Part shown: piece by piece, positions 1-64,000 of the stretch
Layout of the letters: the number at the start of each line of letters is the position of its first letter
Position numbering within the stretch: position 1 is the stretch's first letter
Assembly (NCBI RefSeq): GCF_014930455.1
Contig: NZ_JAAIYO010000001.1
Span: 930,001 to 994,000 of the forward strand
Direction: 5' to 3'
Source: Corallococcus soli
GTDB taxonomy: Bacteria > Myxococcota > Myxococcia > Myxococcales > Myxococcaceae
Length of the DNA: 64,000 nt
Translations under genes and position numbers: made by a program
The notes under the pieces: model-generated
Told to the model about the DNA's origin: nothing
What the model saw: only the letters and a program-made list of their open reading frames with translations
Database searches by the model: none

Positions 1-655
1 CGCTCGACGCGAGCCCGAATGGGTTGCCAATGGCCATCACCGGGTCACCCACGCGCAGGCCGTCGGAGTCCCCCAGCTTCACGAAGGGCAGATTGCCGGA
101 CACGCCCTTCAACTGGAGCAACGCCACGTCCGTGAGCGCGTCGCGGCCCAGCACCTCCGCCTCGAACGCGCGCCCGTCCTCCAGCTTCACCCGGACGGTG
201 TCCGCGCCCTCCACGACGTGGTTGTTGGTGAGCACCAGGCCCGACGGGTCGATGACGAAGCCCGAACCCTGTCCCTGCTTCGGCGGCGCGCCGCCCCCAC
301 CGAAGGGACTCTGTCCCCCCGGCAGACCGAAGCGCTCGGCGAGCCCCGGGGGCAGGCCCCGCATGCCCATGGCGGGGCGGGCGCGCGCCTGCACCTCCAC
401 GTTCACCACCGCGCCCTTCACCGTGTCCACCAGCGGCGCCAGCGACGTGAGCGCCCCAGGCGCGGTGGACAGCGGGGGCGAATAGACGGCCGGCTCCACC
501 TTCGCACCCGAGGGCGCGGTGGCCGTCTTCAGCGACAGCGTGGGTTGCTCGGGCGGCGCCGTGTCCGGAGCAGGCTTGCAGGCCCCCAGCGCGACCAGGG
601 GCGTGAGCATGAGCGCGCGGGCAAGGCGGCGGCGGGACGGAAGCGTACGGACCAT
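1..655 (-). CDS. HtrA/DegP-like trypsin-fold protease lipoprotein, 3' truncated by window edge
   Basis: The 218 visible residues are the N-terminal part of an S1C-type periplasmic serine protease that degrades or refolds damaged envelope proteins. The start gives a signal peptide ending in a lipobox (LVALGAC), so the protein is probably lipid-anchored. A Pro/Ala-rich stretch follows, then a Gly-rich loop and the family motif TNNHVV with the catalytic His. TDVALLQL carries the catalytic Asp. The GNSGG serine motif and any PDZ domains lie beyond position 1 and cannot be checked. The gene is divergent from the response regulator at 1067. A 7-bp hairpin (CCGGAAG, 678-684, with 689-695) lies in its leader. 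The family assignment is firm; the number of PDZ domains is unknown. Confidence 0.9.
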   Translation of the reverse strand, partial: MVRTLPSRRRLARALMLTPLVALGACKPAPDTAPPEQPTLSLKTATAPSGAKVEPAVYSPPLSTAPGALTSLAPLVDTVKGAVVNVEVQARARPAMGMRGLPPGLAERFGLPGGQSPFGGGGAPPKQGQGSGFVIDPSGLVLTNNHVVEGADTVRVKLEDGRAFEAEVLGRDALTDVALLQLKGVSGNLPFVKLGDSDGLRVGDPVMAIGNPFGLASS

Positions 656-1066
656 CGTGCGTTCTCCTTGGTGGCGGCCGGAAGCAGCCTTCCGGGCGGA
701 AAGAGTCGGACCGGATGCGGTGGGCACCCTGGGAAGGAGGCAGCGGTCCCGTTCCACCAGCGACACCGGGAGCCACTGATGGCCCAGCTGCCTGGAAGGG
801 AGCTCAGAGGAGGAAGCCCCGCATCCGGTCCGACGCCTGGACCTCATTGCAGCCTCTGGGCCAGGACCCCCAGCCCCGTCCTCCGAGGGCGACCTGCCCC
901 GGGGCGCCCCGACGACGCGGGGCAAAGTGCCCCAGCCGGGGCATTTCTCCCGGGGGCAGCCTGCCCCACGCCCCATCCTGGTCCTTCGGCGGGTTCCCGG
1001 ACCTCCGGCGGTGGCACGCCGGATGCTCCAGTGCCCCTTCAACCCACCCTCCAGGAGAGCCCACCC
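656..1066. other. Divergent intergenic region with one sigma-54 promoter
   Basis: 411 bases without a convincing gene. It separates the HtrA-like gene (leftward) from the response regulator (rightward). It contains a hairpin at 678-695, a small GC palindrome near 927-942 (TGCCCC, 4-base loop, GGGGCA), and a sigma-54 type promoter at 1012-1027. The long reading frames crossing it are shadows: they lack ribosome-binding sites and protein-like composition. Confidence 0.6.
1012..1027 (+). promoter_or_regulatory. Candidate sigma-54 (-24/-12) promoter for the response regulator
   Basis: TGGCACG, four bases, then ATGCT matches the consensus TGGCACG-N4-TTGCW with a single mismatch. The GG (1013-1014) and GC (1025-1026) are exactly ten bases apart, as RpoN requires. 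Transcription would begin about 12 bases downstream, near 1038, leaving a short leader with GGAGAG at 1052-1057 before the ATG at 1067. No enhancer site was identified. Confidence 0.6.
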
Positions 1067-1528
1067 ATGGTGCACGAGCAGACGGAAGGGGCCGCGCGTG
1101 GCGCGGCCTGGAAGAACCCTTCGACGGCGCCGGAGCGGGCCCCCCGCATCCTCGTCGCGGATGATCAACGCGAGATGCGCACCCTCATCCGCAAGATGCT
1201 GGTGCGGCGCGGCTATGAAGTGATGGAGGCGGCGGATGGACCGGCACTGGTGCGCGTCCTCATTGAAGGGCTGACCGCGGACGAGTCGCGCGCGCCCGAC
1301 CTCATCATCACCGACGTGCGCATGCCGGGCTTCACCGGCCTGGAGGTGCTCGCCCGCCTGCGCCGCGAGCAGTGGGACACGCCCGTCATCCTCATCACCG
1401 CCTTCGGTGACGCGAAGCTGCACGGCGAGGCCGAGCGGTTGGGGGCCGCCTGCGTGCTCGACAAGCCGTTCGAGCTGGAGACGCTGCGGAGCGCGGTGGA
1501 GGCGGCGCTCTCGGTGGCCCGGGGCTGA
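1067..1528 (+). CDS. Single-domain response regulator (CheY-like receiver)
   Basis: A 153-residue protein made of one receiver domain (about 26-150) after a short disordered leader. The acidic pocket is D32/D33, the phosphoacceptor is D83 in TDVRMPG, and the conserved switch residues are T111 and K133 (DKPFE). There is no output domain, so it must act by protein-protein contact or in a phosphorelay. The ATG at 1067 is chosen because GGAGAG lies 9 bases upstream. The long upstream extension in the same frame has no start support and reads as antisense to the neighbour's leader. No kinase is adjacent. The sigma-54 promoter in front suggests control by an NtrC-type activator. Confidence 0.9.
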   Translation: MVHEQTEGAARGAAWKNPSTAPERAPRILVADDQREMRTLIRKMLVRRGYEVMEAADGPALVRVLIEGLTADESRAPDLIITDVRMPGFTGLEVLARLRREQWDTPVILITAFGDAKLHGEAERLGAACVLDKPFELETLRSAVEAALSVARG

Positions 1529-1594
1529 GGCGGCGTCGGACGGCGCGCGCTAAGCTGGTGTCGTCCGCGAAGTCGTCCCCTCGCAAGGAAGCCC

Positions 1595-2395
1595 ATGCGC
1601 CGCATGCCCTGGTCCCTGCCGTTGTCGCTCCTGTGCCTGGGGTGCGCGCCCGCGCAGCGACAGACGCCGGACGCGGGGCCCGCTGAAGGGGTGCCGCAGC
1701 GCCTGGTGGCGCGCATCGTCCACGCGTACCCGCACGACCCGCAGGCCTTCACGCAGGGCCTCCAGTTCCACCAGGGCCAGCTCTACGAGAGCACCGGCGA
1801 GGACGGCGACCTGCGGCGCATCTCGCTGGAGCAGGCCGCGCCGCTGTGGAAGCAGGACCTGCCGGACGTGTTCCCGGAGGGACTGGCCAGCGACGGCGAG
1901 CGCCTGTACCAGCTCACGTGGCAGGACGAGACGCTGTTCGTGTGGAACGGCACGCCGCCCGTGCAGGAGAAGCAGGTGGCGTACACGGGCGAGGGCTGGG
2001 GCCTGTGCTTCTGGCAGGGACAGCTGGTGCGCAGCGACGGCACGTCCACGCTGCGCTTCCACGACCCGAAGGACTTCCGCGTGAAGTCCCAGGTGAAGGT
2101 GACGTTGCAGGGCGTGCCGCAGGAACGGCTCAATGAGCTGGAGTGCGCGGAGGACGGCCTCTACGCCAACGTCTGGTACGCCGACCATGTCTTGAAGATC
2201 GACTACGCCACGGGCCACGTGCTGGCGGTCATCGACGCGTCGGCGCTGGTGCGGGCGGTGCGCGGACGGCTCCAGGGCAACGGCGGGGTGCTCAACGGCA
2301 TCGCGCTGGAGCCGGGCACCGGCCGCCTCTTCTTCACCGGCAAGCTGTGGCCCGACCTCTTCGAGGTGAAGCTGGAGCCCGCCGCCGCGCCGTAG
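1595..2395 (+). CDS. Glutaminyl-peptide cyclotransferase (glutamine cyclotransferase family), lipoprotein
   Basis: A 266-residue protein of the plant-type glutaminyl cyclase family (five-bladed beta-propeller). Such enzymes convert N-terminal glutamine of peptides to pyroglutamate. The signal peptide ends in a lipobox (LLCLGC), so it should face the periplasm or outer surface. Family landmarks are PHDPQAFTQGL, LYESTGEDG, LNELECAEDGLYANVW and GVLNGIALEPGTGRLFFTGK near the C-terminus. The length is normal for the family. It stands alone, convergent with the membrane hydrolase ending at 2403, with 7 bases between the two stops. Confidence 0.88.
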   Translation: MRRMPWSLPLSLLCLGCAPAQRQTPDAGPAEGVPQRLVARIVHAYPHDPQAFTQGLQFHQGQLYESTGEDGDLRRISLEQAAPLWKQDLPDVFPEGLASDGERLYQLTWQDETLFVWNGTPPVQEKQVAYTGEGWGLCFWQGQLVRSDGTSTLRFHDPKDFRVKSQVKVTLQGVPQERLNELECAEDGLYANVWYADHVLKIDYATGHVLAVIDASALVRAVRGRLQGNGGVLNGIALEPGTGRLFFTGKLWPDLFEVKLEPAAAP

Positions 2396-2402
2396 CGCCC
2401 CC

Positions 2403-2939
2403 TCAAGGGGCGTTGGCTGCATCCTGCCTGCCAAGGCGCCGCCGCACGGTCCGGGTGACCTCCGCGTCCCAGCGGGGTGAGAACAGCTCCACGAGGGTCC
2501 GCTGGAAGGGCACGGCACACGCCAGACAGGCCAGGGTCGCCGCCAGCCCGATGAGCGAGTTCTGCCACGAGGCCAGGTTCCACTGTCCGGACCAGGACCA
2601 CTCCCTCAGGCTCTGGGGCCAGAAGTAATGGATGGGCCAGCCGGGACCGCTGCCAGCGAGGTCGCACAGCAGGTGTCCATGGAATGCGGCCACCGACACC
2701 AGCGCCACGGCCGCGCGCCGCCGTGCCAGCGCGGCGCAGACCGTCATCGTGATGAGCGCTCCCACGTAGCCGTGAAAGATGACGTGGTGGTAGCGCGCAT
2801 AGAATTCTTCACCCGCGAGCAATGACAAGCCATCCAGGTCCGGCGCGAGCCCCGCGCAGGTGACGAGGATGCGGTCACGCCTTTCGCGCAGCCCCTGGGC
2901 CAGCAGCCAGGACAGTTCGGCGTGGACGATGGGACTCAT
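2403..2939 (-). CDS. Membrane-bound metal-dependent hydrolase (YdjM/DUF457-like)
   Basis: A 178-residue membrane protein. It opens with MSPIVHAELSWLLAQ, the signature of the YdjM/DUF457 family of predicted metal-dependent hydrolases. Further conserved acidic and His residues (APDLDG, YHHVIFHG, HGHLLCDLAGSG) would form the metal site. About four hydrophobic helices can be traced. The substrate is unknown. It is divergent from the NRPS-PKS; no clear Shine-Dalgarno is seen before the ATG at 2939, so the start is less certain than the family. Confidence 0.75.
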   Translation of the reverse strand: MSPIVHAELSWLLAQGLRERRDRILVTCAGLAPDLDGLSLLAGEEFYARYHHVIFHGYVGALITMTVCAALARRRAAVALVSVAAFHGHLLCDLAGSGPGWPIHYFWPQSLREWSWSGQWNLASWQNSLIGLAATLACLACAVPFQRTLVELFSPRWDAEVTRTVRRRLGRQDAANAP

Positions 2940-3035
2940 GGATGTGCGGAAGCCTACGGTGTTTCAGACCTGGCGGTCACCCGATGTGAAGGTTTCCGGG
3001 GCCGTGCGTTGAGAAGGAGGGGGCAATGACTCGTC

Positions 3036-11781
<8,746 letters not shown>

Positions 11782-11801
<20 letters not shown>

Positions 11802-12252
11802 GCGTCCGAAGGAGCCGGGCACCTGGAAGGCCGAACTGGAGCAGCGCTTCAACGCCTTCGTGTCCGCCTACGAACGGGGCAGCGTGGAGGCGCTGGGGGA
11901 GCTGTTCTGGCATGACGACGACATCGTGGTGGTGGGCACCCACTCCAACCTGCACTTCGTCGGCTGGGCCCAGGTCGAACATTCCTTCCGCGCCCAGTTC
12001 GGAAGCCTGAGCGAAATCCGGGTGACGCCGCGCTCCGAGCAGCTCTGGCACGGCGGCGCACCGCCTTCCACGATGGCGTGCCTCACGCTGCCCGCGATGG
12101 ACATCGCGTTGGTCGCGGGCGGCCGTCCCGTCACCTTCGAGGGCATTCGCGTGTCCTGCGCCTTCGAGCGCCGGGGCACGGAGTGGCGGATGGTCCAGAT
12201 GCACTGGTCGCTCCCGCGCACGGAGGTGCTCGTGGATCATCGCTACCGGTAA
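11782..12252 (+). CDS. SnoaL/NTF2-like (DUF4440-type) small protein coupled to the NRPS-PKS
   Basis: A 156-residue protein with the alpha+beta cone pattern of the NTF2/SnoaL superfamily: an N-terminal helical stretch (EQRFNAFVSAYERGSVEALGEL), WHDDDIVVVG, then a C-terminal sheet ending RRGTEWRMVQMHWSLPR. Members bind small hydrophobic molecules; some are cyclases or isomerases in polyketide pathways, others have no known activity. The ATG lies 20 bases inside the synthetase gene, so the two are almost certainly translationally coupled. Context suggests it acts on, or protects, the released product. The catalytic role is inferred only. Confidence 0.75.
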
Positions 12253-12258
12253 CGCCGC

Positions 12259-12492
12259 TCACCCCGGAGGCAGGGGCGCGCGGCGCGGCGTGCCCAGCAA
12301 CTCCAGCGTGCGCACCGCCACGTCCGCCAGCGTGGAGGCGCACGGCATGCAGCCCCCACCGCAACACGGAGGCCACTCGCCTTCCGGGTCGCGCAGCAGC
12401 GGGTACACGCAGCCCCGCAGGGACCCTGGCAGGCCCGCGTCCTCACAGGCCTGGCGCAGCGCGGCCTGCACGGTGGCATCCTTCACGTCCAT
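12259..12492 (-). CDS. Small Cys-rich protein with CCGGGCxPC motif
   Basis: 77 residues, convergent with the SnoaL-like gene (7 bases between ends). Five Cys cluster in the centre: a CC pair, then CMPC, inside PPCCGGGCMPCAS. Two more occur earlier (ACEDAG, RGCVYP). The spacing recalls the CCGxGCxPC motif of the oxidoreductase-like family and suggests binding of a metal or iron-sulfur ligand. No signal peptide is seen. The function is unknown. It might belong to the neighbouring biosynthetic locus but faces the other way. The ORF is short, but its composition is protein-like. Confidence 0.6.
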   Translation of the reverse strand: MDVKDATVQAALRQACEDAGLPGSLRGCVYPLLRDPEGEWPPCCGGGCMPCASTLADVAVRTLELLGTPRRAPLPPG

Positions 12493-12548
12493 CGTCCCTG
12501 CTTCCTAACCCGGCTCCCCCTCCCACCGCCCGTCGGCAGGATGTGCCC

Positions 12549-13649
12549 GTGTCCTCCGCTCCCCTGACCGCCTCCGCGCTGCTGCTCGTGGGACTCGCCG
12601 CCGGGTGCACCGGGCCTGGTCGGGCCGCTCCCGCGCCAGGAGACGACCCCACGGTGCGCCTGATGGACACCGCGCGAGCCTACGCGCGGACCCAGGGTTC
12701 CAGCCGGGCGCCTGTCTGCTCTCCGTCCGCCACGCTGTTGTCGTCCGGGACGTCGGGGCGGGGCATCGACCTGGAGCGGCTCCATGCGGCCGGGCACCGC
12801 GTCGTGGTCTGGACGGTGAATGACCTGCCCACGATGCAGGCCCTGCTCCGGCGCGGCGTGGACGGCATCATCAGCGACCGGCCGGATCTGCTCGCCCGGG
12901 CGGTGCGCGACTTCGACGCCAACGCGGACGGCACCCCAGGCGACCTGCTGGACGCGGAGGGCCTCATCGATCCGAGGCGCTTCGATGCGCAGGGCCACCG
13001 GGGTGCGCGGAGCCTGCGCCCGGAGAACACGCTGCCCGCCTTCGAGGCCGCGCTCGACCACCACATGACGACGTTGGAGCTGGACACCGTCCTCACCGCG
13101 GATGGCGTGCCCGTGCTCTCCCACGACCCGGACCTCTTCCCCACGAAGTGCCGGCACTCCGACGGGAGCCTGCTCACGGCTCCCGTCCCCATCGCGTCCC
13201 TCACCGTCGCGCGACTCCAGGCCGACTTCGTCTGCGACCGGCTCCTGGAGGACCGCCCCGAACAGACGAATGACCGCGCCCGCTCCCCGGAGGCGGTCGC
13301 CTTCGCCGCTCGCGCGGGACTCCCGGATGCCTATTCCGTGCCCACCCTGCGACAGGTGTTCGCCTTCGCGGCGAGCCAGTCAGACGCCGAGCACCTGGCG
13401 CGAAATCCGCTCCGCGCCCGGAACGCGGAGCGGGTCCGCTTCAACGTGGAGCTCAAGCGGACCTCCGCGAGGATGGACGTCGCTCCCGCCCACGGCGACG
13501 CGGTGGCCCAGGTCATCCTGTCCTCCGGGCTGACCGACCGCGTGGACGTGCAGTCCTTCGACGGGGGGGCCCTGCGCTTCGTGCAGGCCCGGCACCCAGG
13601 GCTGCGCACCGTCTACCTCCTGGAGCACGTCCCCACGGATGCTGGATGA
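12549..13649 (+). CDS. Glycerophosphodiester phosphodiesterase-like lipoprotein with permuted barrel order
   Basis: 366 residues from a GTG start chosen for GGCAGG 8 bases upstream and the lipobox it exposes (LVGLAAGC). GDPDs hydrolyse glycerophosphodiesters to glycerol-3-phosphate. Here the motifs that normally close the TIM barrel come first: VVVWTVND, then GVDGIISDRPDLL. Next is a loop resembling a calcium site (DANADGTPGD), and only then the opening motifs: GHRGARSLRPENT (catalytic HRG and E), LELDT, LSHDPDL, FNVELK, VQSFD and TVYLLE. The frame stops just after that strand, where a normal GDPD would run on to WTVND. So either the protein is circularly permuted or it is the remnant of a tandem-domain gene. 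It overlaps the next gene by ATGA. Confidence 0.8.
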   Translation: MSSAPLTASALLLVGLAAGCTGPGRAAPAPGDDPTVRLMDTARAYARTQGSSRAPVCSPSATLLSSGTSGRGIDLERLHAAGHRVVVWTVNDLPTMQALLRRGVDGIISDRPDLLARAVRDFDANADGTPGDLLDAEGLIDPRRFDAQGHRGARSLRPENTLPAFEAALDHHMTTLELDTVLTADGVPVLSHDPDLFPTKCRHSDGSLLTAPVPIASLTVARLQADFVCDRLLEDRPEQTNDRARSPEAVAFAARAGLPDAYSVPTLRQVFAFAASQSDAEHLARNPLRARNAERVRFNVELKRTSARMDVAPAHGDAVAQVILSSGLTDRVDVQSFDGGALRFVQARHPGLRTVYLLEHVPTDAG

Positions 13650-14293
13650 TGACGGGCCACGGCCCCGGGAGTGCCGACCTTTTGCGAACCATCGCCTTTG
13701 CCTGCGGGCTCCTGAGCCTGCTCATCCTGGCTGGCGCGGCCCTCGCGGGCGGCCTTGCCTATCCGGGGTATGACCACCTTCGGCAGTACATCAGCGAGCT
13801 GGGCGCGACCGGCGCGAACACCGGCCCGGCCGTCAGCTTCGCCTTCATGGCTTCGGGCGCGCTGCTGGCCGCCTTCTGGCTGATGTGCGCCGGCCTGTTC
13901 CCGAAGTCGCCGCCGCTGATCATCGGCTTCTGCCTCGGCGCGCTGAACGGCCTGGGCCTGTTCTTCGGCGGCGTCTTCCGCTGCGACTTCCAATGCTCGC
14001 TGGCGTCGCCCAGCAAGGCGGCGATGCTGCACGAGCTTCTCGGAGGGCTCGGCTATCTGGCGGGGATCGCCGGGGTCTTCGTGGTCGGCTTGACGATGCG
14101 GAGCTGCCCCGCCTTCCGCGGCCTGTTCCGCGTCGCGCTGGGGTGCGGCGTGCCGGCGGCCCTCGCGTTCTGGTGGATCCACCCCGCCTTCGAGTTCGAC
14201 GGCGCCGCGCAGCGGGTGGTCGAGCTGGCGCTGGCGGTGTGGACCGTGGCCGTCGCCCTCTCCGTCCGTCGCCCCGCTGAAGCCGTCGGATGA
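13646..14293 (+). CDS. DUF998 family integral membrane protein
   Basis: 215 residues with about six transmembrane helices. It has the family feature of a loop after helix 1 reading YPGYDHLRQYISELGATG, and FRCDFQC between central helices. The function of DUF998 proteins is unknown. The ATG overlaps the stop of the GDPD-like gene (ATGA), so the two should be co-translated. The codon pattern looks slightly less extreme than in the neighbours. Together with the abrupt end of the upstream gene, this leaves open that this gene arrived by transfer and replaced the end of its neighbour; that is inference. Confidence 0.8.
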   Translation: MMTGHGPGSADLLRTIAFACGLLSLLILAGAALAGGLAYPGYDHLRQYISELGATGANTGPAVSFAFMASGALLAAFWLMCAGLFPKSPPLIIGFCLGALNGLGLFFGGVFRCDFQCSLASPSKAAMLHELLGGLGYLAGIAGVFVVGLTMRSCPAFRGLFRVALGCGVPAALAFWWIHPAFEFDGAAQRVVELALAVWTVAVALSVRRPAEAVG

Positions 14294-14306
14294 GGGGCGC
14301 TACGAG

Positions 14307-14338
14307 CGCGCGGACCCGGGTGCTTCCAGGTCCGCGCG
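14307..14338. terminator. Bidirectional hairpin between convergent genes
   Basis: CGCGCGGACC (14307-14316) pairs perfectly with GGTCCGCGCG (14329-14338) across a 12-base loop. It sits between the stop of the DUF998 gene (14293) and the stop of the leftward protease gene (14367), the expected place for a shared terminator. No T-run follows, so it may work with Rho or only protect the 3' end. Confidence 0.5.
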
Positions 14339-14366
14339 GTCCTACGTCAGGTGGAGCAGGGGACGA

Positions 14367-15902
14367 CTACCGGCGCCACTTCTGCGCGCTGGTGCCGTTG
14401 CACTCCCAGAGCTGCAGCGGGGTGCCGCTGTTGGAGTTGCCGCCGGACACGTCCACGCACTTGTTGGCCTGGGGGTTCACCAGGTCGCCGGCGCCGGAGA
14501 GGACGAACTGCTGCGCCGGGTTGCCGGAGCAGGTGGCCAGCTGGATGGCCGCGCCGTTGTCACGCGAGCCCCACGCCACGTCCATGCACTTGCCGAAGGC
14601 GCGCACGGTGCCGTCCGACATGAAGGTCCAGCGCTGCGCGTTGGTGCCGTTGCAGTCCCACAGCTGCAGGCGGGTGCCGTCGTTCGTGTTGGAGTTCGGC
14701 ACGTCGATGCACTTGTTCGCCAGGCCGATGATGGGGCCGCCCGTGCCGCCGTTGCCCGAGGTGGTGAGCGACAGGCCGTACGCGCCCAGGATGGGGTTGA
14801 GCGGCTGGAAGAACGTGGTGCCGCCGGTGGAGCAGTTGCCGGAGCCGCCGGACGTCACGCCCTGCGCCTGGTTGCCGGACAGCCACGAGCCGCCGGAGTC
14901 ACCGCCCTCCGCGCACGCGTTCGTCTGGGTGAGGCCATACACGAGGCCCGCCGAGTAGCTGACCGTGGCGTTCTTCGCCTGGATGACGCCACAGCGCCAG
15001 CCGGTGGTGGAGCCCGAGCGACAGACGGACGCGTTGATGCCCGCCTCCTGCGCCCCGTGCACCAGCACGTTGCCGCCCGCGTAGTTGCTCACCCACGGCT
15101 GCGAAGCCCAGGAGCCGTTGGTGCGCACCCAGCCGTAGTCGCTGCCAGGCCACCGGGTCGCCACGACCGTGCCCTGGCCCACGCCGTTGAAGCCGCTGGT
15201 CCCCGTGCCCGGGCCGCCACAGTGGCCCGCCGTGACGAAGCCGCCCGCCACCGAGAAGCCGATGGAGCAGCGCGCGTTGCCCGGGTAGTACGCGTCACCG
15301 CCGCGCAGGTCGTACAGCGGCTTGAACTCCTCGCGCGAAGGCACCACGCGCACCGCGTCGCTCTTCACGCCCGCCTTCACCAGGAAGTCCGAGCCGCCCG
15401 TCAGCGCGGAGTCCTGCACCAGCACCACCACGCTGTTGGTGACGACGTCCACGTACCACGCATGCACGGTGCGGCCGGCCGAGCTGCCCGCGCGGTCCAG
15501 CTCCGCCTTCACCTGCTCCAGCTCCGCCTGCGTGTGCTTGACCTTCTGGGCCACCGCGCCCGCGCGCCGCACCAGGGTCGCGTCCGCGTCCGTGGTGACG
15601 CCCACCACCAACTGGCTGCCGTCCGCGTTCATCCACGCGCCGCCAAAGCGCTCACCAAGCTCCGCGCGCAGCGAGCCTTCCACCCGCACCGCCGCCGCTT
15701 CGGCCTGGAGCCGCCGCCGCGCGCCGTCCGCCGTGAGCCCCAGGTCCCGCTGCATCGCGGAGAGGATCTCCGGCGACGCGTCCATCGCGAACGCCGTGTC
15801 CTGCTGCGAGGAAGCCGCCAGCGCCACGGACGGAATGACACCCAGGGTCGCGCCAGCGAACAGCGCCGTCGCGGTGGAGAACAGACCGAAGCTCCGCTTC
15901 AT
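14367..15902 (-). CDS. Secreted streptogrisin/alpha-lytic-type serine protease with C-terminal ricin-like lectin domain
   Basis: 511 residues. A Sec signal peptide (cleavage near ALAAS) is followed by an alpha-lytic-type pro-region (about 40-200), probably needed for folding, and an S1E protease domain (about 201-380). The triad is visible: H227 in TAGHC, D255 in GSDYGW, S336 in GGDSGGS. A Gly/Thr linker leads to a beta-trefoil lectin domain (about 388-511) with three QxW-type repeats ending NAQRW, PAQQF and SAQKW. This architecture is typical of extracellular bacteriolytic or proteolytic enzymes, here fitting predation. The lectin module probably binds wall or surface glycans. It is transcribed alone, with an AT-rich upstream region. 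Confidence 0.95.
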   Translation of the reverse strand: MKRSFGLFSTATALFAGATLGVIPSVALAASSQQDTAFAMDASPEILSAMQRDLGLTADGARRRLQAEAAAVRVEGSLRAELGERFGGAWMNADGSQLVVGVTTDADATLVRRAGAVAQKVKHTQAELEQVKAELDRAGSSAGRTVHAWYVDVVTNSVVVLVQDSALTGGSDFLVKAGVKSDAVRVVPSREEFKPLYDLRGGDAYYPGNARCSIGFSVAGGFVTAGHCGGPGTGTSGFNGVGQGTVVATRWPGSDYGWVRTNGSWASQPWVSNYAGGNVLVHGAQEAGINASVCRSGSTTGWRCGVIQAKNATVSYSAGLVYGLTQTNACAEGGDSGGSWLSGNQAQGVTSGGSGNCSTGGTTFFQPLNPILGAYGLSLTTSGNGGTGGPIIGLANKCIDVPNSNTNDGTRLQLWDCNGTNAQRWTFMSDGTVRAFGKCMDVAWGSRDNGAAIQLATCSGNPAQQFVLSGAGDLVNPQANKCVDVSGGNSNSGTPLQLWECNGTSAQKWRR

Positions 15903-16032
15903 CGGGTCCTGCCTTTCGTGCTGCGGGGAGGCGGGAAGGCAAACCCGATTGAGCCCTGAAGGTCAATCAATTCAAGGAATAGTAAAAATCTCTGACATAT
16001 TTGCGGCATCGAAGAAAGTGCCCGCAAAGAGA

Positions 16033-16067
16033 ATGGCCCGGTGCGCCACAAGAGCGCACCGGGCCAT
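16033..16067. terminator. Strong hairpin terminator after the polysaccharide lyase gene
   Basis: A perfect 14-bp stem: ATGGCCCGGTGCGC (16033-16046) and its complement (16054-16067), with a 7-base loop. It lies 27 bases beyond the stop of the leftward lyase gene. Read leftward, it is followed by a T-rich stretch, so it should terminate that gene and insulate the protease promoter at 15.9-16.0 kb. Confidence 0.75.
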
Positions 16068-16093
16068 GGACTTGCTTCGGTCTCAGGGGAAAG

Positions 16094-17170
16094 TCAGCGC
16101 TTCGACGCGTTGCTCCGCACGCGGGCGGGGGCCCGGCGACGGCGCAGCATGGCGGCGCCCAGCATCAGGAGGGCGGCGGCGAAGGGCAGGGTGCCGGAGG
16201 TGCCGGACGCGCTGCAGCCACCGGCCATGGGCTCACCGAAGGACGCATCTCCGGGCAGCCCATTGGGGTTGTTGGAGATGGGCGTGGTGGTCCCCGTGGG
16301 GGCCTGGCCGCCCAGGCTGGGCAACGTGGTGACGGGCGCTTCGGGGGCGGGCGTCACGGGGGACTCCGCCACCGGGGGCGTGGGGGTGTTGTCCGTCGTG
16401 TCCGGCACGGGCGTGGGGTCCGGCGTGGGCGCGGGCACTTCCACCGGCACGGGGGCGGGCGCGGGCGGCATCACGTCCTCCAGGGTGGAGGCCATCGTGA
16501 AACCGTCGTGGTAGATGGTCCCTTCGGGCTTGATGGCGTCGTCGCGGTACAGGCCCATCTTCAGGTAGTTGCGCTCCTTGCCGAACTGGTTGGCCCCGTA
16601 GGTGCGCGGCAGCGCCAGCTTGCCGTTGTGGTACAGCTCCACGAAGCCGACCTTCTTGTCGGACGACCACTTCACGTGCAGCACGAAGTCGTGCCAGTTG
16701 CCCTGGTTGATGGACGTCTGCCAGAGCACGGGCATGGTGTTGCCGCCCACGCGCAGGTTGATCTTGTCCCCGCGCACGAAGAACTCCAGCGGCGGTGAGC
16801 CGCAGCAGCCCTCCTGGTGCCACTGGGTGATGACCTGCCAGGAGTCATGGACGGGGTAGTTCTTCGGAAACAGCGTGCTCCACTTGTAGAAGTACTCCTT
16901 CCCCTGCGTCTCGTGGGTCAGGTACAGGAGCTCGTTGCGATTGCCGCTGGCGTTGATGGGATCATCGCCCTGCTTCACGATGGCCTTGAGGGCGTACTTC
17001 CCATCGCGCACCACGTCCGTCACGACCTGCAGACGGCTGGAGGCAACGCTCTGATCCCGGGTCCACTGGGACGTGTTGCCGGTCTCGAAGTCGCCCTTCC
17101 AGAGGATGCCAGCGGATGCGAGGGCCGGCATGAGGGAGGCCGCGGCGACGAGTCGAAGGAGTTGCTTCAA
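16094..17170 (-). CDS. Secreted polysaccharide lyase (heparin lyase I/PL20-like fold) with MYXO-CTERM-type tail
   Basis: 358 residues from a TTG start at 17170, chosen because AAAGGA lies 6-11 bases upstream and the signal peptide (KQLLRLVAAASLMPALASAG) begins there. A longer frame exists but has no start support. The catalytic part (about 20-240) is a jelly-roll domain of the Polysacc_lyase family: DFETGNTSQW, NRNELLYL, WQVITQWHQEG. These enzymes cut uronic-acid polymers by beta-elimination. A Pro/Thr/Val linker follows (about 245-325), then a C-terminal sorting tail of the MYXO-CTERM kind: GGCSA, a hydrophobic helix, and an RRRR cluster. This tail directs proteins to the cell surface in myxobacteria. 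Confidence 0.88.
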   Translation of the reverse strand: MKQLLRLVAAASLMPALASAGILWKGDFETGNTSQWTRDQSVASSRLQVVTDVVRDGKYALKAIVKQGDDPINASGNRNELLYLTHETQGKEYFYKWSTLFPKNYPVHDSWQVITQWHQEGCCGSPPLEFFVRGDKINLRVGGNTMPVLWQTSINQGNWHDFVLHVKWSSDKKVGFVELYHNGKLALPRTYGANQFGKERNYLKMGLYRDDAIKPEGTIYHDGFTMASTLEDVMPPAPAPVPVEVPAPTPDPTPVPDTTDNTPTPPVAESPVTPAPEAPVTTLPSLGGQAPTGTTTPISNNPNGLPGDASFGEPMAGGCSASGTSGTLPFAAALLMLGAAMLRRRRAPARVRSNASKR

Positions 17171-17685
17171 ACAGGGGTCCTTTCGGTCCGGGTTGGGCGG
17201 AGGGGACACTCGGCGCGCGAAACTCCTTCCCGGGGGCCCTCGCCCGCCAACCCCCTGTCCTTCGTGCGCTCCCTGGGACGCCTGCTGGGGCAAGAGGGAC
17301 GCAGGGGCCTGCCGCCCGTCACTTCCCCAGGCATGCCGAAGCGCGTGATTCCGGGAGGATGCGGGCGCTCAAACCTTCCAATGACAGCAGGCGTGCGGAC
17401 GAGCCCCCGAGCGTCATCCCCCCAACAGCCTGACGGCCCGGCGTCCCGTTCTCCGCTCGCGACAGCGTCGGGATGAAGGTCTTTTTCAAGATCGGCGGAG
17501 GTGCCCGTCTATTGATTCGTGGGGACCGAAAAACATCCGACATGTTTGAATTTTCACCGGCTTGCTGCCCACCGCGTCATGGGACGCCTGCTGGGTGGGG
17601 ACGGGGCCGGGTCGGCGTTCGTCGGGGCTTGGTGTAGAACGGGCGTGAGGGGCGGCGGTCAGGGGGAGGCGCCCGAGGGGAACGC
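17171..17685. other. 515-bp divergent intergenic region, promoters for lyase and CHAT genes
   Basis: No convincing gene. The stretch 17480-17560 is markedly AT-richer than its surroundings and probably holds a promoter for the CHAT gene. It includes an inverted repeat, AAACAT (17531-17536), 5 bases, ATGTTT (17542-17547), that could be an operator. The decamer GACATGTTTG (17539-17548) recurs with one change upstream of the serine protease (15994-16003). Confidence 0.45.
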
Positions 17686-20451
17686 ATGGTGAAGCCGGCG
17701 AAGAAGATGCTCTGGGCGCTGGCGCTGGCCATCCCCCTGGTGACGGCCGGAGTCGCGGCCGTGAAGCCCGCGGCGACGCCGCCCCCCGTCACCGACAACT
17801 TCTGGGTGGAGCGAAGGGCGGCGGCCCGCATCGAGGCCCGCCTCACGCACCCGGAAGCGGATCGCTACCGCTCGCGCGCACCGGCCGGCGGGTGTCCCGT
17901 GCCCGCCGAGCCGATGCCCCTGGGCCCGCTCGCCCGCATGGAGGCACGGGAGGACTGGAGCGGCATCGCGGCCGCGTACGCGCTGGAGGCGGAGTGGAAC
18001 CAGGCGGCCTCCTTCCTGGAGCGCATGCCGGCCTCCCCGGAGCGCGACAGCGACCTGGGCGCGGTGGCGCTCGCGCGCGGCGACCATGAGCGGGCGCTGC
18101 GGCTGCTGGACGGCGCGCTGGCGGCGAAGCCGAACCTGCCGCAGGCCCTGTGGAACCGCGCGCTGGTGTTCCGGGAGATGGGCCTGACGCTGCGCGCGTC
18201 GGAGCTCTTCGAGCAGGTGGCGAAGCTGGGCGAGCAGGGCTGGAGCCGCGAGGCCCACGCCCAGGCGCTGTCCCTGCGCGACAGCACGCTGGAGCGCCAG
18301 CGTCAGTGGCAGGCGGCGCGCGACGCGACGAAGGCCCTGATGGAGGACGCGAACGCGCCGCTGCCGCTGGATGCGGCCCGCCAGCTTCCGGGCACGGTGC
18401 GCGGCGTCTTCTACGACGTGGTGCGCAGCGCGGCCTCCAAGGAGCGCGCGCAGGCGCTGCTGCCGCTGGCGAAGGAGCTGGACCGCGTGCAGGGCGGCAG
18501 CACGCTCACGGACTACGTGCAGCGCGTGGCGAAGCGCGACTTCCGCCGTCGGGGAGAGCTGGCGCGGCAGTACGCGGCGGCGATGCGCGCGGGCGGCGCG
18601 ATGCCCGAGGGCTTCCTGGACCGGGCGCGGCTGTCCGGCGACGAGGACCTCTACATGGGGGCCCTGCTGCGCACGCGCAACGGGACGATGAACCACCTGA
18701 AGGACGTGGTGGAGCGCATCAAGCGGATGGACGACCCCTGGTTCACGTACATCGCGGAGCGCGACCAGGCCTTCAAGGAGGTCTCCGACGGCGCGTGGTG
18801 GAAGGCCGAGCAGCGGCTGTTCTCCGCGCTCCAGCGCTGCCGCGAAGGCACGCTGTCGGTGCGCTGCCTGGAGCTGGAGCGGCGGCTGGCGGTCTTCTAT
18901 TACGACATGCAGCGCGTGACGGAAGCCGAACAGCACGCGCGCGTGCTGTGGGCCGGGGCCCGGCAGCTTCGCGAGTGGGACCTGGAGTTCAACGCCCTGG
19001 AGTCCCTGAGCCAGGTGGCGCGCTCGCGCAACGACCTGGGCAGCGCCCGCGCCTATCTGGAGGAGTGGATGGCGCGCGGCCCCACGCGCAGCTGCGCGTG
19101 GCCGCACGTCCAGCTGGCCCACCTGCACTACCTGGACCTGCGGCCCGCGGACGCGCGGCGGGAGCTGGACACCGCCGCCGCCTGCGCGGACAACCCCATG
19201 GAGCTGGTGTTCGGCGCCACGCTCGCGGAGCTGACGCGCTCCGGCTCCGGCCCCAAGGACGCCGAGTGGATGCAGCGCATCACCGCCCGGGCGGTGCAGG
19301 GCCCGGCGGTGGTGGGCGGCGACCGGGTGTACGCGCAGTACCTGGAAGGCCGCTACCACCTGGAGCAGGACCGGGCGCGGGGCGAGGCGCTGCTCAAGAC
19401 CGTCATCGCGGAGGCGGATGCGCTGCCGCGCGGGGATGCGCTGGCGCGCGAGTCCTGGGCGCTGGCCTATTCGTCGCTCGCGGTGGACGCGGGCCGCGCG
19501 GGGGAGTTCCCCAAGGTCGCGACGTTGCTGGCCGCGCAGCTGGGCACGCCCGTGCCCACGCGGTGCGCGCTGGCCGCCAGCGTCCACGCCGAGCGCGCCG
19601 TGCTGGTGGCGCTGGGGCCCAAGGGCGAGGTGCGGGGCCACTACGACAGCGCGCGCCGTGAGCCCTTCGCGCGGGCGGACTCCTCCCGGCTGGTGCCGGA
19701 GGCCCTGCGCAAGACGCTCTCCACCTGCGACCGCGTGGACGTGCTCGCGTGGGCCCCCGTCTTCGGCCGGACGGACCTGCTGCCCTCGGACATCGCATGG
19801 AGCTTCCGCCTGGGCCGCGCCGCGCAGGGGACACCTTCCACGCCGGGCTCCAGGCCCGCGCCCGCGCGTCGCCTGGTGGTGGCCGGCGTGGAGTCCCCTT
19901 CGCTGTTGAACCTGCCCCGGCTCCCCGCGTGGACGCCGGACGCGGAGCCGGGGGCCGCGCCGCCGGACGTGCTGTCCGGTTCGGACGCCACGCCCTCGCG
20001 CGTGCTGGCCCGCATGGCGGACGCCACGGAGATTGAAATCCACGCGCACGGCATCACCGACCCCAGCATCTCCGGCGCGTCGCTGGTGGTGCTGTCGCCG
20101 GAGGTGAACGGCCGCTACGCGCTCACCGCGGACGTGGTGCGCGAGACGCGGCTCACCGGTTCGCCCACCGTGTTCCTGGCCGCGTGCAGCGCGGGCCGCA
20201 CCACGGCCCTGCAGAGCACGGAGCCCTTCAGCCTGCCGGCGGCCTTCATCGATTCAGGCGCTCGCGCGGTGCTGGCCTCCACCGTGGACATCCCGGACGC
20301 GGCGGGCCGCTTCTTCGACGGCGTGCGCCGCCGCATCCACGCCGGCTCGCCCGCCGCCGTCGCGCTGCGCGACGAGCGTCAGGCGTGGCTGTCCCGCGAC
20401 GCGCGCGCCGGCTGGACGCGCTCCGTGCTGCTGGTGGAGAAGGCGGACTGA
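17686..20451 (+). CDS. Periplasmic TPR-CHAT protease (caspase-like), partner candidate of the sigma/anti-sigma pair
   Basis: 921 residues. An uncleaved or cleavable N-terminal helix (about 8-25) puts the rest in the periplasm. Residues about 38-200 form a TPR-like sensor module (GIAAAYALEAEWNQA, ALRLLDGALAAKP, QALWNRALVF, LFEQVAKLGEQGW), followed by a long helical-repeat region. The C-terminal CHAT domain (about 700-921) has the catalytic pair of caspase-fold proteases: H788 in IHAHG and C834 in FLAACSAG. The sensor module is paralogous to the periplasmic part of the anti-sigma factor at 22454-23317. CHAT proteases are activated by partner binding and cleave specific proteins. An obvious hypothesis is that this one cuts, or competes with, the anti-sigma factor. 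Confidence 0.9.
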   Translation: MVKPAKKMLWALALAIPLVTAGVAAVKPAATPPPVTDNFWVERRAAARIEARLTHPEADRYRSRAPAGGCPVPAEPMPLGPLARMEAREDWSGIAAAYALEAEWNQAASFLERMPASPERDSDLGAVALARGDHERALRLLDGALAAKPNLPQALWNRALVFREMGLTLRASELFEQVAKLGEQGWSREAHAQALSLRDSTLERQRQWQAARDATKALMEDANAPLPLDAARQLPGTVRGVFYDVVRSAASKERAQALLPLAKELDRVQGGSTLTDYVQRVAKRDFRRRGELARQYAAAMRAGGAMPEGFLDRARLSGDEDLYMGALLRTRNGTMNHLKDVVERIKRMDDPWFTYIAERDQAFKEVSDGAWWKAEQRLFSALQRCREGTLSVRCLELERRLAVFYYDMQRVTEAEQHARVLWAGARQLREWDLEFNALESLSQVARSRNDLGSARAYLEEWMARGPTRSCAWPHVQLAHLHYLDLRPADARRELDTAAACADNPMELVFGATLAELTRSGSGPKDAEWMQRITARAVQGPAVVGGDRVYAQYLEGRYHLEQDRARGEALLKTVIAEADALPRGDALARESWALAYSSLAVDAGRAGEFPKVATLLAAQLGTPVPTRCALAASVHAERAVLVALGPKGEVRGHYDSARREPFARADSSRLVPEALRKTLSTCDRVDVLAWAPVFGRTDLLPSDIAWSFRLGRAAQGTPSTPGSRPAPARRLVVAGVESPSLLNLPRLPAWTPDAEPGAAPPDVLSGSDATPSRVLARMADATEIEIHAHGITDPSISGASLVVLSPEVNGRYALTADVVRETRLTGSPTVFLAACSAGRTTALQSTEPFSLPAAFIDSGARAVLASTVDIPDAAGRFFDGVRRRIHAGSPAAVALRDERQAWLSRDARAGWTRSVLLVEKAD

Positions 20452-20456
20452 GCGGG

Positions 20457-21464
20457 CTAGAAGGGGGCGTCCAGGTGCGTATTGCCGCCGGGAACGAGGA
20501 AGTGGTGGAAGGTGACGCTGGCGCTCACGTCCAGCGCCTTCACCCAGTGCCACCAGCCCACCGGCAGGAACACCATGTCCCCGGGCTCCAGCACCGTCTC
20601 CAGCACGGAGGCCTGCGCGAACAGCGGGTGCGCGGTCAGGTCCGGCTGGCCCGCGTCCACGTGGCTGAAGGTGCCCCGGTGCGGGTAAACGCGGTGACGC
20701 TCGTAGGACGGCACCAGCTTCACGTGCTTGCGGCCCAGCACCTGGCCCAACAGGATGTTCATGTTGTCGTGGTGCAGCGGGGTGACGGTGCCCGCGGGCC
20801 CCAGCAGCAGGGTCATCATGTCCGCCTGCAACGACGGATCAATGAGCCCCGCTGGCGCGCGCAGGTCCTCGCGCAGCGGCGACAGGCCCTCGTGCCGCCA
20901 GTTGTCGTTGCGCGGCACCATGTAGTAGTCGTTCGTCTCCCGGCCGGACTCCACCATGTCGAGGAAGTCCGCGAAGGGCATCCGCGTGCGGTGCCGGTCG
21001 TGCTGGGCCGCGTGCTCCGGGTTCGCGTCGCGCCCCATCATCACCTCCACCTCCACCGCGCCGAAGCGTTCGCGGAAGTAGGACGGCGACCACTTCTGGA
21101 GGGCCGGCCAGTCCTTCATCAGGCCGCGCAGCACCACCGGCCGGTGGCCGAAGTAATAGCGGCGGAAGAACTCCTCCGGCGCAATCCCCTCGCGCACCTC
21201 CAACTGGCGGCCGCCGTCCTGGGCCCGCAGCTCGCTGTAGACGTCCATCAGCGACTCCAGCCACCCGAAGTGCCGGGCCACCTGGAGGCACGCCTGGAAG
21301 TAGGGGTGCTGACGCACCGCCGCCATCTCCTCGCGGGCCAGCGCGGGGTCCACCCCCGCACCCATCAGGACCTGCTCCACGTCTTCCGGCCCTACCCCCA
21401 GGGCCAGATTCTCCGCCAGCCACTGGCGCCACTCCGGACGCAGCAGGGACTTGTCCTCGTTCAT
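20457..21464 (-). CDS. JmjC/cupin_8-type Fe(II)/2-oxoglutarate-dependent oxygenase
   Basis: 335 residues. The N-terminal 100 residues are helical; the rest is a JmjC-like double-stranded beta-helix. The metal site is visible: HxD in TPLHHDNMN and the distal His in VGWWHWVKALD. The co-substrate-binding GRKHVKLVP follows the first motif, as in FIH-like hydroxylases. Bacterial relatives hydroxylate side chains of proteins or peptides. It has a good Shine-Dalgarno (AAGGAG, 7 bases before ATG). Its stop is 5 bases from that of the CHAT gene, and it starts 149 bases from a possible small peptide gene on the other strand. The target is unknown; a sequence neighbour is the natural first guess. Confidence 0.85.
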   Translation of the reverse strand: MNEDKSLLRPEWRQWLAENLALGVGPEDVEQVLMGAGVDPALAREEMAAVRQHPYFQACLQVARHFGWLESLMDVYSELRAQDGGRQLEVREGIAPEEFFRRYYFGHRPVVLRGLMKDWPALQKWSPSYFRERFGAVEVEVMMGRDANPEHAAQHDRHRTRMPFADFLDMVESGRETNDYYMVPRNDNWRHEGLSPLREDLRAPAGLIDPSLQADMMTLLLGPAGTVTPLHHDNMNILLGQVLGRKHVKLVPSYERHRVYPHRGTFSHVDAGQPDLTAHPLFAQASVLETVLEPGDMVFLPVGWWHWVKALDVSASVTFHHFLVPGGNTHLDAPF

Positions 21465-21612
21465 TCAGAACTCCTTGAAATTCTTGAAGGATTGGCCCAG
21501 GGGGGCCCCTCCTTCCGGTGCGCCGGGGCATGGTATGGACTGGCCCCGTTCCGTCTTTTTCTACCCATCCCATGCTTACGCCGGACTTCCGTCGTACCAG
21601 GAGAAGTGATCC

Positions 21613-21789
21613 ATGACCCCCGGAGACATGTCCTCTGCCCGACCCGGAGCTTTCGAGCCTGACCACAGCGCCCCACATGTGAAGGGCTCCTACGTGAACT
21701 GCGAGCAGCGCGAGCCGCGCGCGCGCCGCCGTCCCCTGCCGCCGCCTCCGGTCCCCGCCCTGCTGGCGGGGGGGGACGTCGCCCGGTGA
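21613..21789 (+). CDS. Putative 58-residue small protein with Pro-rich tail
   Basis: This frame is too short for most gene callers but has AGGAGA at 21599-21604, 8 bases before the ATG. The peptide has an acidic/neutral first half (MTPGDMSSARPGAFEPD), a single Cys (SYVNCEQ), an Arg-rich patch, then a run of six prolines. It begins divergently from the JmjC oxygenase and ends 110 bases before the sigma factor gene, so it may share the sigma transcript. No family is recognised. It could be an oxygenase substrate, a regulator of the sigma system, or spurious; the ribosome-binding site is the main evidence. Confidence 0.4.
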   Translation: MTPGDMSSARPGAFEPDHSAPHVKGSYVNCEQREPRARRRPLPPPPVPALLAGGDVAR

Positions 21790-21899
21790 GCGTCCTGCCC
21801 GGCGGGCCTGTCCGCGCTTCCGGGCATTTTTCTCTCAAGAAACAGAGCGGTCGGCGTCTTTAGTCAGGAAGCCCACCAGTCACTTCGGGTCCTTGCGTC

Positions 21900-22457
21900 A
21901 TGGCCAACCTCTTCAACCGGGAACGGCGCCAGTTCGATGCGTTCAGCCGGCGACACCGGCCCAGCCTGCTGGCCGTGGCCCGCCGGTTGTGCGCGCGCGG
22001 CATCCTGGATCCAGAGGACCTGGTCCAGGAGGCCTTCGAGCGGGCGTTGCCGGAGTTCGGCCACTTGAAGGACCGCACGGAAGCGGCGTGCGCGGCGTGG
22101 CTGTGCACGACGATGACGAACCGGTTCCTCGACCACTGCCGCCGGCAGCGGACGGAGGTCCGGGGGCTGCCGCACCTGGCGCTGGTCCAGGACCTGCCCG
22201 CGACGGGGGATGGGGATCAGGAGAACTGGGAGCTGGTGGGCAATGCCGCCTTCCAGGCGGCCATCGAGCAGCTCAAGCCGCACCTGCGGGATGCGTACAA
22301 GCTGCACGCGGAAGGCCACCGCTACCAGGCCATTGCCGAGCATTTCAACGTCCCCGTGGGCACCGTGGGCAGCTGGCTGACGCTGGCGCGCCGGGACCTG
22401 AGGGAACTGCTGCTTCCGAGCGTCGCCGTGGCCCGGGAGCGGGGAGTCCAGTCATGA
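21900..22457 (+). CDS. RNA polymerase sigma factor, ECF type, paired with zinc-finger anti-sigma factor
   Basis: 185 residues with region 2 (FDAFSRRHRPSLLAVARRL, DPEDLVQEAFERAL, WLCTTMTNRFLDHCRR) and region 4 (LKPHLRDAYKLHAEGHRYQAIAEHFNVPVGTVGSWLTLARRDL). No Shine-Dalgarno is obvious before the ATG. The stop overlaps the next start (ATGA), the usual coupling with an anti-sigma gene. The upstream AT-rich stretch (about 21826-21872) may be an autoregulated promoter. Together with the anti-sigma factor and the nearby TPR-CHAT protease it looks like an envelope-signal response unit. Confidence 0.9.
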   Translation: MANLFNRERRQFDAFSRRHRPSLLAVARRLCARGILDPEDLVQEAFERALPEFGHLKDRTEAACAAWLCTTMTNRFLDHCRRQRTEVRGLPHLALVQDLPATGDGDQENWELVGNAAFQAAIEQLKPHLRDAYKLHAEGHRYQAIAEHFNVPVGTVGSWLTLARRDLRELLLPSVAVARERGVQS

Positions 22458-23317
22458 ACGCGCATTGCACCAAGCTGCACCTCTTCATGGACGGAGAGCT
22501 GTCCGAAGCGGATGCGGAAGGCTTCCGGCACCACCTGCCGCGCTGCCCCGGCTGCGAAGGGGGCCTCCGCGACCTGCTCCAGCTGGAGCTGCTGGCGGCG
22601 CGGGCGCTGGGGACGGGCGTGGTGGAGCAGCCGGTGGAGCAGCCCCGGAGCAACGTGGTGACGCTGGGCGCGTGGGTGCGCCGCAACGCCCGCGTGGTGG
22701 CGCCGCTGGCGCTGGCCGCCAGCCTCTGCGCCGTCATGGTGCCGCGCATGATGCCGGTGGCGGAGGTTCCGGCGGTGGTCTTCCTGGAGGACCAGTCCAC
22801 GCGCGCGCTGGAAGCGCGTGTGTCGCACCCCCGCGCGGACAAGTGGCGCCTCTACGTGCCCATGCGCGGCAGCGGCAACCCGGGCGCGGAGCTCTCCGAG
22901 TCCCCGCCGCCGCTCCCGCTGCGCCCGCTGGCGGAGATGGAGGAGCGCAAGGAGTTCCGCGGCATCGTCGCGGCCTACGTGCTGCACGGCCAGTGGCAGC
23001 AGGCGCAGGCGGTGCTGGTGCGCGAGCCCGCGTCGCTTTCGCGCGACAACGACCTGGCGGTGGTGGCGCTGCACGAGGGCCGCTTCCAGGACGCGCTGAG
23101 CCTGCTGGACCCGGTGGTGCGCGCGGATCCGGAGCACGCGCAGGCCCTGTGGAACCGCGGCCTGGCGCTGTTCGAGCTGAAGCAGTACGCGCGCGCGGCG
23201 CGGGACTTCGAGCAGGTGGCCGCCCTGGGCGAGCCCGGCTGGAGCGACGAGGCGCGCAAGCGGATGGGCAACGCGCTCAAGCAGGCGCAGCAGCAACAGG
23301 CCCCCGCGGCCCCCTGA
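22454..23317 (+). CDS. Anti-sigma factor: zf-HC2 domain, TM helix, periplasmic TPR module
   Basis: 287 residues. The cytoplasmic N-terminus is a zinc-binding anti-sigma domain: H near residue 29 with CPGC just after (HHLPRCPGCEGG), preceded by LFMDGELSEADA. A single transmembrane helix (about 78-96, APLALAASLCAVMVP) leads to a periplasmic TPR region (about 110-275). That region matches residues 38-200 of the CHAT protease in order: EARVSHPRADKWR, PLAEMEERKEFRGIVAAY, ALSLLDPVVRADP, QALWNRGLALF, FEQVAALGEPGW. About half of the positions in the best 60 residues are identical by eye. Known zf-HC2 proteins hold their sigma factor at the membrane until cleaved or switched. Confidence 0.9.
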   Translation: MNAHCTKLHLFMDGELSEADAEGFRHHLPRCPGCEGGLRDLLQLELLAARALGTGVVEQPVEQPRSNVVTLGAWVRRNARVVAPLALAASLCAVMVPRMMPVAEVPAVVFLEDQSTRALEARVSHPRADKWRLYVPMRGSGNPGAELSESPPPLPLRPLAEMEERKEFRGIVAAYVLHGQWQQAQAVLVREPASLSRDNDLAVVALHEGRFQDALSLLDPVVRADPEHAQALWNRGLALFELKQYARAARDFEQVAALGEPGWSDEARKRMGNALKQAQQQQAPAAP

Positions 23318-23475
23318 GCCGCGCCCGGGCCTCGCATGAGGCCCGCATGCGGCGCTGGAGACATCCCGCGCGCTGGAGCGTCCACCACCGGGCGCCCCGC
23401 GCGGGCGTCGCACCTTCAGGCACGGGATGACGTGTCAGGCTCCTGGGGTTGTCGGAACACTCCAGGAGCTTGCCC

Positions 23476-25110
23476 ATGCCCGAGTCCCCGTCCCGCGCTT
23501 CCGTCGACTACGAGACCGCCCGCCGTGACTTCCGGTGGGAGCGGCCCGAGCACTTCAACTTCGCCACGGACGTCATCGACCGGCACGCGGCCGAGCGGCC
23601 CCAGGCCCCCGCGCTCCAGTGGTCGGACGAGTCCGGGCGCTCGCGGACCTTCACCTTCCAGGAGCTGAAGGAGCGCTCGCTGCACGCGGCGCGCTTCCTC
23701 TCCGGGCTGGGACTGGCGCGCGGGGACCGGGCCTTCATCCTGATGCCGCGCGTGCCGGAGTGGTGGTTCCTGGTGCTGGGGTGCATCCGCGCGGGCATCG
23801 TCTTCATGCCGGGCACGCCCATGCTCACCGCCAAGGACATCCGCTACCGGCTGGAGGCCGCCAGCGCGAAGGCCGTCCTCACCGACGCCAGCTGCCTGGA
23901 CCGCTTCGAGGGCGTGCGGGACGCCGCGGGCGTGACGACGTGGGTGTCCACCGGGGACGCTCCTTCGCCGTGGACGCGCTACGCGTCGGAGGCGCTGCCG
24001 GAGTCGCAGGCCGTGGCCTTCCCGCCGACGCGCGCGGAGGAGCCGCTGCTCATCTACTTCACGTCCGGCACCACCGGCATGCCGAAGATGGTGCAGCACA
24101 CGCAGGCCAGCTACGGCCAGGGCCACCGCATCACCGGGCGCTACTGGTTGGACCTGAAGTCGGAGGACCGGCACCTGACGCTCAGCGACACCGGCTGGGC
24201 GAAGTGCGCGTGGGGCAAGCTCTTCGGCCCGTGGAGCGAGGGCGCGTGCAACGTCGTCCATGACTTCCGCGGGAGGTTTGATCCCGTGGCCTTCCTCAAG
24301 GTGCTGGAGCGCGAGCGCGTCACCACCTTCTGCGCGCCGCCCACCGCGTGGCGCGCGCTGGTGTTGCAGGACCTGAAGGCGGTGGACCTGTCCTCGCTGC
24401 GCCACACGGTGAGCGCGGGCGAGCCGCTCAACCCGGAGGTCATCGAGACGTGGAAGGAGGCCACCGGGCTGTTCATCCGCGAGGGCTACGGCCAGACGGA
24501 GACGGTGGTCATCGTGGGCATGTTCCCGTCGCTTCCGCCGCGCATGGGCTCCATGGGCAAGCCGTCCCCCGGCTTCACCGTGGGCGTCATCAACGAGCAG
24601 GGGGAGGAAGTGGCGGACGGGCAGGAGGGCGACATCGCGGTGCGCGTGAAGCCGGAGCGGCCGGTGGGCCTGTTCCAGGGCTACCTGAACGACGACGCGG
24701 CCAACGCGGCCAGCAGCCGGGGCGACTGGTACGTCACGGGCGACCGCGCGGTGCGCGACGCGGAGGGCTACCTGTGGTTCGTGGGGCGCTCGGATGACGT
24801 CATCAAGACGTCCGGCTACCGCGTGGGTCCCTTCGAGGTGGAGTCCGCGCTGCTGGAGCACCCCGCGGTGGCGGAGTCCGCCGTCATCGGCGTGCCGGAC
24901 GACAAGATTGGCCAGCGCATCAAGGCGTACGTGCTGCTGACGCCGGGCCACACGGCGTCGCCCGCGCTCGCGCAGGAGCTGCAGGACTTCGTGAAGAAGA
25001 CCACGGCGCCCTACAAGTACCCGCGTGAGATTGAGTTCGTGTCGGAGCTGCCCAAGACGGTGAGCGGGAAGATCCGCCGCGCGGAGCTGCGCGCCACCCA
25101 GAAGCCGTAG
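23476..25110 (+). CDS. Medium-chain acyl-CoA synthetase-like AMP-forming ligase
   Basis: 544 residues of the ANL superfamily: fatty or organic acid + ATP + CoA give acyl-CoA + AMP + PPi. Motifs: the P-loop YFTSGTTGMPKM, EGYGQTET, the hinge region DWYVTGDRAVRD, YRVGPFEVES, and the catalytic Lys in TVSGKIRRAEL. The sequence most resembles the ACSM/AcsA-like branch (LTLSDTGWAKCAWGKLFGPW is characteristic). The ATG at 23476 follows AGGAG by 8 bases; a TTG nine codons upstream in the same frame has no such support. It stands alone, convergent with gnd, with 19 bases between stops. Confidence 0.92.
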   Translation: MPESPSRASVDYETARRDFRWERPEHFNFATDVIDRHAAERPQAPALQWSDESGRSRTFTFQELKERSLHAARFLSGLGLARGDRAFILMPRVPEWWFLVLGCIRAGIVFMPGTPMLTAKDIRYRLEAASAKAVLTDASCLDRFEGVRDAAGVTTWVSTGDAPSPWTRYASEALPESQAVAFPPTRAEEPLLIYFTSGTTGMPKMVQHTQASYGQGHRITGRYWLDLKSEDRHLTLSDTGWAKCAWGKLFGPWSEGACNVVHDFRGRFDPVAFLKVLERERVTTFCAPPTAWRALVLQDLKAVDLSSLRHTVSAGEPLNPEVIETWKEATGLFIREGYGQTETVVIVGMFPSLPPRMGSMGKPSPGFTVGVINEQGEEVADGQEGDIAVRVKPERPVGLFQGYLNDDAANAASSRGDWYVTGDRAVRDAEGYLWFVGRSDDVIKTSGYRVGPFEVESALLEHPAVAESAVIGVPDDKIGQRIKAYVLLTPGHTASPALAQELQDFVKKTTAPYKYPREIEFVSELPKTVSGKIRRAELRATQKP

Positions 25111-25129
25111 GTGGCGCGCGGGGCCGGGA

Positions 25130-26557
25130 CTACTTGAGCCAGTCCGAGTGCACGAACCCGGCGTCGGGCTTGTCCCGCCGCTGGTACGTGTGCGCGCCGA
25201 ACGCGTCGCGCTGGGCCTGGGTGAGGTTCTGCGGCAGCTCCGGGCTGCGGTAGCTGTCCATGTACGCCAGGCTGCTGCTGAACACCGGCACCGGGATGCC
25301 CAGCTTCGTGGCCGTGCCCACGAGCTTGCGCCACGACGGCGCCAGCTTCTCCAGCACCGGGGCGAACGCCTCGGACACCATCAGGTTGGGCAGCGTGGGC
25401 TGCTGCTGGAAGGCCTCGCGCAGCGGCGTGAGCAGCTTCGCGCGGATGATGCAGCCGCCCCGCCAGATGCGCGCCATCTCCGCCAGCGACACGCCCCACT
25501 TGTCCTCGTCGGACGCCACCTGGATGAGCCGCATGCCCTGCGCGTACGTCACCACGCGCGCCGCGTAGAGCGCGTCGTGCGCCCACTGGGCCAGGTGCTG
25601 CTGCTCCTCGGAGGTGAGCGACACGGAGGGCCCGTGCAGCTTCTTGCTCGCGGCGACGCGGTCGTCCTTCTGCGAGGACAGGTTGCGCGCATCCAGCGCG
25701 GCCGCGATGGAGGGCACCGGCACGCCCTTGTCGAGCGCCACCTTCACGGTCCACTTGCCCGTGCCCTTCTGGCCGGCCTTGTCGAGCACCATGTCCACCA
25801 GGGGCTTGCCCGTCTCCGGGTCGCGCTTGCGCAGCACCTTGATGGTGGTCTCCAGGAGGAACGACTCGGCGATGCCCTCGTTCCACTTCGCGAACAGGTC
25901 CGCCAGGGTCGCGGTGTCCAGGCCCAGGCCGCGGTGGAGCACGTCGTACGTCTCCGCGAGCAGCTGCATGTCGGCGTACTCGATGCCGTTGTGCACCATC
26001 TTCACGAAGTGGCCCGCGCCCTCCGGGCCCACGTGGGTGACGCACAGGCCTTCCTCGCTGCGCGCGGCGATGGCCTCCAGCACCGGCTGCACCAGCGCGT
26101 ACGCGTCCCTGGGGCCGCCCGGCATGATGGACGGGCCATTGCGCGCGCCCTCCTCACCGCCGGACACGCCGATGCCCAGGAAGTGGAAGCCCTTCTCCTT
26201 GCACAGGGCTTCGCGGCGCCGCGTGTCCAGGTACCAGGAGTTGCCCGCGTCCATGATGACGTCGCCGGGCGACAGCAGCGGGAACAGCCGCTCCATCATC
26301 TGATCCACCGGCGCGCCGGCGGTGATCATCAGGAGGATGCGGCGCGGGCGCTCCAGTCCGGAGACGAACGCCTCCAGCTCCGGGTAGCCCGCCAGGGCCT
26401 GCTTCGGGTTCTCCTGCTGGACCTTCGTGATGGCCTCCGGGTGGCGGTCCCACACCGCGACGCTGAACCCGTGGTCCGCGATGTTGAGGGCGAGGCTCGC
26501 GCCCATGACGCCCATGCCCACCACGCCGAACTGCGCTGGCTTTGTCTGTGTGCCCAT
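25130..26557 (-). CDS. gnd: 6-phosphogluconate dehydrogenase, decarboxylating
   Basis: 475 residues, the normal length. It oxidises 6-phosphogluconate to ribulose-5-phosphate and CO2, reducing NADP. The Rossmann motif is GVVGMGVMGASLALNIADHG; the substrate/catalytic region reads GVSGGEEGARNGPSIMPGG, and Lys and Asn in HFVKMVHNGIEYADMQ are the catalytic region. The C-terminal helical domain ends AHTYQRRDKPDAGFVHSDW, as in homologues. It is the last gene of the zwf-pgl-gnd set, 18 bases after pgl, giving all three enzymes of the oxidative pentose phosphate branch. Confidence 0.97.
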   Translation of the reverse strand: MGTQTKPAQFGVVGMGVMGASLALNIADHGFSVAVWDRHPEAITKVQQENPKQALAGYPELEAFVSGLERPRRILLMITAGAPVDQMMERLFPLLSPGDVIMDAGNSWYLDTRRREALCKEKGFHFLGIGVSGGEEGARNGPSIMPGGPRDAYALVQPVLEAIAARSEEGLCVTHVGPEGAGHFVKMVHNGIEYADMQLLAETYDVLHRGLGLDTATLADLFAKWNEGIAESFLLETTIKVLRKRDPETGKPLVDMVLDKAGQKGTGKWTVKVALDKGVPVPSIAAALDARNLSSQKDDRVAASKKLHGPSVSLTSEEQQHLAQWAHDALYAARVVTYAQGMRLIQVASDEDKWGVSLAEMARIWRGGCIIRAKLLTPLREAFQQQPTLPNLMVSEAFAPVLEKLAPSWRKLVGTATKLGIPVPVFSSSLAYMDSYRSPELPQNLTQAQRDAFGAHTYQRRDKPDAGFVHSDWLK

Positions 26558-26575
26558 GTTCTCTCCGAGCCCCGC

Positions 26576-27234
26576 CTACCCTCCGGCGGCGGGATCCAGC
26601 ATCCACTGCGTGTTGGTGACGTGCGCCGCGGGCAGCTGCCTGTCGCCCTGGAGCACCCGCCGCATGGCGTCCCGCTTGCCCTCACCCGCGACCAGCCCCA
26701 GCACCGCCCCCGCGCCCAGGAGCACGGGGACGGTCAGCGTCATCCGCCACGGCGGGGGCTTGGGGCCCTTGACCGCCAGCACCCGCGCGGACTTCTCCTC
26801 CAGCGCGGGGTGGCCGGGAAACAGGCTCGCGGTGTGGCCGTCCTCGCCCACGCCGATGAGCACAACGTCCAGCCGGTCCGGCAGCGTCTTCGCGTAGTCG
26901 GCGGCGGCGGCGGCACGGTCCTCGCGCTCGCCCTGCATGCGGAACACCTGCCGGTCCGACAGCTTCAGCGGCGTGAGCAGCGACTCCTTCACCAGCTTGT
27001 AGTTGCTGTCCTTGTCGTCGGGCGGCACGAAGCGCTCGTCCACGAAGTACACGTCCACCCGCTCCCAGGGCAGCGTGTGCTCCGCGAGCGCCCGGTACGC
27101 GGGGCGCGGCGTGCCGCCACCCGACAGGGCCAGGCTCACCCGCTGCTTCGTCGCGAGCGCCTTCTGGAGCTCGCGCGCCAGCCAGTCGGCGGCCTCCAGG
27201 GTCAGCTTCTCGGAAGGGACGATGAGGGGCTTCA

Positions 27235-27238
<4 letters not shown>
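26576..27238 (-). CDS. pgl: 6-phosphogluconolactonase
   Basis: 220 residues. It hydrolyses 6-phosphogluconolactone made by Zwf. Family motifs are LALSGGGTPRPAYRAL, VYFVDERFVPPDDKDSNY and GVGEDGHTASLFPGH. The start is set by the ATGA overlap with the zwf stop (27235-27238); a longer frame adds four residues inside zwf. Translational coupling keeps it in step with the upstream dehydrogenase. Confidence 0.95.
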
Positions 27239-28776
<1,538 letters not shown>

Positions 28777-28826
28777 GCGGTGTCTCCTCCGGTTCGACCG
28801 GGCACCTTAAGGCGCTAATCTGGCGG

Positions 28827-28847
28827 CCCTGCAAGCGCATTGCAGGG
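28827..28847. promoter_or_regulatory. Inverted repeat in the zwf/SDR divergent promoter region
   Basis: A perfect 7-bp dyad with a 7-base centre: CCCTGCA (28827-28833) and TGCAGGG (28841-28847). It lies in the 188 bases between zwf (leftward) and the FabL-like gene (rightward). The centre-to-centre spacing of 14 bases does not fit a simple two-turn repressor site, so an RNA hairpin in the zwf leader is equally possible. Confidence 0.4.
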
Positions 28848-28964
28848 GAATGACGCGGGCCTGACGTCTTGCCTGCCCCAGGGATGGGCCGCTGGGCCGC
28901 GCCGGGGAGCGCGCGGGCAGCCGGGCGGCGTCAGCGGCGCGGGAACATGATATTTCCGGGGGTC

Positions 28965-29762
28965 ATGACGACTCCTCCCGTGGCGCTCATCACCGGGGGT
29001 TCGCGTGGCGTGGGCCGCGCGGTCTCCCTGAGGCTGGCCCGTGCCGGCTACGACATCGTCTCCACCTACCGTCGGGACGCGGACTCCGCGGCGACGCTGG
29101 CGAAAGAGGTGGAGGCGCTGGGCCGCCGCTGTCGCACGGTGATGGCGGACCAGCTGGAGCCCGCGACCCTGCACGGCGTGTTCGACGTCATCCAGGAGGA
29201 GTTCAAGGGCCTGGACGTGTTCGTCGCCAACGCGGCCTCCACCGTCTTCACGCCGCTGATGCAGACGAAGCTGCATCAGATGGACAAGACCTTCAACGTG
29301 ACGGTGAAGAGCTTCCTGCTGGGCGCGCAGCGCTCCGTGCCGCTGATGGAGGGGCGCCGGGGGCGCATCGTCGCGGTGTCCGGCATGGACTCGCGCATGC
29401 CGCTGCCGTTCCATGGCCTGCTGGGCGCGATGAAGGGCGCCATGGAGATCATGGTGAAGTACCTGGCCGCGGAGCTGGCCGGCTCCGGCATCCGCGTCAA
29501 CGCGGTCAACCCGGGCTACATCGACACGGACTCCAGCCGCTTCTACATGGGCGATGCGTGGGCGGGGCTGGAGGAGCGGGTGAAGGAGCAGGTGCCCGTG
29601 GGCCACGTGGCCAGCGTGGATGAGATTGCCCGTCCCATCGAGTGGCTGTGTTCGGAGGGCTCCGCGTACGTGAACGGCCAGACGCTGGTGGTGGATGGCG
29701 GCCTGGAGGTCAACTACGCGATGGGCTTCGCCGCCAACATGACGACGCCGTCCTCGCGCTGA
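28965..29762 (+). CDS. FabL-like SDR oxidoreductase lacking the catalytic tyrosine
   Basis: 265 residues from ATG 28965 (an ATG at 28947 in the same frame is also possible). The Rossmann motif is [20 protein letters not shown] and [12 protein letters not shown], together with the overall pattern, match enoyl-ACP reductase FabL more than FabG. The active-site segment reads [21 protein letters not shown]: the Lys is present, but Leu stands at the YxxxK position and His at the FabL YxxxxxxK position. Either catalysis differs or the protein is not a reductase. It is 15 bases upstream of a PlsC-type acyltransferase, so lipid synthesis is the likely setting. Confidence 0.85.
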
Positions 29763-29777
29763 CGGCCGACGTCCTCC

Positions 29778-30500
29778 ATGCGCTACGCCGTCTCGCTGTG
29801 GTTCTTCGTGCTGTTCCTGGTCACCGCGCCCCTGCTCTTCACGCTGGGCGCGGTGTTGTTCGTGGTGGCGTATCCGCTGGATCCGGACCGGCGGTGGCTG
29901 CACGTGCTGGTGTGCCGGTGGTGCTACGGGCTGTGGCTGCACGCCTCGCCCGGCTGGCGCGTGCGCGTGGAGGGCCGGGAGCTCTTGCCGAAGGGGCCGT
30001 GCGTCTACGTCGTGAACCACCAGTCCTTCGCGGACATCCTGGCGGTGATGGGGTTGTTCACGCCGTACAAGTTCGTGGCCAAGGCGTCGCTGTTCCGCAC
30101 GCCGCTGGTGGGCTGGATGATGACGCTGCTCGGGTACGTGCCCATCGTGCGCGGCAGCTCGCAGTCGATGGAGCAGTTGCTGGGGCCGTGCCGCCGCTGG
30201 CTGCGCCGGGGCATCCCGGTGCTCATCTTCCCGGAGGGCACCTATTCGCCCGGGGAGTTGCTGCCGTTCAAGCGCGGCGCGTTCCAGCTGGCGCTGGAGG
30301 AGCACGTGCCGGTGGTGCCGGTGCTGGTGCGGGGCACGCGGGAGCTGGTGGATGGGGACGGGCCGTGGATGAGCCCGACCGCGTCCGTCACGGTGCGCGT
30401 CCTGCCGGCGCTGGCGCCAGAGAGCTTCGGTCCGGACGCGGTGGCGTTGGCCACGCGCGTGCGGGAGCAGTACGTGGAGGCGCTCGCGGTCGCGGGCTGA
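29778..30500 (+). CDS. 1-acyl-sn-glycerol-3-phosphate acyltransferase (PlsC family)
   Basis: 240 residues. An N-terminal membrane segment (about 5-35) precedes the LPLAT domain. The catalytic HX4D is NHQSFAD (block I), block III is FPEGTYSPGE, and block IV is VVPVLVRGTREL. It transfers an acyl group to lysophosphatidate or a related acceptor. Fifteen bases follow the SDR stop, so the two form an operon. It converges on the unknown membrane protein gene ending at 30507. Confidence 0.93.
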   Translation: MRYAVSLWFFVLFLVTAPLLFTLGAVLFVVAYPLDPDRRWLHVLVCRWCYGLWLHASPGWRVRVEGRELLPKGPCVYVVNHQSFADILAVMGLFTPYKFVAKASLFRTPLVGWMMTLLGYVPIVRGSSQSMEQLLGPCRRWLRRGIPVLIFPEGTYSPGELLPFKRGAFQLALEEHVPVVPVLVRGTRELVDGDGPWMSPTASVTVRVLPALAPESFGPDAVALATRVREQYVEALAVAG

Positions 30501-30506
30501 CGCGCT

Positions 30507-31175
30507 TCAGGCGTGCTCGGAGCCGGGCAGCTCTTCGTCCGCGTGCGGCGAGCCCTCCATCGCGCGGGGCGAGGGCAGGGCGGGGGCGGCTTCGGTGACG
30601 GCGCGGGCCAGCTCGTGGGGCGCGCGGAGCAGCGCGTCCAGCGCCCCGGTGCTCCCGGGGACGCCGCGCTGCTCCACCTGGAGCCAGCCGCCCTTGATGC
30701 TGACCCGGCGGTGGCCGCGCAGGCCCAGCAGGCGCTGACGCACCTCCGGCGCCAGCAGCACGGGGCGCGCCTCCGGGGCCAGGTTCTCCACCTGGAAGGC
30801 CGCGTCCAGCTCCGCGTCCCCCAGCAGCTCCTCGCGCGGCGTGGCGGCGCCGGGCACCTTGTCCTCGGGATGCTCGTACTCCAGGAGCAGGTCCGCGGGC
30901 AGCGCGCCCTCCAGGTCCAACCGCGCCACGGTGACGGTGTGGCGCCGCTTGCCGCCCGCGCCGCGCTTGCCGGTGGCGAGCAGCAGCGGATGCCCGCGGT
31001 AGCGCCCCTGCACCTCCAGCCGCTTCTCCGCGCAGATGAGGCCGTTCGCCTTCGCGAACGCCTCCCACGCGGCGCGCTGCCGGCGCTTGAGCTGGAACAG
31101 GGTGAAGAGGACCAGGGCGCCCAGGACGAGCAGGGACGCGAGGATGCCGAGCGGAGAAGAGACACCGGGAAGCAT
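30507..31175 (-). CDS. Unknown single-pass membrane protein
   Basis: 222 residues, no family recognised. One transmembrane helix (about 8-27, LGILASLLVLGALVLFTLFQ) is followed by KRRQR. The soluble remainder is a likely cytoplasmic domain with alternating strands (KRLEVQGRYRGHPLLL, HTVTVARLDL, RRVSIKGGWLQVEQ) and an acidic tail. The ATG at 31175 puts the helix at the N-terminus; longer frames lack composition support. The pattern of a short helix plus a beta-rich domain resembles uncharacterised proteins common in myxobacteria. Confidence 0.65.
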   Translation of the reverse strand: MLPGVSSPLGILASLLVLGALVLFTLFQLKRRQRAAWEAFAKANGLICAEKRLEVQGRYRGHPLLLATGKRGAGGKRRHTVTVARLDLEGALPADLLLEYEHPEDKVPGAATPREELLGDAELDAAFQVENLAPEARPVLLAPEVRQRLLGLRGHRRVSIKGGWLQVEQRGVPGSTGALDALLRAPHELARAVTEAAPALPSPRAMEGSPHADEELPGSEHA

Positions 31176-31654
31176 GGCGGCGCATTGTGCACCGACGCGC
31201 GACGCGAGGATCCGCAAATCCGAAGCCGAGTGCACCGCCGCGCTCCGGGCAGGCTTGCACTGCCCGGGCGCGAACACGCGGGGAGGAATCCGCGCGCGTG
31301 GAAACGCAGGGAATCCCGCGTGCCTGCATTTCTCTCCTCCGGAGCGGCACGTCGGTGGCCCCACGGAGCGCGCCCGCGGTGCACGCACGGCGCGCGATGG
31401 GGGACCGGCGCTCGCGGTCCGTGTCCCCACGGGTCGTCCAGGCGCTGGCGGGAAGCCGCCGTGGGACATGCGGCCGGAAGGACAGGACGCGAGGGGAGGG
31501 GCGCGAAGGCAACCGCGCGGAATGACACCCTTTTTCGACAATGTCAGAGGGGGCAGGTAAGGGAGCGGGGGCTCGCCGCTTGGCGTCGGGACGTCACCGG
31601 GAGAGGCTGCCCGGCTGGCGCCGGGGCCGGGCCACGAGGGAGGGTGAACGCCGG
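31176..31654. other. 479-bp divergent intergenic region
   Basis: No supported gene lies between the unknown membrane protein (leftward) and sbcD (rightward). It contains an 8-bp hairpin, CCGGGCAG (31245-31252) with CTGCCCGG (31260-31267). There is a short AT-richer patch near 31530-31545 that could hold the sbcDC promoter. The rest is GC-rich without clear signal. Confidence 0.5.
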
Positions 31655-32899
31655 ATGCGCCTGCTGCACACGTCGGACTGGCACCTGGGCCACACGCTGT
31701 ATGACGTCTCGCGGGAGGCGGAGCACACCGCGTTCCTGACGTGGCTGCTGGCCACGCTGGAAGCGGAAGAGGTGGACGCGCTGCTGGTGGCCGGGGACAT
31801 CTTCGACACGGCGAACCCCAGCGCGGAGGCGCAGGCGGCCTGGTACCACTTCATCGCGCGCGCGCGCCGCGTCCTGCCGAAGCTGGACGTGGTGGTGGTG
31901 GGCGGCAACCACGACTCCGCCGCGCGGCTGGACGCGCCGGATCCGCTGTTCACCGCGCTGGGCGTGCGCGTGGTGGGAGGGCTGCCGCGTCACCAGGGCG
32001 CGCTGGAGCTGGAGCGGCTGGTGGTGCCGGTGCACGACGCGCGCGGGAAGGTGGGCGCGTGGGTGGCGGCGGTGCCGTACCTGCGGCCTTCGGACCTGCC
32101 GCCGGTCCCGGACGCGACGGTGGACCGGCTGGTGGAGGGCGTGCGCTCCGTGTACGCGGAGGTGCTGGACGGGGCGCGCAGGCGGCGGCGCTCCGGGCAG
32201 GCGCTGGTGACGATGGGCCATTGCTACATGACGGGCTCGGAGCTGTCGGAGCTGAGCGAGCGGAAGATATTGGGCGGCAACCAGCACGCGCTGCCGGTGG
32301 ACTTGTTCCCGGAGGACGTCGCGTACGCGGCGCTGGGGCACCTGCACAGGGCCCAGCGCGTGGGCGGCCGCGAGGGCGTGCGCTACAGCGGCTCACCGCT
32401 GCCGCTGTCCCTGTCGGAGGCGCACTACAAGCACCAGGTGTTGCTGGTGGACATGGAGGACGGGGCGCTCCAGCAGGTGCGTTCGCTGGCGGTGCCGCGC
32501 ACGACGGACATGGTGCGGGTGCCCGCCCGGGACGCGCTGGCGCTCGCGGACGTGCTGGAGCTGCTCGCGGCGCTGCCCGCGTGCGAGCCGGGGATGCCGG
32601 AGTCGATGCGGCCGTACCTGGAGGTCTGCGTGTCGCTGCCCCGGCCGGAGCCGGCGCTGCGCCACAAGGTGGAGCACGCGCTGGAGGGCCGCGCGGCGCG
32701 GCTGGTGAAGCTGACGCCCTTCTACACGGGGACGGGCGGGGCGCTGGCGGACGTGCGGCCGGGGCTGTCGCTGCGGGAGCGCACGCCGGAGGACGTGTTC
32801 CTCGCGCGGTATGCGCGGGACTTCAAGGAGCCGCCCACGCCGGAACTGCTGGAGTCGTTCCACGCGCTGCTCACCCAGGTGCAGGAGGACGCGCCGTGA
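31655..32899 (+). CDS. sbcD: Exonuclease SbcD (Mre11-like nuclease subunit)
   Basis: 414 residues from the ATG at 31655 (GAGGGAGGG just upstream). It carries the five metallophosphoesterase motifs: TSDWHLGHTL, GDIFD, GGNHD, GHCYMTG and GHLHRAQ. With SbcC it forms the Mre11-Rad50-type complex that opens hairpins and trims blocked DNA ends, needed for repair and replication of palindromes. It overlaps sbcC by four bases (GTGA). Confidence 0.96.
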   Translation: MRLLHTSDWHLGHTLYDVSREAEHTAFLTWLLATLEAEEVDALLVAGDIFDTANPSAEAQAAWYHFIARARRVLPKLDVVVVGGNHDSAARLDAPDPLFTALGVRVVGGLPRHQGALELERLVVPVHDARGKVGAWVAAVPYLRPSDLPPVPDATVDRLVEGVRSVYAEVLDGARRRRRSGQALVTMGHCYMTGSELSELSERKILGGNQHALPVDLFPEDVAYAALGHLHRAQRVGGREGVRYSGSPLPLSLSEAHYKHQVLLVDMEDGALQQVRSLAVPRTTDMVRVPARDALALADVLELLAALPACEPGMPESMRPYLEVCVSLPRPEPALRHKVEHALEGRAARLVKLTPFYTGTGGALADVRPGLSLRERTPEDVFLARYARDFKEPPTPELLESFHALLTQVQEDAP

Positions 32900-35800
32900 A
32901 GATCCTGGCGATTCGCGGCAGCAACCTCACGAGCTTCGCCGGGGAGTTCAAGCTGGAGCTGGACCAGGCGCCGCTGGACCGGCTGGGGCTGTTCGCCATC
33001 TCCGGCGCGACGGGCGCGGGCAAGAGCACGCTGCTGGATGCGCTGTGCCTGGCGCTGTTTGATCGCACGCCCCGGCTGGGCGGGCCCAGCAAGGTGCTGG
33101 TGGGGCGCGCGGACGAGGAGGAGGAGGCGCGCCTGTCGGCCTACGACGTGCGCGGCATGCTCCGGCGGGGCGCGGGCAAGGGCCACGCGGAGGTGGACTT
33201 CCTGGGCAAGGACGGGCGGCGCTACCGCGCGCGCTGGAACGTGTGGCGGGCGCGCGAGCGCGCCGAAGGGCGCTTCCGGCCGCAGGAGCTGAGCCTCACG
33301 GACGTGGCCACGGGGCAGCTCCACGGCCGCACCAAGGGCGAGGTGCTCCAGGCGATTCAAGAGCGGCTGGGGTTGTCCTTCGACCAGTTCCGCCGCTCGG
33401 CGCTGCTCGCGCAGGGGGAGTTCGCGGCGTTCCTGCGCGCGGACGCGAACGAGCGCGCGGAGCTGCTGGAGCGGATGACGGGCACGGAGGTGTACAGCCG
33501 GCTGTCCGTCGCGGCGCACAAGAAGAACGCGCTGGAGCAGGAGGAGTTGACGCGGCTGTCGCACGGGCTCGCCGCCATCGCGTTGATGTCGGACGCGGAG
33601 CGGGAGGTCGCGCGCGTCCAGTTGGGGGAGGAGGAGGCCGCGCGGGTGCGGGAGGAGGCGCGGCTGCGCGACGCGGAGGCGGCCCGGTCCTGGTACGCGC
33701 TGCGCGCGGAGCTGGTGGGGCAGGAGCAGGCGTCCGACGTCGCGGTGACGCGGGCGGTGACAGAGTGGGAGGCGGCGGCGCCGCGTCAGGCGCTGCTGGA
33801 GTCGGTGCGCGCGGCGGAGGGCTTCCGCGCGGTGGTGTCGGCGGTGGAGACCGCGGAGCAGCGCTGCGTGGTGGCGGAGGCCGAACAGGTCGCCCGCGCG
33901 TCGCAGGCGGAGGCGGCGCTCGCGGCGTCGGCGGCGCAGCGCCAGGCGCGGATGCAGGCGGAGGTGGCGAGGGCGGCGGCGCAGGAGGCGGAGGCGCAGG
34001 TGCGTCCGGCCCTGGAGGAGGCGGCGAGGCTGGACACGCGGCGCGCGGAGGCCGAGCGCGAGGCCCGTGAGACCGCGGAGCTGGCGAAGCAGGCCCGCGC
34101 GGCGGAGACCACCGCGCAGGAGGCGCTGGCGCTGGTGCAGGCCGCGGAGGCCAGGGCCCAGGGGCTGGTGGACGCGGCCCAGGCGTGGCGCGCGTCGCAT
34201 GCGACCTGGGAGCCCCTGGCCACGGAGTGGCCCCGCTGGCAGCGGGAGCTGGAGCGCTACGCGGGAGCGCTCCAGGAGGAGCAGGCCGCGGGGACGGACG
34301 CGGACCGGCTGGGCGGGGACGTGGACCGGCTGGGCGGCGAGACCCAGGCGCGGCGCGAGGAGCACCAGGGCGCGGTCGAGGCCGAGGCGCAGGCGCTGGC
34401 CCTGGCGACGCACGCGGAGGCGGCGCTGGGGGACGACGGCGGCGCGGCGCGACGGGCGCTCCGGGAGGCCCTGCTGGCGAGGCAGGAGGCGCTGGGCGCG
34501 CTGGCGCTCGCGGGTGACGGGGCGCGGGCGGAGGGCGCGGCGGAGGGGGACGCGGACGCGGAGGTGAGGTCGCACCGCGAGGCGTCCGCGCGCGCGGCGG
34601 GCGAGGCGCGGGACGCGGCGGCGCGGCGGGCGACGCAGGAGGCGATGCTCCAGGAGGCGCGGCGGGCACAGTCCCGCGCGGAGGCGACGCAGGGCCTGGC
34701 CTCGCACCGGGCCGCGTTGCATGAGGGCGAGGCCTGCCCGCTGTGCGGCGCGCTCGAACATCCGTATGCCCGGGAGGGCGCGGCGCTGGAGGGGCTGGTC
34801 GCGGAGGCGGCGGCCCGGGTGGGGGAACTGGAGTCGGCGCGGGACGTCGCGGCGAAGCAGGAAGGCGCCGCGAGCGTGCGTCAGGCGACGTCGGACACGG
34901 CCGCCACGCAGGCGGAGGTCCGGCGCGACACGGCGGCCCGCAGGCGCCAGGGACACCAGGAGTCCTGGCGCACGGCGCGCGAGCGGTGGCTCCGCGCCGT
35001 GCTGCCCGGCACCGAGGCCTCCTCGGGGCATCCGGAGTCCCGCGCGGGAGACGCGCTCCCTCCGGAGCACGCGGAGGCCCCCACCACGCAGGGGTGGACC
35101 CGGAGCGCCCAGGAGGACGTGCGCGTTCGGCTGGTGACCCTGCGCGAGGAGGAGGCGTCCGCGGAGGTCCAGGCCGCCGCCGCGCGAGAGGCCCGTGCCC
35201 TGCTGGAGACCCGGCGCACACGGCGCGAGGGCGCGGCGGAGGCCCTGCGCAGGGCCGAGGATGCCCTTGCCCGCGCGGTGCAGGACCACCGGGAGGCGCT
35301 CCTCCGTCGTGAGACGGCCAGCGCGTCGCGACAGCGCGCCCTCACGGAGGTGGCACCCCCCTTCGCCAACGAGACGGCCGTCTGGCAGGAGAAGCTCGCG
35401 GAGGACCCGGCCCTCTTCCAGAGCCGCTGTCTGGCGCGCGTGACGAAGTGGCGCGAGCGCGTCGTGGAGCTCGAAGCCGCGCAGAAGCGCTTTGATGAGG
35501 AGCAGGGCCGCCGTGCCCGGGAAGAGGTCCGCCTCCAGTCCCGACGGGAGGAGGCGGACACCGCGTCCGCGCGCGCGGGCCTCAAGGACGCGGCCTTCCA
35601 GGAGGCGTCACAGGCCCGGGGGCGCCTGCTCCAGGGCCGCCCCACGCAGCAGGTGCGCGCGGAGGTCCAGGCCCGGCTCGACGCGGCCGTGGACGCCTAC
35701 GAGCGCGCCCGCGAGGCCTCCGAGGCCCTCCAGCAGGCGGAGAAGGTGGCCACCGCGCGCGCCGAGGACGCGGTGCGCCTGCGCGCCGAGGCCGTGCTCG

Positions 35801-36723
35801 CGCTCGACAGCGCCCAGGCGGTCCTCGCGGAGCGCCTCGCCGGACGTGGCACCACGCTGGAGGAGTTGAAGGCCCTGCTGTCGCGCGACGCCGCCTGGTG
35901 CGACGGCGAGGCGCGCGCGCTCGACGCCCTGCGCGAGTCCGTGGCCCTGGCCCGCGCCGTGCTGGTGGAGCGCCGGGAGCGCCGCGTCCGCCATGAGGCG
36001 TCGGGCCTGCCCGCGCTGGCGGAGGCCGACGTCGCGGCCCTGCGCGAGCGCTTCCTGTCGGACGTCGAGGTGCGCCGCCACGCGGAGGCCATGCTGCGCG
36101 CCCGGCTGGACAACGACGACGCGTCCCGCGCACGACACGGGGCGGAGGCCCGGGCCCTGGAGCTGCGGCGCGGCGAGGCGGAGGTGTGGAAGACGCTGGG
36201 CGACCTCATCGGCTCCCACGACGGGAAGAAGTTCAAGGTGTTCGCCCAGAGCCTCACGCTGGACGCCCTGCTGCTGCACGCCAACGCGCACCTGCGCGAG
36301 CTGGCGCGCCGCTACCGGCTGGAGCGCGTGCCCGGCCACGACCTGGACCTCCAGGTGGTGGACGGCGACATGGGCGACGAGGTGCGCAGCGTGGCCAGCC
36401 TCTCCGGCGGTGAGAGCTTCCTCGTGTCGCTGGCGCTCGCGCTGGGGCTGGCCTCGCTGTCGTCGGAGACGACGCAGGTGGAGACCCTCTTCATCGACGA
36501 GGGCTTCGGCACGTTGGACCCGGAGACGCTGGAGGTGGCGCTGGCCACGCTCGACGCGCTCCAGGCCACCGGCCGGCAGGTGGGCATCATCTCCCACGTC
36601 AGCGGGCTGGCGGAGCGCATTGGCGTGCAGGTGCGCGTGGTGAAGCAGGGCGGCGGTCGCAGCCGGCTGGTGGTGGAGGGCGACGCGGGCCTCGTCGTGC
36701 CGGAGGGGCAGCAGGTGGCGTGA
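32896..36723 (+). CDS. sbcC: Exonuclease SbcC (Rad50-like ATPase)
   Basis: 1275 residues from a GTG overlapping the sbcD stop, with GGAGG upstream. Walker A is GATGAGKST near residue 40; the Q-loop region follows in LLAQGEFAAFL. Two long Ala/Glu/Arg-rich coiled coils flank the zinc hook CPLC (near residue 613). The signature motif is SLSGGESF and Walker B is LFIDEGFGTLD. It is longer than the E. coli protein (1048), mainly through expanded coils. The ATPase head clamps DNA and controls SbcD nuclease activity. Confidence 0.95.
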   Translation: MKILAIRGSNLTSFAGEFKLELDQAPLDRLGLFAISGATGAGKSTLLDALCLALFDRTPRLGGPSKVLVGRADEEEEARLSAYDVRGMLRRGAGKGHAEVDFLGKDGRRYRARWNVWRARERAEGRFRPQELSLTDVATGQLHGRTKGEVLQAIQERLGLSFDQFRRSALLAQGEFAAFLRADANERAELLERMTGTEVYSRLSVAAHKKNALEQEELTRLSHGLAAIALMSDAEREVARVQLGEEEAARVREEARLRDAEAARSWYALRAELVGQEQASDVAVTRAVTEWEAAAPRQALLESVRAAEGFRAVVSAVETAEQRCVVAEAEQVARASQAEAALAASAAQRQARMQAEVARAAAQEAEAQVRPALEEAARLDTRRAEAEREARETAELAKQARAAETTAQEALALVQAAEARAQGLVDAAQAWRASHATWEPLATEWPRWQRELERYAGALQEEQAAGTDADRLGGDVDRLGGETQARREEHQGAVEAEAQALALATHAEAALGDDGGAARRALREALLARQEALGALALAGDGARAEGAAEGDADAEVRSHREASARAAGEARDAAARRATQEAMLQEARRAQSRAEATQGLASHRAALHEGEACPLCGALEHPYAREGAALEGLVAEAAARVGELESARDVAAKQEGAASVRQATSDTAATQAEVRRDTAARRRQGHQESWRTARERWLRAVLPGTEASSGHPESRAGDALPPEHAEAPTTQGWTRSAQEDVRVRLVTLREEEASAEVQAAAAREARALLETRRTRREGAAEALRRAEDALARAVQDHREALLRRETASASRQRALTEVAPPFANETAVWQEKLAEDPALFQSRCLARVTKWRERVVELEAAQKRFDEEQGRRAREEVRLQSRREEADTASARAGLKDAAFQEASQARGRLLQGRPTQQVRAEVQARLDAAVDAYERAREASEALQQAEKVATARAEDAVRLRAEAVLALDSAQAVLAERLAGRGTTLEELKALLSRDAAWCDGEARALDALRESVALARAVLVERRERRVRHEASGLPALAEADVAALRERFLSDVEVRRHAEAMLRARLDNDDASRARHGAEARALELRRGEAEVWKTLGDLIGSHDGKKFKVFAQSLTLDALLLHANAHLRELARRYRLERVPGHDLDLQVVDGDMGDEVRSVASLSGGESFLVSLALALGLASLSSETTQVETLFIDEGFGTLDPETLEVALATLDALQATGRQVGIISHVSGLAERIGVQVRVVKQGGGRSRLVVEGDAGLVVPEGQQVA

Positions 36724-36744
36724 GGCCGGGCCCCGGGCACCGCG

Positions 36745-37695
36745 TCAGCCCGACACCGGCTCCGCGCCCATCAGGCCGCGCACCACCGCGGCCACCGCGA
36801 GCGGCGTCGCCACCCGGTCATCGCTCAGGGCCGCGAGCGCCCGCGCGAACTGCTCCGCCGACGAGAAGCGCTGCGCGGGGAGGGGCGCGAGCGCCCGGTC
36901 CAGCACCAGCGCCAGCGGGTCGGACACTTCGGGGGCCAGCATGCGCACGGGCGTCACCCGCGCGCCCCGGATGGAGGCCTCCACCTCGTCGGCGGAGCTG
37001 CCTTCGAAGGGCGACTCCAGCGACAGCAGCTCGTACAGCAGCACCGCCGTCGCCCACAGGTCCACCGCCACGGACACCTCGCCCGCGAGCAGCTCCGGCG
37101 AGCGGTAGTGCTGCTTGCCCAGGCGCCGCGAGTCCACCGCCGCGCCCGCGCGTGAGCGGGCCACGCCGAAGTCCGCCAGCTTCACCTCGCCGCCGCGCGA
37201 CAGCAGCACGTTGTGCGGTGACACGTCGCAGTGCACCACCGCCAGCGGTCGCCCCTTGGCGTTGGTGGCCGCGTGCGCGTGCGCCAGCGCCTCCAGCACG
37301 TGGCGCACCATCATCACGGAGATGTCGATGGGCAGTTCGATCCTGCGGCGCCGGCACTGCGCCAGCACCCGGCCCAGGTCGGTGCCCTCCACCAGCTCCA
37401 GCGCCAGGTAGGGGCCGTCCGCCTGCTCGCCGTACTCGCGGAAGCCCACGATGTGGGGGTGATCCAGGCAGCGCGCCAGCTCCGCCTCGTGCAGCAACTG
37501 CTCGCGCGCCTCGGGGTCCCTCGCCCGCTCCGGCCGCACGCGCTTGAGGGCCACCTCCTCGCCCGCCCGCATGCCCTGGAGCATCCGCGCGCGGAACACC
37601 TCCGCGTTGCCGCCGCGCCCCAGCCGGGACAGCAGCTGGAAGCGCCCGCAGTCGCGCGGCCACGCCTCCGGAGGGCCCTCCTGCTGCACCGTCAC
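36745..37695 (-). CDS. Eukaryote-like Ser/Thr protein kinase (soluble)
   Basis: 316 residues, almost entirely kinase domain. Gly-rich loop GRGGNAEVF, ATP-binding Lys in VALKRV, alpha-C Glu in LLHEAELA, catalytic loop HCDVSPHN and metal-binding DFG. The Arg before the catalytic Asp is replaced by Cys, so this is a non-RD kinase that may not need activation-loop phosphorylation. There is no transmembrane segment or sensor domain. Its start overlaps the stop of the PilZ gene by four bases, so the two are co-translated, suggesting that c-di-GMP binding and phosphorylation are linked. Confidence 0.93.
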   Translation of the reverse strand: MTVQQEGPPEAWPRDCGRFQLLSRLGRGGNAEVFRARMLQGMRAGEEVALKRVRPERARDPEAREQLLHEAELARCLDHPHIVGFREYGEQADGPYLALELVEGTDLGRVLAQCRRRRIELPIDISVMMVRHVLEALAHAHAATNAKGRPLAVVHCDVSPHNVLLSRGGEVKLADFGVARSRAGAAVDSRRLGKQHYRSPELLAGEVSVAVDLWATAVLLYELLSLESPFEGSSADEVEASIRGARVTPVRMLAPEVSDPLALVLDRALAPLPAQRFSSAEQFARALAALSDDRVATPLAVAAVVRGLMGAEPVSG

Positions 37696-38579
37696 GCCGT
37701 CTCCCCGACCAGGCTCGCCAGGTAGTCGTCCAGCGTCCGCGAGAAGGTGGCGTCGTCGCTGAGGAAGGCCAGGCCCACGCCGCCCGTGTACGGCGCGTCC
37801 ACCACGTGCACCACCAGCGCCTCGCCCTGCAGGCGCTGGCCGTTGGGCAGCTTCACGTCCACCGTGACGACGCTGTCCTGGGGCGGCCGGTGCGCCGTGC
37901 GCACGAAGAGTCCGCCGTTGGAGATGTTCAGCGCGTGCTCGCGCACGAAGTCCAGCTCCGTGCGGAACTCCAGCTCCAGCTTCACGGCGAAGCGCCGGCC
38001 CCGGCGCTGCGGCCCGTCCTCCTGCGGCGCCTCCTCCGGCGCGCGGTAGGGCTCACCCCCCCGCGTGGGCGCGGGTGCGACCTCCGGCGCGGGCGCGGTG
38101 AGGGGCACGGGCGCGGACGGCGGCGGGCCCCGCGCGGCCAGCGCCTCCAGGTGCTGTTGGAGCTCCTGCGCCGCCTGCGCGCGCTCGTCGCCGGTGAAGG
38201 GCGTGCCTCCCGCCAGCGTCCTTGAGCGCAGGGCATCCCGCTCCGCCTTGGGCAGTCGCCACAGCTCCACGAAGGTGCCGCCGCTCTTGCGCACCTCCTC
38301 GCCCAGCCGCTCCACCGCCGCTCGCGGATAGCCGGGCACCTCCACCTTCACCTCCAGCGCCCCCTCCTCGTCGCGGAACGCCACCAGCAACTGCATGGAC
38401 TGCGCGGAGGGCAACAGGGTGCCCAGGCCCTCCACCACGGACGCCGCCAGCGCGGGCGACGCCCCTCCCCTCCACACCGCCGCGAGACCGAAGACAGGCA
38501 CGGCCCGGACGATAACCGAGCCCTCCAGTCCCGCGTCCAGACAGTGCGGTCGGAAACAGGCGATAGCGGCGGACGCCAA
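37692..38579 (-). CDS. PilZ domain protein (Myxococcus-type), translationally coupled to a Ser/Thr kinase
   Basis: About 295 residues; the frame opens with TTG at 38579 and the true start is uncertain because no Shine-Dalgarno is visible. The N-terminal 140 residues are of unknown fold. A Pro/Ala-rich linker (about 148-190) leads to a C-terminal PilZ domain with RRGRRFAV and NISNGGLFVRT, the RxxxR and N/DxSxxG motifs that bind c-di-GMP. The C-terminus resembles the TIGR02266-type PilZ paralogues of Myxococcus. It precedes and overlaps the kinase gene and is divergent from the CglD-like adhesin. Confidence 0.8.
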   Translation of the reverse strand: MASAAIACFRPHCLDAGLEGSVIVRAVPVFGLAAVWRGGASPALAASVVEGLGTLLPSAQSMQLLVAFRDEEGALEVKVEVPGYPRAAVERLGEEVRKSGGTFVELWRLPKAERDALRSRTLAGGTPFTGDERAQAAQELQQHLEALAARGPPPSAPVPLTAPAPEVAPAPTRGGEPYRAPEEAPQEDGPQRRGRRFAVKLELEFRTELDFVREHALNISNGGLFVRTAHRPPQDSVVTVDVKLPNGQRLQGEALVVHVVDAPYTGGVGLAFLSDDATFSRTLDDYLASLVGETA

Positions 38580-38695
38580 GTTTTCAAATCGCGATGCGTC
38601 CCTCCAACCAGGGGAGCACCTACATCGGAAGTTCGCGTCGTTGCTTCTATGCTGGGTGTTCTCCGTAACCCCCCTTCCCGGAGTGCCCGACCCGT

Positions 38696-41600
38696 ATGCG
38701 CAATTGGAAAAGACTCTTCTCAGGCACCCTGCTCGCGGCGACGCTGCTCGCGGGCTGCGGCGGCAGTGACCCAGAGCCCGACGCCGGCCCAGGCCCCGAG
38801 GTCGATGCCGGCCCCGGCACCGGCACCGACGCCGGTGAAACCGACGCGGGCTTCGACGCGGGCTACGTCGAGGACGCAGGCATCATCGTGGACCCCGATC
38901 CCGACCCGGGCAAGGTCCCCACCGACCCGTACGATCCGAACAACGCCACCAAGGACTCGGACTGCGACGGCCTGACGGACCAGGAGGAGTACTCCACCGT
39001 CTACGCGGGCGGGCTGAAGACGAGCCCCGGCCTGCGCGACACCGACGGCGACGGCATCCGCGACGGCGTGGAGGTAGGTCGCACCACCAGCGTGAACCCC
39101 GCCTGTTCGTTCTACCCGGACGAGGACACGGTCACGCGCACCTCGCCGGTGAAGGCGGACACGGACGACGACGGCCTGCCGGACGGCCTGGAGGACGCCA
39201 ACCGCAACGGCAAGCGCGACCCCGGTGAGACGGACCCCAACACCGCGGACTCCGACAATGACGGCCTGGCCGACGGCGCGGAGGACGCGAACAAGAACGG
39301 TTCGGTGAGCCCCGGCGAAACGGATCCGCGCCTGCGCGACACCGACAGCGACGGCCTGCCGGACGGCCTGGAGAAGTCCAACGGCACGGATCCGCTCAAG
39401 CCCGACACCGACGGCGACACCTGCTCCGACGGCGCGGAGGACGTGAACAAGAACGGCAAGCACGACCCCGGTGAGACGAACCCGCGCGTGGCGGACTGCG
39501 CCGCGTCCATCCCCGACACCGACTTCGACGGCATCCCGGATGCGGTGGAGGACGCCACCGGCACGGACAAGACCAAGTCCGACACGGACGGCGACGGCGT
39601 GGCGGACGGCGTGGAGGACGAGAACAAGAACGGCCGCGTGGACTCCGGTGAGACGGACCCGCGCCTGACGGACACCGACTGCGACGGGCTCCAGGACGGC
39701 GCCGGCCGCAACAACTTCCTCGGGGAAGACCCCAACAGCAACGGCAAGGTGGACCCCGGTGAGACGGACCCCACCAACCCGGACACCGACGGTGACGGCC
39801 TCTCCGACGGCGTGGAGCGCGGCGTGGCGACGGGCGCGGCCCCGCGCACCAACTGCGGCTACAAGGGCGACGCGGACCCCACGACGACGACGAACCCCAC
39901 CAAGCCGGACAACGACGGTGACGGCATCCCCGACGGCGCGGAGGACTCCGACCAGAACGGCCGCGTGGATCCGGGCGAGCTGAACCCGAACAACCCGACG
40001 GACGGCGCGCCCAACACCCCGGCGGGCAAGGCGTGCAGCGCGCAGAACCTGCGCACGGTGACGTTCAAGGAGGACAGCGGCGCGGACATGCGGCTGGCGC
40101 TGCCCAACACCTTCAAGCAGGCCAACCTGGTCAACATCAAGGCGGCCGGTCAGACGGTGGGCGTGATGGGCTATGACGACACCAAGCAGGTGACGTTCAT
40201 CGCCTACAAGCGCGGTCAGGTGCCGGGCTCCACCACGCCGGCCGACGACGAGTCGGGCATCCGCACCGGTACGCCCGCGCTGGCGGCGGCGGACGTGGAG
40301 TTCACCCAGACGTTCAGCACCTGGGACGGCTTCCCCGCGGCGGCGTCGCGCTACGCGCTCGCTGGCACCGCGGACCTGAAGGTCTTCACCAACACGTTGG
40401 TCAAGGCGCTCGTTCCCGCCACCACGGACGCGCTGGGTGGCAACGCGGGCATCACCGGCCCGTTCAAGATTCAAGCGCAGTACGTGCACCGCTCCGACCA
40501 GAGCGTGGTGGTGGTGCTCGCCATCACCCCGGCGTCCCGCTACAACGAAGCGGGCAGCCTGTTCACCCTGGCGGACACGGCGGGCGGCTCCGCGCTGGCG
40601 CAGTTCGGCGACGCGGACGCGGTGCAGTGCGAGGTCTTCACCGGCAACACCGCCGTGGTGGACTTCCTCTTCGTGGTGGACGACAGCGGCTCCATGGCGT
40701 CGTCGCAGACGTACCTGGCGGAGGCCGCCACGGCCGTGGCCAACAAGCTGGGCAACGCCGCGATGGACTGGCGCCTGTCCATGGTGACGACCAGCTACTC
40801 CCACGGCGGCAAGCCGAACACGGGCGTGCTGCGCAACTTCACCACGAACATCGACCAGTTCAAGTCGTGGCTGACCCAGAACGCGGTGTGCAACAGCAAC
40901 GTGTGCGCCGTGAGGACGGGTACGGGCGGGAGCGCGACGTACACGCCCCTGCCCAACACCACCTGCACGAACGACAGGCAGTGCTGGGTGGGCCTCGCGG
41001 GTGACGGTGGCGAGCGTCCGCTGGAGGCGGCGCGCAAGGCCATCAACGACATGGGCGCGTCCACGGGCGCGGCGGACACGAAGCTGCGTGCGGGCGCCAA
41101 GCTGGTGGTGGTCATCCTCACGGACGTGAGGGACCAGTCCGCGGACACGGTCGCCAACTACACGGCGTACTTCAACAACACGGGCACGGCGGCCGGGACG
41201 ACGCAGAACCCCACCGCGCAGGCCATCCAGGTCCACGGCATCATCTGCCCGCCGGATGGCGGCCGTTGTGACGCGTCCGAGGACCCCACCAACCCGCGCC
41301 ACCTGGACGTCATCCGGGCCACCAGCGGCGTGTCTGGCAGCCTCCGGGACAAGACCGCCATCAACAACACCATCAACGCCATCGTGGACAGCGTCATCGC
41401 CTCCGTGGGCTACCGGACGCTCAAGCCGCCCATTGGCGCGTCGTTGAAGGTGGCGGTGGCGGAGGTGGTGAACCCCGCGGCCTGCCCGAACATCGGGGAC
41501 CTGCCGCGCAGCCGCACCAACGGCTTCGACGTGGACGGCATCAACCGCACCGTGTCGTTCTACGGCGCGTGCCGCCCCAAGACGTCCGGCCAGACGCAGG

Positions 41601-42109
41601 CGGCGCTGTCGTACCGCTACTGGATCGACCGTTCGACGAACCCCAACGGCAGCCCGCCCCCGTGCGCGTCCGACACGCAGTACTACGACCCGAACGAAGC
41701 GGACTCCTGCAAGGGCAAGCTCGCCTGCAATCGCACCACCGACAAGTGCGAGTGCCCGGCGGACTGCGGCGGCACCGCGCCCGTGGGCCAGGTGTGCAAC
41801 ACCGACCGCGCCGTGTGTGACTTCACGTGTGCTCCGGACTGCGGCGGCGCGTGCGGCACCTTCGAGACGTGCAACACGGCGGCCTGCTCGTGCTCCTGCG
41901 TGCAGTCCGCTTCCTGCGCGGCGGGCTACAAGTTCGACAACAACGCCTGCGGCTGCGTCTGCGACACGGGCGCGCTCAACTGCGGCGCCGGCTCCGCGGC
42001 CGACCCGGGCCTCTGCGCCTGCGTCTGCCAGCCGGACTGCGGCGGCACGTGCGGCCCGGGCTTCACGTGCAACGTCAGCACGTGCGCCTGCGAGAAGCCC
42101 ATCGGTTGA
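38696..42109 (+). CDS. cglD: CglD-like surface lipoprotein: thrombospondin-3 repeats, VWA domain, Cys-rich tail
   Basis: 1137 residues. A lipobox (LLAGC) is followed by an Asp/Gly/Pro linker. Many calcium-binding thrombospondin type 3-like repeats (about 85-440) have the form DTDGDGxxDGxE...NGxxDPGETDP. A middle beta domain leads to a von Willebrand A domain starting near 660, with an intact MIDAS motif (DDSGSM). The C-terminal 130 residues hold repeated Cys motifs (CAPDCGGACG, CQPDCGGTCG) resembling EGF or integrin stalk modules. This matches the architecture described for CglD, an A-motility lipoprotein of Myxococcus; the gene symbol is by architecture only. Confidence 0.8.
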   Translation: MRNWKRLFSGTLLAATLLAGCGGSDPEPDAGPGPEVDAGPGTGTDAGETDAGFDAGYVEDAGIIVDPDPDPGKVPTDPYDPNNATKDSDCDGLTDQEEYSTVYAGGLKTSPGLRDTDGDGIRDGVEVGRTTSVNPACSFYPDEDTVTRTSPVKADTDDDGLPDGLEDANRNGKRDPGETDPNTADSDNDGLADGAEDANKNGSVSPGETDPRLRDTDSDGLPDGLEKSNGTDPLKPDTDGDTCSDGAEDVNKNGKHDPGETNPRVADCAASIPDTDFDGIPDAVEDATGTDKTKSDTDGDGVADGVEDENKNGRVDSGETDPRLTDTDCDGLQDGAGRNNFLGEDPNSNGKVDPGETDPTNPDTDGDGLSDGVERGVATGAAPRTNCGYKGDADPTTTTNPTKPDNDGDGIPDGAEDSDQNGRVDPGELNPNNPTDGAPNTPAGKACSAQNLRTVTFKEDSGADMRLALPNTFKQANLVNIKAAGQTVGVMGYDDTKQVTFIAYKRGQVPGSTTPADDESGIRTGTPALAAADVEFTQTFSTWDGFPAAASRYALAGTADLKVFTNTLVKALVPATTDALGGNAGITGPFKIQAQYVHRSDQSVVVVLAITPASRYNEAGSLFTLADTAGGSALAQFGDADAVQCEVFTGNTAVVDFLFVVDDSGSMASSQTYLAEAATAVANKLGNAAMDWRLSMVTTSYSHGGKPNTGVLRNFTTNIDQFKSWLTQNAVCNSNVCAVRTGTGGSATYTPLPNTTCTNDRQCWVGLAGDGGERPLEAARKAINDMGASTGAADTKLRAGAKLVVVILTDVRDQSADTVANYTAYFNNTGTAAGTTQNPTAQAIQVHGIICPPDGGRCDASEDPTNPRHLDVIRATSGVSGSLRDKTAINNTINAIVDSVIASVGYRTLKPPIGASLKVAVAEVVNPAACPNIGDLPRSRTNGFDVDGINRTVSFYGACRPKTSGQTQAALSYRYWIDRSTNPNGSPPPCASDTQYYDPNEADSCKGKLACNRTTDKCECPADCGGTAPVGQVCNTDRAVCDFTCAPDCGGACGTFETCNTAACSCSCVQSASCAAGYKFDNNACGCVCDTGALNCGAGSAADPGLCACVCQPDCGGTCGPGFTCNVSTCACEKPIG

Positions 42110-42126
42110 TGCGGCCTGAGTGAAGC

Positions 42127-42159
42127 CGCTCCCCCGGCGCCGCGCGGACCGGGGGAGCG
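42127..42159. terminator. Hairpin after the CglD-like gene
   Basis: A perfect 11-bp stem CGCTCCCCCGG (42127-42137) with its complement (42149-42159), 11-base loop, starting 18 bases after the stop codon. No T-run follows directly. A second hairpin with a T-run follows at 42188. Confidence 0.6.
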
Positions 42160-42187
42160 TCAGTGACGGCAAGGTCGTTTCGGGAAG

Positions 42188-42235
42188 CCCCCGGTCTCCA
42201 CGTCCCGCTTCAAGGGGGCACGGGCCGGGGGTTTT
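42188..42235 (+). terminator. Second candidate terminator with T-run, shared with the convergent carboxypeptidase gene
   Basis: CCCCCGG (42188-42194) pairs with CCGGGGG (42225-42231) and is followed by TTTT. The loop is long (30 bases), so it is weaker than the hairpin before it. It sits in the 141 bases between the CglD-like gene and the leftward M14 peptidase. Confidence 0.4.
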
Positions 42236-42250
42236 CCACGTCCGGGGGCG

Positions 42251-43993
42251 CTACTTCAGCGCGCTGGCCACGCGGTAGACGGGGTAGAGGCCCAGGCGCT
42301 CGTCCCAGGCCGGGTGGCGCTCCGCGAAGAAGCGCAGGCGGGCCCGCGGGTCCTTGGCGAAGGCAGGGTCCTTGAGGCGCTCCTGGAAGGCGGCCTTCAC
42401 GCCCGCGTCCTTCGCGAGCAGCTCCCGGGCGAAGGGCTCCACCACGTAGTCCTCGATGTATTCCTTCTGCTCGAAGTGGGCGTTGAAGAAGCCCCACGCG
42501 AGGAAGGAGTCCGGCCCGGACGGCTCGAACAGGTGCGCCACCAGCTGCACGTTCTTCTGCGCCACGGGCACGTAGAGCGACCCGGCCGGCACGTCCTGCG
42601 TGTCCGGCTTCCAGCCGCCCTTCGCCACCAGCCCCTGGTGGCCTTCGCTGGACTGCGCGCGGAACTGGAAGTCCTGCGTGCGGAACGACTCCACCTTCGC
42701 GGCGGGCACCGCGCGGGCGAGGCGCTGGAAGGTGATGCCGTGGACGGCGAGCCTGGGCGCCACCCACGCGGCGTGGGCGGCGGAGACGACGTAGCCGCCC
42801 GTGGGCAGCGTCACGCGGAGGGAGGGCTTCACGTCCGGCGCGTACGGCACCGTCCACGTCTGGGGCTTCGTGTCGTCGTAGCGGATCCACGGCTGGCCGG
42901 AGACGTCCGACGGCGTGCGCTCGTACGCGTAGCCCTTGAACTGGAGCGTCTCCCGCTTCTCCGTGTTCTCCCAGCCGAGCACCACCTCGCGCACCTGGCC
43001 GGAGGTGGCCTTCTGGTCCTCCGCCTTCACCGCGGCCTGGAGCGCGGCGCCGTCGCGGGCCACGAGGCGCAGGAGGCCCTCCATCACGTCGCGGGTGGCC
43101 TTCACGCGCTGGGCGTGGGTCTTCCAGGAGTGCGTCTCCACGAGCACGCCGAAGCGGTGGTGGATGGACCAGAAGCCGTGGCTGAAGCGCGGCGGGGGAA
43201 CGCCGTAGGCGAAGCCGCTCGTCGGGTCATCGTCCTGGATGAAGGACGGGTAGAAGCGCAGCGGCTGGTGGCCCTGGGCGGTGAGGCCGGTGAGGAGCTC
43301 CTCGGTCAGCTTCGTGCCCAGCGCCTGGAGCGCGGGCGGGCCGGACTTCTGGGGCTCCAGGCTGACGGACACGTCGGGTTCGAACTTGGCGCCGTCGGTG
43401 ACGTGCAGGTCCACGTAGACGAGCGGATCCCACGCGTTGAGGTACTTGAGCAGCAGCGCCATCTCCGGCGCGTCCACCTTCGCGTAGTCGCGGTTGAGGT
43501 TGAGGTTCTGCGCGGTGGTGCGGAAGCCCATCTCCTCCGGGCCCACCTGGTTGGGCCGGTGGTTGGGCGTGAAGCGCTCATGGCCATCCAGGTTGAAGAC
43601 GGGGACGAAGACGGCGGTGACGCCCTTGAGCACGCCCGGCAGCGCCTTGCCCTGGAGCGCGTCGCGCAGCAGCCAGTAGCCGGCGTCCTTGCCGTCGATT
43701 TCGCCCGCGTGGATGCCACCCTGGAAGAAGACGACGGGGCGCTGCTTCCTTCGCGCGGCGTCCGCCGTGAGGGTGCCGTCCTGGCTGACGACCAGCGCCA
43801 CCAGCGGGCGCCCCTCCGGGGACAGGCCCAGCGTGTCGCAGCGGGCCTTGCCGGGGAACGCCTTGGGGAAGGCGCGGCAGAGGCCTTCGGCTTCGGCGTA
43901 GCGGCCGGTGCGCGTCCAGCCGCTCTGCTCGGAGGTGGAGGTGAGGGGTGGTGCCTGCGTGAGGACCAGGGCGGTGAGGGTGGGCAGGAGCAT
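42251..43993 (-). CDS. Zinc carboxypeptidase, M14 family, secreted
   Basis: 580 residues with a short signal-like start (MLLPTLTALVLTQAPPL). The zinc site is HxxE in GGIHAGEIDGKD plus the third ligand His in YVDLHVTDG. The general base Glu is in LVETHSWKTH. The peptidase part covers about 40-330; the C-terminal 250 residues are a beta-rich region of unknown role. It would remove C-terminal residues from peptides outside the cytoplasm. It follows the MBL-fold gene by about 31 bases, with a small hairpin (AGCCCC/GGGGCT, 44011-44025) between, so the two may share a transcript. Confidence 0.88.
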   Translation of the reverse strand: MLLPTLTALVLTQAPPLTSTSEQSGWTRTGRYAEAEGLCRAFPKAFPGKARCDTLGLSPEGRPLVALVVSQDGTLTADAARRKQRPVVFFQGGIHAGEIDGKDAGYWLLRDALQGKALPGVLKGVTAVFVPVFNLDGHERFTPNHRPNQVGPEEMGFRTTAQNLNLNRDYAKVDAPEMALLLKYLNAWDPLVYVDLHVTDGAKFEPDVSVSLEPQKSGPPALQALGTKLTEELLTGLTAQGHQPLRFYPSFIQDDDPTSGFAYGVPPPRFSHGFWSIHHRFGVLVETHSWKTHAQRVKATRDVMEGLLRLVARDGAALQAAVKAEDQKATSGQVREVVLGWENTEKRETLQFKGYAYERTPSDVSGQPWIRYDDTKPQTWTVPYAPDVKPSLRVTLPTGGYVVSAAHAAWVAPRLAVHGITFQRLARAVPAAKVESFRTQDFQFRAQSSEGHQGLVAKGGWKPDTQDVPAGSLYVPVAQKNVQLVAHLFEPSGPDSFLAWGFFNAHFEQKEYIEDYVVEPFARELLAKDAGVKAAFQERLKDPAFAKDPRARLRFFAERHPAWDERLGLYPVYRVASALK

Positions 43994-44024
43994 GCCTGCT
44001 TGAGAGCACAAGCCCCGCCGGGGC

Positions 44025-44960
44025 TCAACCGTGGCGCACGGTGTGCGTGCCGCCCACGGGCAGCACGTGCACGCGGTCGCGCGGCCAGCCCCGGCGCAGC
44101 CACTCCGCGTCCAGGCGGGCGGGGGGCTCGTCGAGCGGCTCGTCGGTGAGCTTGAAGGTGCCCCAGTGCATGGCGAAGAAGGCGAGCGCGCCCAGGTCCT
44201 CGAAGGCCTGCACGGCCTCCTCCGGGTTCATGTGCTGGAAGCGCATGAACCACGCCGGGTCGTACGCGCCAATGGGCAGCAGCGCCGCGTCCATGCGCGG
44301 GAAGCGCGAGCCGATCTCCTTGAAGCCCTGGAAGTAGGCGGTGTCGCCGGAGTGGTACACGCGCGCGCTGGAGCCCTCCACCACGAAGCCGCCCCACAGC
44401 ATCTGGTTGGCGTCGTTGAGGCCGCGGCGGCTCCAGTGCTGCGACGGCACGTAGTGCACGCGCACGGGGCCCACCTGCGTGGACTCCCACCAGTCCAGCT
44501 CGCTGAAGGGCAGCCCCTCGCCCTGGAAGATGGGCGCGTGGCCCAGGCCGGTGATGACGCGGGCCCCCACCTGCTTGAGCGTGGGCAGGTCCAGGTGGTC
44601 GTAGTGGTTGTGGGACACGAGGCTCGCGGTGATGGGCGGCAGCTTCTGCACCGGCACGCCGGGCGGCACGTTGCGGCGGATGACGAGGTTGATGGTGTCG
44701 CGCAGCACCGGGTCGATGAGCAGCGACACGCCATCCAACTGCACCAGCCAGCTCGCGTGGCCCAGCCACGTCAGCCGCGCGCCCTCGCCCGGGGCGGGTG
44801 GGGTGGCGAGCACCGCGAGGTCCGGCTCCACGCGCGGCACCGTGGCGCGCGCGGGCGACCTGCGGCGCTTGCCGCCGAGCTTGTCCACCACGGCCCACTT
44901 GAAGATGGTGTTGAACGGGTGCGGTCCGCTGCCATCCAGGTTCTTGAAGCGCATCGCCAT
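44025..44960 (-). CDS. MBL-fold metallohydrolase, NAPE-PLD/UlaG-like
   Basis: 311 residues. The metallo-beta-lactamase metal motif is SHNHYDHLD; further ligands are in PSQHWSRR, YHSGDTAYF and FFAMHWGTFK. The N-terminal FNTIFKW and the LTWLGHASWLVQLDG that follows are typical of the NAPE-hydrolysing phospholipase D-like branch. It probably hydrolyses a phosphodiester or lactone; the substrate is not evident. It is divergent from the sensor kinase at 45144. Confidence 0.88.
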   Translation of the reverse strand: MAMRFKNLDGSGPHPFNTIFKWAVVDKLGGKRRRSPARATVPRVEPDLAVLATPPAPGEGARLTWLGHASWLVQLDGVSLLIDPVLRDTINLVIRRNVPPGVPVQKLPPITASLVSHNHYDHLDLPTLKQVGARVITGLGHAPIFQGEGLPFSELDWWESTQVGPVRVHYVPSQHWSRRGLNDANQMLWGGFVVEGSSARVYHSGDTAYFQGFKEIGSRFPRMDAALLPIGAYDPAWFMRFQHMNPEEAVQAFEDLGALAFFAMHWGTFKLTDEPLDEPPARLDAEWLRRGWPRDRVHVLPVGGTHTVRHG

Positions 44961-45143
44961 GAGTGGCTCCCCGCGTCGGTCCTCCCTGGAGGATGGACCC
45001 GCACGCGCCTTCAGGGGGAGTCATGCTCGGCTGGCGGGTCGGGGTGCAAGGGGAATGAAGCGCCGGAAGGAAGAGGGCGCCACTGGAGGACAGGCGCGGA
45101 GCCCGGGCCCGCGCCCCGCGCCTCGCTTATAAGAAGGCCTCCG

Positions 45144-46604
45144 ATGCGCCCCGTCTCCGGCACCACCACCCGCAGGTTGTTGCTCGCGTTCGGCGCGCTG
45201 GTGGCGCTGTTCGCCGCGGCGTCGGGCTATGTGCTTGGCCGGCTGTCGGACATCCATGAGGGCACGCATGCCCTGCGCGAGGTGGGGGGCCGGGCGCGGG
45301 AGGCGCGCGAGCTGGCCACGGCGGTGCGCGACCAGTACGCGCACCTGGCGCACACCATCATCCTGGGCAACGACAGCCACCGGCGCTTCCACACCGAGGC
45401 CCGCTCGCGCGTGGAGGCGCTGACGCGGCGGCTGGCGGAGCAGGCACGCGACGCGGAGGAGCGCGCGGCGGTGGCGGACATCCAGGCGTCGGGTGACGCG
45501 CTGGACCGGCTCTACCGGGACACGCTGCTGCCGGCGGTGATGGCGAAGGACGCGCCCGCGGTGGAGGCGGCGCACGGACGGGCGCTGGAGTGGGTGTCGC
45601 GCATCCAGGCGCGGGTGGATGCGCTGACGGAGCGCTCGGACGCGTCGATGGAGGCCTTCGAGGCGCACGTGGGCGCGGTGGAGCGCGACAGCTTCCGCTG
45701 GGCGCTGCTGTTCCTGGGCGGCGCCACGCTGTTCGCGGCCGGGGTGGGCGTCTACATCGGCAACTCGGTGGCGCGGCCGGTGGCGCGGCTGTCGGAGGGC
45801 GCGGCGCGGCTGGCGCGCGGGGACCTGGACGTGCGCATCCCGGAGGACGACCCGGGGGAGCTGGGCCACCTGGCCGCGCAGCTCAACCGGATGACGGGGG
45901 CGCTGCGCGAGCACCAGGCCCAGCGCGTCCAGCACGAGAAGCTCGCGGGCATCGGCCGGCTGGCGGCGGGCGTGGCGCATGAAATCAACAACCCGCTGGG
46001 CGTCATCCTCGGGTACGTGCGGCTGTTGCAGCGGCGGGCGGAGGGCACGCTCGCGGAGGACCTGCGCGTGGTGGAGGAGGAGGCGGTGCGCTGCCAGGAC
46101 ATCGTGGAGGGGCTTTTGGACCTGTCGCGCCCGGGGCGCGGGCCGGTGGCGCCGGTGGCGCTGCGCGAGGCGTGCGAGGAGGTCGTGGCCCGGCTGCGCG
46201 AGTCCGCCCTGCTGGGGCCGGTGACGGTGGAGGTCCACGGTGAAGGCGTCGCGTGGGCGCAGCCTTCCCGGTTGCGGCAGGTGCTGCTCAACCTGGTGAA
46301 GAACGCGGCGGAGGCGGCGGGGGAGGGTGGACGGGTGGAGGTGCGCCTGGACGTGGACGGGGTGCGCGGCGCGCGCGTGGCGGTGTCGGATTCAGGGCCG
46401 GGGATGACGGCCGAGGCGCGGGCGCGGTTGTTCGAGCCGTTCTTCACCACCCGGCCCACGGGCACGGGGCTGGGGCTCGCGGTGAGCCAGGCCATCGCGG
46501 AGGCGCACGGTGGGCGCATCGACGTGGACGTGGGGCCGCTGGGCGGCGCGCGCTTCACGCTGTCCCTGCCGGCGCCGTCGCGTGAACAGGAGGCAGCGGC
46601 ATGA
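45144..46604 (+). CDS. NtrB-like membrane sensor histidine kinase
   Basis: 486 residues from ATG 45144 (AGAAGG 6-12 bases upstream). TM1 (about 12-30), a periplasmic helical-bundle sensor (about 32-185), TM2 (about 188-208), and HAMP. The HisKA domain has the phospho-accepting H279 in GVAHEINNPLG. The ATP-binding domain has an N-box NLVKNAAEA, DSGPGM and GTGLGLAVSQ. The stop overlaps the start of the NtrC-type regulator (ATGA), so they form a cognate pair. The signal is unknown; helical-bundle sensors often bind small molecules. Confidence 0.95.
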   Translation: MRPVSGTTTRRLLLAFGALVALFAAASGYVLGRLSDIHEGTHALREVGGRAREARELATAVRDQYAHLAHTIILGNDSHRRFHTEARSRVEALTRRLAEQARDAEERAAVADIQASGDALDRLYRDTLLPAVMAKDAPAVEAAHGRALEWVSRIQARVDALTERSDASMEAFEAHVGAVERDSFRWALLFLGGATLFAAGVGVYIGNSVARPVARLSEGAARLARGDLDVRIPEDDPGELGHLAAQLNRMTGALREHQAQRVQHEKLAGIGRLAAGVAHEINNPLGVILGYVRLLQRRAEGTLAEDLRVVEEEAVRCQDIVEGLLDLSRPGRGPVAPVALREACEEVVARLRESALLGPVTVEVHGEGVAWAQPSRLRQVLLNLVKNAAEAAGEGGRVEVRLDVDGVRGARVAVSDSGPGMTAEARARLFEPFFTTRPTGTGLGLAVSQAIAEAHGGRIDVDVGPLGGARFTLSLPAPSREQEAAA

Positions 46605-48043
46605 GCAGCACGCAGGAGCCGGACGCCGTGACGCCCGACGCGAGGCCGACGGTGCTCGTGGTGGACGACAAGGAGAACATGCTCAAGCTGTTCGCGCGCA
46701 TCCTGGGGGACGCGTACGCGGTGACGACCGCGCCGGACGGCGCGCGGGCGCTGGGCCTGCTGTCCACGCGCGCGTTCGACGTGGTGGTGACGGACATCCA
46801 GATGCCGGGCGCGGACGGCTTCACGGTGCTGCGCGAGGTGAAGCAGCGCGCGCCGGACACGGAGGTGGTGCTCGTCACCGCCTATGCGAGCGTGCCCAAG
46901 GCGGTAGAGGCCATCAAACAGGGCGCGTACGACTACCTGTCCAAGCCGTTTGATCCGGACGAGGTGGCGCTGGTGGTGGCGCGCGCGCTGGAGCGCCGCC
47001 GTCAACGCAGGGACGCGGCGGGGCTCCAGGCCCGGGTGGCGCGCATGCCGGACTTCCACGGCCTGCGCGGCACCAGCCCCGCGCTGCGCAAGACGCACGC
47101 GCTGCTCGCGCAGGTGGCGGCGCGCGACCTCACGGTGGTGCTCACCGGCGAGACGGGCACGGGCAAGGAGCTGGCCGCGCGCGCCCTGCACCGGGAGAGC
47201 CCCCGGCGCGACAGGCCCTTCGTCGCGGTGAACTGCGGCGCGCTGCCGGCGGACCTGGTGGAGAGCGAGCTGTTCGGCCACGCGAAGGGCGCCTTCACGG
47301 GCGCGACGGGCGCGAAGGCGGGCCTCTTCGAGGAGGCCCACGGCGGGACGCTCTTCCTGGACGAGGTGGGCGACCTGCCGCTGCCGGTGCAGGTGAAGCT
47401 CAACCGCGCGCTGCAGGAGAAGGAGGTGCGCCGCGTGGGCACCACCACGCCGGTGACGGTGGACGTGCGCGTGGTGGCGGCGACGCACCGGGACCTGGCC
47501 ACGGAGGTCGCGCAGGGGCGCTTCCGCGAGGACCTCTACTACCGCTTGGACGGCGTGACGGTGCGGATGCCCCCCTTGCGCGAGCGGCGCGAGGACATCC
47601 CGCTGCTGGCGATGCACTTCCTGGCCACCGCGCGGCGGCCGGAGCTGGAAGGCTTCACGCCGGAGGCGCTCCAGGCGCTCACCGCCGCGCCCTGGCCGGG
47701 CAACGTGCGGCAGCTGCAGAACGCGGTGGCGCGCGCGGTGGCGGTGGCGACCGGGCCGCGCATCACCCCGGAGGACCTGCCTCCGGAGTCCGGCCCGGTG
47801 CGTCCCGCCGCGACGCCGGGGGCGCTTCCGACGGAAGCGCTGGCGAAGCGGCCCTACCGCGAGGCGGTGGATCAGGTGCGGGATGCCGTCTCGCGCGACT
47901 ACCTCACCGCGCTGATGCAGGAGTTCTCCGGCAACGTCACCCACGCGGCGGAGCGCGCGGGCATGGAGCGCGAGAGCCTGCACCGCCTGCTCAAGCGCTA
48001 CGGGGTTCGCACGGAGGACTTCAAGCGCGGCGAGTCATCCTAG
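46601..48043 (+). CDS. NtrC-family sigma-54-dependent response regulator
   Basis: 480 residues. The receiver domain has D65 (TDIQMPG). The AAA+ domain has Walker A GETGTGKE, an intact GAFTGA loop (near 231-236) for contacting sigma-54, and Walker B LFLDEVGDLP. The C-terminal Fis-type helix-turn-helix is GNVTHAAERAGMERESLHRLLKRYG. It is phosphorylated by the kinase encoded upstream and would activate promoters of the -24/-12 type; one such promoter is at 1012 in this window, though no link is shown. The stop lies in a tandem repeat (48040-48070). Confidence 0.96.
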   Translation: MSSTQEPDAVTPDARPTVLVVDDKENMLKLFARILGDAYAVTTAPDGARALGLLSTRAFDVVVTDIQMPGADGFTVLREVKQRAPDTEVVLVTAYASVPKAVEAIKQGAYDYLSKPFDPDEVALVVARALERRRQRRDAAGLQARVARMPDFHGLRGTSPALRKTHALLAQVAARDLTVVLTGETGTGKELAARALHRESPRRDRPFVAVNCGALPADLVESELFGHAKGAFTGATGAKAGLFEEAHGGTLFLDEVGDLPLPVQVKLNRALQEKEVRRVGTTTPVTVDVRVVAATHRDLATEVAQGRFREDLYYRLDGVTVRMPPLRERREDIPLLAMHFLATARRPELEGFTPEALQALTAAPWPGNVRQLQNAVARAVAVATGPRITPEDLPPESGPVRPAATPGALPTEALAKRPYREAVDQVRDAVSRDYLTALMQEFSGNVTHAAERAGMERESLHRLLKRYGVRTEDFKRGESS

Positions 48044-48070
48044 CGGGTGGCTAGCGGGTGGCTAGCGGGG
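48040..48070. repeat. Tandem 11-bp repeat carrying the stops of two convergent genes
   Basis: CTAGCGGGTGG occurs at 48040-48050 and 48051-48061, followed by a partial third copy (CTAGCGGGG, 48062-48070). The first copy supplies the TAG of the NtrC-type gene; the third supplies, on the other strand, the stop of the TPR gene. Three CTAG tetramers in 26 bases is notable in so GC-rich a genome. Confidence 0.8.
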
Positions 48071-48532
48071 CGCGTGCTCGGAGAGCGACTTGTCCAGCGC
48101 CTCCGCCTGCTGGCGGATGTCCGCGTCCGGATCCTTCATCGCCTTGGCCGCGAACGTCCGGGCGCGGTCGGTCTCCGTCTTCGCCAGGGCCATGGCCATG
48201 CACAGGTTCGCCTTGGGGTGGTCCGGAGATGCGGCCAGCGCGGGCGTGAGGATGCGCGCGGCCTCCGCGTCCTCCTGGTTCTCCAGGTGGAACATGGCCA
48301 GGACGCAGGCGGGCTCCACCGCGGACGGCTGCCGCTTCAGCGCCTCTTCCAGCAGGCTGGTGGCCAGCGGACGCTGCTTCTTCTCGTCCATCGCGAACGC
48401 CATCGCGAGCAGCTCCTCCACGGAGGCGTGGCCCTGCTTGCTCGCTTCCTCCACGAGACGCTGGGCCTCTTCCAGGTTGCCGGCCTTCACCTGCTTGATT
48501 GCCTCAAGGTAGCGGTACGGTTCAGTTCCCAC
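48062..48532 (-). CDS. Small cytoplasmic TPR-like protein
   Basis: 156 residues from a GTG at 48532 with GGAGG 5-6 bases upstream; longer frames cross the divergent promoter and are rejected. It consists of about four helical-repeat units (AIKQVKAGNLEEAQRLVEEA, EELLAMAFAMDEKKQ, ALKRQPSAVEPACVLAMFHL, ILTPALAASPDHPKANLCMAMAL). It has no signal peptide or catalytic motif, so it is probably an adaptor. It is divergent from the phospholipase A2-like gene; a 20-bp-spaced direct repeat lies between. Confidence 0.8.
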   Translation of the reverse strand: MGTEPYRYLEAIKQVKAGNLEEAQRLVEEASKQGHASVEELLAMAFAMDEKKQRPLATSLLEEALKRQPSAVEPACVLAMFHLENQEDAEAARILTPALAASPDHPKANLCMAMALAKTETDRARTFAAKAMKDPDADIRQQAEALDKSLSEHAPR

Positions 48533-48579
48533 GGTATCCTCCAGAGTGCACCACGCGGCGCGTTGTCTCATTCTGCGCG

Positions 48580-48610
48580 ACTTTGGGGCGTTGCTCGCAA
48601 CTTTGGGGCG
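48580..48610. promoter_or_regulatory. Direct repeat spaced by two helical turns in a divergent promoter
   Basis: ACTTTGGGGCG occurs at 48580-48590 and 48600-48610, start to start 20 bases. It sits in the 121 bases between the TPR gene (leftward) and the PLA2-like/sigma operon (rightward). The spacing puts both copies on the same face of the helix, as for tandem binding of an activator or repressor. No core promoter was assigned. Confidence 0.55.
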
Positions 48611-48653
48611 GCGATCCGCGAAAAAGAGAGAAGACTTCTCCCCCGGGCCCTCC

Positions 48654-49232
48654 ATGATCATCCGCAACACTCCCGTTCGCCCCCCGCAGACCTCCGGCAC
48701 GGCCTCCGCCCCCGCGCGCCCCGTGACCCCTCCGGTGCGCAACCAGGTGAAGGACTCCTTCTCCGCGGGCACCGCCGCCACCCAGCGCACCGCCGCCGTC
48801 ACGGCCGCTCCTCCGGGCGACCACGGCAAGCTGATGAACGAGTACCTCACCGGCGCGCGTCCGCCCCCGGCGGATTTCGAGCAGGTGATGGGCTACAAGC
48901 CCTACGCCATCCAGACGCCGCACGGGCAGCGCATGCAGGATCCGCATGGCTACGCGTCGGTGCCCGGGAAGATTGGCCCGGACAAGGAGTTCGACAAGGC
49001 GGCCAAGACGCACGACTACGGCTACGACCTGCTGCGTTACTACGACCGCAAGGGCACGCCTCTGAAGCCGGAAGCGCGCAAGGCCGCGGACGCGATGTTC
49101 CGCAAGGACATGTTCGACTACGCGAACGACCAGAAGGGCGCCATGGACCGCTTCAAGTTCCGCGCGTGGGCGCAGGTCTACGCCACCGCGGTGGAGCTGA
49201 ACTCCGTTCGCCAGGGCAACGGCCCTCCGTAG
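48654..49232 (+). CDS. Prokaryotic phospholipase A2-like protein
   Basis: 192 residues from ATG 48654. The first 75 residues are Pro/Thr/Ala-rich and disordered. The conserved core has KIGPDKEFDKAAKTHDYGYDL: the HDYGY segment matches the catalytic His-Asp motif of bacterial secreted phospholipases A2, with a Tyr after it as usual. The disulfide Cys residues of actinobacterial enzymes are absent, and no signal peptide is seen, so activity and location are uncertain. It ends 15 bases before the ECF sigma gene on the same strand and is probably co-transcribed with it. Confidence 0.7.
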   Translation: MIIRNTPVRPPQTSGTASAPARPVTPPVRNQVKDSFSAGTAATQRTAAVTAAPPGDHGKLMNEYLTGARPPPADFEQVMGYKPYAIQTPHGQRMQDPHGYASVPGKIGPDKEFDKAAKTHDYGYDLLRYYDRKGTPLKPEARKAADAMFRKDMFDYANDQKGAMDRFKFRAWAQVYATAVELNSVRQGNGPP

Positions 49233-49247
49233 TCGGCCGCGAAGCGC

Positions 49248-49823
49248 ATGGATGCTGAAGGGCCAGACGCAGGGCTGCCCCCGGACCGCGAGGACGTGGT
49301 GGCGGCGCTCCTGGCCCACCAGCGCCGCTTCCTGGCGTTCCTGGAGCGGCGCGTGGGCAGTCGGGCCGTCGCGGAGGACCTCTTCCAGACGGCCTTCGCC
49401 CGCACCCTGGAGAAGGGTGGGGCGCTGCACGACGGCGAAGGCGCGGTGGCGTGGTTCTACCGCCTGCTGCGCAACGCGCTCGTGGACCACCACCGGAGGC
49501 AGGCCGCGGAAGGGCGCGCGCTGGAGGTGGAGGCGCGCGACGCGCAATCCGCGCCGGAGGACGCCGAGCTGAAGGGCGTGGTGTGCGAGTGTCTGGCGGA
49601 CCTGCTGCCCACGCTCAAGCCCTCCTACGCGGAGCTGGTGCGCCAGGTGGACCTGGAGGGCCGCGCGGTGCCGGACGTGGCGCGCGAGGCGGGCATCACC
49701 GCGAACAACGCGGGTGTGCGGCTGCACCGGGCACGGCTCGCGCTCAAGCGTTCGCTGGAGCGCGGCTGCGGCGCGTGCGCGACGCACGGGTGCCTGGACT
49801 GCACGTGCAAGCCCCGCCGCTGA
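49248..49823 (+). CDS. ECF sigma factor with Cys-rich C-terminal tail
   Basis: 191 residues. Region 2 (RRFLAFLERRVGSRAVAEDLFQTAF, WFYRLLRNALVDHHRR) and region 4 (LLPTLKPSYAELVRQVDLEG, VPDVAREAGITANNAGVRLHRARLAL) are both clear. After region 4 comes a tail with five Cys and one His in 14 residues: CGACATHGCLDCTC. No anti-sigma gene is adjacent. CorE-type sigma factors of Myxococcus carry a C-terminal Cys-rich domain that senses copper or cadmium directly, so metal or redox sensing by the tail is a reasonable hypothesis. A copper-type ATPase gene starts 2.4 kb downstream. Confidence 0.9.
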   Translation: MDAEGPDAGLPPDREDVVAALLAHQRRFLAFLERRVGSRAVAEDLFQTAFARTLEKGGALHDGEGAVAWFYRLLRNALVDHHRRQAAEGRALEVEARDAQSAPEDAELKGVVCECLADLLPTLKPSYAELVRQVDLEGRAVPDVAREAGITANNAGVRLHRARLALKRSLERGCGACATHGCLDCTCKPRR

Positions 49824-49832
49824 CGGGCGGCC

Positions 49833-51872
49833 TCAGGGGCAGGTGGCCGTGTCGTCGTTCAGGTCGATGTGGAGGCCCGCGGGCTCGCCCTGGAACGCGC
49901 GCGTCGCGAGCGCGGTGGCCTTGCACGTGGGCAGCTTCACGTTGTCCACGACGACGAAGTTCGTCAGCACCCGGGCCAGCTCGCCCAGGCCCAGATCGGT
50001 GAGCTCCTCGTTGCCCTGGACGTTGAGGAAGTCCAGGTGGCGCAGCGCCGGGAAGTCGCCCAGCGCCGTCAGCCGCGCGTTGCCCAGCACCTCCAGCGTG
50101 TCCAGCCGGGTCTGCGTGTGGAAGGCCTCCAGCGACATCAGGTGTCCGTTGCCGACGGCGGACACCACGCTGACGCTCCGCAGCTGGGGCAGGTCGTGCA
50201 CGCGCTGCAACCCCGCGTTGTATTTCACGCTGAAGTCCCGCTCCACCTGGGCCAGCAGCGGCATGTCCCCCGCGCCCGTCATCACCGGATTGCCCTGGAT
50301 GAGGACGCGCCTGGCGCGGGCAAGCTGGGCGAAGCCGGTGGTGTCCGGCAGCCTCGCGTTGCCCAGGATGTGCAGGTCGCCCACGGAGGTGAGCCTGGCC
50401 AGCGGGTGGAGCACCTCCAGCACGGGGTTGTCGCGCAGCTCCAGCTCACCGTCCACGGTCAACAGCTGATCCAGCCCGAAGGGGCCTGGCAGTTTGGCGT
50501 TGTTCACGATGAGCACGTTGCCGTGCACGTGGGCCAGGTGGATGAAGGGCGTCCGGTCCAACTGGAGGTGGTCCTCGATGACGAGCGAGCCCTGGAGCGA
50601 GACGACGTTGGGCAGGGGGCCGGGCTGCACGATCGCGTTGTTCGCGCGCAGGCTGATGCCATGGGCGGGCACGACCGCGACCAGCCCCAACAGGTCGGGG
50701 AGCGCGGGGTTGTTCTCCACGACGAGGCTGCCCGCCACGCGCAGCAGGCCGCGGGTGTCATCCCCCAGGCCCAGCCCGTCGAGCCGGGCGTTGTCCCGCA
50801 GCTCCACGCTCCCCCCGACGAAGCGCAGGCTGGTCAGGAACAGGCGCCGCAGGCTGGAGTTGCCCTGCACGACGAGCGAGCCGTCGATGATGGGCAGCGT
50901 GGGGAGGATGGCCTCGGTGAGCGTGGGGGCCTCGATGCGCAGGGTGCCCCGCAGGCGGCCCACCCCCTGGAGCGCGACCAGGTCCACGGCGCTCGTGACC
51001 ACGAAGTCTCCGTCGTGGATGCGGGAGGCCTGGCACACGTACACCGTCGTCTGGAAGGCGTTGGCATCCGGTGAGCCATCGCCGTCGGCGTCCTCGAAGG
51101 CGTTCACGCCCGTGCCGCCCGTGGGGCAGTTCATCCCGCCGGGCTCCATCGCGTAGTGCACGCGCTTCACGTAGGCGGGGGCCACGTCGCATGCGTAGGC
51201 GGTGGCGTCGAGCTCCTCCGCATCGAGTGTCCCGTCCAGGTCCAGGTCCGCGCCCGCCTCCACCACCGCGCCGCCGCGGTCGCACGGTGCGACGGAGCTC
51301 GGCAGCTCCCGCACGCGGGAGAGCACCGGGGCCCGCTCGTCACAGCCGTAGACCTCGCGCGAAATCTCCGCGTCCTCCAGCAGCCCGTTGCCGTTGGCGT
51401 CGTGGCCGGCATGGGTCACCTGCCCGCCCCGGGCGCACTGCGCGCCGGGGGGCACCGGGCGCACGCGCACCAGCACGTTGGCGACGGCGGTGGCGCAGAC
51501 GTAGTCGGTGGTGGTGACCTCCGCGTCGTCCAACTGCCCGCTGGCGTTCCGGTCCAGGCCGGACTGCACCGCCTGCCCTCCCAGGGCGCAGTTCCCGCCG
51601 TGCGGTTCGGCCCGCGTGCGGGTGCGGACCTCGGGCGGCGCGCGGTCGCAGACGTAGTGGGTGGCGGTGACCTCCGTGTCGTCCAGCTCCCCGTCGCGGT
51701 CCCGGTCCAGGCCCGTCAGCACCGCCTGACCGCCCAGGGGACAGTGCTCACCGGCGGGCTCGGGGTGGACCCGCGTCGTCGCGTCGCGTTGGGTGATTTC
51801 GGAGAGGTCGATGGCGTCGCAGCCGCTGCCCAGCAGGGCGAGCAGCCCCCACGTCCCCCATGTGCGTCGCAT
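49833..51872 (-). CDS. Lipoprotein with EF-loop Cys repeats and receptor-L-type leucine-rich region
   Basis: 679 residues from ATG 51872 (GGAGAGGG upstream); the lipobox is LLGSGC. Residues about 25-265 contain five repeats of about 45 residues. Each has a Cys, a GGxxV turn, an EF-hand-like loop (DRDRDGELDDTE, DRNASGQLDDAE, DANGNGLLEDAE, DLDLDGTLDAEE, DADGDGSPD) and a closing Cys, a pattern common in myxobacterial surface proteins (DUF7151-like). The remaining 400 residues are strand repeats of the receptor L-domain type (GSLVVQGNSSLRRL, GSVELRDNARLDGL). It is likely an outer-membrane, calcium-stabilised binding protein. It converges with the sigma gene. Confidence 0.8.
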   Translation of the reverse strand: MRRTWGTWGLLALLGSGCDAIDLSEITQRDATTRVHPEPAGEHCPLGGQAVLTGLDRDRDGELDDTEVTATHYVCDRAPPEVRTRTRAEPHGGNCALGGQAVQSGLDRNASGQLDDAEVTTTDYVCATAVANVLVRVRPVPPGAQCARGGQVTHAGHDANGNGLLEDAEISREVYGCDERAPVLSRVRELPSSVAPCDRGGAVVEAGADLDLDGTLDAEELDATAYACDVAPAYVKRVHYAMEPGGMNCPTGGTGVNAFEDADGDGSPDANAFQTTVYVCQASRIHDGDFVVTSAVDLVALQGVGRLRGTLRIEAPTLTEAILPTLPIIDGSLVVQGNSSLRRLFLTSLRFVGGSVELRDNARLDGLGLGDDTRGLLRVAGSLVVENNPALPDLLGLVAVVPAHGISLRANNAIVQPGPLPNVVSLQGSLVIEDHLQLDRTPFIHLAHVHGNVLIVNNAKLPGPFGLDQLLTVDGELELRDNPVLEVLHPLARLTSVGDLHILGNARLPDTTGFAQLARARRVLIQGNPVMTGAGDMPLLAQVERDFSVKYNAGLQRVHDLPQLRSVSVVSAVGNGHLMSLEAFHTQTRLDTLEVLGNARLTALGDFPALRHLDFLNVQGNEELTDLGLGELARVLTNFVVVDNVKLPTCKATALATRAFQGEPAGLHIDLNDDTATCP

Positions 51873-52214
51873 CCGTTGCCCTCTCCGTTCGGGCCCCGCC
51901 TCGCCTCCCTGTCCATACGGAGGGAGGGGATTTTCCGGGTCGTTTCCCGCTGAACCCGGCCGGGGTGCTCCCCAAGGGTCTGGAACTCCAGGCATTGGAG
52001 GCCCGCCGAGCGCCCGCGTCCTATCGGAGAAATCCCCCGGGGGACAAGGGCGGGGCCCGGCTGGCTCCCTTGCCACCAGCGCGGGGAGCAGGGTGCGCGC
52101 GGGTGGGGAACCCGGCGGAAATCAGGCGGGACCCTTCCGCTGCCGCCCTCCGGTCTCAAGCATGTGTAAGAGCGCGCCGGGTGCCGCGTTGGCCCGGGGA
52201 AAGGAGGCCTCACC
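51873..52214. other. 342-bp divergent intergenic region before the copper-type ATPase
   Basis: No supported gene. A short dyad, CTGGA AC TCCAG (51980-51991), is the only symmetric element noticed; it does not match a known copper-repressor site. Shine-Dalgarno AAGGAGG (52200-52206) serves the ATPase. Several shadow frames cross the region. Confidence 0.5.
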
Positions 52215-54692
52215 ATGACGCACCCCCATTCACATCCCCCCGCTTCGCCTTCGCCCCGACCGCCGCCTTCCCCGCCCACCCAGGAGGCAGGAGGGCCTGC
52301 CATCGACCCCGTGTGCGGCATGGAGGTGGACCCGCGCGCCCCTCGCGGGGGGCAGTGGGAGCACGCAGGCCATACCTGGTCGTTCTGCGGGGAGAAGTGC
52401 CGCCAGCGCTTCCAGGCCGACCCCGAGCACTTCCTGCAACCCCGGAGTCCGCCACCGGCCTCCTCGCCGGGCACGACCTGGGTGTGCCCCATGGACCCGG
52501 AGGTGCGGCGGGACGCGCCGGGCGCGTGCCCGAAGTGCGGCATGGCGCTGGAGCCGGACGCGCCGCCCGCGCTGGAGACGCGCACCGAGTACACCTGCCC
52601 CATGCACCCGGAGGTGGTGCGCGACGGGCCCGGCGCCTGCCCGAAGTGCGGCATGGCGCTGGAGCCTCGCACGGTGACGTTGGAGGAGAAGCCGGATCCG
52701 GAGCTGCGCTCGATGACGCGGCGGTTCTGGGTGGGGCTGGTGCTGAGCGTGCCGCTGATGGTGCTGGGCATGGCGGACATGCTGCCCGTGCGGCTCGCGC
52801 TCTCCCCGGAGGCCCAGCTGTGGGTGCAACTGGCGCTGGCGACGCCGGTGGTGGCCTGGGTCGGGGCGCCGTTCTTCCAGCGGGGCTGGGCGTCGGTGCG
52901 CAACCGGCACCTCAACATGTTCACGCTCATCGCGCTGGGCGCGGGCGCGGCGTACCTGTTCAGCGTGGTGGCCACGCTGTTCCCGCACCTGCTGCCGCAG
53001 GGGGCCCGCACGGGGCACGGCGGCACCGTGCCCGTGTACTACGAGGCCGCCGCCATCATCCTCACGCTGGTGGCGCTGGGGCAGGTGCTGGAGCTGCGCG
53101 CCCGCCACGCGACGTCTGGCGCCCTGCGCGCCCTCCTGTCGCTGGCCCCCGCCACGGCGAGGCGCATCGGGGAGGACGGCCACGAGGAGGACGTGCCGCT
53201 GTCCTGGGTCCACGTGGGGGAGCGGCTGCGCGTGCGCCCCGGGGAGAAGGTGCCGGTGGACGGCGAGGTGCTGGAGGGCGCGAGCGCCGTGGACGAAGCG
53301 CTCGTCACCGGCGAGCCGGTGCCGGTGGAGAAGGGGCCGGGCGCGAAGGTGACGGGCGGCACGGTGAACGGCACGGGGTCGCTGGTGATGCGCGCGGAGC
53401 GCGTGGGCCAGGACACGCTCCTGTCGCGCATCGTGCAGCGCGTGGCCGAGGCCCAGCGCACGCGCGCCCCCATCCAGCGGCTGGCGGACCGGGTGGCCGG
53501 CGTCTTCGTGCCCGCGGTCATCGCGGTGGCGGTGGTGACGGCGGCGGTCTGGGCGGTGTGGGGGCCGGAGCCCCGGCTGGCGCACGCGCTGGTGAACGCG
53601 GTGGCGGTGCTCATCATCGCGTGCCCGTGCGCGCTGGGGCTGGCCACGCCGATGTCCGTGATGGTGGGGACGGGGCAGGGCGCGCGCATGGGCGTGCTCA
53701 TCCGCGACGCGGCGGCGCTGGAGCGCATGGCCGCGGTGGACACGCTGGTGGTGGACAAGACGGGCACGCTGACGGAGGGCAAGCCGAGCCTCGTGTCCGT
53801 GGAGCCCGCGCCGGGCATGGAGGCCTCCGCCCTGTTGCGGCTGGCCGCGAGCCTGGAGCGGGGCAGCGAGCATCCGCTGGCGGAGGCGCTGGTGGCGGGC
53901 GCGCGGGAGCGGGGCGTCTCCCTGGTCGGGGTGGAGGGCTTCCAGTCCCAGCCGGGGCAGGGCGTGCGGGGGCGGGTGGACGGGCACGACGTCGCGTTGG
54001 GCAACGAGGCCCTGATGCGCGCGCTGGGCGTGTCGGTGGAGGCCCTGACGGCGCGGGCGGAGTCGCTGCGGCAGGAGGGCCAGACGGTGGTGCTGGTGTC
54101 GGTGGACGGCCGGGCCGCGGGCCTGCTGGGGGTGGAGGATCCGGTGAAGGCCTCCACGCCGGAGGCCCTGGCGCGGCTGCGGAGCGAGGGCCTGCGCGTG
54201 GTGATGCTGACCGGCGACAGCCCCACCACGGCGCACGCGGTGGCGCGCCGGCTGGGCATCACGGAGGTCATCGCGGGAGTGCAGCCGGACGCGAAGGGGG
54301 ACGCGGTGAAGCAGCTGCAAGCCCAGGGGCGCGTGGTCGCGATGGCGGGCGACGGCGTGAACGACGCGCCCGCACTCGCCGGGGCGGACGTGGGCATCGC
54401 CATGGGGACTGGCACGGACATCGCGATGGAGAGCGCGGGCGTGACGCTGGTGAAGGGCGACTTGCGCGGCATCGCGCGGGCGCGCCGGCTGAGCCAGGGC
54501 GTGCTGCGCAACATCCGGCAGAACCTCTTCTTCGCCTTCATCTACAACCTGCTGGGCGTGCCGCTGGCCGCGGGCGTGCTGTACCCCGTCTTCGGCCTGC
54601 TGCTGAGCCCCCTGTTCGCGAGCGTGGCGATGAGCCTCTCCTCGGTGTCCGTCATCGCCAACGCCCTGCGGCTGCGGAGGCTGGACGCGTAG
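52215..54692 (+). CDS. Copper-type P1B ATPase with YHS and two heavy-metal-binding domains
   Basis: 825 residues. The N-terminus is His/Pro-rich, then a YHS domain (about 31-77, DPVCGMEVD), then two near-identical HMBD modules (CPMDPEV...[10 protein letters not shown], about 89-113, and CPMHPEV...[10 protein letters not shown], about 125-148). No classical HMA (GMTCxxC) domain is present. The core has the ion-binding CPC (C470, C472), DKTGT (D514), SEHPLAEA and GDGVND. Late-helix residues NLLGVPLA and MSLSSVSV are typical of Cu(I) exporters. It should pump Cu(I) (or Ag) out of the cytoplasm. Confidence 0.93.
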
Positions 54693-54766
54693 CCCGCCGG
54701 GTGTGCCACCGGGCTGCCTGACCGAAGGGGGCGTGCACGCGGGCCCGGGCCCATTAGACTGGGCGC

Positions 54767-55858
54767 ATGACCGCCCGCGAGGAGGGGCGCACCCCAGGTG
54801 CGCCTTCCAGCCACATCTCCGTCGTCAAGCTTCCGCACTCGTGGTTCATCCTCTGCACGTCGCGCGAGCTGGGCAGCAAGCCGCTCGCGCGCACGCTCCA
54901 GGGCACGCCCCTGGTGCTGTTCCGGGGGGAGGGAGGCAAGCCCGGCGCGCTGGTGGACCGGTGTCCGCACCGCAACGTGCCCCTGTCGCTGGGGCGCGTG
55001 CAGGGCGGCAACCTGGAGTGCGGCTACCACGGCTGGCGCTTCGATGCGGGGGGCCAGTGCCGGCTCATCCCGGGGCTGGTGGGGGAGCCCGAGGCGAAGT
55101 CGCGCTGCGCCACCGCCTACGCGGCGCGCGAGCAGGACGGCTTCGTCTGGGTCTACTCCACGCCCGGCGTGGAGCCCACGACGGAGCCCTTCCGCTTCCC
55201 GCTGCTGGACGCGGCCGGCTACTCCACCGTGCGCCAGGTGCTGCGCGCGCCGGGGTCGCTGCACGCGGTGCTGGAGAACACGCTGGACGTGCCGCACACC
55301 GCCTTCCTGCACGGGGGCCTGTTCCGCACCGCGGAGAAGCGCAACGAGATTGACGTGGTGGTGCGCCGCGGCGCGGACCGGGTGGAGGCGGAGTACATCG
55401 GTGAGCCCGCGCCCAAGGGGCTCGTCGGCCGGCTGCTGGCCCCGGGCGGCGGGGTGGTGCAGCACTTCGACCGCTTCCTGATGCCGTCCATCGCGCAGGT
55501 GGAGTACCGCATCGGGGAGAAGAGCCACATCCTGGTCAACTCCGCGATGACGCCGGTGGGCGACTTCGAGACGCTCGTGTACGCGGTGGTGACGGTGAAG
55601 CTGCCGGTGCCGCGCCTGCTGCTCAAGGCCGCGATGCCCTTCGTCCTGCCAGTGGCCCTGCACATCTTCGGACAGGACGCGCGCATCCTGGCGAAGCAGA
55701 CGGACTCCATCCGCCGCTTCGGCACGGAGGCCTACGCCTCCACGGAGATTGACGTGCTGGGGCCCAGCATCCTGCGCCTGATGCGCGCCCAGGAGCGCGA
55801 GCGGACCGCGCCCCCGCCGGACACGGTGCATGAGACGCGCGTGCGCATGCGCACGTAG
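54767..55858 (+). CDS. Rieske-type non-heme iron oxygenase
   Basis: 363 residues. The Rieske cluster ligands are CPHR and CGYHGW (C-x-H ... C-x2-H; about 67-90). The mononuclear iron motif is NTLDVPHTAFLH. The short alpha-type subunit and C-terminal hydrophobic segment (LLLKAAMPFVLPVALHIFG) resemble the pheophorbide-oxygenase/cholesterol-desaturase and VanA-like branch rather than ring dioxygenases. It needs an external reductase, which is not encoded nearby. The substrate is unknown; a sterol, steroid-like or aromatic compound is plausible. It is isolated, with 185 bases before the aminopeptidase. Confidence 0.88.
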   Translation: MTAREEGRTPGAPSSHISVVKLPHSWFILCTSRELGSKPLARTLQGTPLVLFRGEGGKPGALVDRCPHRNVPLSLGRVQGGNLECGYHGWRFDAGGQCRLIPGLVGEPEAKSRCATAYAAREQDGFVWVYSTPGVEPTTEPFRFPLLDAAGYSTVRQVLRAPGSLHAVLENTLDVPHTAFLHGGLFRTAEKRNEIDVVVRRGADRVEAEYIGEPAPKGLVGRLLAPGGGVVQHFDRFLMPSIAQVEYRIGEKSHILVNSAMTPVGDFETLVYAVVTVKLPVPRLLLKAAMPFVLPVALHIFGQDARILAKQTDSIRRFGTEAYASTEIDVLGPSILRLMRAQERERTAPPPDTVHETRVRMRT

Positions 55859-56043
55859 TCCCAATGACAGACATCCGGACGATGCCGGGGTTTTAAATCG
55901 GGCGTTGCCCCGGAGTGTCACGCAGCCAGTCGGAGAAGGGCTCGTCGTTCCGGCGCCATGTCTTGGCGCCGGTCGTCCCGTGAATACGTTCTCGCGAGAT
56001 CGACAGTGATTGCCGCGCGGGTGCGGCACACGAGGACAGAGCC

Positions 56044-57606
56044 ATGACGTTTCCAACGTTCCATGCGGAAGCAGTGTCGGACTTCCATCCCGCCCCTTCC
56101 GTGGACGAGATCGCGGCGACCCAGCTCCACGTCTCGAAAGCCATGCCCAAGGAGGCGGGCTGCATCGGCATCGCCGTCGGGGTCGAGGGGGAGGTTCCGC
56201 GTGAGCTCGGGTTGGACAGGTCCCGGCTCGCGTCCGCCGGCTTCGAGGGCAAGGTCGGCCAGTCCCTGGTCATCCCCCGCGCGGACGGCCCCGCCGTCGT
56301 GGTCGTGGGCATGGGGCCGAAGGAGGGGCGTGACCTGACCTCCCTCCGGCACGCCGCGGCCGCCTTCGCCAGGGCGGGAGGCCACTATGCCCACCTCGCC
56401 ATCACCCTGCCGGAGCTGGCTGGTGTCGCGCCCGCGGACGCGGCGCAGGCCGTCGTGGAGGGCGTCCTCCTGGCGCGCTACCGCTACCGCCCCCTCAAGC
56501 GCACGTCCCAGCAGGAGCCGCCGCTCGAAGCCCTCACCCTCCTGTCGCCGTCGCTTCCGCCCGAAGAGGTGAAGCGCGGCGTCGAACGCGGCCGCATCAC
56601 CGCCCGGGCCGCCGAGCTGGCCCGCGACCTGTCGAACGCGCCGGCCACGCTGCTCACCGCCCGCCGCTTCGAGGAGATCGCGCGCGTCGTGGCGGAGTCG
56701 TCGGGGCTGGACATCGAGGTCCTCGACGAGAAGGCCCTCGCGAAGCTCGGCTGCGGCGGCATGCTCGGCGTGAACGCCGGCAGCTCCGAACCGCCGCGCC
56801 TCATCAAGCTCTCCTACCGGCCGAAGGATGCGCGGGGCAAGGCGCTCGAACCCGTCGGCCGCGTCTCGCTGGTGGGCAAGGGCATCATGTACGACTCGGG
56901 AGGCCTGGGCCTGAAGCCGAACGACCTGGTCCACGCCGCGATGAAGACAGACATGTCCGGCGCGGCGGCCATCCTGGCCGCCATGTCGGCGCTGTCCTCG
57001 CTCGGCGCCAGGGCCTCGGTCACCGGGTATCTCATGTGCACGGACAACATGCCGGGCGGCAAGGCGATGCGGCTGGGCGACGTCCTGACGGCCCGGGGCG
57101 GCAAGACCGTGGAGGTCCTGAACACCGACGCCGAAGGCCGGCTGGTCATGATGGACGGCCTGGTCCTGGCGACGGAGGAGCAGCCGCCACCCGACGCCAT
57201 CCTCGACATCGCGACCCTCACCGGCGCCTGCGAGCGGGCCCTGGGCAATGACAACGCAGGCGTCATCGGCAACCACCAGGGCGTGGTCGACCAGGTGTGC
57301 GCCGCGGCGGAGAAGTCCGATGAGACGGTGTGGCAGTTCCCGCTCGACAAGCGCCTGCGCCAGGAGCTGGATTCGGAGGTCGCGGACCTCAAGAACGTCG
57401 GCGGGGTGAACGCGGGGCAGATCACCGCGGCCCTCTTCCTGGAGGAGTTCGTCGCCGGCATCCCCTGGGCGCACATCGACATGGCGGGGACCTCCAGGGT
57501 CGAAACCGACAAGTCGTGGCGCTCCAAGGGCGCGACCGGCTACGGCACGCGCCTGCTCATCGAATTCCTCCTCGGCTTCCGCGCGCCAGGGGAGACCCGC
57601 CACTGA
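56044..57606 (+). CDS. pepA: Leucyl aminopeptidase (M17 family)
   Basis: 520 residues. The N-terminal domain (about 1-180) is followed by the catalytic domain with GKGIMYDSGGL (metal Lys/Asp), MKTDMSGAAA, and the M17 signature NTDAEGRL with Asp, Glu and catalytic Arg. It removes N-terminal residues from peptides in the cytoplasm, usually as a hexamer with two metal ions. It is monocistronic and followed by a terminator at 57627. The gene symbol is by family. Confidence 0.92.
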   Translation: MTFPTFHAEAVSDFHPAPSVDEIAATQLHVSKAMPKEAGCIGIAVGVEGEVPRELGLDRSRLASAGFEGKVGQSLVIPRADGPAVVVVGMGPKEGRDLTSLRHAAAAFARAGGHYAHLAITLPELAGVAPADAAQAVVEGVLLARYRYRPLKRTSQQEPPLEALTLLSPSLPPEEVKRGVERGRITARAAELARDLSNAPATLLTARRFEEIARVVAESSGLDIEVLDEKALAKLGCGGMLGVNAGSSEPPRLIKLSYRPKDARGKALEPVGRVSLVGKGIMYDSGGLGLKPNDLVHAAMKTDMSGAAAILAAMSALSSLGARASVTGYLMCTDNMPGGKAMRLGDVLTARGGKTVEVLNTDAEGRLVMMDGLVLATEEQPPPDAILDIATLTGACERALGNDNAGVIGNHQGVVDQVCAAAEKSDETVWQFPLDKRLRQELDSEVADLKNVGGVNAGQITAALFLEEFVAGIPWAHIDMAGTSRVETDKSWRSKGATGYGTRLLIEFLLGFRAPGETRH

Positions 57607-57626
57607 CCTGACGCACGCGGGGAAGG

Positions 57627-57653
57627 GCCCGGGCGAAGGCGCCCGGGCTCTTT
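57627..57653. terminator. Hairpin terminator between convergent pepA and DUF481 genes
   Basis: GCCCGGGCG (57627-57635) pairs with CGCCCGGGC (57640-57648) around a 4-base loop and is followed by TCTTT. It begins 21 bases after the pepA stop and ends at the stop of the leftward gene, so it probably serves both. Confidence 0.75.
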
Positions 57654-58513
57654 CAGAACTCGAATTCAGCGCCCAGGGTGAGCGCCACGTCCGCGACGGC
57701 CTTCCCCGCCGCGGGAGCGGTATCAAGCTGCACCAGCAGGTTCGTGCTGAGCGCCAGACGGTGCGTGATGTACGTCGAGAGCTTGGTGGTGGAGTCGGCG
57801 AGGAGGCGGGAGTCGCCCAGGATGTTCGGAAAGACCTCCAGGTACTGGGTGAACTTCAGCCGCTCGTTGAAGGGGTAATAGAAGGTCAACCTTCCACCTG
57901 GAGCGAGCAGATCCACGCTGGGGAGCTCCTGCTCGTCCTCGAAATACTGGAACCGGGACTCGTTCGAGTAGTGAAGGCCCAGGTCCAGGCGAAGCAACTG
58001 CTGCTCCGCGTACTTCGTGTCGCGCTCCAGCAGGGTGAAGGCGATGCCTGCCTCCCCATCCAGGCGCAGCTCGATGCTGGCCAGGTGGTCGGTCTTTCCA
58101 TAGACCAGGGCGTAGGCGCCCAGCAGCGGGGTGAACCGCCGCTCACCGCGAACGGACGCCACCAGCGCCTCCGCGACCACGTCCTCGTCACCGTCGCCCT
58201 CCTCGGCGGAGGCGGCGGTCTCCAGGACGCCATCCGCCTTGAACGTCGCGACCCAGACCTTCGTGCGGTACTCGGCCAGCCCATTCGCGGTCAACGCGAG
58301 CGACCGGCTGTTGCCCGCGAGCAGCAGGAACGAGAGCGCCGCGGAGCCCGTCCACGGGCCGGGTTCCTTCTCCGTGAGGTCCTCGCAGAGGGCCTTGGGG
58401 GCGTCCTCCGCCACGGAGGGCGAAGCCGTCGGGGCGGGAGCGGGCCGGGGATTCGGCTCCGGCGTCTGGGCCAGCACGGCGAGGAGCAGCGGAAGCGAGC
58501 AGGCCATGGGCAT
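57653..58513 (-). CDS. DUF481 outer-membrane beta-barrel-like protein
   Basis: 286 residues from ATG 58513 (or 58507), giving a signal peptide (MACSLPLLLAVLAQTPEP) and a Pro/Ala linker. The DUF481 region runs from WTGSAALSFLLLAGNS to the end, with amphipathic strands alternating in the barrel style and a C-terminal aromatic residue (LTLGAEFEF), as in outer-membrane proteins. The function is unknown; relatives are salt- or stress-associated. It stands alone, divergent from glutaminase. Confidence 0.8.
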   Translation of the reverse strand: MPMACSLPLLLAVLAQTPEPNPRPAPAPTASPSVAEDAPKALCEDLTEKEPGPWTGSAALSFLLLAGNSRSLALTANGLAEYRTKVWVATFKADGVLETAASAEEGDGDEDVVAEALVASVRGERRFTPLLGAYALVYGKTDHLASIELRLDGEAGIAFTLLERDTKYAEQQLLRLDLGLHYSNESRFQYFEDEQELPSVDLLAPGGRLTFYYPFNERLKFTQYLEVFPNILGDSRLLADSTTKLSTYITHRLALSTNLLVQLDTAPAAGKAVADVALTLGAEFEF

Positions 58514-58699
58514 CCCAGCGCATTGAGGGGCAGGGACTGCCCACGCGCCGTCCAAGCTGACGGCGGGGGCAGCCAGCTTCAACCGGCCCCATGGTCGGCT
58601 GCGCCGTGCTGTGGCCAACCCGGCACATTGACATCCATTGGGGCGCGACGGACCTTTTCAATGACAGCCGTTGCAGGAAACCCAGGAGGGCCGCCACGA

Positions 58700-59686
58700 A
58701 TGGACACCCCAGGCGAGCCCCCCTTCGTCTCCACCGGCCAGCTCCCCGCTCCAGAGCGGGTTCGAGAGCTGGTGGACCAGGCCTACCAACGTCATCAAGG
58801 GAACACGCAGGGGCAGTGCTCCCAGGTCTACCCCGCGCTGGCCAAGGTGGATCCTCGGCTGTTCGGCGTGTGCGTGGTGGGCATCAACGGCAGCAGCCAC
58901 GGGGCGGGAGACGTGGACCATCCGTTCTCCATCATGAGCGTCTCCAAGCCGTTCCTCTTCGCGCTGGTCTGCCAGGCGTTGGGCCCGGAGGTGGCCCGGC
59001 GCAAGCTGGGGGTCAATGGCACGGGCCTGCCGTTCAACTCAGCCATGGCGATGGACCTGAGCCCGGACGGACGGACGAACCCCATGGTGAACACGGGCGC
59101 GCTGGCGACCACGAGCCTGGTCCCCGGCACCAGTCCAGAGGCCCGGTGGCGGTTCATCCACGAGGGGTTGTCCCGCTTCGCCGGCACCCGGCTCGCGCTC
59201 GACGAAGAGGTGTATGCCTCCGCGTCGAAGACCCACCACCGGAACCAGGGGCTCGCCTGGCTGTTGCACGGCCTGGGGCGCCTGGAGATGGATCCGGCCC
59301 TGACGACGGAGCTCTACACCCGCCAGTGTTCGCTGGCGGTGACCGCCCGGGAGCTCGCCGTGATGGGGGCGACCCTGGCGGACGGGGGCGTCAACCCGCT
59401 CACCCGGGAGCGGGTCGTCGACGAGGAGGTCTGCCACCACGCGCTCGCGGTGATGGCCACGGCCGGGATGTACGAAACGTCCGGAGACTGGCTCTATGAC
59501 GTGGGGATACCGGGCAAGAGTGGCATCGGTGGAGGCATCGTCGCCGTCGCCCCCGGGAAGGGCGCGCTGGGCACCTTCGCGCCGCGGCTCGACGCCGCCG
59601 GAAACAGCATCCAGGGGCAGCTCGTCGCGCGGTTCCTGTCCCCGCGGCTCGGCCTGAGCCTGTTCAGCTCGAAGCCCGACACCTGA
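58700..59686 (+). CDS. glsA: Glutaminase A
   Basis: 328 residues from ATG 58700 with AGGAGGG 9 bases upstream. It hydrolyses glutamine to glutamate and ammonia, using a beta-lactamase-like fold. The catalytic SxxK is in SVSKPFLFAL, with GRTNPMVNTGA, the substrate-binding NHHRNQGL-like segment (KTHHRNQGLA), and GKSGIGGGIVAV near the end. The length and motifs are normal. An AbgT-family transporter follows by 198 bases on the same strand. Confidence 0.95.
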   Translation: MDTPGEPPFVSTGQLPAPERVRELVDQAYQRHQGNTQGQCSQVYPALAKVDPRLFGVCVVGINGSSHGAGDVDHPFSIMSVSKPFLFALVCQALGPEVARRKLGVNGTGLPFNSAMAMDLSPDGRTNPMVNTGALATTSLVPGTSPEARWRFIHEGLSRFAGTRLALDEEVYASASKTHHRNQGLAWLLHGLGRLEMDPALTTELYTRQCSLAVTARELAVMGATLADGGVNPLTRERVVDEEVCHHALAVMATAGMYETSGDWLYDVGIPGKSGIGGGIVAVAPGKGALGTFAPRLDAAGNSIQGQLVARFLSPRLGLSLFSSKPDT

Positions 59687-59804
59687 GGCAGTGCCCGGGA
59701 GACCTTGATGAGGGATTGGGCCGTCACCCCCTGCTGGTGTTGGCCCTGAAGCTGCGCGAGCCCCTGCGCTGACTGTCCGCAATCCCCCGGCCCCCTGCGT
59801 CCAG

Positions 59805-59817
59805 GGACACATTGTCC
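59805..59817. promoter_or_regulatory. Small dyad upstream of the AbgT transporter
   Basis: GGACA CAT TGTCC is a perfect 5-3-5 dyad in the 198 bases between glutaminase and the transporter, followed by an AT-rich stretch (59830-59865). It could be an operator; no regulator gene is adjacent. Confidence 0.35.
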
Positions 59818-59884
59818 ACACTCCCAGTCATGCGGATTTTTTTCGCTGATTCTTGAGAGTTGTTCAAGGCATGGGGAGCGCCAG

Positions 59885-61447
59885 ATGACTGAGATCACAG
59901 ACCATCGCATGATCCCTCCGAGGCCGGAGCCGAAGAAGAAGGGCATGGCGAGGGCGCTCGACACCATCGAGCGGGTGGGCAACAAGGTGCCCCACCCGGC
60001 CGTCATCTTCGTCGCGCTCATCGGCATTGTTATCGTGCTCTCCCACGTCTTCTACCTGATGGGTTCTTCGGTCACCTATCAGGCCATCAACCCGGAGACG
60101 CACGAGCTGGAGACCACCACCACCGCGGCGAAGAGCCTGCTGACGGGGGATGGCCTCCGCTTCATGTTCGCGGGCGTCATCGACAACTTCATGAGCTTCA
60201 CCGCCGTGGGCGTCATCATCGTCGCCATGCTGGGCGTGGGCGTCGCGGAGTCGTCCGGGCTGGTCTCCGCGTTGATCCGGAAGCTGGTGATGGTCGCGCC
60301 GCGCAAGGCGCTCACGTACATCCTGGTGTTCGTGGGCATCGTGTCGAGCGTCGCCGCGGACGCCGGCTACCTGGTGTTGATTCCCCTGGCGGCGACGGCC
60401 TTCCTGAGCGTGGGCAGACACCCCGTCGCGGGGCTGGCGGCCTCCTTCGCGGGCGTGGCGTCTGTCTTCAGCGTGAACATCCTCATCAAGCCGCTGGATG
60501 GAATCCTGACGGGAATCACCAACGACGCCATCCACATCCTCAACCCGGCGCTCTCCATCGACCTGACGGCGAACTTCTGGTTCTCGTGCGCCTCCGTGGT
60601 GCTGCTGACCGTCGTGGTGACGATCATCACCGAACGGCTGGTGGAGCCGCGTCTGGGCAAGTACACCGGGGAGCTGCCGGCGGAGGCGGGGAGCAGCCCC
60701 ACGAAGGAGGAGTCGCGCGGGCTGAAGTTCGCGACCTGGGCGGTGCTCGGGCTCGCGGCGGTCTTCGTCCTGCTGACGGTGCCCTCGGGCGCGCCGCTGC
60801 GCAATCCGGAGACGGGGGCCCTGATTGGGGACTCTCCGTTCATGAGCGGCCTCATCGTCGCCGTCACGCTGCTCTTCCTGGTGGCGGGCGTGGCCTATGG
60901 CATTGGCGCCGGGACCATCAAGGGCACGGTGGACGTCATCAGCGCGATGGAGAAGGCCGTGGGCAGCCTGGCGAGCCTCATCTTCCTGCTGTTCATCATC
61001 AGCCAGTTCATCGCCTTCTTCACCTACAGCAACATGGCGACGCTCGCGGCCGTGAAGGTGGGCGATGCCCTGGAGGGCGCGGGCCTGGGGGCGCTCCCGC
61101 TGCTCATCGGGTTCGTCCTGGTCGTCGCCGTGCTGGACCTCATCATGACGGGCGCGATCCCCAAGTGGGCCATCTTCGCCCCGGTCTTCGTCCCGCTGCT
61201 GATGCGGCTCAACGTGGACCCGGCCGCGGTGCTGGCCGCCTACCGCGTGGGCGACTCGCCCATGAACTCCGTCTCACCCCTGAACGCATACTTCGCGCTC
61301 ATCGTGACCTTCGCCCAGAAGTACCAGAAGGGCGCGGGCGTGGGCACCGTGGTGGCCCTGATGCTGCCCTACGTCATCGCGCTCTTCATCCTCTGGCCCC
61401 TGCTCCTGGCGCTCTGGCAGGTGCTGGGACTGCCCTGGGGCTTCTGA
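59885..61447 (+). CDS. AbgT-family transporter (p-aminobenzoyl-glutamate / antimetabolite exporter type)
   Basis: 520 residues with about 11-13 hydrophobic segments including two re-entrant hairpins. Conserved parts are DAGYLVLIPL, SVNILIKPLDGILTGITNDA, and the late GDSPMNSVSPLNAYF. AbgT proteins import p-aminobenzoyl-glutamate or, as in MtrF/YdaH, export sulfonamides by proton exchange. The proximity of glutaminase suggests glutamate or glutamyl-compound metabolism; no AbgA/AbgB hydrolase is nearby. Confidence 0.93.
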   Translation: MTEITDHRMIPPRPEPKKKGMARALDTIERVGNKVPHPAVIFVALIGIVIVLSHVFYLMGSSVTYQAINPETHELETTTTAAKSLLTGDGLRFMFAGVIDNFMSFTAVGVIIVAMLGVGVAESSGLVSALIRKLVMVAPRKALTYILVFVGIVSSVAADAGYLVLIPLAATAFLSVGRHPVAGLAASFAGVASVFSVNILIKPLDGILTGITNDAIHILNPALSIDLTANFWFSCASVVLLTVVVTIITERLVEPRLGKYTGELPAEAGSSPTKEESRGLKFATWAVLGLAAVFVLLTVPSGAPLRNPETGALIGDSPFMSGLIVAVTLLFLVAGVAYGIGAGTIKGTVDVISAMEKAVGSLASLIFLLFIISQFIAFFTYSNMATLAAVKVGDALEGAGLGALPLLIGFVLVVAVLDLIMTGAIPKWAIFAPVFVPLLMRLNVDPAAVLAAYRVGDSPMNSVSPLNAYFALIVTFAQKYQKGAGVGTVVALMLPYVIALFILWPLLLALWQVLGLPWGF

Positions 61448-61455
61448 GTCGTCCG

Positions 61456-61490
61456 GCCGCCGGTCGCGGGCTCAACCCGCGACGGGCGGC
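61456..61490. terminator. Hairpin overlapping the 3' end of the PLP enzyme gene
   Basis: GCCGCC and GTCGCGGG (61456-61470, one unpaired base between) pair with CCCGCGAC and GGCGGC (61476-61490) around CTCAA. It sits between the transporter stop (61447) and the convergent gene; the stop of the latter is in the loop and stem. No T-run. Confidence 0.4.
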
Positions 61491-62437
61491 GGCTTGGGCC
61501 GGGGCTGGATGAGCTCCGTGGAGAAGTAGCGCTCCATGCGGTCGGGGAACACCGTCACCACCTGGGCCTGCGGGCCCAGCCGCTTCGCCGCCTCCACCGC
61601 CGCCGCGTAGTTGAGCCCGGAGGACGGGCCCACCGGGAAGCCGCGGCGGATGAGCGCCCGCGCGGTGCCCATGGCCAGGTCGTCCGACACGTCCAGCTCC
61701 ACGCGGCCCGGCATGTCCGCCTCGCGGTACAGCTTGGACAGGCCGTCCACCACGCCCGGCACGCGCGCGCTGAAGCTGCAACACTCGATGTCGCAGCCCA
61801 GCCCGGAGATGGGCCGCGCGACGAAGGCCGTCACCGGACAGCCCGCTTCCGCGAACGCCTGGTACAGCCCCACGATGGTGCCGCCCGTGCCCACGCCGCT
61901 CACCACGCCGTGCACCAGCCCGCCCGGCACCTGCGAGAGGATCTCCTGCCCCGTCCACACCCGGTGCGCCTCCGCGTTGTCGGGGTTCTCGAACTGGCGG
62001 GGCGCGTAGCCCCCGCGCTCCGCGGCCAGCGCCGCCGCGCGCGCGATGGCGCCACGGATGCCCTCCGAGCGCGGCACCAGCTCCACCTCGCCGCCGTACG
62101 CGCGGATGGCGATGAGGCGCTCCTCCGTCACGCCCTCCGGCATCACCGCCGTGAAGCGGCACCCCATCTGCGCGCTGGCCAGCGCCATGGCGATGCTCGT
62201 GGAGCCGCTGGACGCCTCCACCACGTCCCCCCCCGGGCTCAGGTCCCCCAGCCGCCACGCCTTCTCCAGCATGTACCGGGCGATGCGGTCCTTGGTGGAC
62301 CCACTGGGGTTGAGGAATTCCAGTTTACACCAGATTGTCGGGCCTTCCGGGTCCAGCCGCAGGGGGACGAGCGGCGTGGGGCCCACGGCCTGGAGGAAGC
62401 GACCATCGGCGGGGAGCGGGCGACAGGGAGCGCGCAT
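61472..62437 (-). CDS. Cysteine synthase/CBS-fold PLP-dependent enzyme
   Basis: 321 residues, fold type II PLP enzyme. The Schiff-base Lys is in NPSGSTKDRIA, and the phosphate-binding loop is GVGTGGTI. The substrate loop reads EASSGSTSIAMA instead of the TSGNTG of CysK/CysM; SGST is seen in cysteine desulfhydrase-like and other specialised relatives. It may therefore catalyse beta-elimination or beta-replacement on another serine-like substrate. It is isolated. Confidence 0.85.
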   Translation of the reverse strand: MRAPCRPLPADGRFLQAVGPTPLVPLRLDPEGPTIWCKLEFLNPSGSTKDRIARYMLEKAWRLGDLSPGGDVVEASSGSTSIAMALASAQMGCRFTAVMPEGVTEERLIAIRAYGGEVELVPRSEGIRGAIARAAALAAERGGYAPRQFENPDNAEAHRVWTGQEILSQVPGGLVHGVVSGVGTGGTIVGLYQAFAEAGCPVTAFVARPISGLGCDIECCSFSARVPGVVDGLSKLYREADMPGRVELDVSDDLAMGTARALIRRGFPVGPSSGLNYAAAVEAAKRLGPQAQVVTVFPDRMERYFSTELIQPRPKPPPVAG

Positions 62438-62607
62438 GGTCCATCCCTACCGCGAAACGCGCCACGGGGGGAGCCACCCTGACGCCCGGCGAGCGTGCTC
62501 GCCCTCCTGTGCCTGGGTCCACTCCCCTTGAAACCGACATTCTCATATGCACGACACTTGGCGGGCTGTTCCCCAGCCATTACGAATGGGGTCCGCCCTT
62601 CCCACGC

Positions 62608-64000
62608 ATGACTCCCTCCGCGCCCACCATCCTCAACGTCAACGACGACCTGGCCAGTCGCTACGTCACCACCCGCGTGCTGTCCCTGGCGGGCTTCCAG
62701 ATCCTGGAGGCGGGCACCGGAGGGGAGACGCTGGCGCTCGCGGATGAGAACACCGACCTGGTCATCCTGGACGTCCGGCTGCCGGACATCAGCGGCCTGG
62801 AGGTGTGTCGGCGCCTGAAGGCTTCGCCGCGCACGCGCAACGCGCTGGTGCTGCACCTGTCCGCGCAGGCGGTGGGGGCCGCGGACCGGGCGCAGGGGCT
62901 GGAGCACGGCGCGGACGCGTACCTCGTCGCGCCGGTGGATCCGGAGGAGCTGGTGGCCCAGGTGCATGCGCTGCTGCGCCTGCGCCGCGCCGAGCGCGAG
63001 GTGCGCGTGCTCTCCGATCAGGTGCAGCAGCAGCGCCGGCTCCTGGACCTGGCCATGTCCGCGGCGGCGGACCCCATCGCGCTCTACGACGGGGACGGCA
63101 CGCTCATCTTCGCCAACCAGGCCGTGGCCGCGTCGCGCGGGTCGCACCACGTGCACGTGCCCGGCCGGAGCATGGACGCGCTGCGCGCGATGGATCCGCA
63201 GCTGGAGCCCTACGCCCGGTCGCTGGAGGAGGCCCGGCGCACGGGGCAGGTGCAGCGGGGCCGCGTCACGCTGTCCTCGGACCTGGGTCCCCGGCACTTC
63301 GAGTACACGATGTCCCCCGCGCCCGGGCCCACGGGCGCGGTGGAGGCCGTCATCGCCACCGGCCGCGACATCACGGAGGTGCGCAACGCGGAGGACTTCC
63401 GCGAGCAGTTCATCGGCATCCTGGGCCACGACCTGCGCAACCCCCTCAACGCGCTGTCCATGTCCGCGCAGCAACTGCAGCGGCAGGGGGAGATGACGGA
63501 GCGGCAGAAGGTCTTCACCGGGCGCATCCTCATCAGCGCGGAGCGGATGGACCGGATGATCCGCCAGCTGCTGGACTTCGCCCGCGCCCGGCTGGGCTCC
63601 GGGCTGCCGGTGATGCGCTCGCGGTGCGACCTGTTCGACGTGGTGCGCGGCGCGGTGGACGAATCGCGCGCGAGCCACCCCCACCGCGAGGTGCTGCTGG
63701 AGCTGATGGGGGACGGACGGGGCGCGTGGGACGTGGACCGGCTGGAGCAGGTGGTGGGCAACCTCCTGTCCAACGCGCTCAAGTTCAGTCCGCCGGAGAC
63801 CTCCGTGCGGGTGAGCGCCGAGGGCACGCCGACGGAGGCCGTCCTGCGGGTGCACAACCTGGGCACCCCCATCCCGGAGGATCAGCTCCCCCACCTCTTC
63901 GCCGCCTGGCGCCGCGCGGGCCGCAGCGAACGGGAGCAGGGCGTGTCCGCGGGGCTGGGGCTGGGGCTCTACATCACCGAACAGATTGTCCGGGCGCACG
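62608..64000 (+). CDS. Hybrid sensor histidine kinase with N-terminal receiver, 3' truncated by window edge
   Basis: 464 residues are visible. The receiver (about 6-125) has D55 in ILDVRLPD; the usual K is replaced (LVAPVDPEEL). A PAS domain (about 145-265) follows, then HisKA with H274 in ILGHDLRNPLN. The ATP-binding domain has an N-box NLLSNALKF and GLGLGLYI at the edge. The order receiver-PAS-kinase suggests an intermediate of a phosphorelay. No transmembrane segment is seen. The ATG at 62608 has no clear Shine-Dalgarno. Confidence 0.93.
   Translation, partial: MTPSAPTILNVNDDLASRYVTTRVLSLAGFQILEAGTGGETLALADENTDLVILDVRLPDISGLEVCRRLKASPRTRNALVLHLSAQAVGAADRAQGLEHGADAYLVAPVDPEELVAQVHALLRLRRAEREVRVLSDQVQQQRRLLDLAMSAAADPIALYDGDGTLIFANQAVAASRGSHHVHVPGRSMDALRAMDPQLEPYARSLEEARRTGQVQRGRVTLSSDLGPRHFEYTMSPAPGPTGAVEAVIATGRDITEVRNAEDFREQFIGILGHDLRNPLNALSMSAQQLQRQGEMTERQKVFTGRILISAERMDRMIRQLLDFARARLGSGLPVMRSRCDLFDVVRGAVDESRASHPHREVLLELMGDGRGAWDVDRLEQVVGNLLSNALKFSPPETSVRVSAEGTPTEAVLRVHNLGTPIPEDQLPHLFAAWRRAGRSEREQGVSAGLGLGLYITEQIVRAH

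Follow-up and report, generated by a model that had tools for sequence, protein, structure and literature searches.

A split DdvA-type anti-sigma factor locus in Corallococcus soli with a promoter-like motif common to its sigma factor and CHAT protease genes

A gene for a TPR-CHAT protease lies near the genes for an ECF sigma factor and a zf-HC2 anti-sigma factor in a 64,000-nucleotide stretch of Corallococcus soli DNA (the window), which raises the question of whether the three genes form one signalling unit and what the protease does in it. The initial annotation, made from the sequence alone, had proposed that they constitute a new unit in which the protease and the anti-sigma factor share a TPR module. 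We followed up this proposal by sequence, structure and neighbourhood comparison.

The genes of the locus and their common TPR module

Coordinates and Pfam domains agreed with the three gene assignments. The CHAT gene (17686..20451, plus strand) encodes a TM-TPR-CHAT protein of 921 aa (Pfam CHAT, 2.1e-14) with a membrane helix or signal peptide at residues 8-26 (17707..17763, hydropathy 2.18), a TPR module at residues 38-200 (17797..18285) and a CHAT domain at residues 730-906 (PF12770; 19873..20403), in which H788 and C834 are encoded at 20047-20049 and 20185-20187. The ECF sigma factor gene (21900..22457, plus strand) encodes 185 aa (Sigma70_r2, 5.6e-14; Sigma70_r4_2, 1.1e-11; NCBIfam sigma70-ECF, 1.9e-20) and lies directly upstream of the anti-sigma factor gene (22454..23317, plus strand), the start of which overlaps the sigma stop. 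The anti-sigma factor (287 aa; zf-HC2, PF13490, 3.5e-7; TPR_16, 3e-10) comprises the zf-HC2 motif H27-x3-C31-x2-C34, a membrane helix at residues 81-99 and a TPR module at residues 110-280; H27, C31 and C34 were invariant in an alignment of 29 rows. The anti-sigma factor has no CHAT part, and the CHAT protein has no zf-HC2 end. The list of three genes was thus correct but omitted a fourth, a cupin_8/JmjC-like gene on the minus strand between the CHAT and sigma genes (20457..21464; Cupin_8, 6.3e-43). This gene is a conserved neighbour, with a tblastn match in 37 of 38 loci, among which loci from the same genome overlap; the exception was L092.

The proposed common module was borne out and extends beyond a general TPR likeness. 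Residues 12-190 of the CHAT protein aligned with residues 85-267 of the anti-sigma factor with 81/186 identical positions (44%; BLASTP, E 4e-34), and phmmer gave 9.3e-39. With the anti-sigma factor as query, the window CHAT protein scored 123.7 bits, whereas proteins of about 685-940 aa whose matches were confined to the TPR end (about residues 178-283) reached at most 35.8 bits among the matches listed. The folded anti-sigma factor matched the module of DdvA, an anti-sigma factor of Myxococcus xanthus, with Z 21.2-21.6, compared to 14.2 for the best other TPR protein. Generic TPR likeness was ruled out by these three comparisons. In both proteins a single membrane helix is followed by the family TPR module, and within the module both carry the non-TPR stretch EAR-x-S/T-HP-x-AD.

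The initial annotation had given each protein one membrane helix, which was correct, and the placement can now be specified as N-terminal in the CHAT protein and central in the anti-sigma factor. Each helix is preceded by three K/R and no D/E residues. Positive-inside charge was found in 15/15 anti-sigma rows and in the 7 Corallococcus CHAT rows, and the charge around the CHAT helix was uninformative in the Citreicoccus and Myxococcus-type rows. Cysteines were conserved in pairs, C385/C394 in 41 of 42 rows and C627/C681 in all 42, and the pair C70/C470 was present in 14/14 split CHAT proteins and in 0/28 other rows. The single helices, the positive-inside charge and the paired cysteines indicate that both TPR modules are probably located outside the cytoplasm, as had been suggested.

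The CHAT active site was also described correctly as intact. The H788 and C834 columns contained H and C in 51/51 CHAT domains compared (a set from which eight loci repeating longer ones were left out), and both residues were invariant in a 42-row alignment.

Relationship to DdvA and other known systems

The closest known system is DdvA/DdvS of M. xanthus, which consists of the ECF sigma factor DdvS and the anti-sigma factor DdvA (PDB 8rot, 8rw5, 8rlz). The zf-HC2 end, membrane helix, TPR, MID and CHAT regions are alike in DdvA and in the window locus. The window CHAT protein matched DdvA with a phmmer value of 2.1e-119, and its structural model matched DdvA with Z 40.7 over 864 aligned residues (window residues 32-918); residues 3-273 of the anti-sigma factor also aligned with DdvA (1.9e-14). 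DdvA is a single polypeptide, whereas protease and anti-sigma factor are encoded by separate genes in the window. There, the 1.4-kb gap between the CHAT and sigma genes contains a cupin-like gene, and the CHAT gene is preceded by a sigma-type promoter motif of its own. DdvA is described as dimeric and transmembrane in a PDB title. A Nucleic Acids Research study of 2018 reportedly concerned DdvS/DdvA and CRISPR. Inactivation of DdvA renders DdvS active, and the signal is given as unknown in the relevant portion of PMC4374960.

Many relatives are single chains of the form zf-HC2, membrane helix, TPR and CHAT. Because fused relatives are common and DdvA is known and solved, the window locus is best described as a split DdvA, in which one part has the sigma-binding end and the other the protease. 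A sigma gene lies directly upstream in 61/61 fused rows, and sigma and anti-sigma genes lie downstream of the CHAT gene in 19/55 CHAT-only rows, both counts being drawn from overlapping locus sets that include duplicates (e.g. L064/L107 and L069/L133). Several of the other 36 CHAT-only rows begin at a contig end, probably as truncated fused proteins, and L137 and L143 stop too early. The split locus occurs in Corallococcus, Citreicoccus, Myxococcus and Pyxidicoccus, including M. xanthus itself (strain AM003), so the neighbourhood is conserved in related genomes. CHAT-only paralogues without an adjacent sigma gene also exist, and no sigma gene was found beside the second CHAT protein of Corallococcus (944 aa). 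Copy numbers in the relatives are lower bounds, as at most four candidates were scored per genome. The idea of one functional unit is thus supported by linkage, fused relatives and a shared promoter motif, but that of a wholly new unit was discarded once the PDB search found DdvA. A literature search of open-licence papers yielded no report of DdvA protease activity or of a DdvA-type system in split form.

The relatives form a graded series, from fused zf-HC2-TPR-MID-CHAT proteins through anti-sigma factors with a partial MID region to others that stop at the end of the TPR module. Ten Myxococcus-type anti-sigma factors retain about 165-190 MID residues (E 3e-28 to 7e-26), and those of Corallococcus are of the last kind; the Myxococcus-type loci include one labelled Comamonas (L183). 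At L092 the CHAT, sigma and anti-sigma genes are consecutive, with no cupin gene; its long branches allow that this pair arose independently or is older. Trees built from the TPR module placed both halves in a common group (92/78 and 83/84), which suggests a single duplication as the source of both. The tree from a longer stretch did not join the halves (p-AU 0.313 for the joined tree), and the L092 CHAT protein shifted out of the group.

The initial annotation had drawn a parallel to the TPR-CHAT protease of type III-E CRISPR systems. An excerpt of PMC10028731 describes this protein, Csx29, as a protease that cuts a sigma-factor inhibitor and thereby changes transcription. The TPR-CHAT fold of the Csx29/Csx30/CASP-sigma system (Craspase) is indeed like that of the window protein (7y83; Z 22.6, 339 residues, rmsd 3.6), but Csx29 is the more distant relative, and Craspase was ruled out as the closest relative by this value against 40.7 for DdvA. 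Separase scored Z 19.2. Identity between Csx29/TPR-CHAT rows and the window CHAT protein was 8-11%, and Csx29 is RNA-activated together with Cas7-11, whereas the window protein probably lies outside the cytoplasm. PADLOC gave no match for the four genes of the locus.

ECF54 neighbourhoods contain CHAT, subtilase or carboxypeptidase genes, and proteolytic regulation has been proposed for them; as described in a section of PMC8999054, ECF54 has no anti-sigma factor, and the window locus differs in having a zf-HC2 anti-sigma factor. In the RseA/DegS/RseP and RsiW systems, as outlined in part of PMC10028731, an outside cut is followed by further processing and release of the sigma factor. These systems would be the working analogue of the cascade proposed below. 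DegS is an unrelated serine protease, and to our knowledge sigma-freeing proteases are usually unrelated to the anti-sigma factors they cut. In contrast to DegS, the candidate first protease in the window is homologous to the anti-sigma factor.

A promoter-like motif upstream of the sigma and CHAT genes

The new observation at this locus is that the same promoter-like motif precedes the sigma and CHAT genes. ECF-type sites were found on the plus strand upstream of the CHAT gene (17485..17512; TTCAAGA-N14-CGTCTAT) and of the sigma gene (21834..21861; CTCAAGA-N14-CGTCTTT), with TCAAGA-N14-CGTCT common to both. The pattern derived from the two sites had no further exact match in the 9.4-Mb genome. 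Across 16 Corallococcus genomes there were 30 exact matches, all of them sigma-gene or CHAT-gene sites: the sigma-side site was present in 16/16 genomes and the CHAT-side site in 14/16 (12 linked to the CHAT gene and 2 assigned via the spacer on neighbouring contigs), with the CHAT gene beginning at a contig edge in the remaining two. Since the motif was derived from alignments of both sites and then counted, these counts are a test of how rare and how conserved it is, but not of its discovery. Matches with one mismatch occurred elsewhere in the same genomes 13 times, compared to 8 for the reversed pattern. Two of the 13 belong to look-alike pairs common to two genomes.

Outside Corallococcus the CHAT-side motif is more variable. 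Citreicoccus has a weak -10 element (CGTT), and among nine Myxococcus-type loci with upstream DNA the motif was present in a drifted form in five and absent in four. In the five loci with both sites, the seventh base of each site has changed from A to G. In 20 genomes of one group (taken as Myxococcus/Pyxidicoccus), the drifted pattern, which misses CHAT sites ending in C, had 26 exact matches in 18 genomes and none in the other two (G121 and G138); 18 matches lay at sigma genes, two at CHAT genes, three elsewhere with a like spacer, and three were single.

A matrix scan of the 64-kb window provided a less circular test. With a matrix from sigma-gene promoters of all three groups, only the sigma site and an overlapping position ranked above the CHAT site, which led the next one by a small margin (5.0 sd against 4.3 sd); with a matrix from Myxococcus-type promoters alone the CHAT site ranked only fourth. 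The presence of the same rare motif at both genes suggests that transcription of the CHAT gene, as well as of the sigma operon, is most likely driven by this sigma factor. A second conserved block, the extended -10-like TTGGTGTAGAAC (17629..17640, plus strand), lies nearer the CHAT gene; TTGGTGTAGAA occurred upstream of 19/21 CHAT genes and at a single position in the window, and the block is a possible basal promoter for the CHAT gene.

The second split pair, a 944-aa CHAT protein and a 284-aa anti-sigma factor, was considered as a similarly wired regulon but was not supported, as upstream alignments of eight CHAT loci and seven sigma loci revealed no common motif by eye. The 944-aa CHAT gene is preceded by a sigma70-like TTGTCA...TAGACT, also identified by eye.

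Proposed mechanism and alternative explanations

We tentatively propose, with nearly an even chance of being right, that the locus encodes a split, self-wired DdvA-type anti-sigma factor whose halves pair and whose CHAT part frees the sigma factor, with positive feedback. The zinc-finger end of the anti-sigma factor would hold the ECF sigma factor at the inner membrane. In the fused form the same chain is predicted to run on beyond the inner membrane, where it forms a TPR scaffold and a caspase/separase-like CHAT protease, and both split proteins retain a membrane helix and the first TPR module. The halves could pair outside the cytoplasm through this module, as two DdvA chains may, and the CHAT part, switched on by an envelope signal, would cut or remodel the anti-sigma half and release the sigma factor. 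Free sigma factor would then transcribe its own operon and the CHAT gene. Cleavage of the anti-sigma factor and an envelope signal sensed by both proteins had already been put forward as possibilities in the initial annotation. The motif at the CHAT gene speaks against a simple model in which the protease acts first, as the gene looks like a sigma target; if the gene is sigma-dependent, the protease cannot initiate the process unless it is supplied from a basal promoter, perhaps at 17629. A more specific version, which we consider doubtful, is that duplication of a dimeric DdvA-type protein was followed by complementary loss of function in the two copies, giving an obligate heterodimer; the CHAT chain would cut its former twin outside the cytoplasm, and additional protease made by the freed sigma factor would create a one-way, bistable envelope switch.

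The same motif could instead mark the CHAT gene as a mere output. In that case another protease, or a ligand on the anti-sigma TPR module, would free the sigma factor, the induced CHAT protein would cut other extracytoplasmic proteins, and the shared module would reflect common descent only. Apart from the operon, only the CHAT gene has an exact motif match in Corallococcus, and the CHAT-only paralogues without an adjacent sigma gene indicate that CHAT parts can probably work alone. We regard this explanation as rather unlikely: protease and anti-sigma factor form one chain in 61 rows, which makes a regulatory role the simpler reading, and the CHAT-side motif is absent from four Myxococcus-type loci.

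These four loci, together with the paralogous 944-aa CHAT protein that lacks such wiring, would also fit a view in which the two neighbouring genes, though related in their TPR modules, share no pathway and a different sigma factor recognises the CHAT-side motif. Conserved linkage in four genera, the two kinds of exact motif match per genome, and the same base change at both sites in another genus make this very improbable. A sigma-induced CHAT protein might also act in negative feedback, competing for or destroying the anti-sigma factor's activating partner or signal and so resetting the system. The shared module and sigma-type motif are equally compatible with such a homeostatic loop and with positive feedback, but active-site residues kept in 51/51 domains exceed what a decoy would need, although a protease could still destroy the partner, and we judge this explanation unlikely.

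Under the split DdvA-type reading, the anti-sigma factor and the candidate protease resemble fragments of a single protein type that many relatives still make as one polypeptide. The split form naturally separates the sigma-locking and protease activities, so the role of the CHAT domain in DdvA-type anti-sigma factors can be addressed by single-gene deletions, also in M. xanthus. A bacterial relative of caspase and separase here appears to be under the transcriptional control of the very sigma factor that it may help to regulate.

Genes of the locus and their fused relatives

The locus encodes a CHAT protein (17686-20451), an ECF sigma factor (21900-22457) and an anti-sigma factor (22454-23317), together with a cupin_8/JmjC-like gene (20457-21464) on the minus strand, opposite to the other three. 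The initial annotation had proposed that the CHAT protein and the zf-HC2 anti-sigma factor have a TPR module in common and form one signalling unit. The common module was borne out by BLASTP: a stretch of 186 residues, spanning part of the membrane helix, a non-TPR stretch and the TPR repeats, is 44% identical between the two proteins (E 4e-34), and the match scored 123.7 bits versus at most 35.8 bits for TPR-only matches among those listed from 59 genomes. Elsewhere in the window are a hybrid NRPS-PKS of 2921 aa (3036-11801, plus strand) with condensation, adenylation, ketosynthase, acyltransferase and thioesterase domains, and an SbcC/Rad50-like ATPase of 1660 aa (31741-36723, plus strand).

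Both window proteins were used as queries against the 59 related genomes, and 40 stretches were then read. Many relatives are single proteins of about 1000 residues in which zf-HC2 and a single membrane helix are followed by the TPR module, an extended helical middle region (MID) and CHAT. All 61 fused rows, drawn from two overlapping sets of loci, have an ECF sigma gene immediately upstream. A scan of named genomes retained 77 loci, from Corallococcus, Myxococcus, Pyxidicoccus, Citreicoccus, Archangium, Hyalangium, unclassified Myxococcaceae, a Kofleriaceae MAG and one record titled Comamonas. The last (L183) carries a split locus of Myxococcus-like identity and is probably mislabelled or contaminated. 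The DdvA-type family was found in 66 of 193 sampled genomes of the phylum, 65 of them within the family to which the window belongs.

Likeness to DdvA and origin of the split

A profile built from the CHAT alignment matched PDB entries 8rot and 8rw5 over nearly the whole length (E 6.5e-291), and also 8rlz, 'Antisigma factor DdvA'. DdvA is the anti-sigma factor of the Myxococcus xanthus ECF sigma factor DdvS; its PDB titles describe a 'transmembrane anti-sigma factor' (cryo-EM) and a 'dimeric transmembrane anti-sigma factor' (symmetry expansion). For the CHAT protein of the window, the AlphaFold prediction (pLDDT 87.7) aligned best with DdvA (864 residues, Z 40.7) and next with Csx29 (Z 22.6) and separase (Z 19.2). 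The predicted anti-sigma structure (pLDDT 85.6) matched DdvA at Z 21.2-21.6, and the highest-scoring TPR protein besides DdvA reached 14.2. On these matches, the window locus is a split DdvA: whereas DdvA is one chain of the zf-HC2/TPR/MID/CHAT kind, the window carries the CHAT and anti-sigma parts as two proteins. No description of a split form was found in the limited collection of literature searched.

The order CHAT, sigma, anti-sigma recurs in Corallococcus, Citreicoccus, Myxococcus and Pyxidicoccus. Of the 16 Corallococcus genomes, 14 have the anti-sigma gene on the same contig as CHAT DNA; in the other two (G003 and G015) the contigs differ. Of 38 loci searched, 37 have the cupin gene between the halves, and locus L092 lacks it. 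Some cupin_8/JmjC-like enzymes hydroxylate proteins.

About 165-190 MID residues remain on the anti-sigma factor of ten Myxococcus-type loci, and the Corallococcus anti-sigma factor stops after the TPR module. The sequences give the impression of stepwise decay, beginning with the fused form and passing through a MID-retaining to a TPR-ended anti-sigma factor. TPR trees grouped both halves with the L092 pair, with no fused protein inside (92/78 and 83/84). A tree of a longer stretch did not unite the two halves (p-AU 0.313 for the tree in which they are joined) and placed the L092 CHAT protein among fused proteins, so that descent of both halves from one duplication can only be called possible. 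Tandem pairs of complete sigma/fused anti-sigma-CHAT units were present at six loci (L108, L109, L110, L111, L119 and L121), and split systems may have arisen by way of such tandems. Corallococcus has a second short anti-sigma factor (284 aa), which is a separate event from the window split: its nearest relative in the tree is a fused protein (100/98). In the second Corallococcus system, a sigma factor, a zf-HC2 frame and a zf-HC2-TPR anti-sigma factor are consecutive (L063, L070, L076, L080, L085 and L089), a 944-aa CHAT protein is encoded elsewhere in the genome, and the anti-sigma factor is closest to a fused CHAT protein.

A motif upstream of the sigma and CHAT genes

Alignment of upstream regions identified TCAAGA-N14-CGTCT before both the sigma gene and the CHAT gene. 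The extended pattern YTCAAGA-N14-CGTCTWT has just two exact matches in the whole 9.4-Mb genome, at 21834 and 17485 of the window; when one mismatch is tolerated, the window count remains at these two, versus 0.01 per shuffled window. Across 16 Corallococcus genomes there were 30 exact matches, of which 16 precede sigma genes and the other 14 are of the CHAT kind (12 linked directly to a CHAT gene, and two identified by their spacer at a contig end). In the two genomes without a CHAT-kind site, the CHAT gene begins at a contig edge. One-mismatch matches elsewhere in these genomes numbered 13, versus 8 for the reversed pattern.

Myxococcus-type sigma genes carry CTCAAGG, and the CHAT site, where retained, has the same G. 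It was retained in five of nine Myxococcus-type loci having upstream DNA and absent from the other four (L124, L130, L132 and L161). When the window was scored with a matrix built only from sigma-gene promoters, the CHAT site ranked highest once the sigma site and one position overlapping that site were set aside, but narrowly (5.0 versus 4.3 sd for the next); with Myxococcus-type promoters alone it ranked fourth. A second block upstream of the CHAT gene, TTGGTGTAGAA, may serve as a basal promoter; of 21 upstream regions, 19 contain it, among them the four that lack the first motif. A drifted-motif site with similar spacers lies away from sigma and CHAT genes in three genomes taken as Myxococcus/Pyxidicoccus (L211, L222 and L223), a possible additional regulon member.

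Membrane side and proposed working

Both window proteins have a single helix flanked on its N side by positive charge, and the same charge pattern is seen in 15 of 15 anti-sigma rows and the seven Corallococcus CHAT rows; the charge is uninformative in Citreicoccus and Myxococcus-type CHAT rows. In the 42-row CHAT alignment, cysteines were present or absent together at C385/C394 (41/42) and C627/C681 (42/42), and the C70/C470 pair occurred in 14 of 14 split CHAT proteins and 0 of 28 other rows. This co-occurrence fits an oxidising location outside the cytoplasm.

As described in earlier studies, DdvS is active once DdvA is inactivated, by a signal given there as unknown (PMC4374960); CHAT genes lie near ECF54 sigma factors that are without anti-sigma factors (PMC8999054); and a TPR-CHAT protease of type III-E CRISPR cuts a sigma inhibitor (PMC10028731).

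The homology of the two halves is established, as are their architecture and linkage, the active-site residues and the motif. We infer that the anti-sigma factor binds the sigma factor, that the halves pair, that one cuts the other, and which sign the loop has. On the most likely reading, the anti-sigma factor would hold the sigma factor at the membrane, and CHAT protein made at a basal level would pair with the anti-sigma factor outside the cytoplasm. Once a signal activates the CHAT protease, the anti-sigma factor would be cut or remodelled, and the freed sigma factor would raise production of itself, the anti-sigma factor and the CHAT protein. The main rivals assign the CHAT protein a different place, either as the output protease of the pathway or as the component that closes a negative loop. 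The locus is real and conserved, and it is now better accounted for than in the initial annotation, as a new form of the DdvA kind with a regulatory loop that had not been seen earlier.
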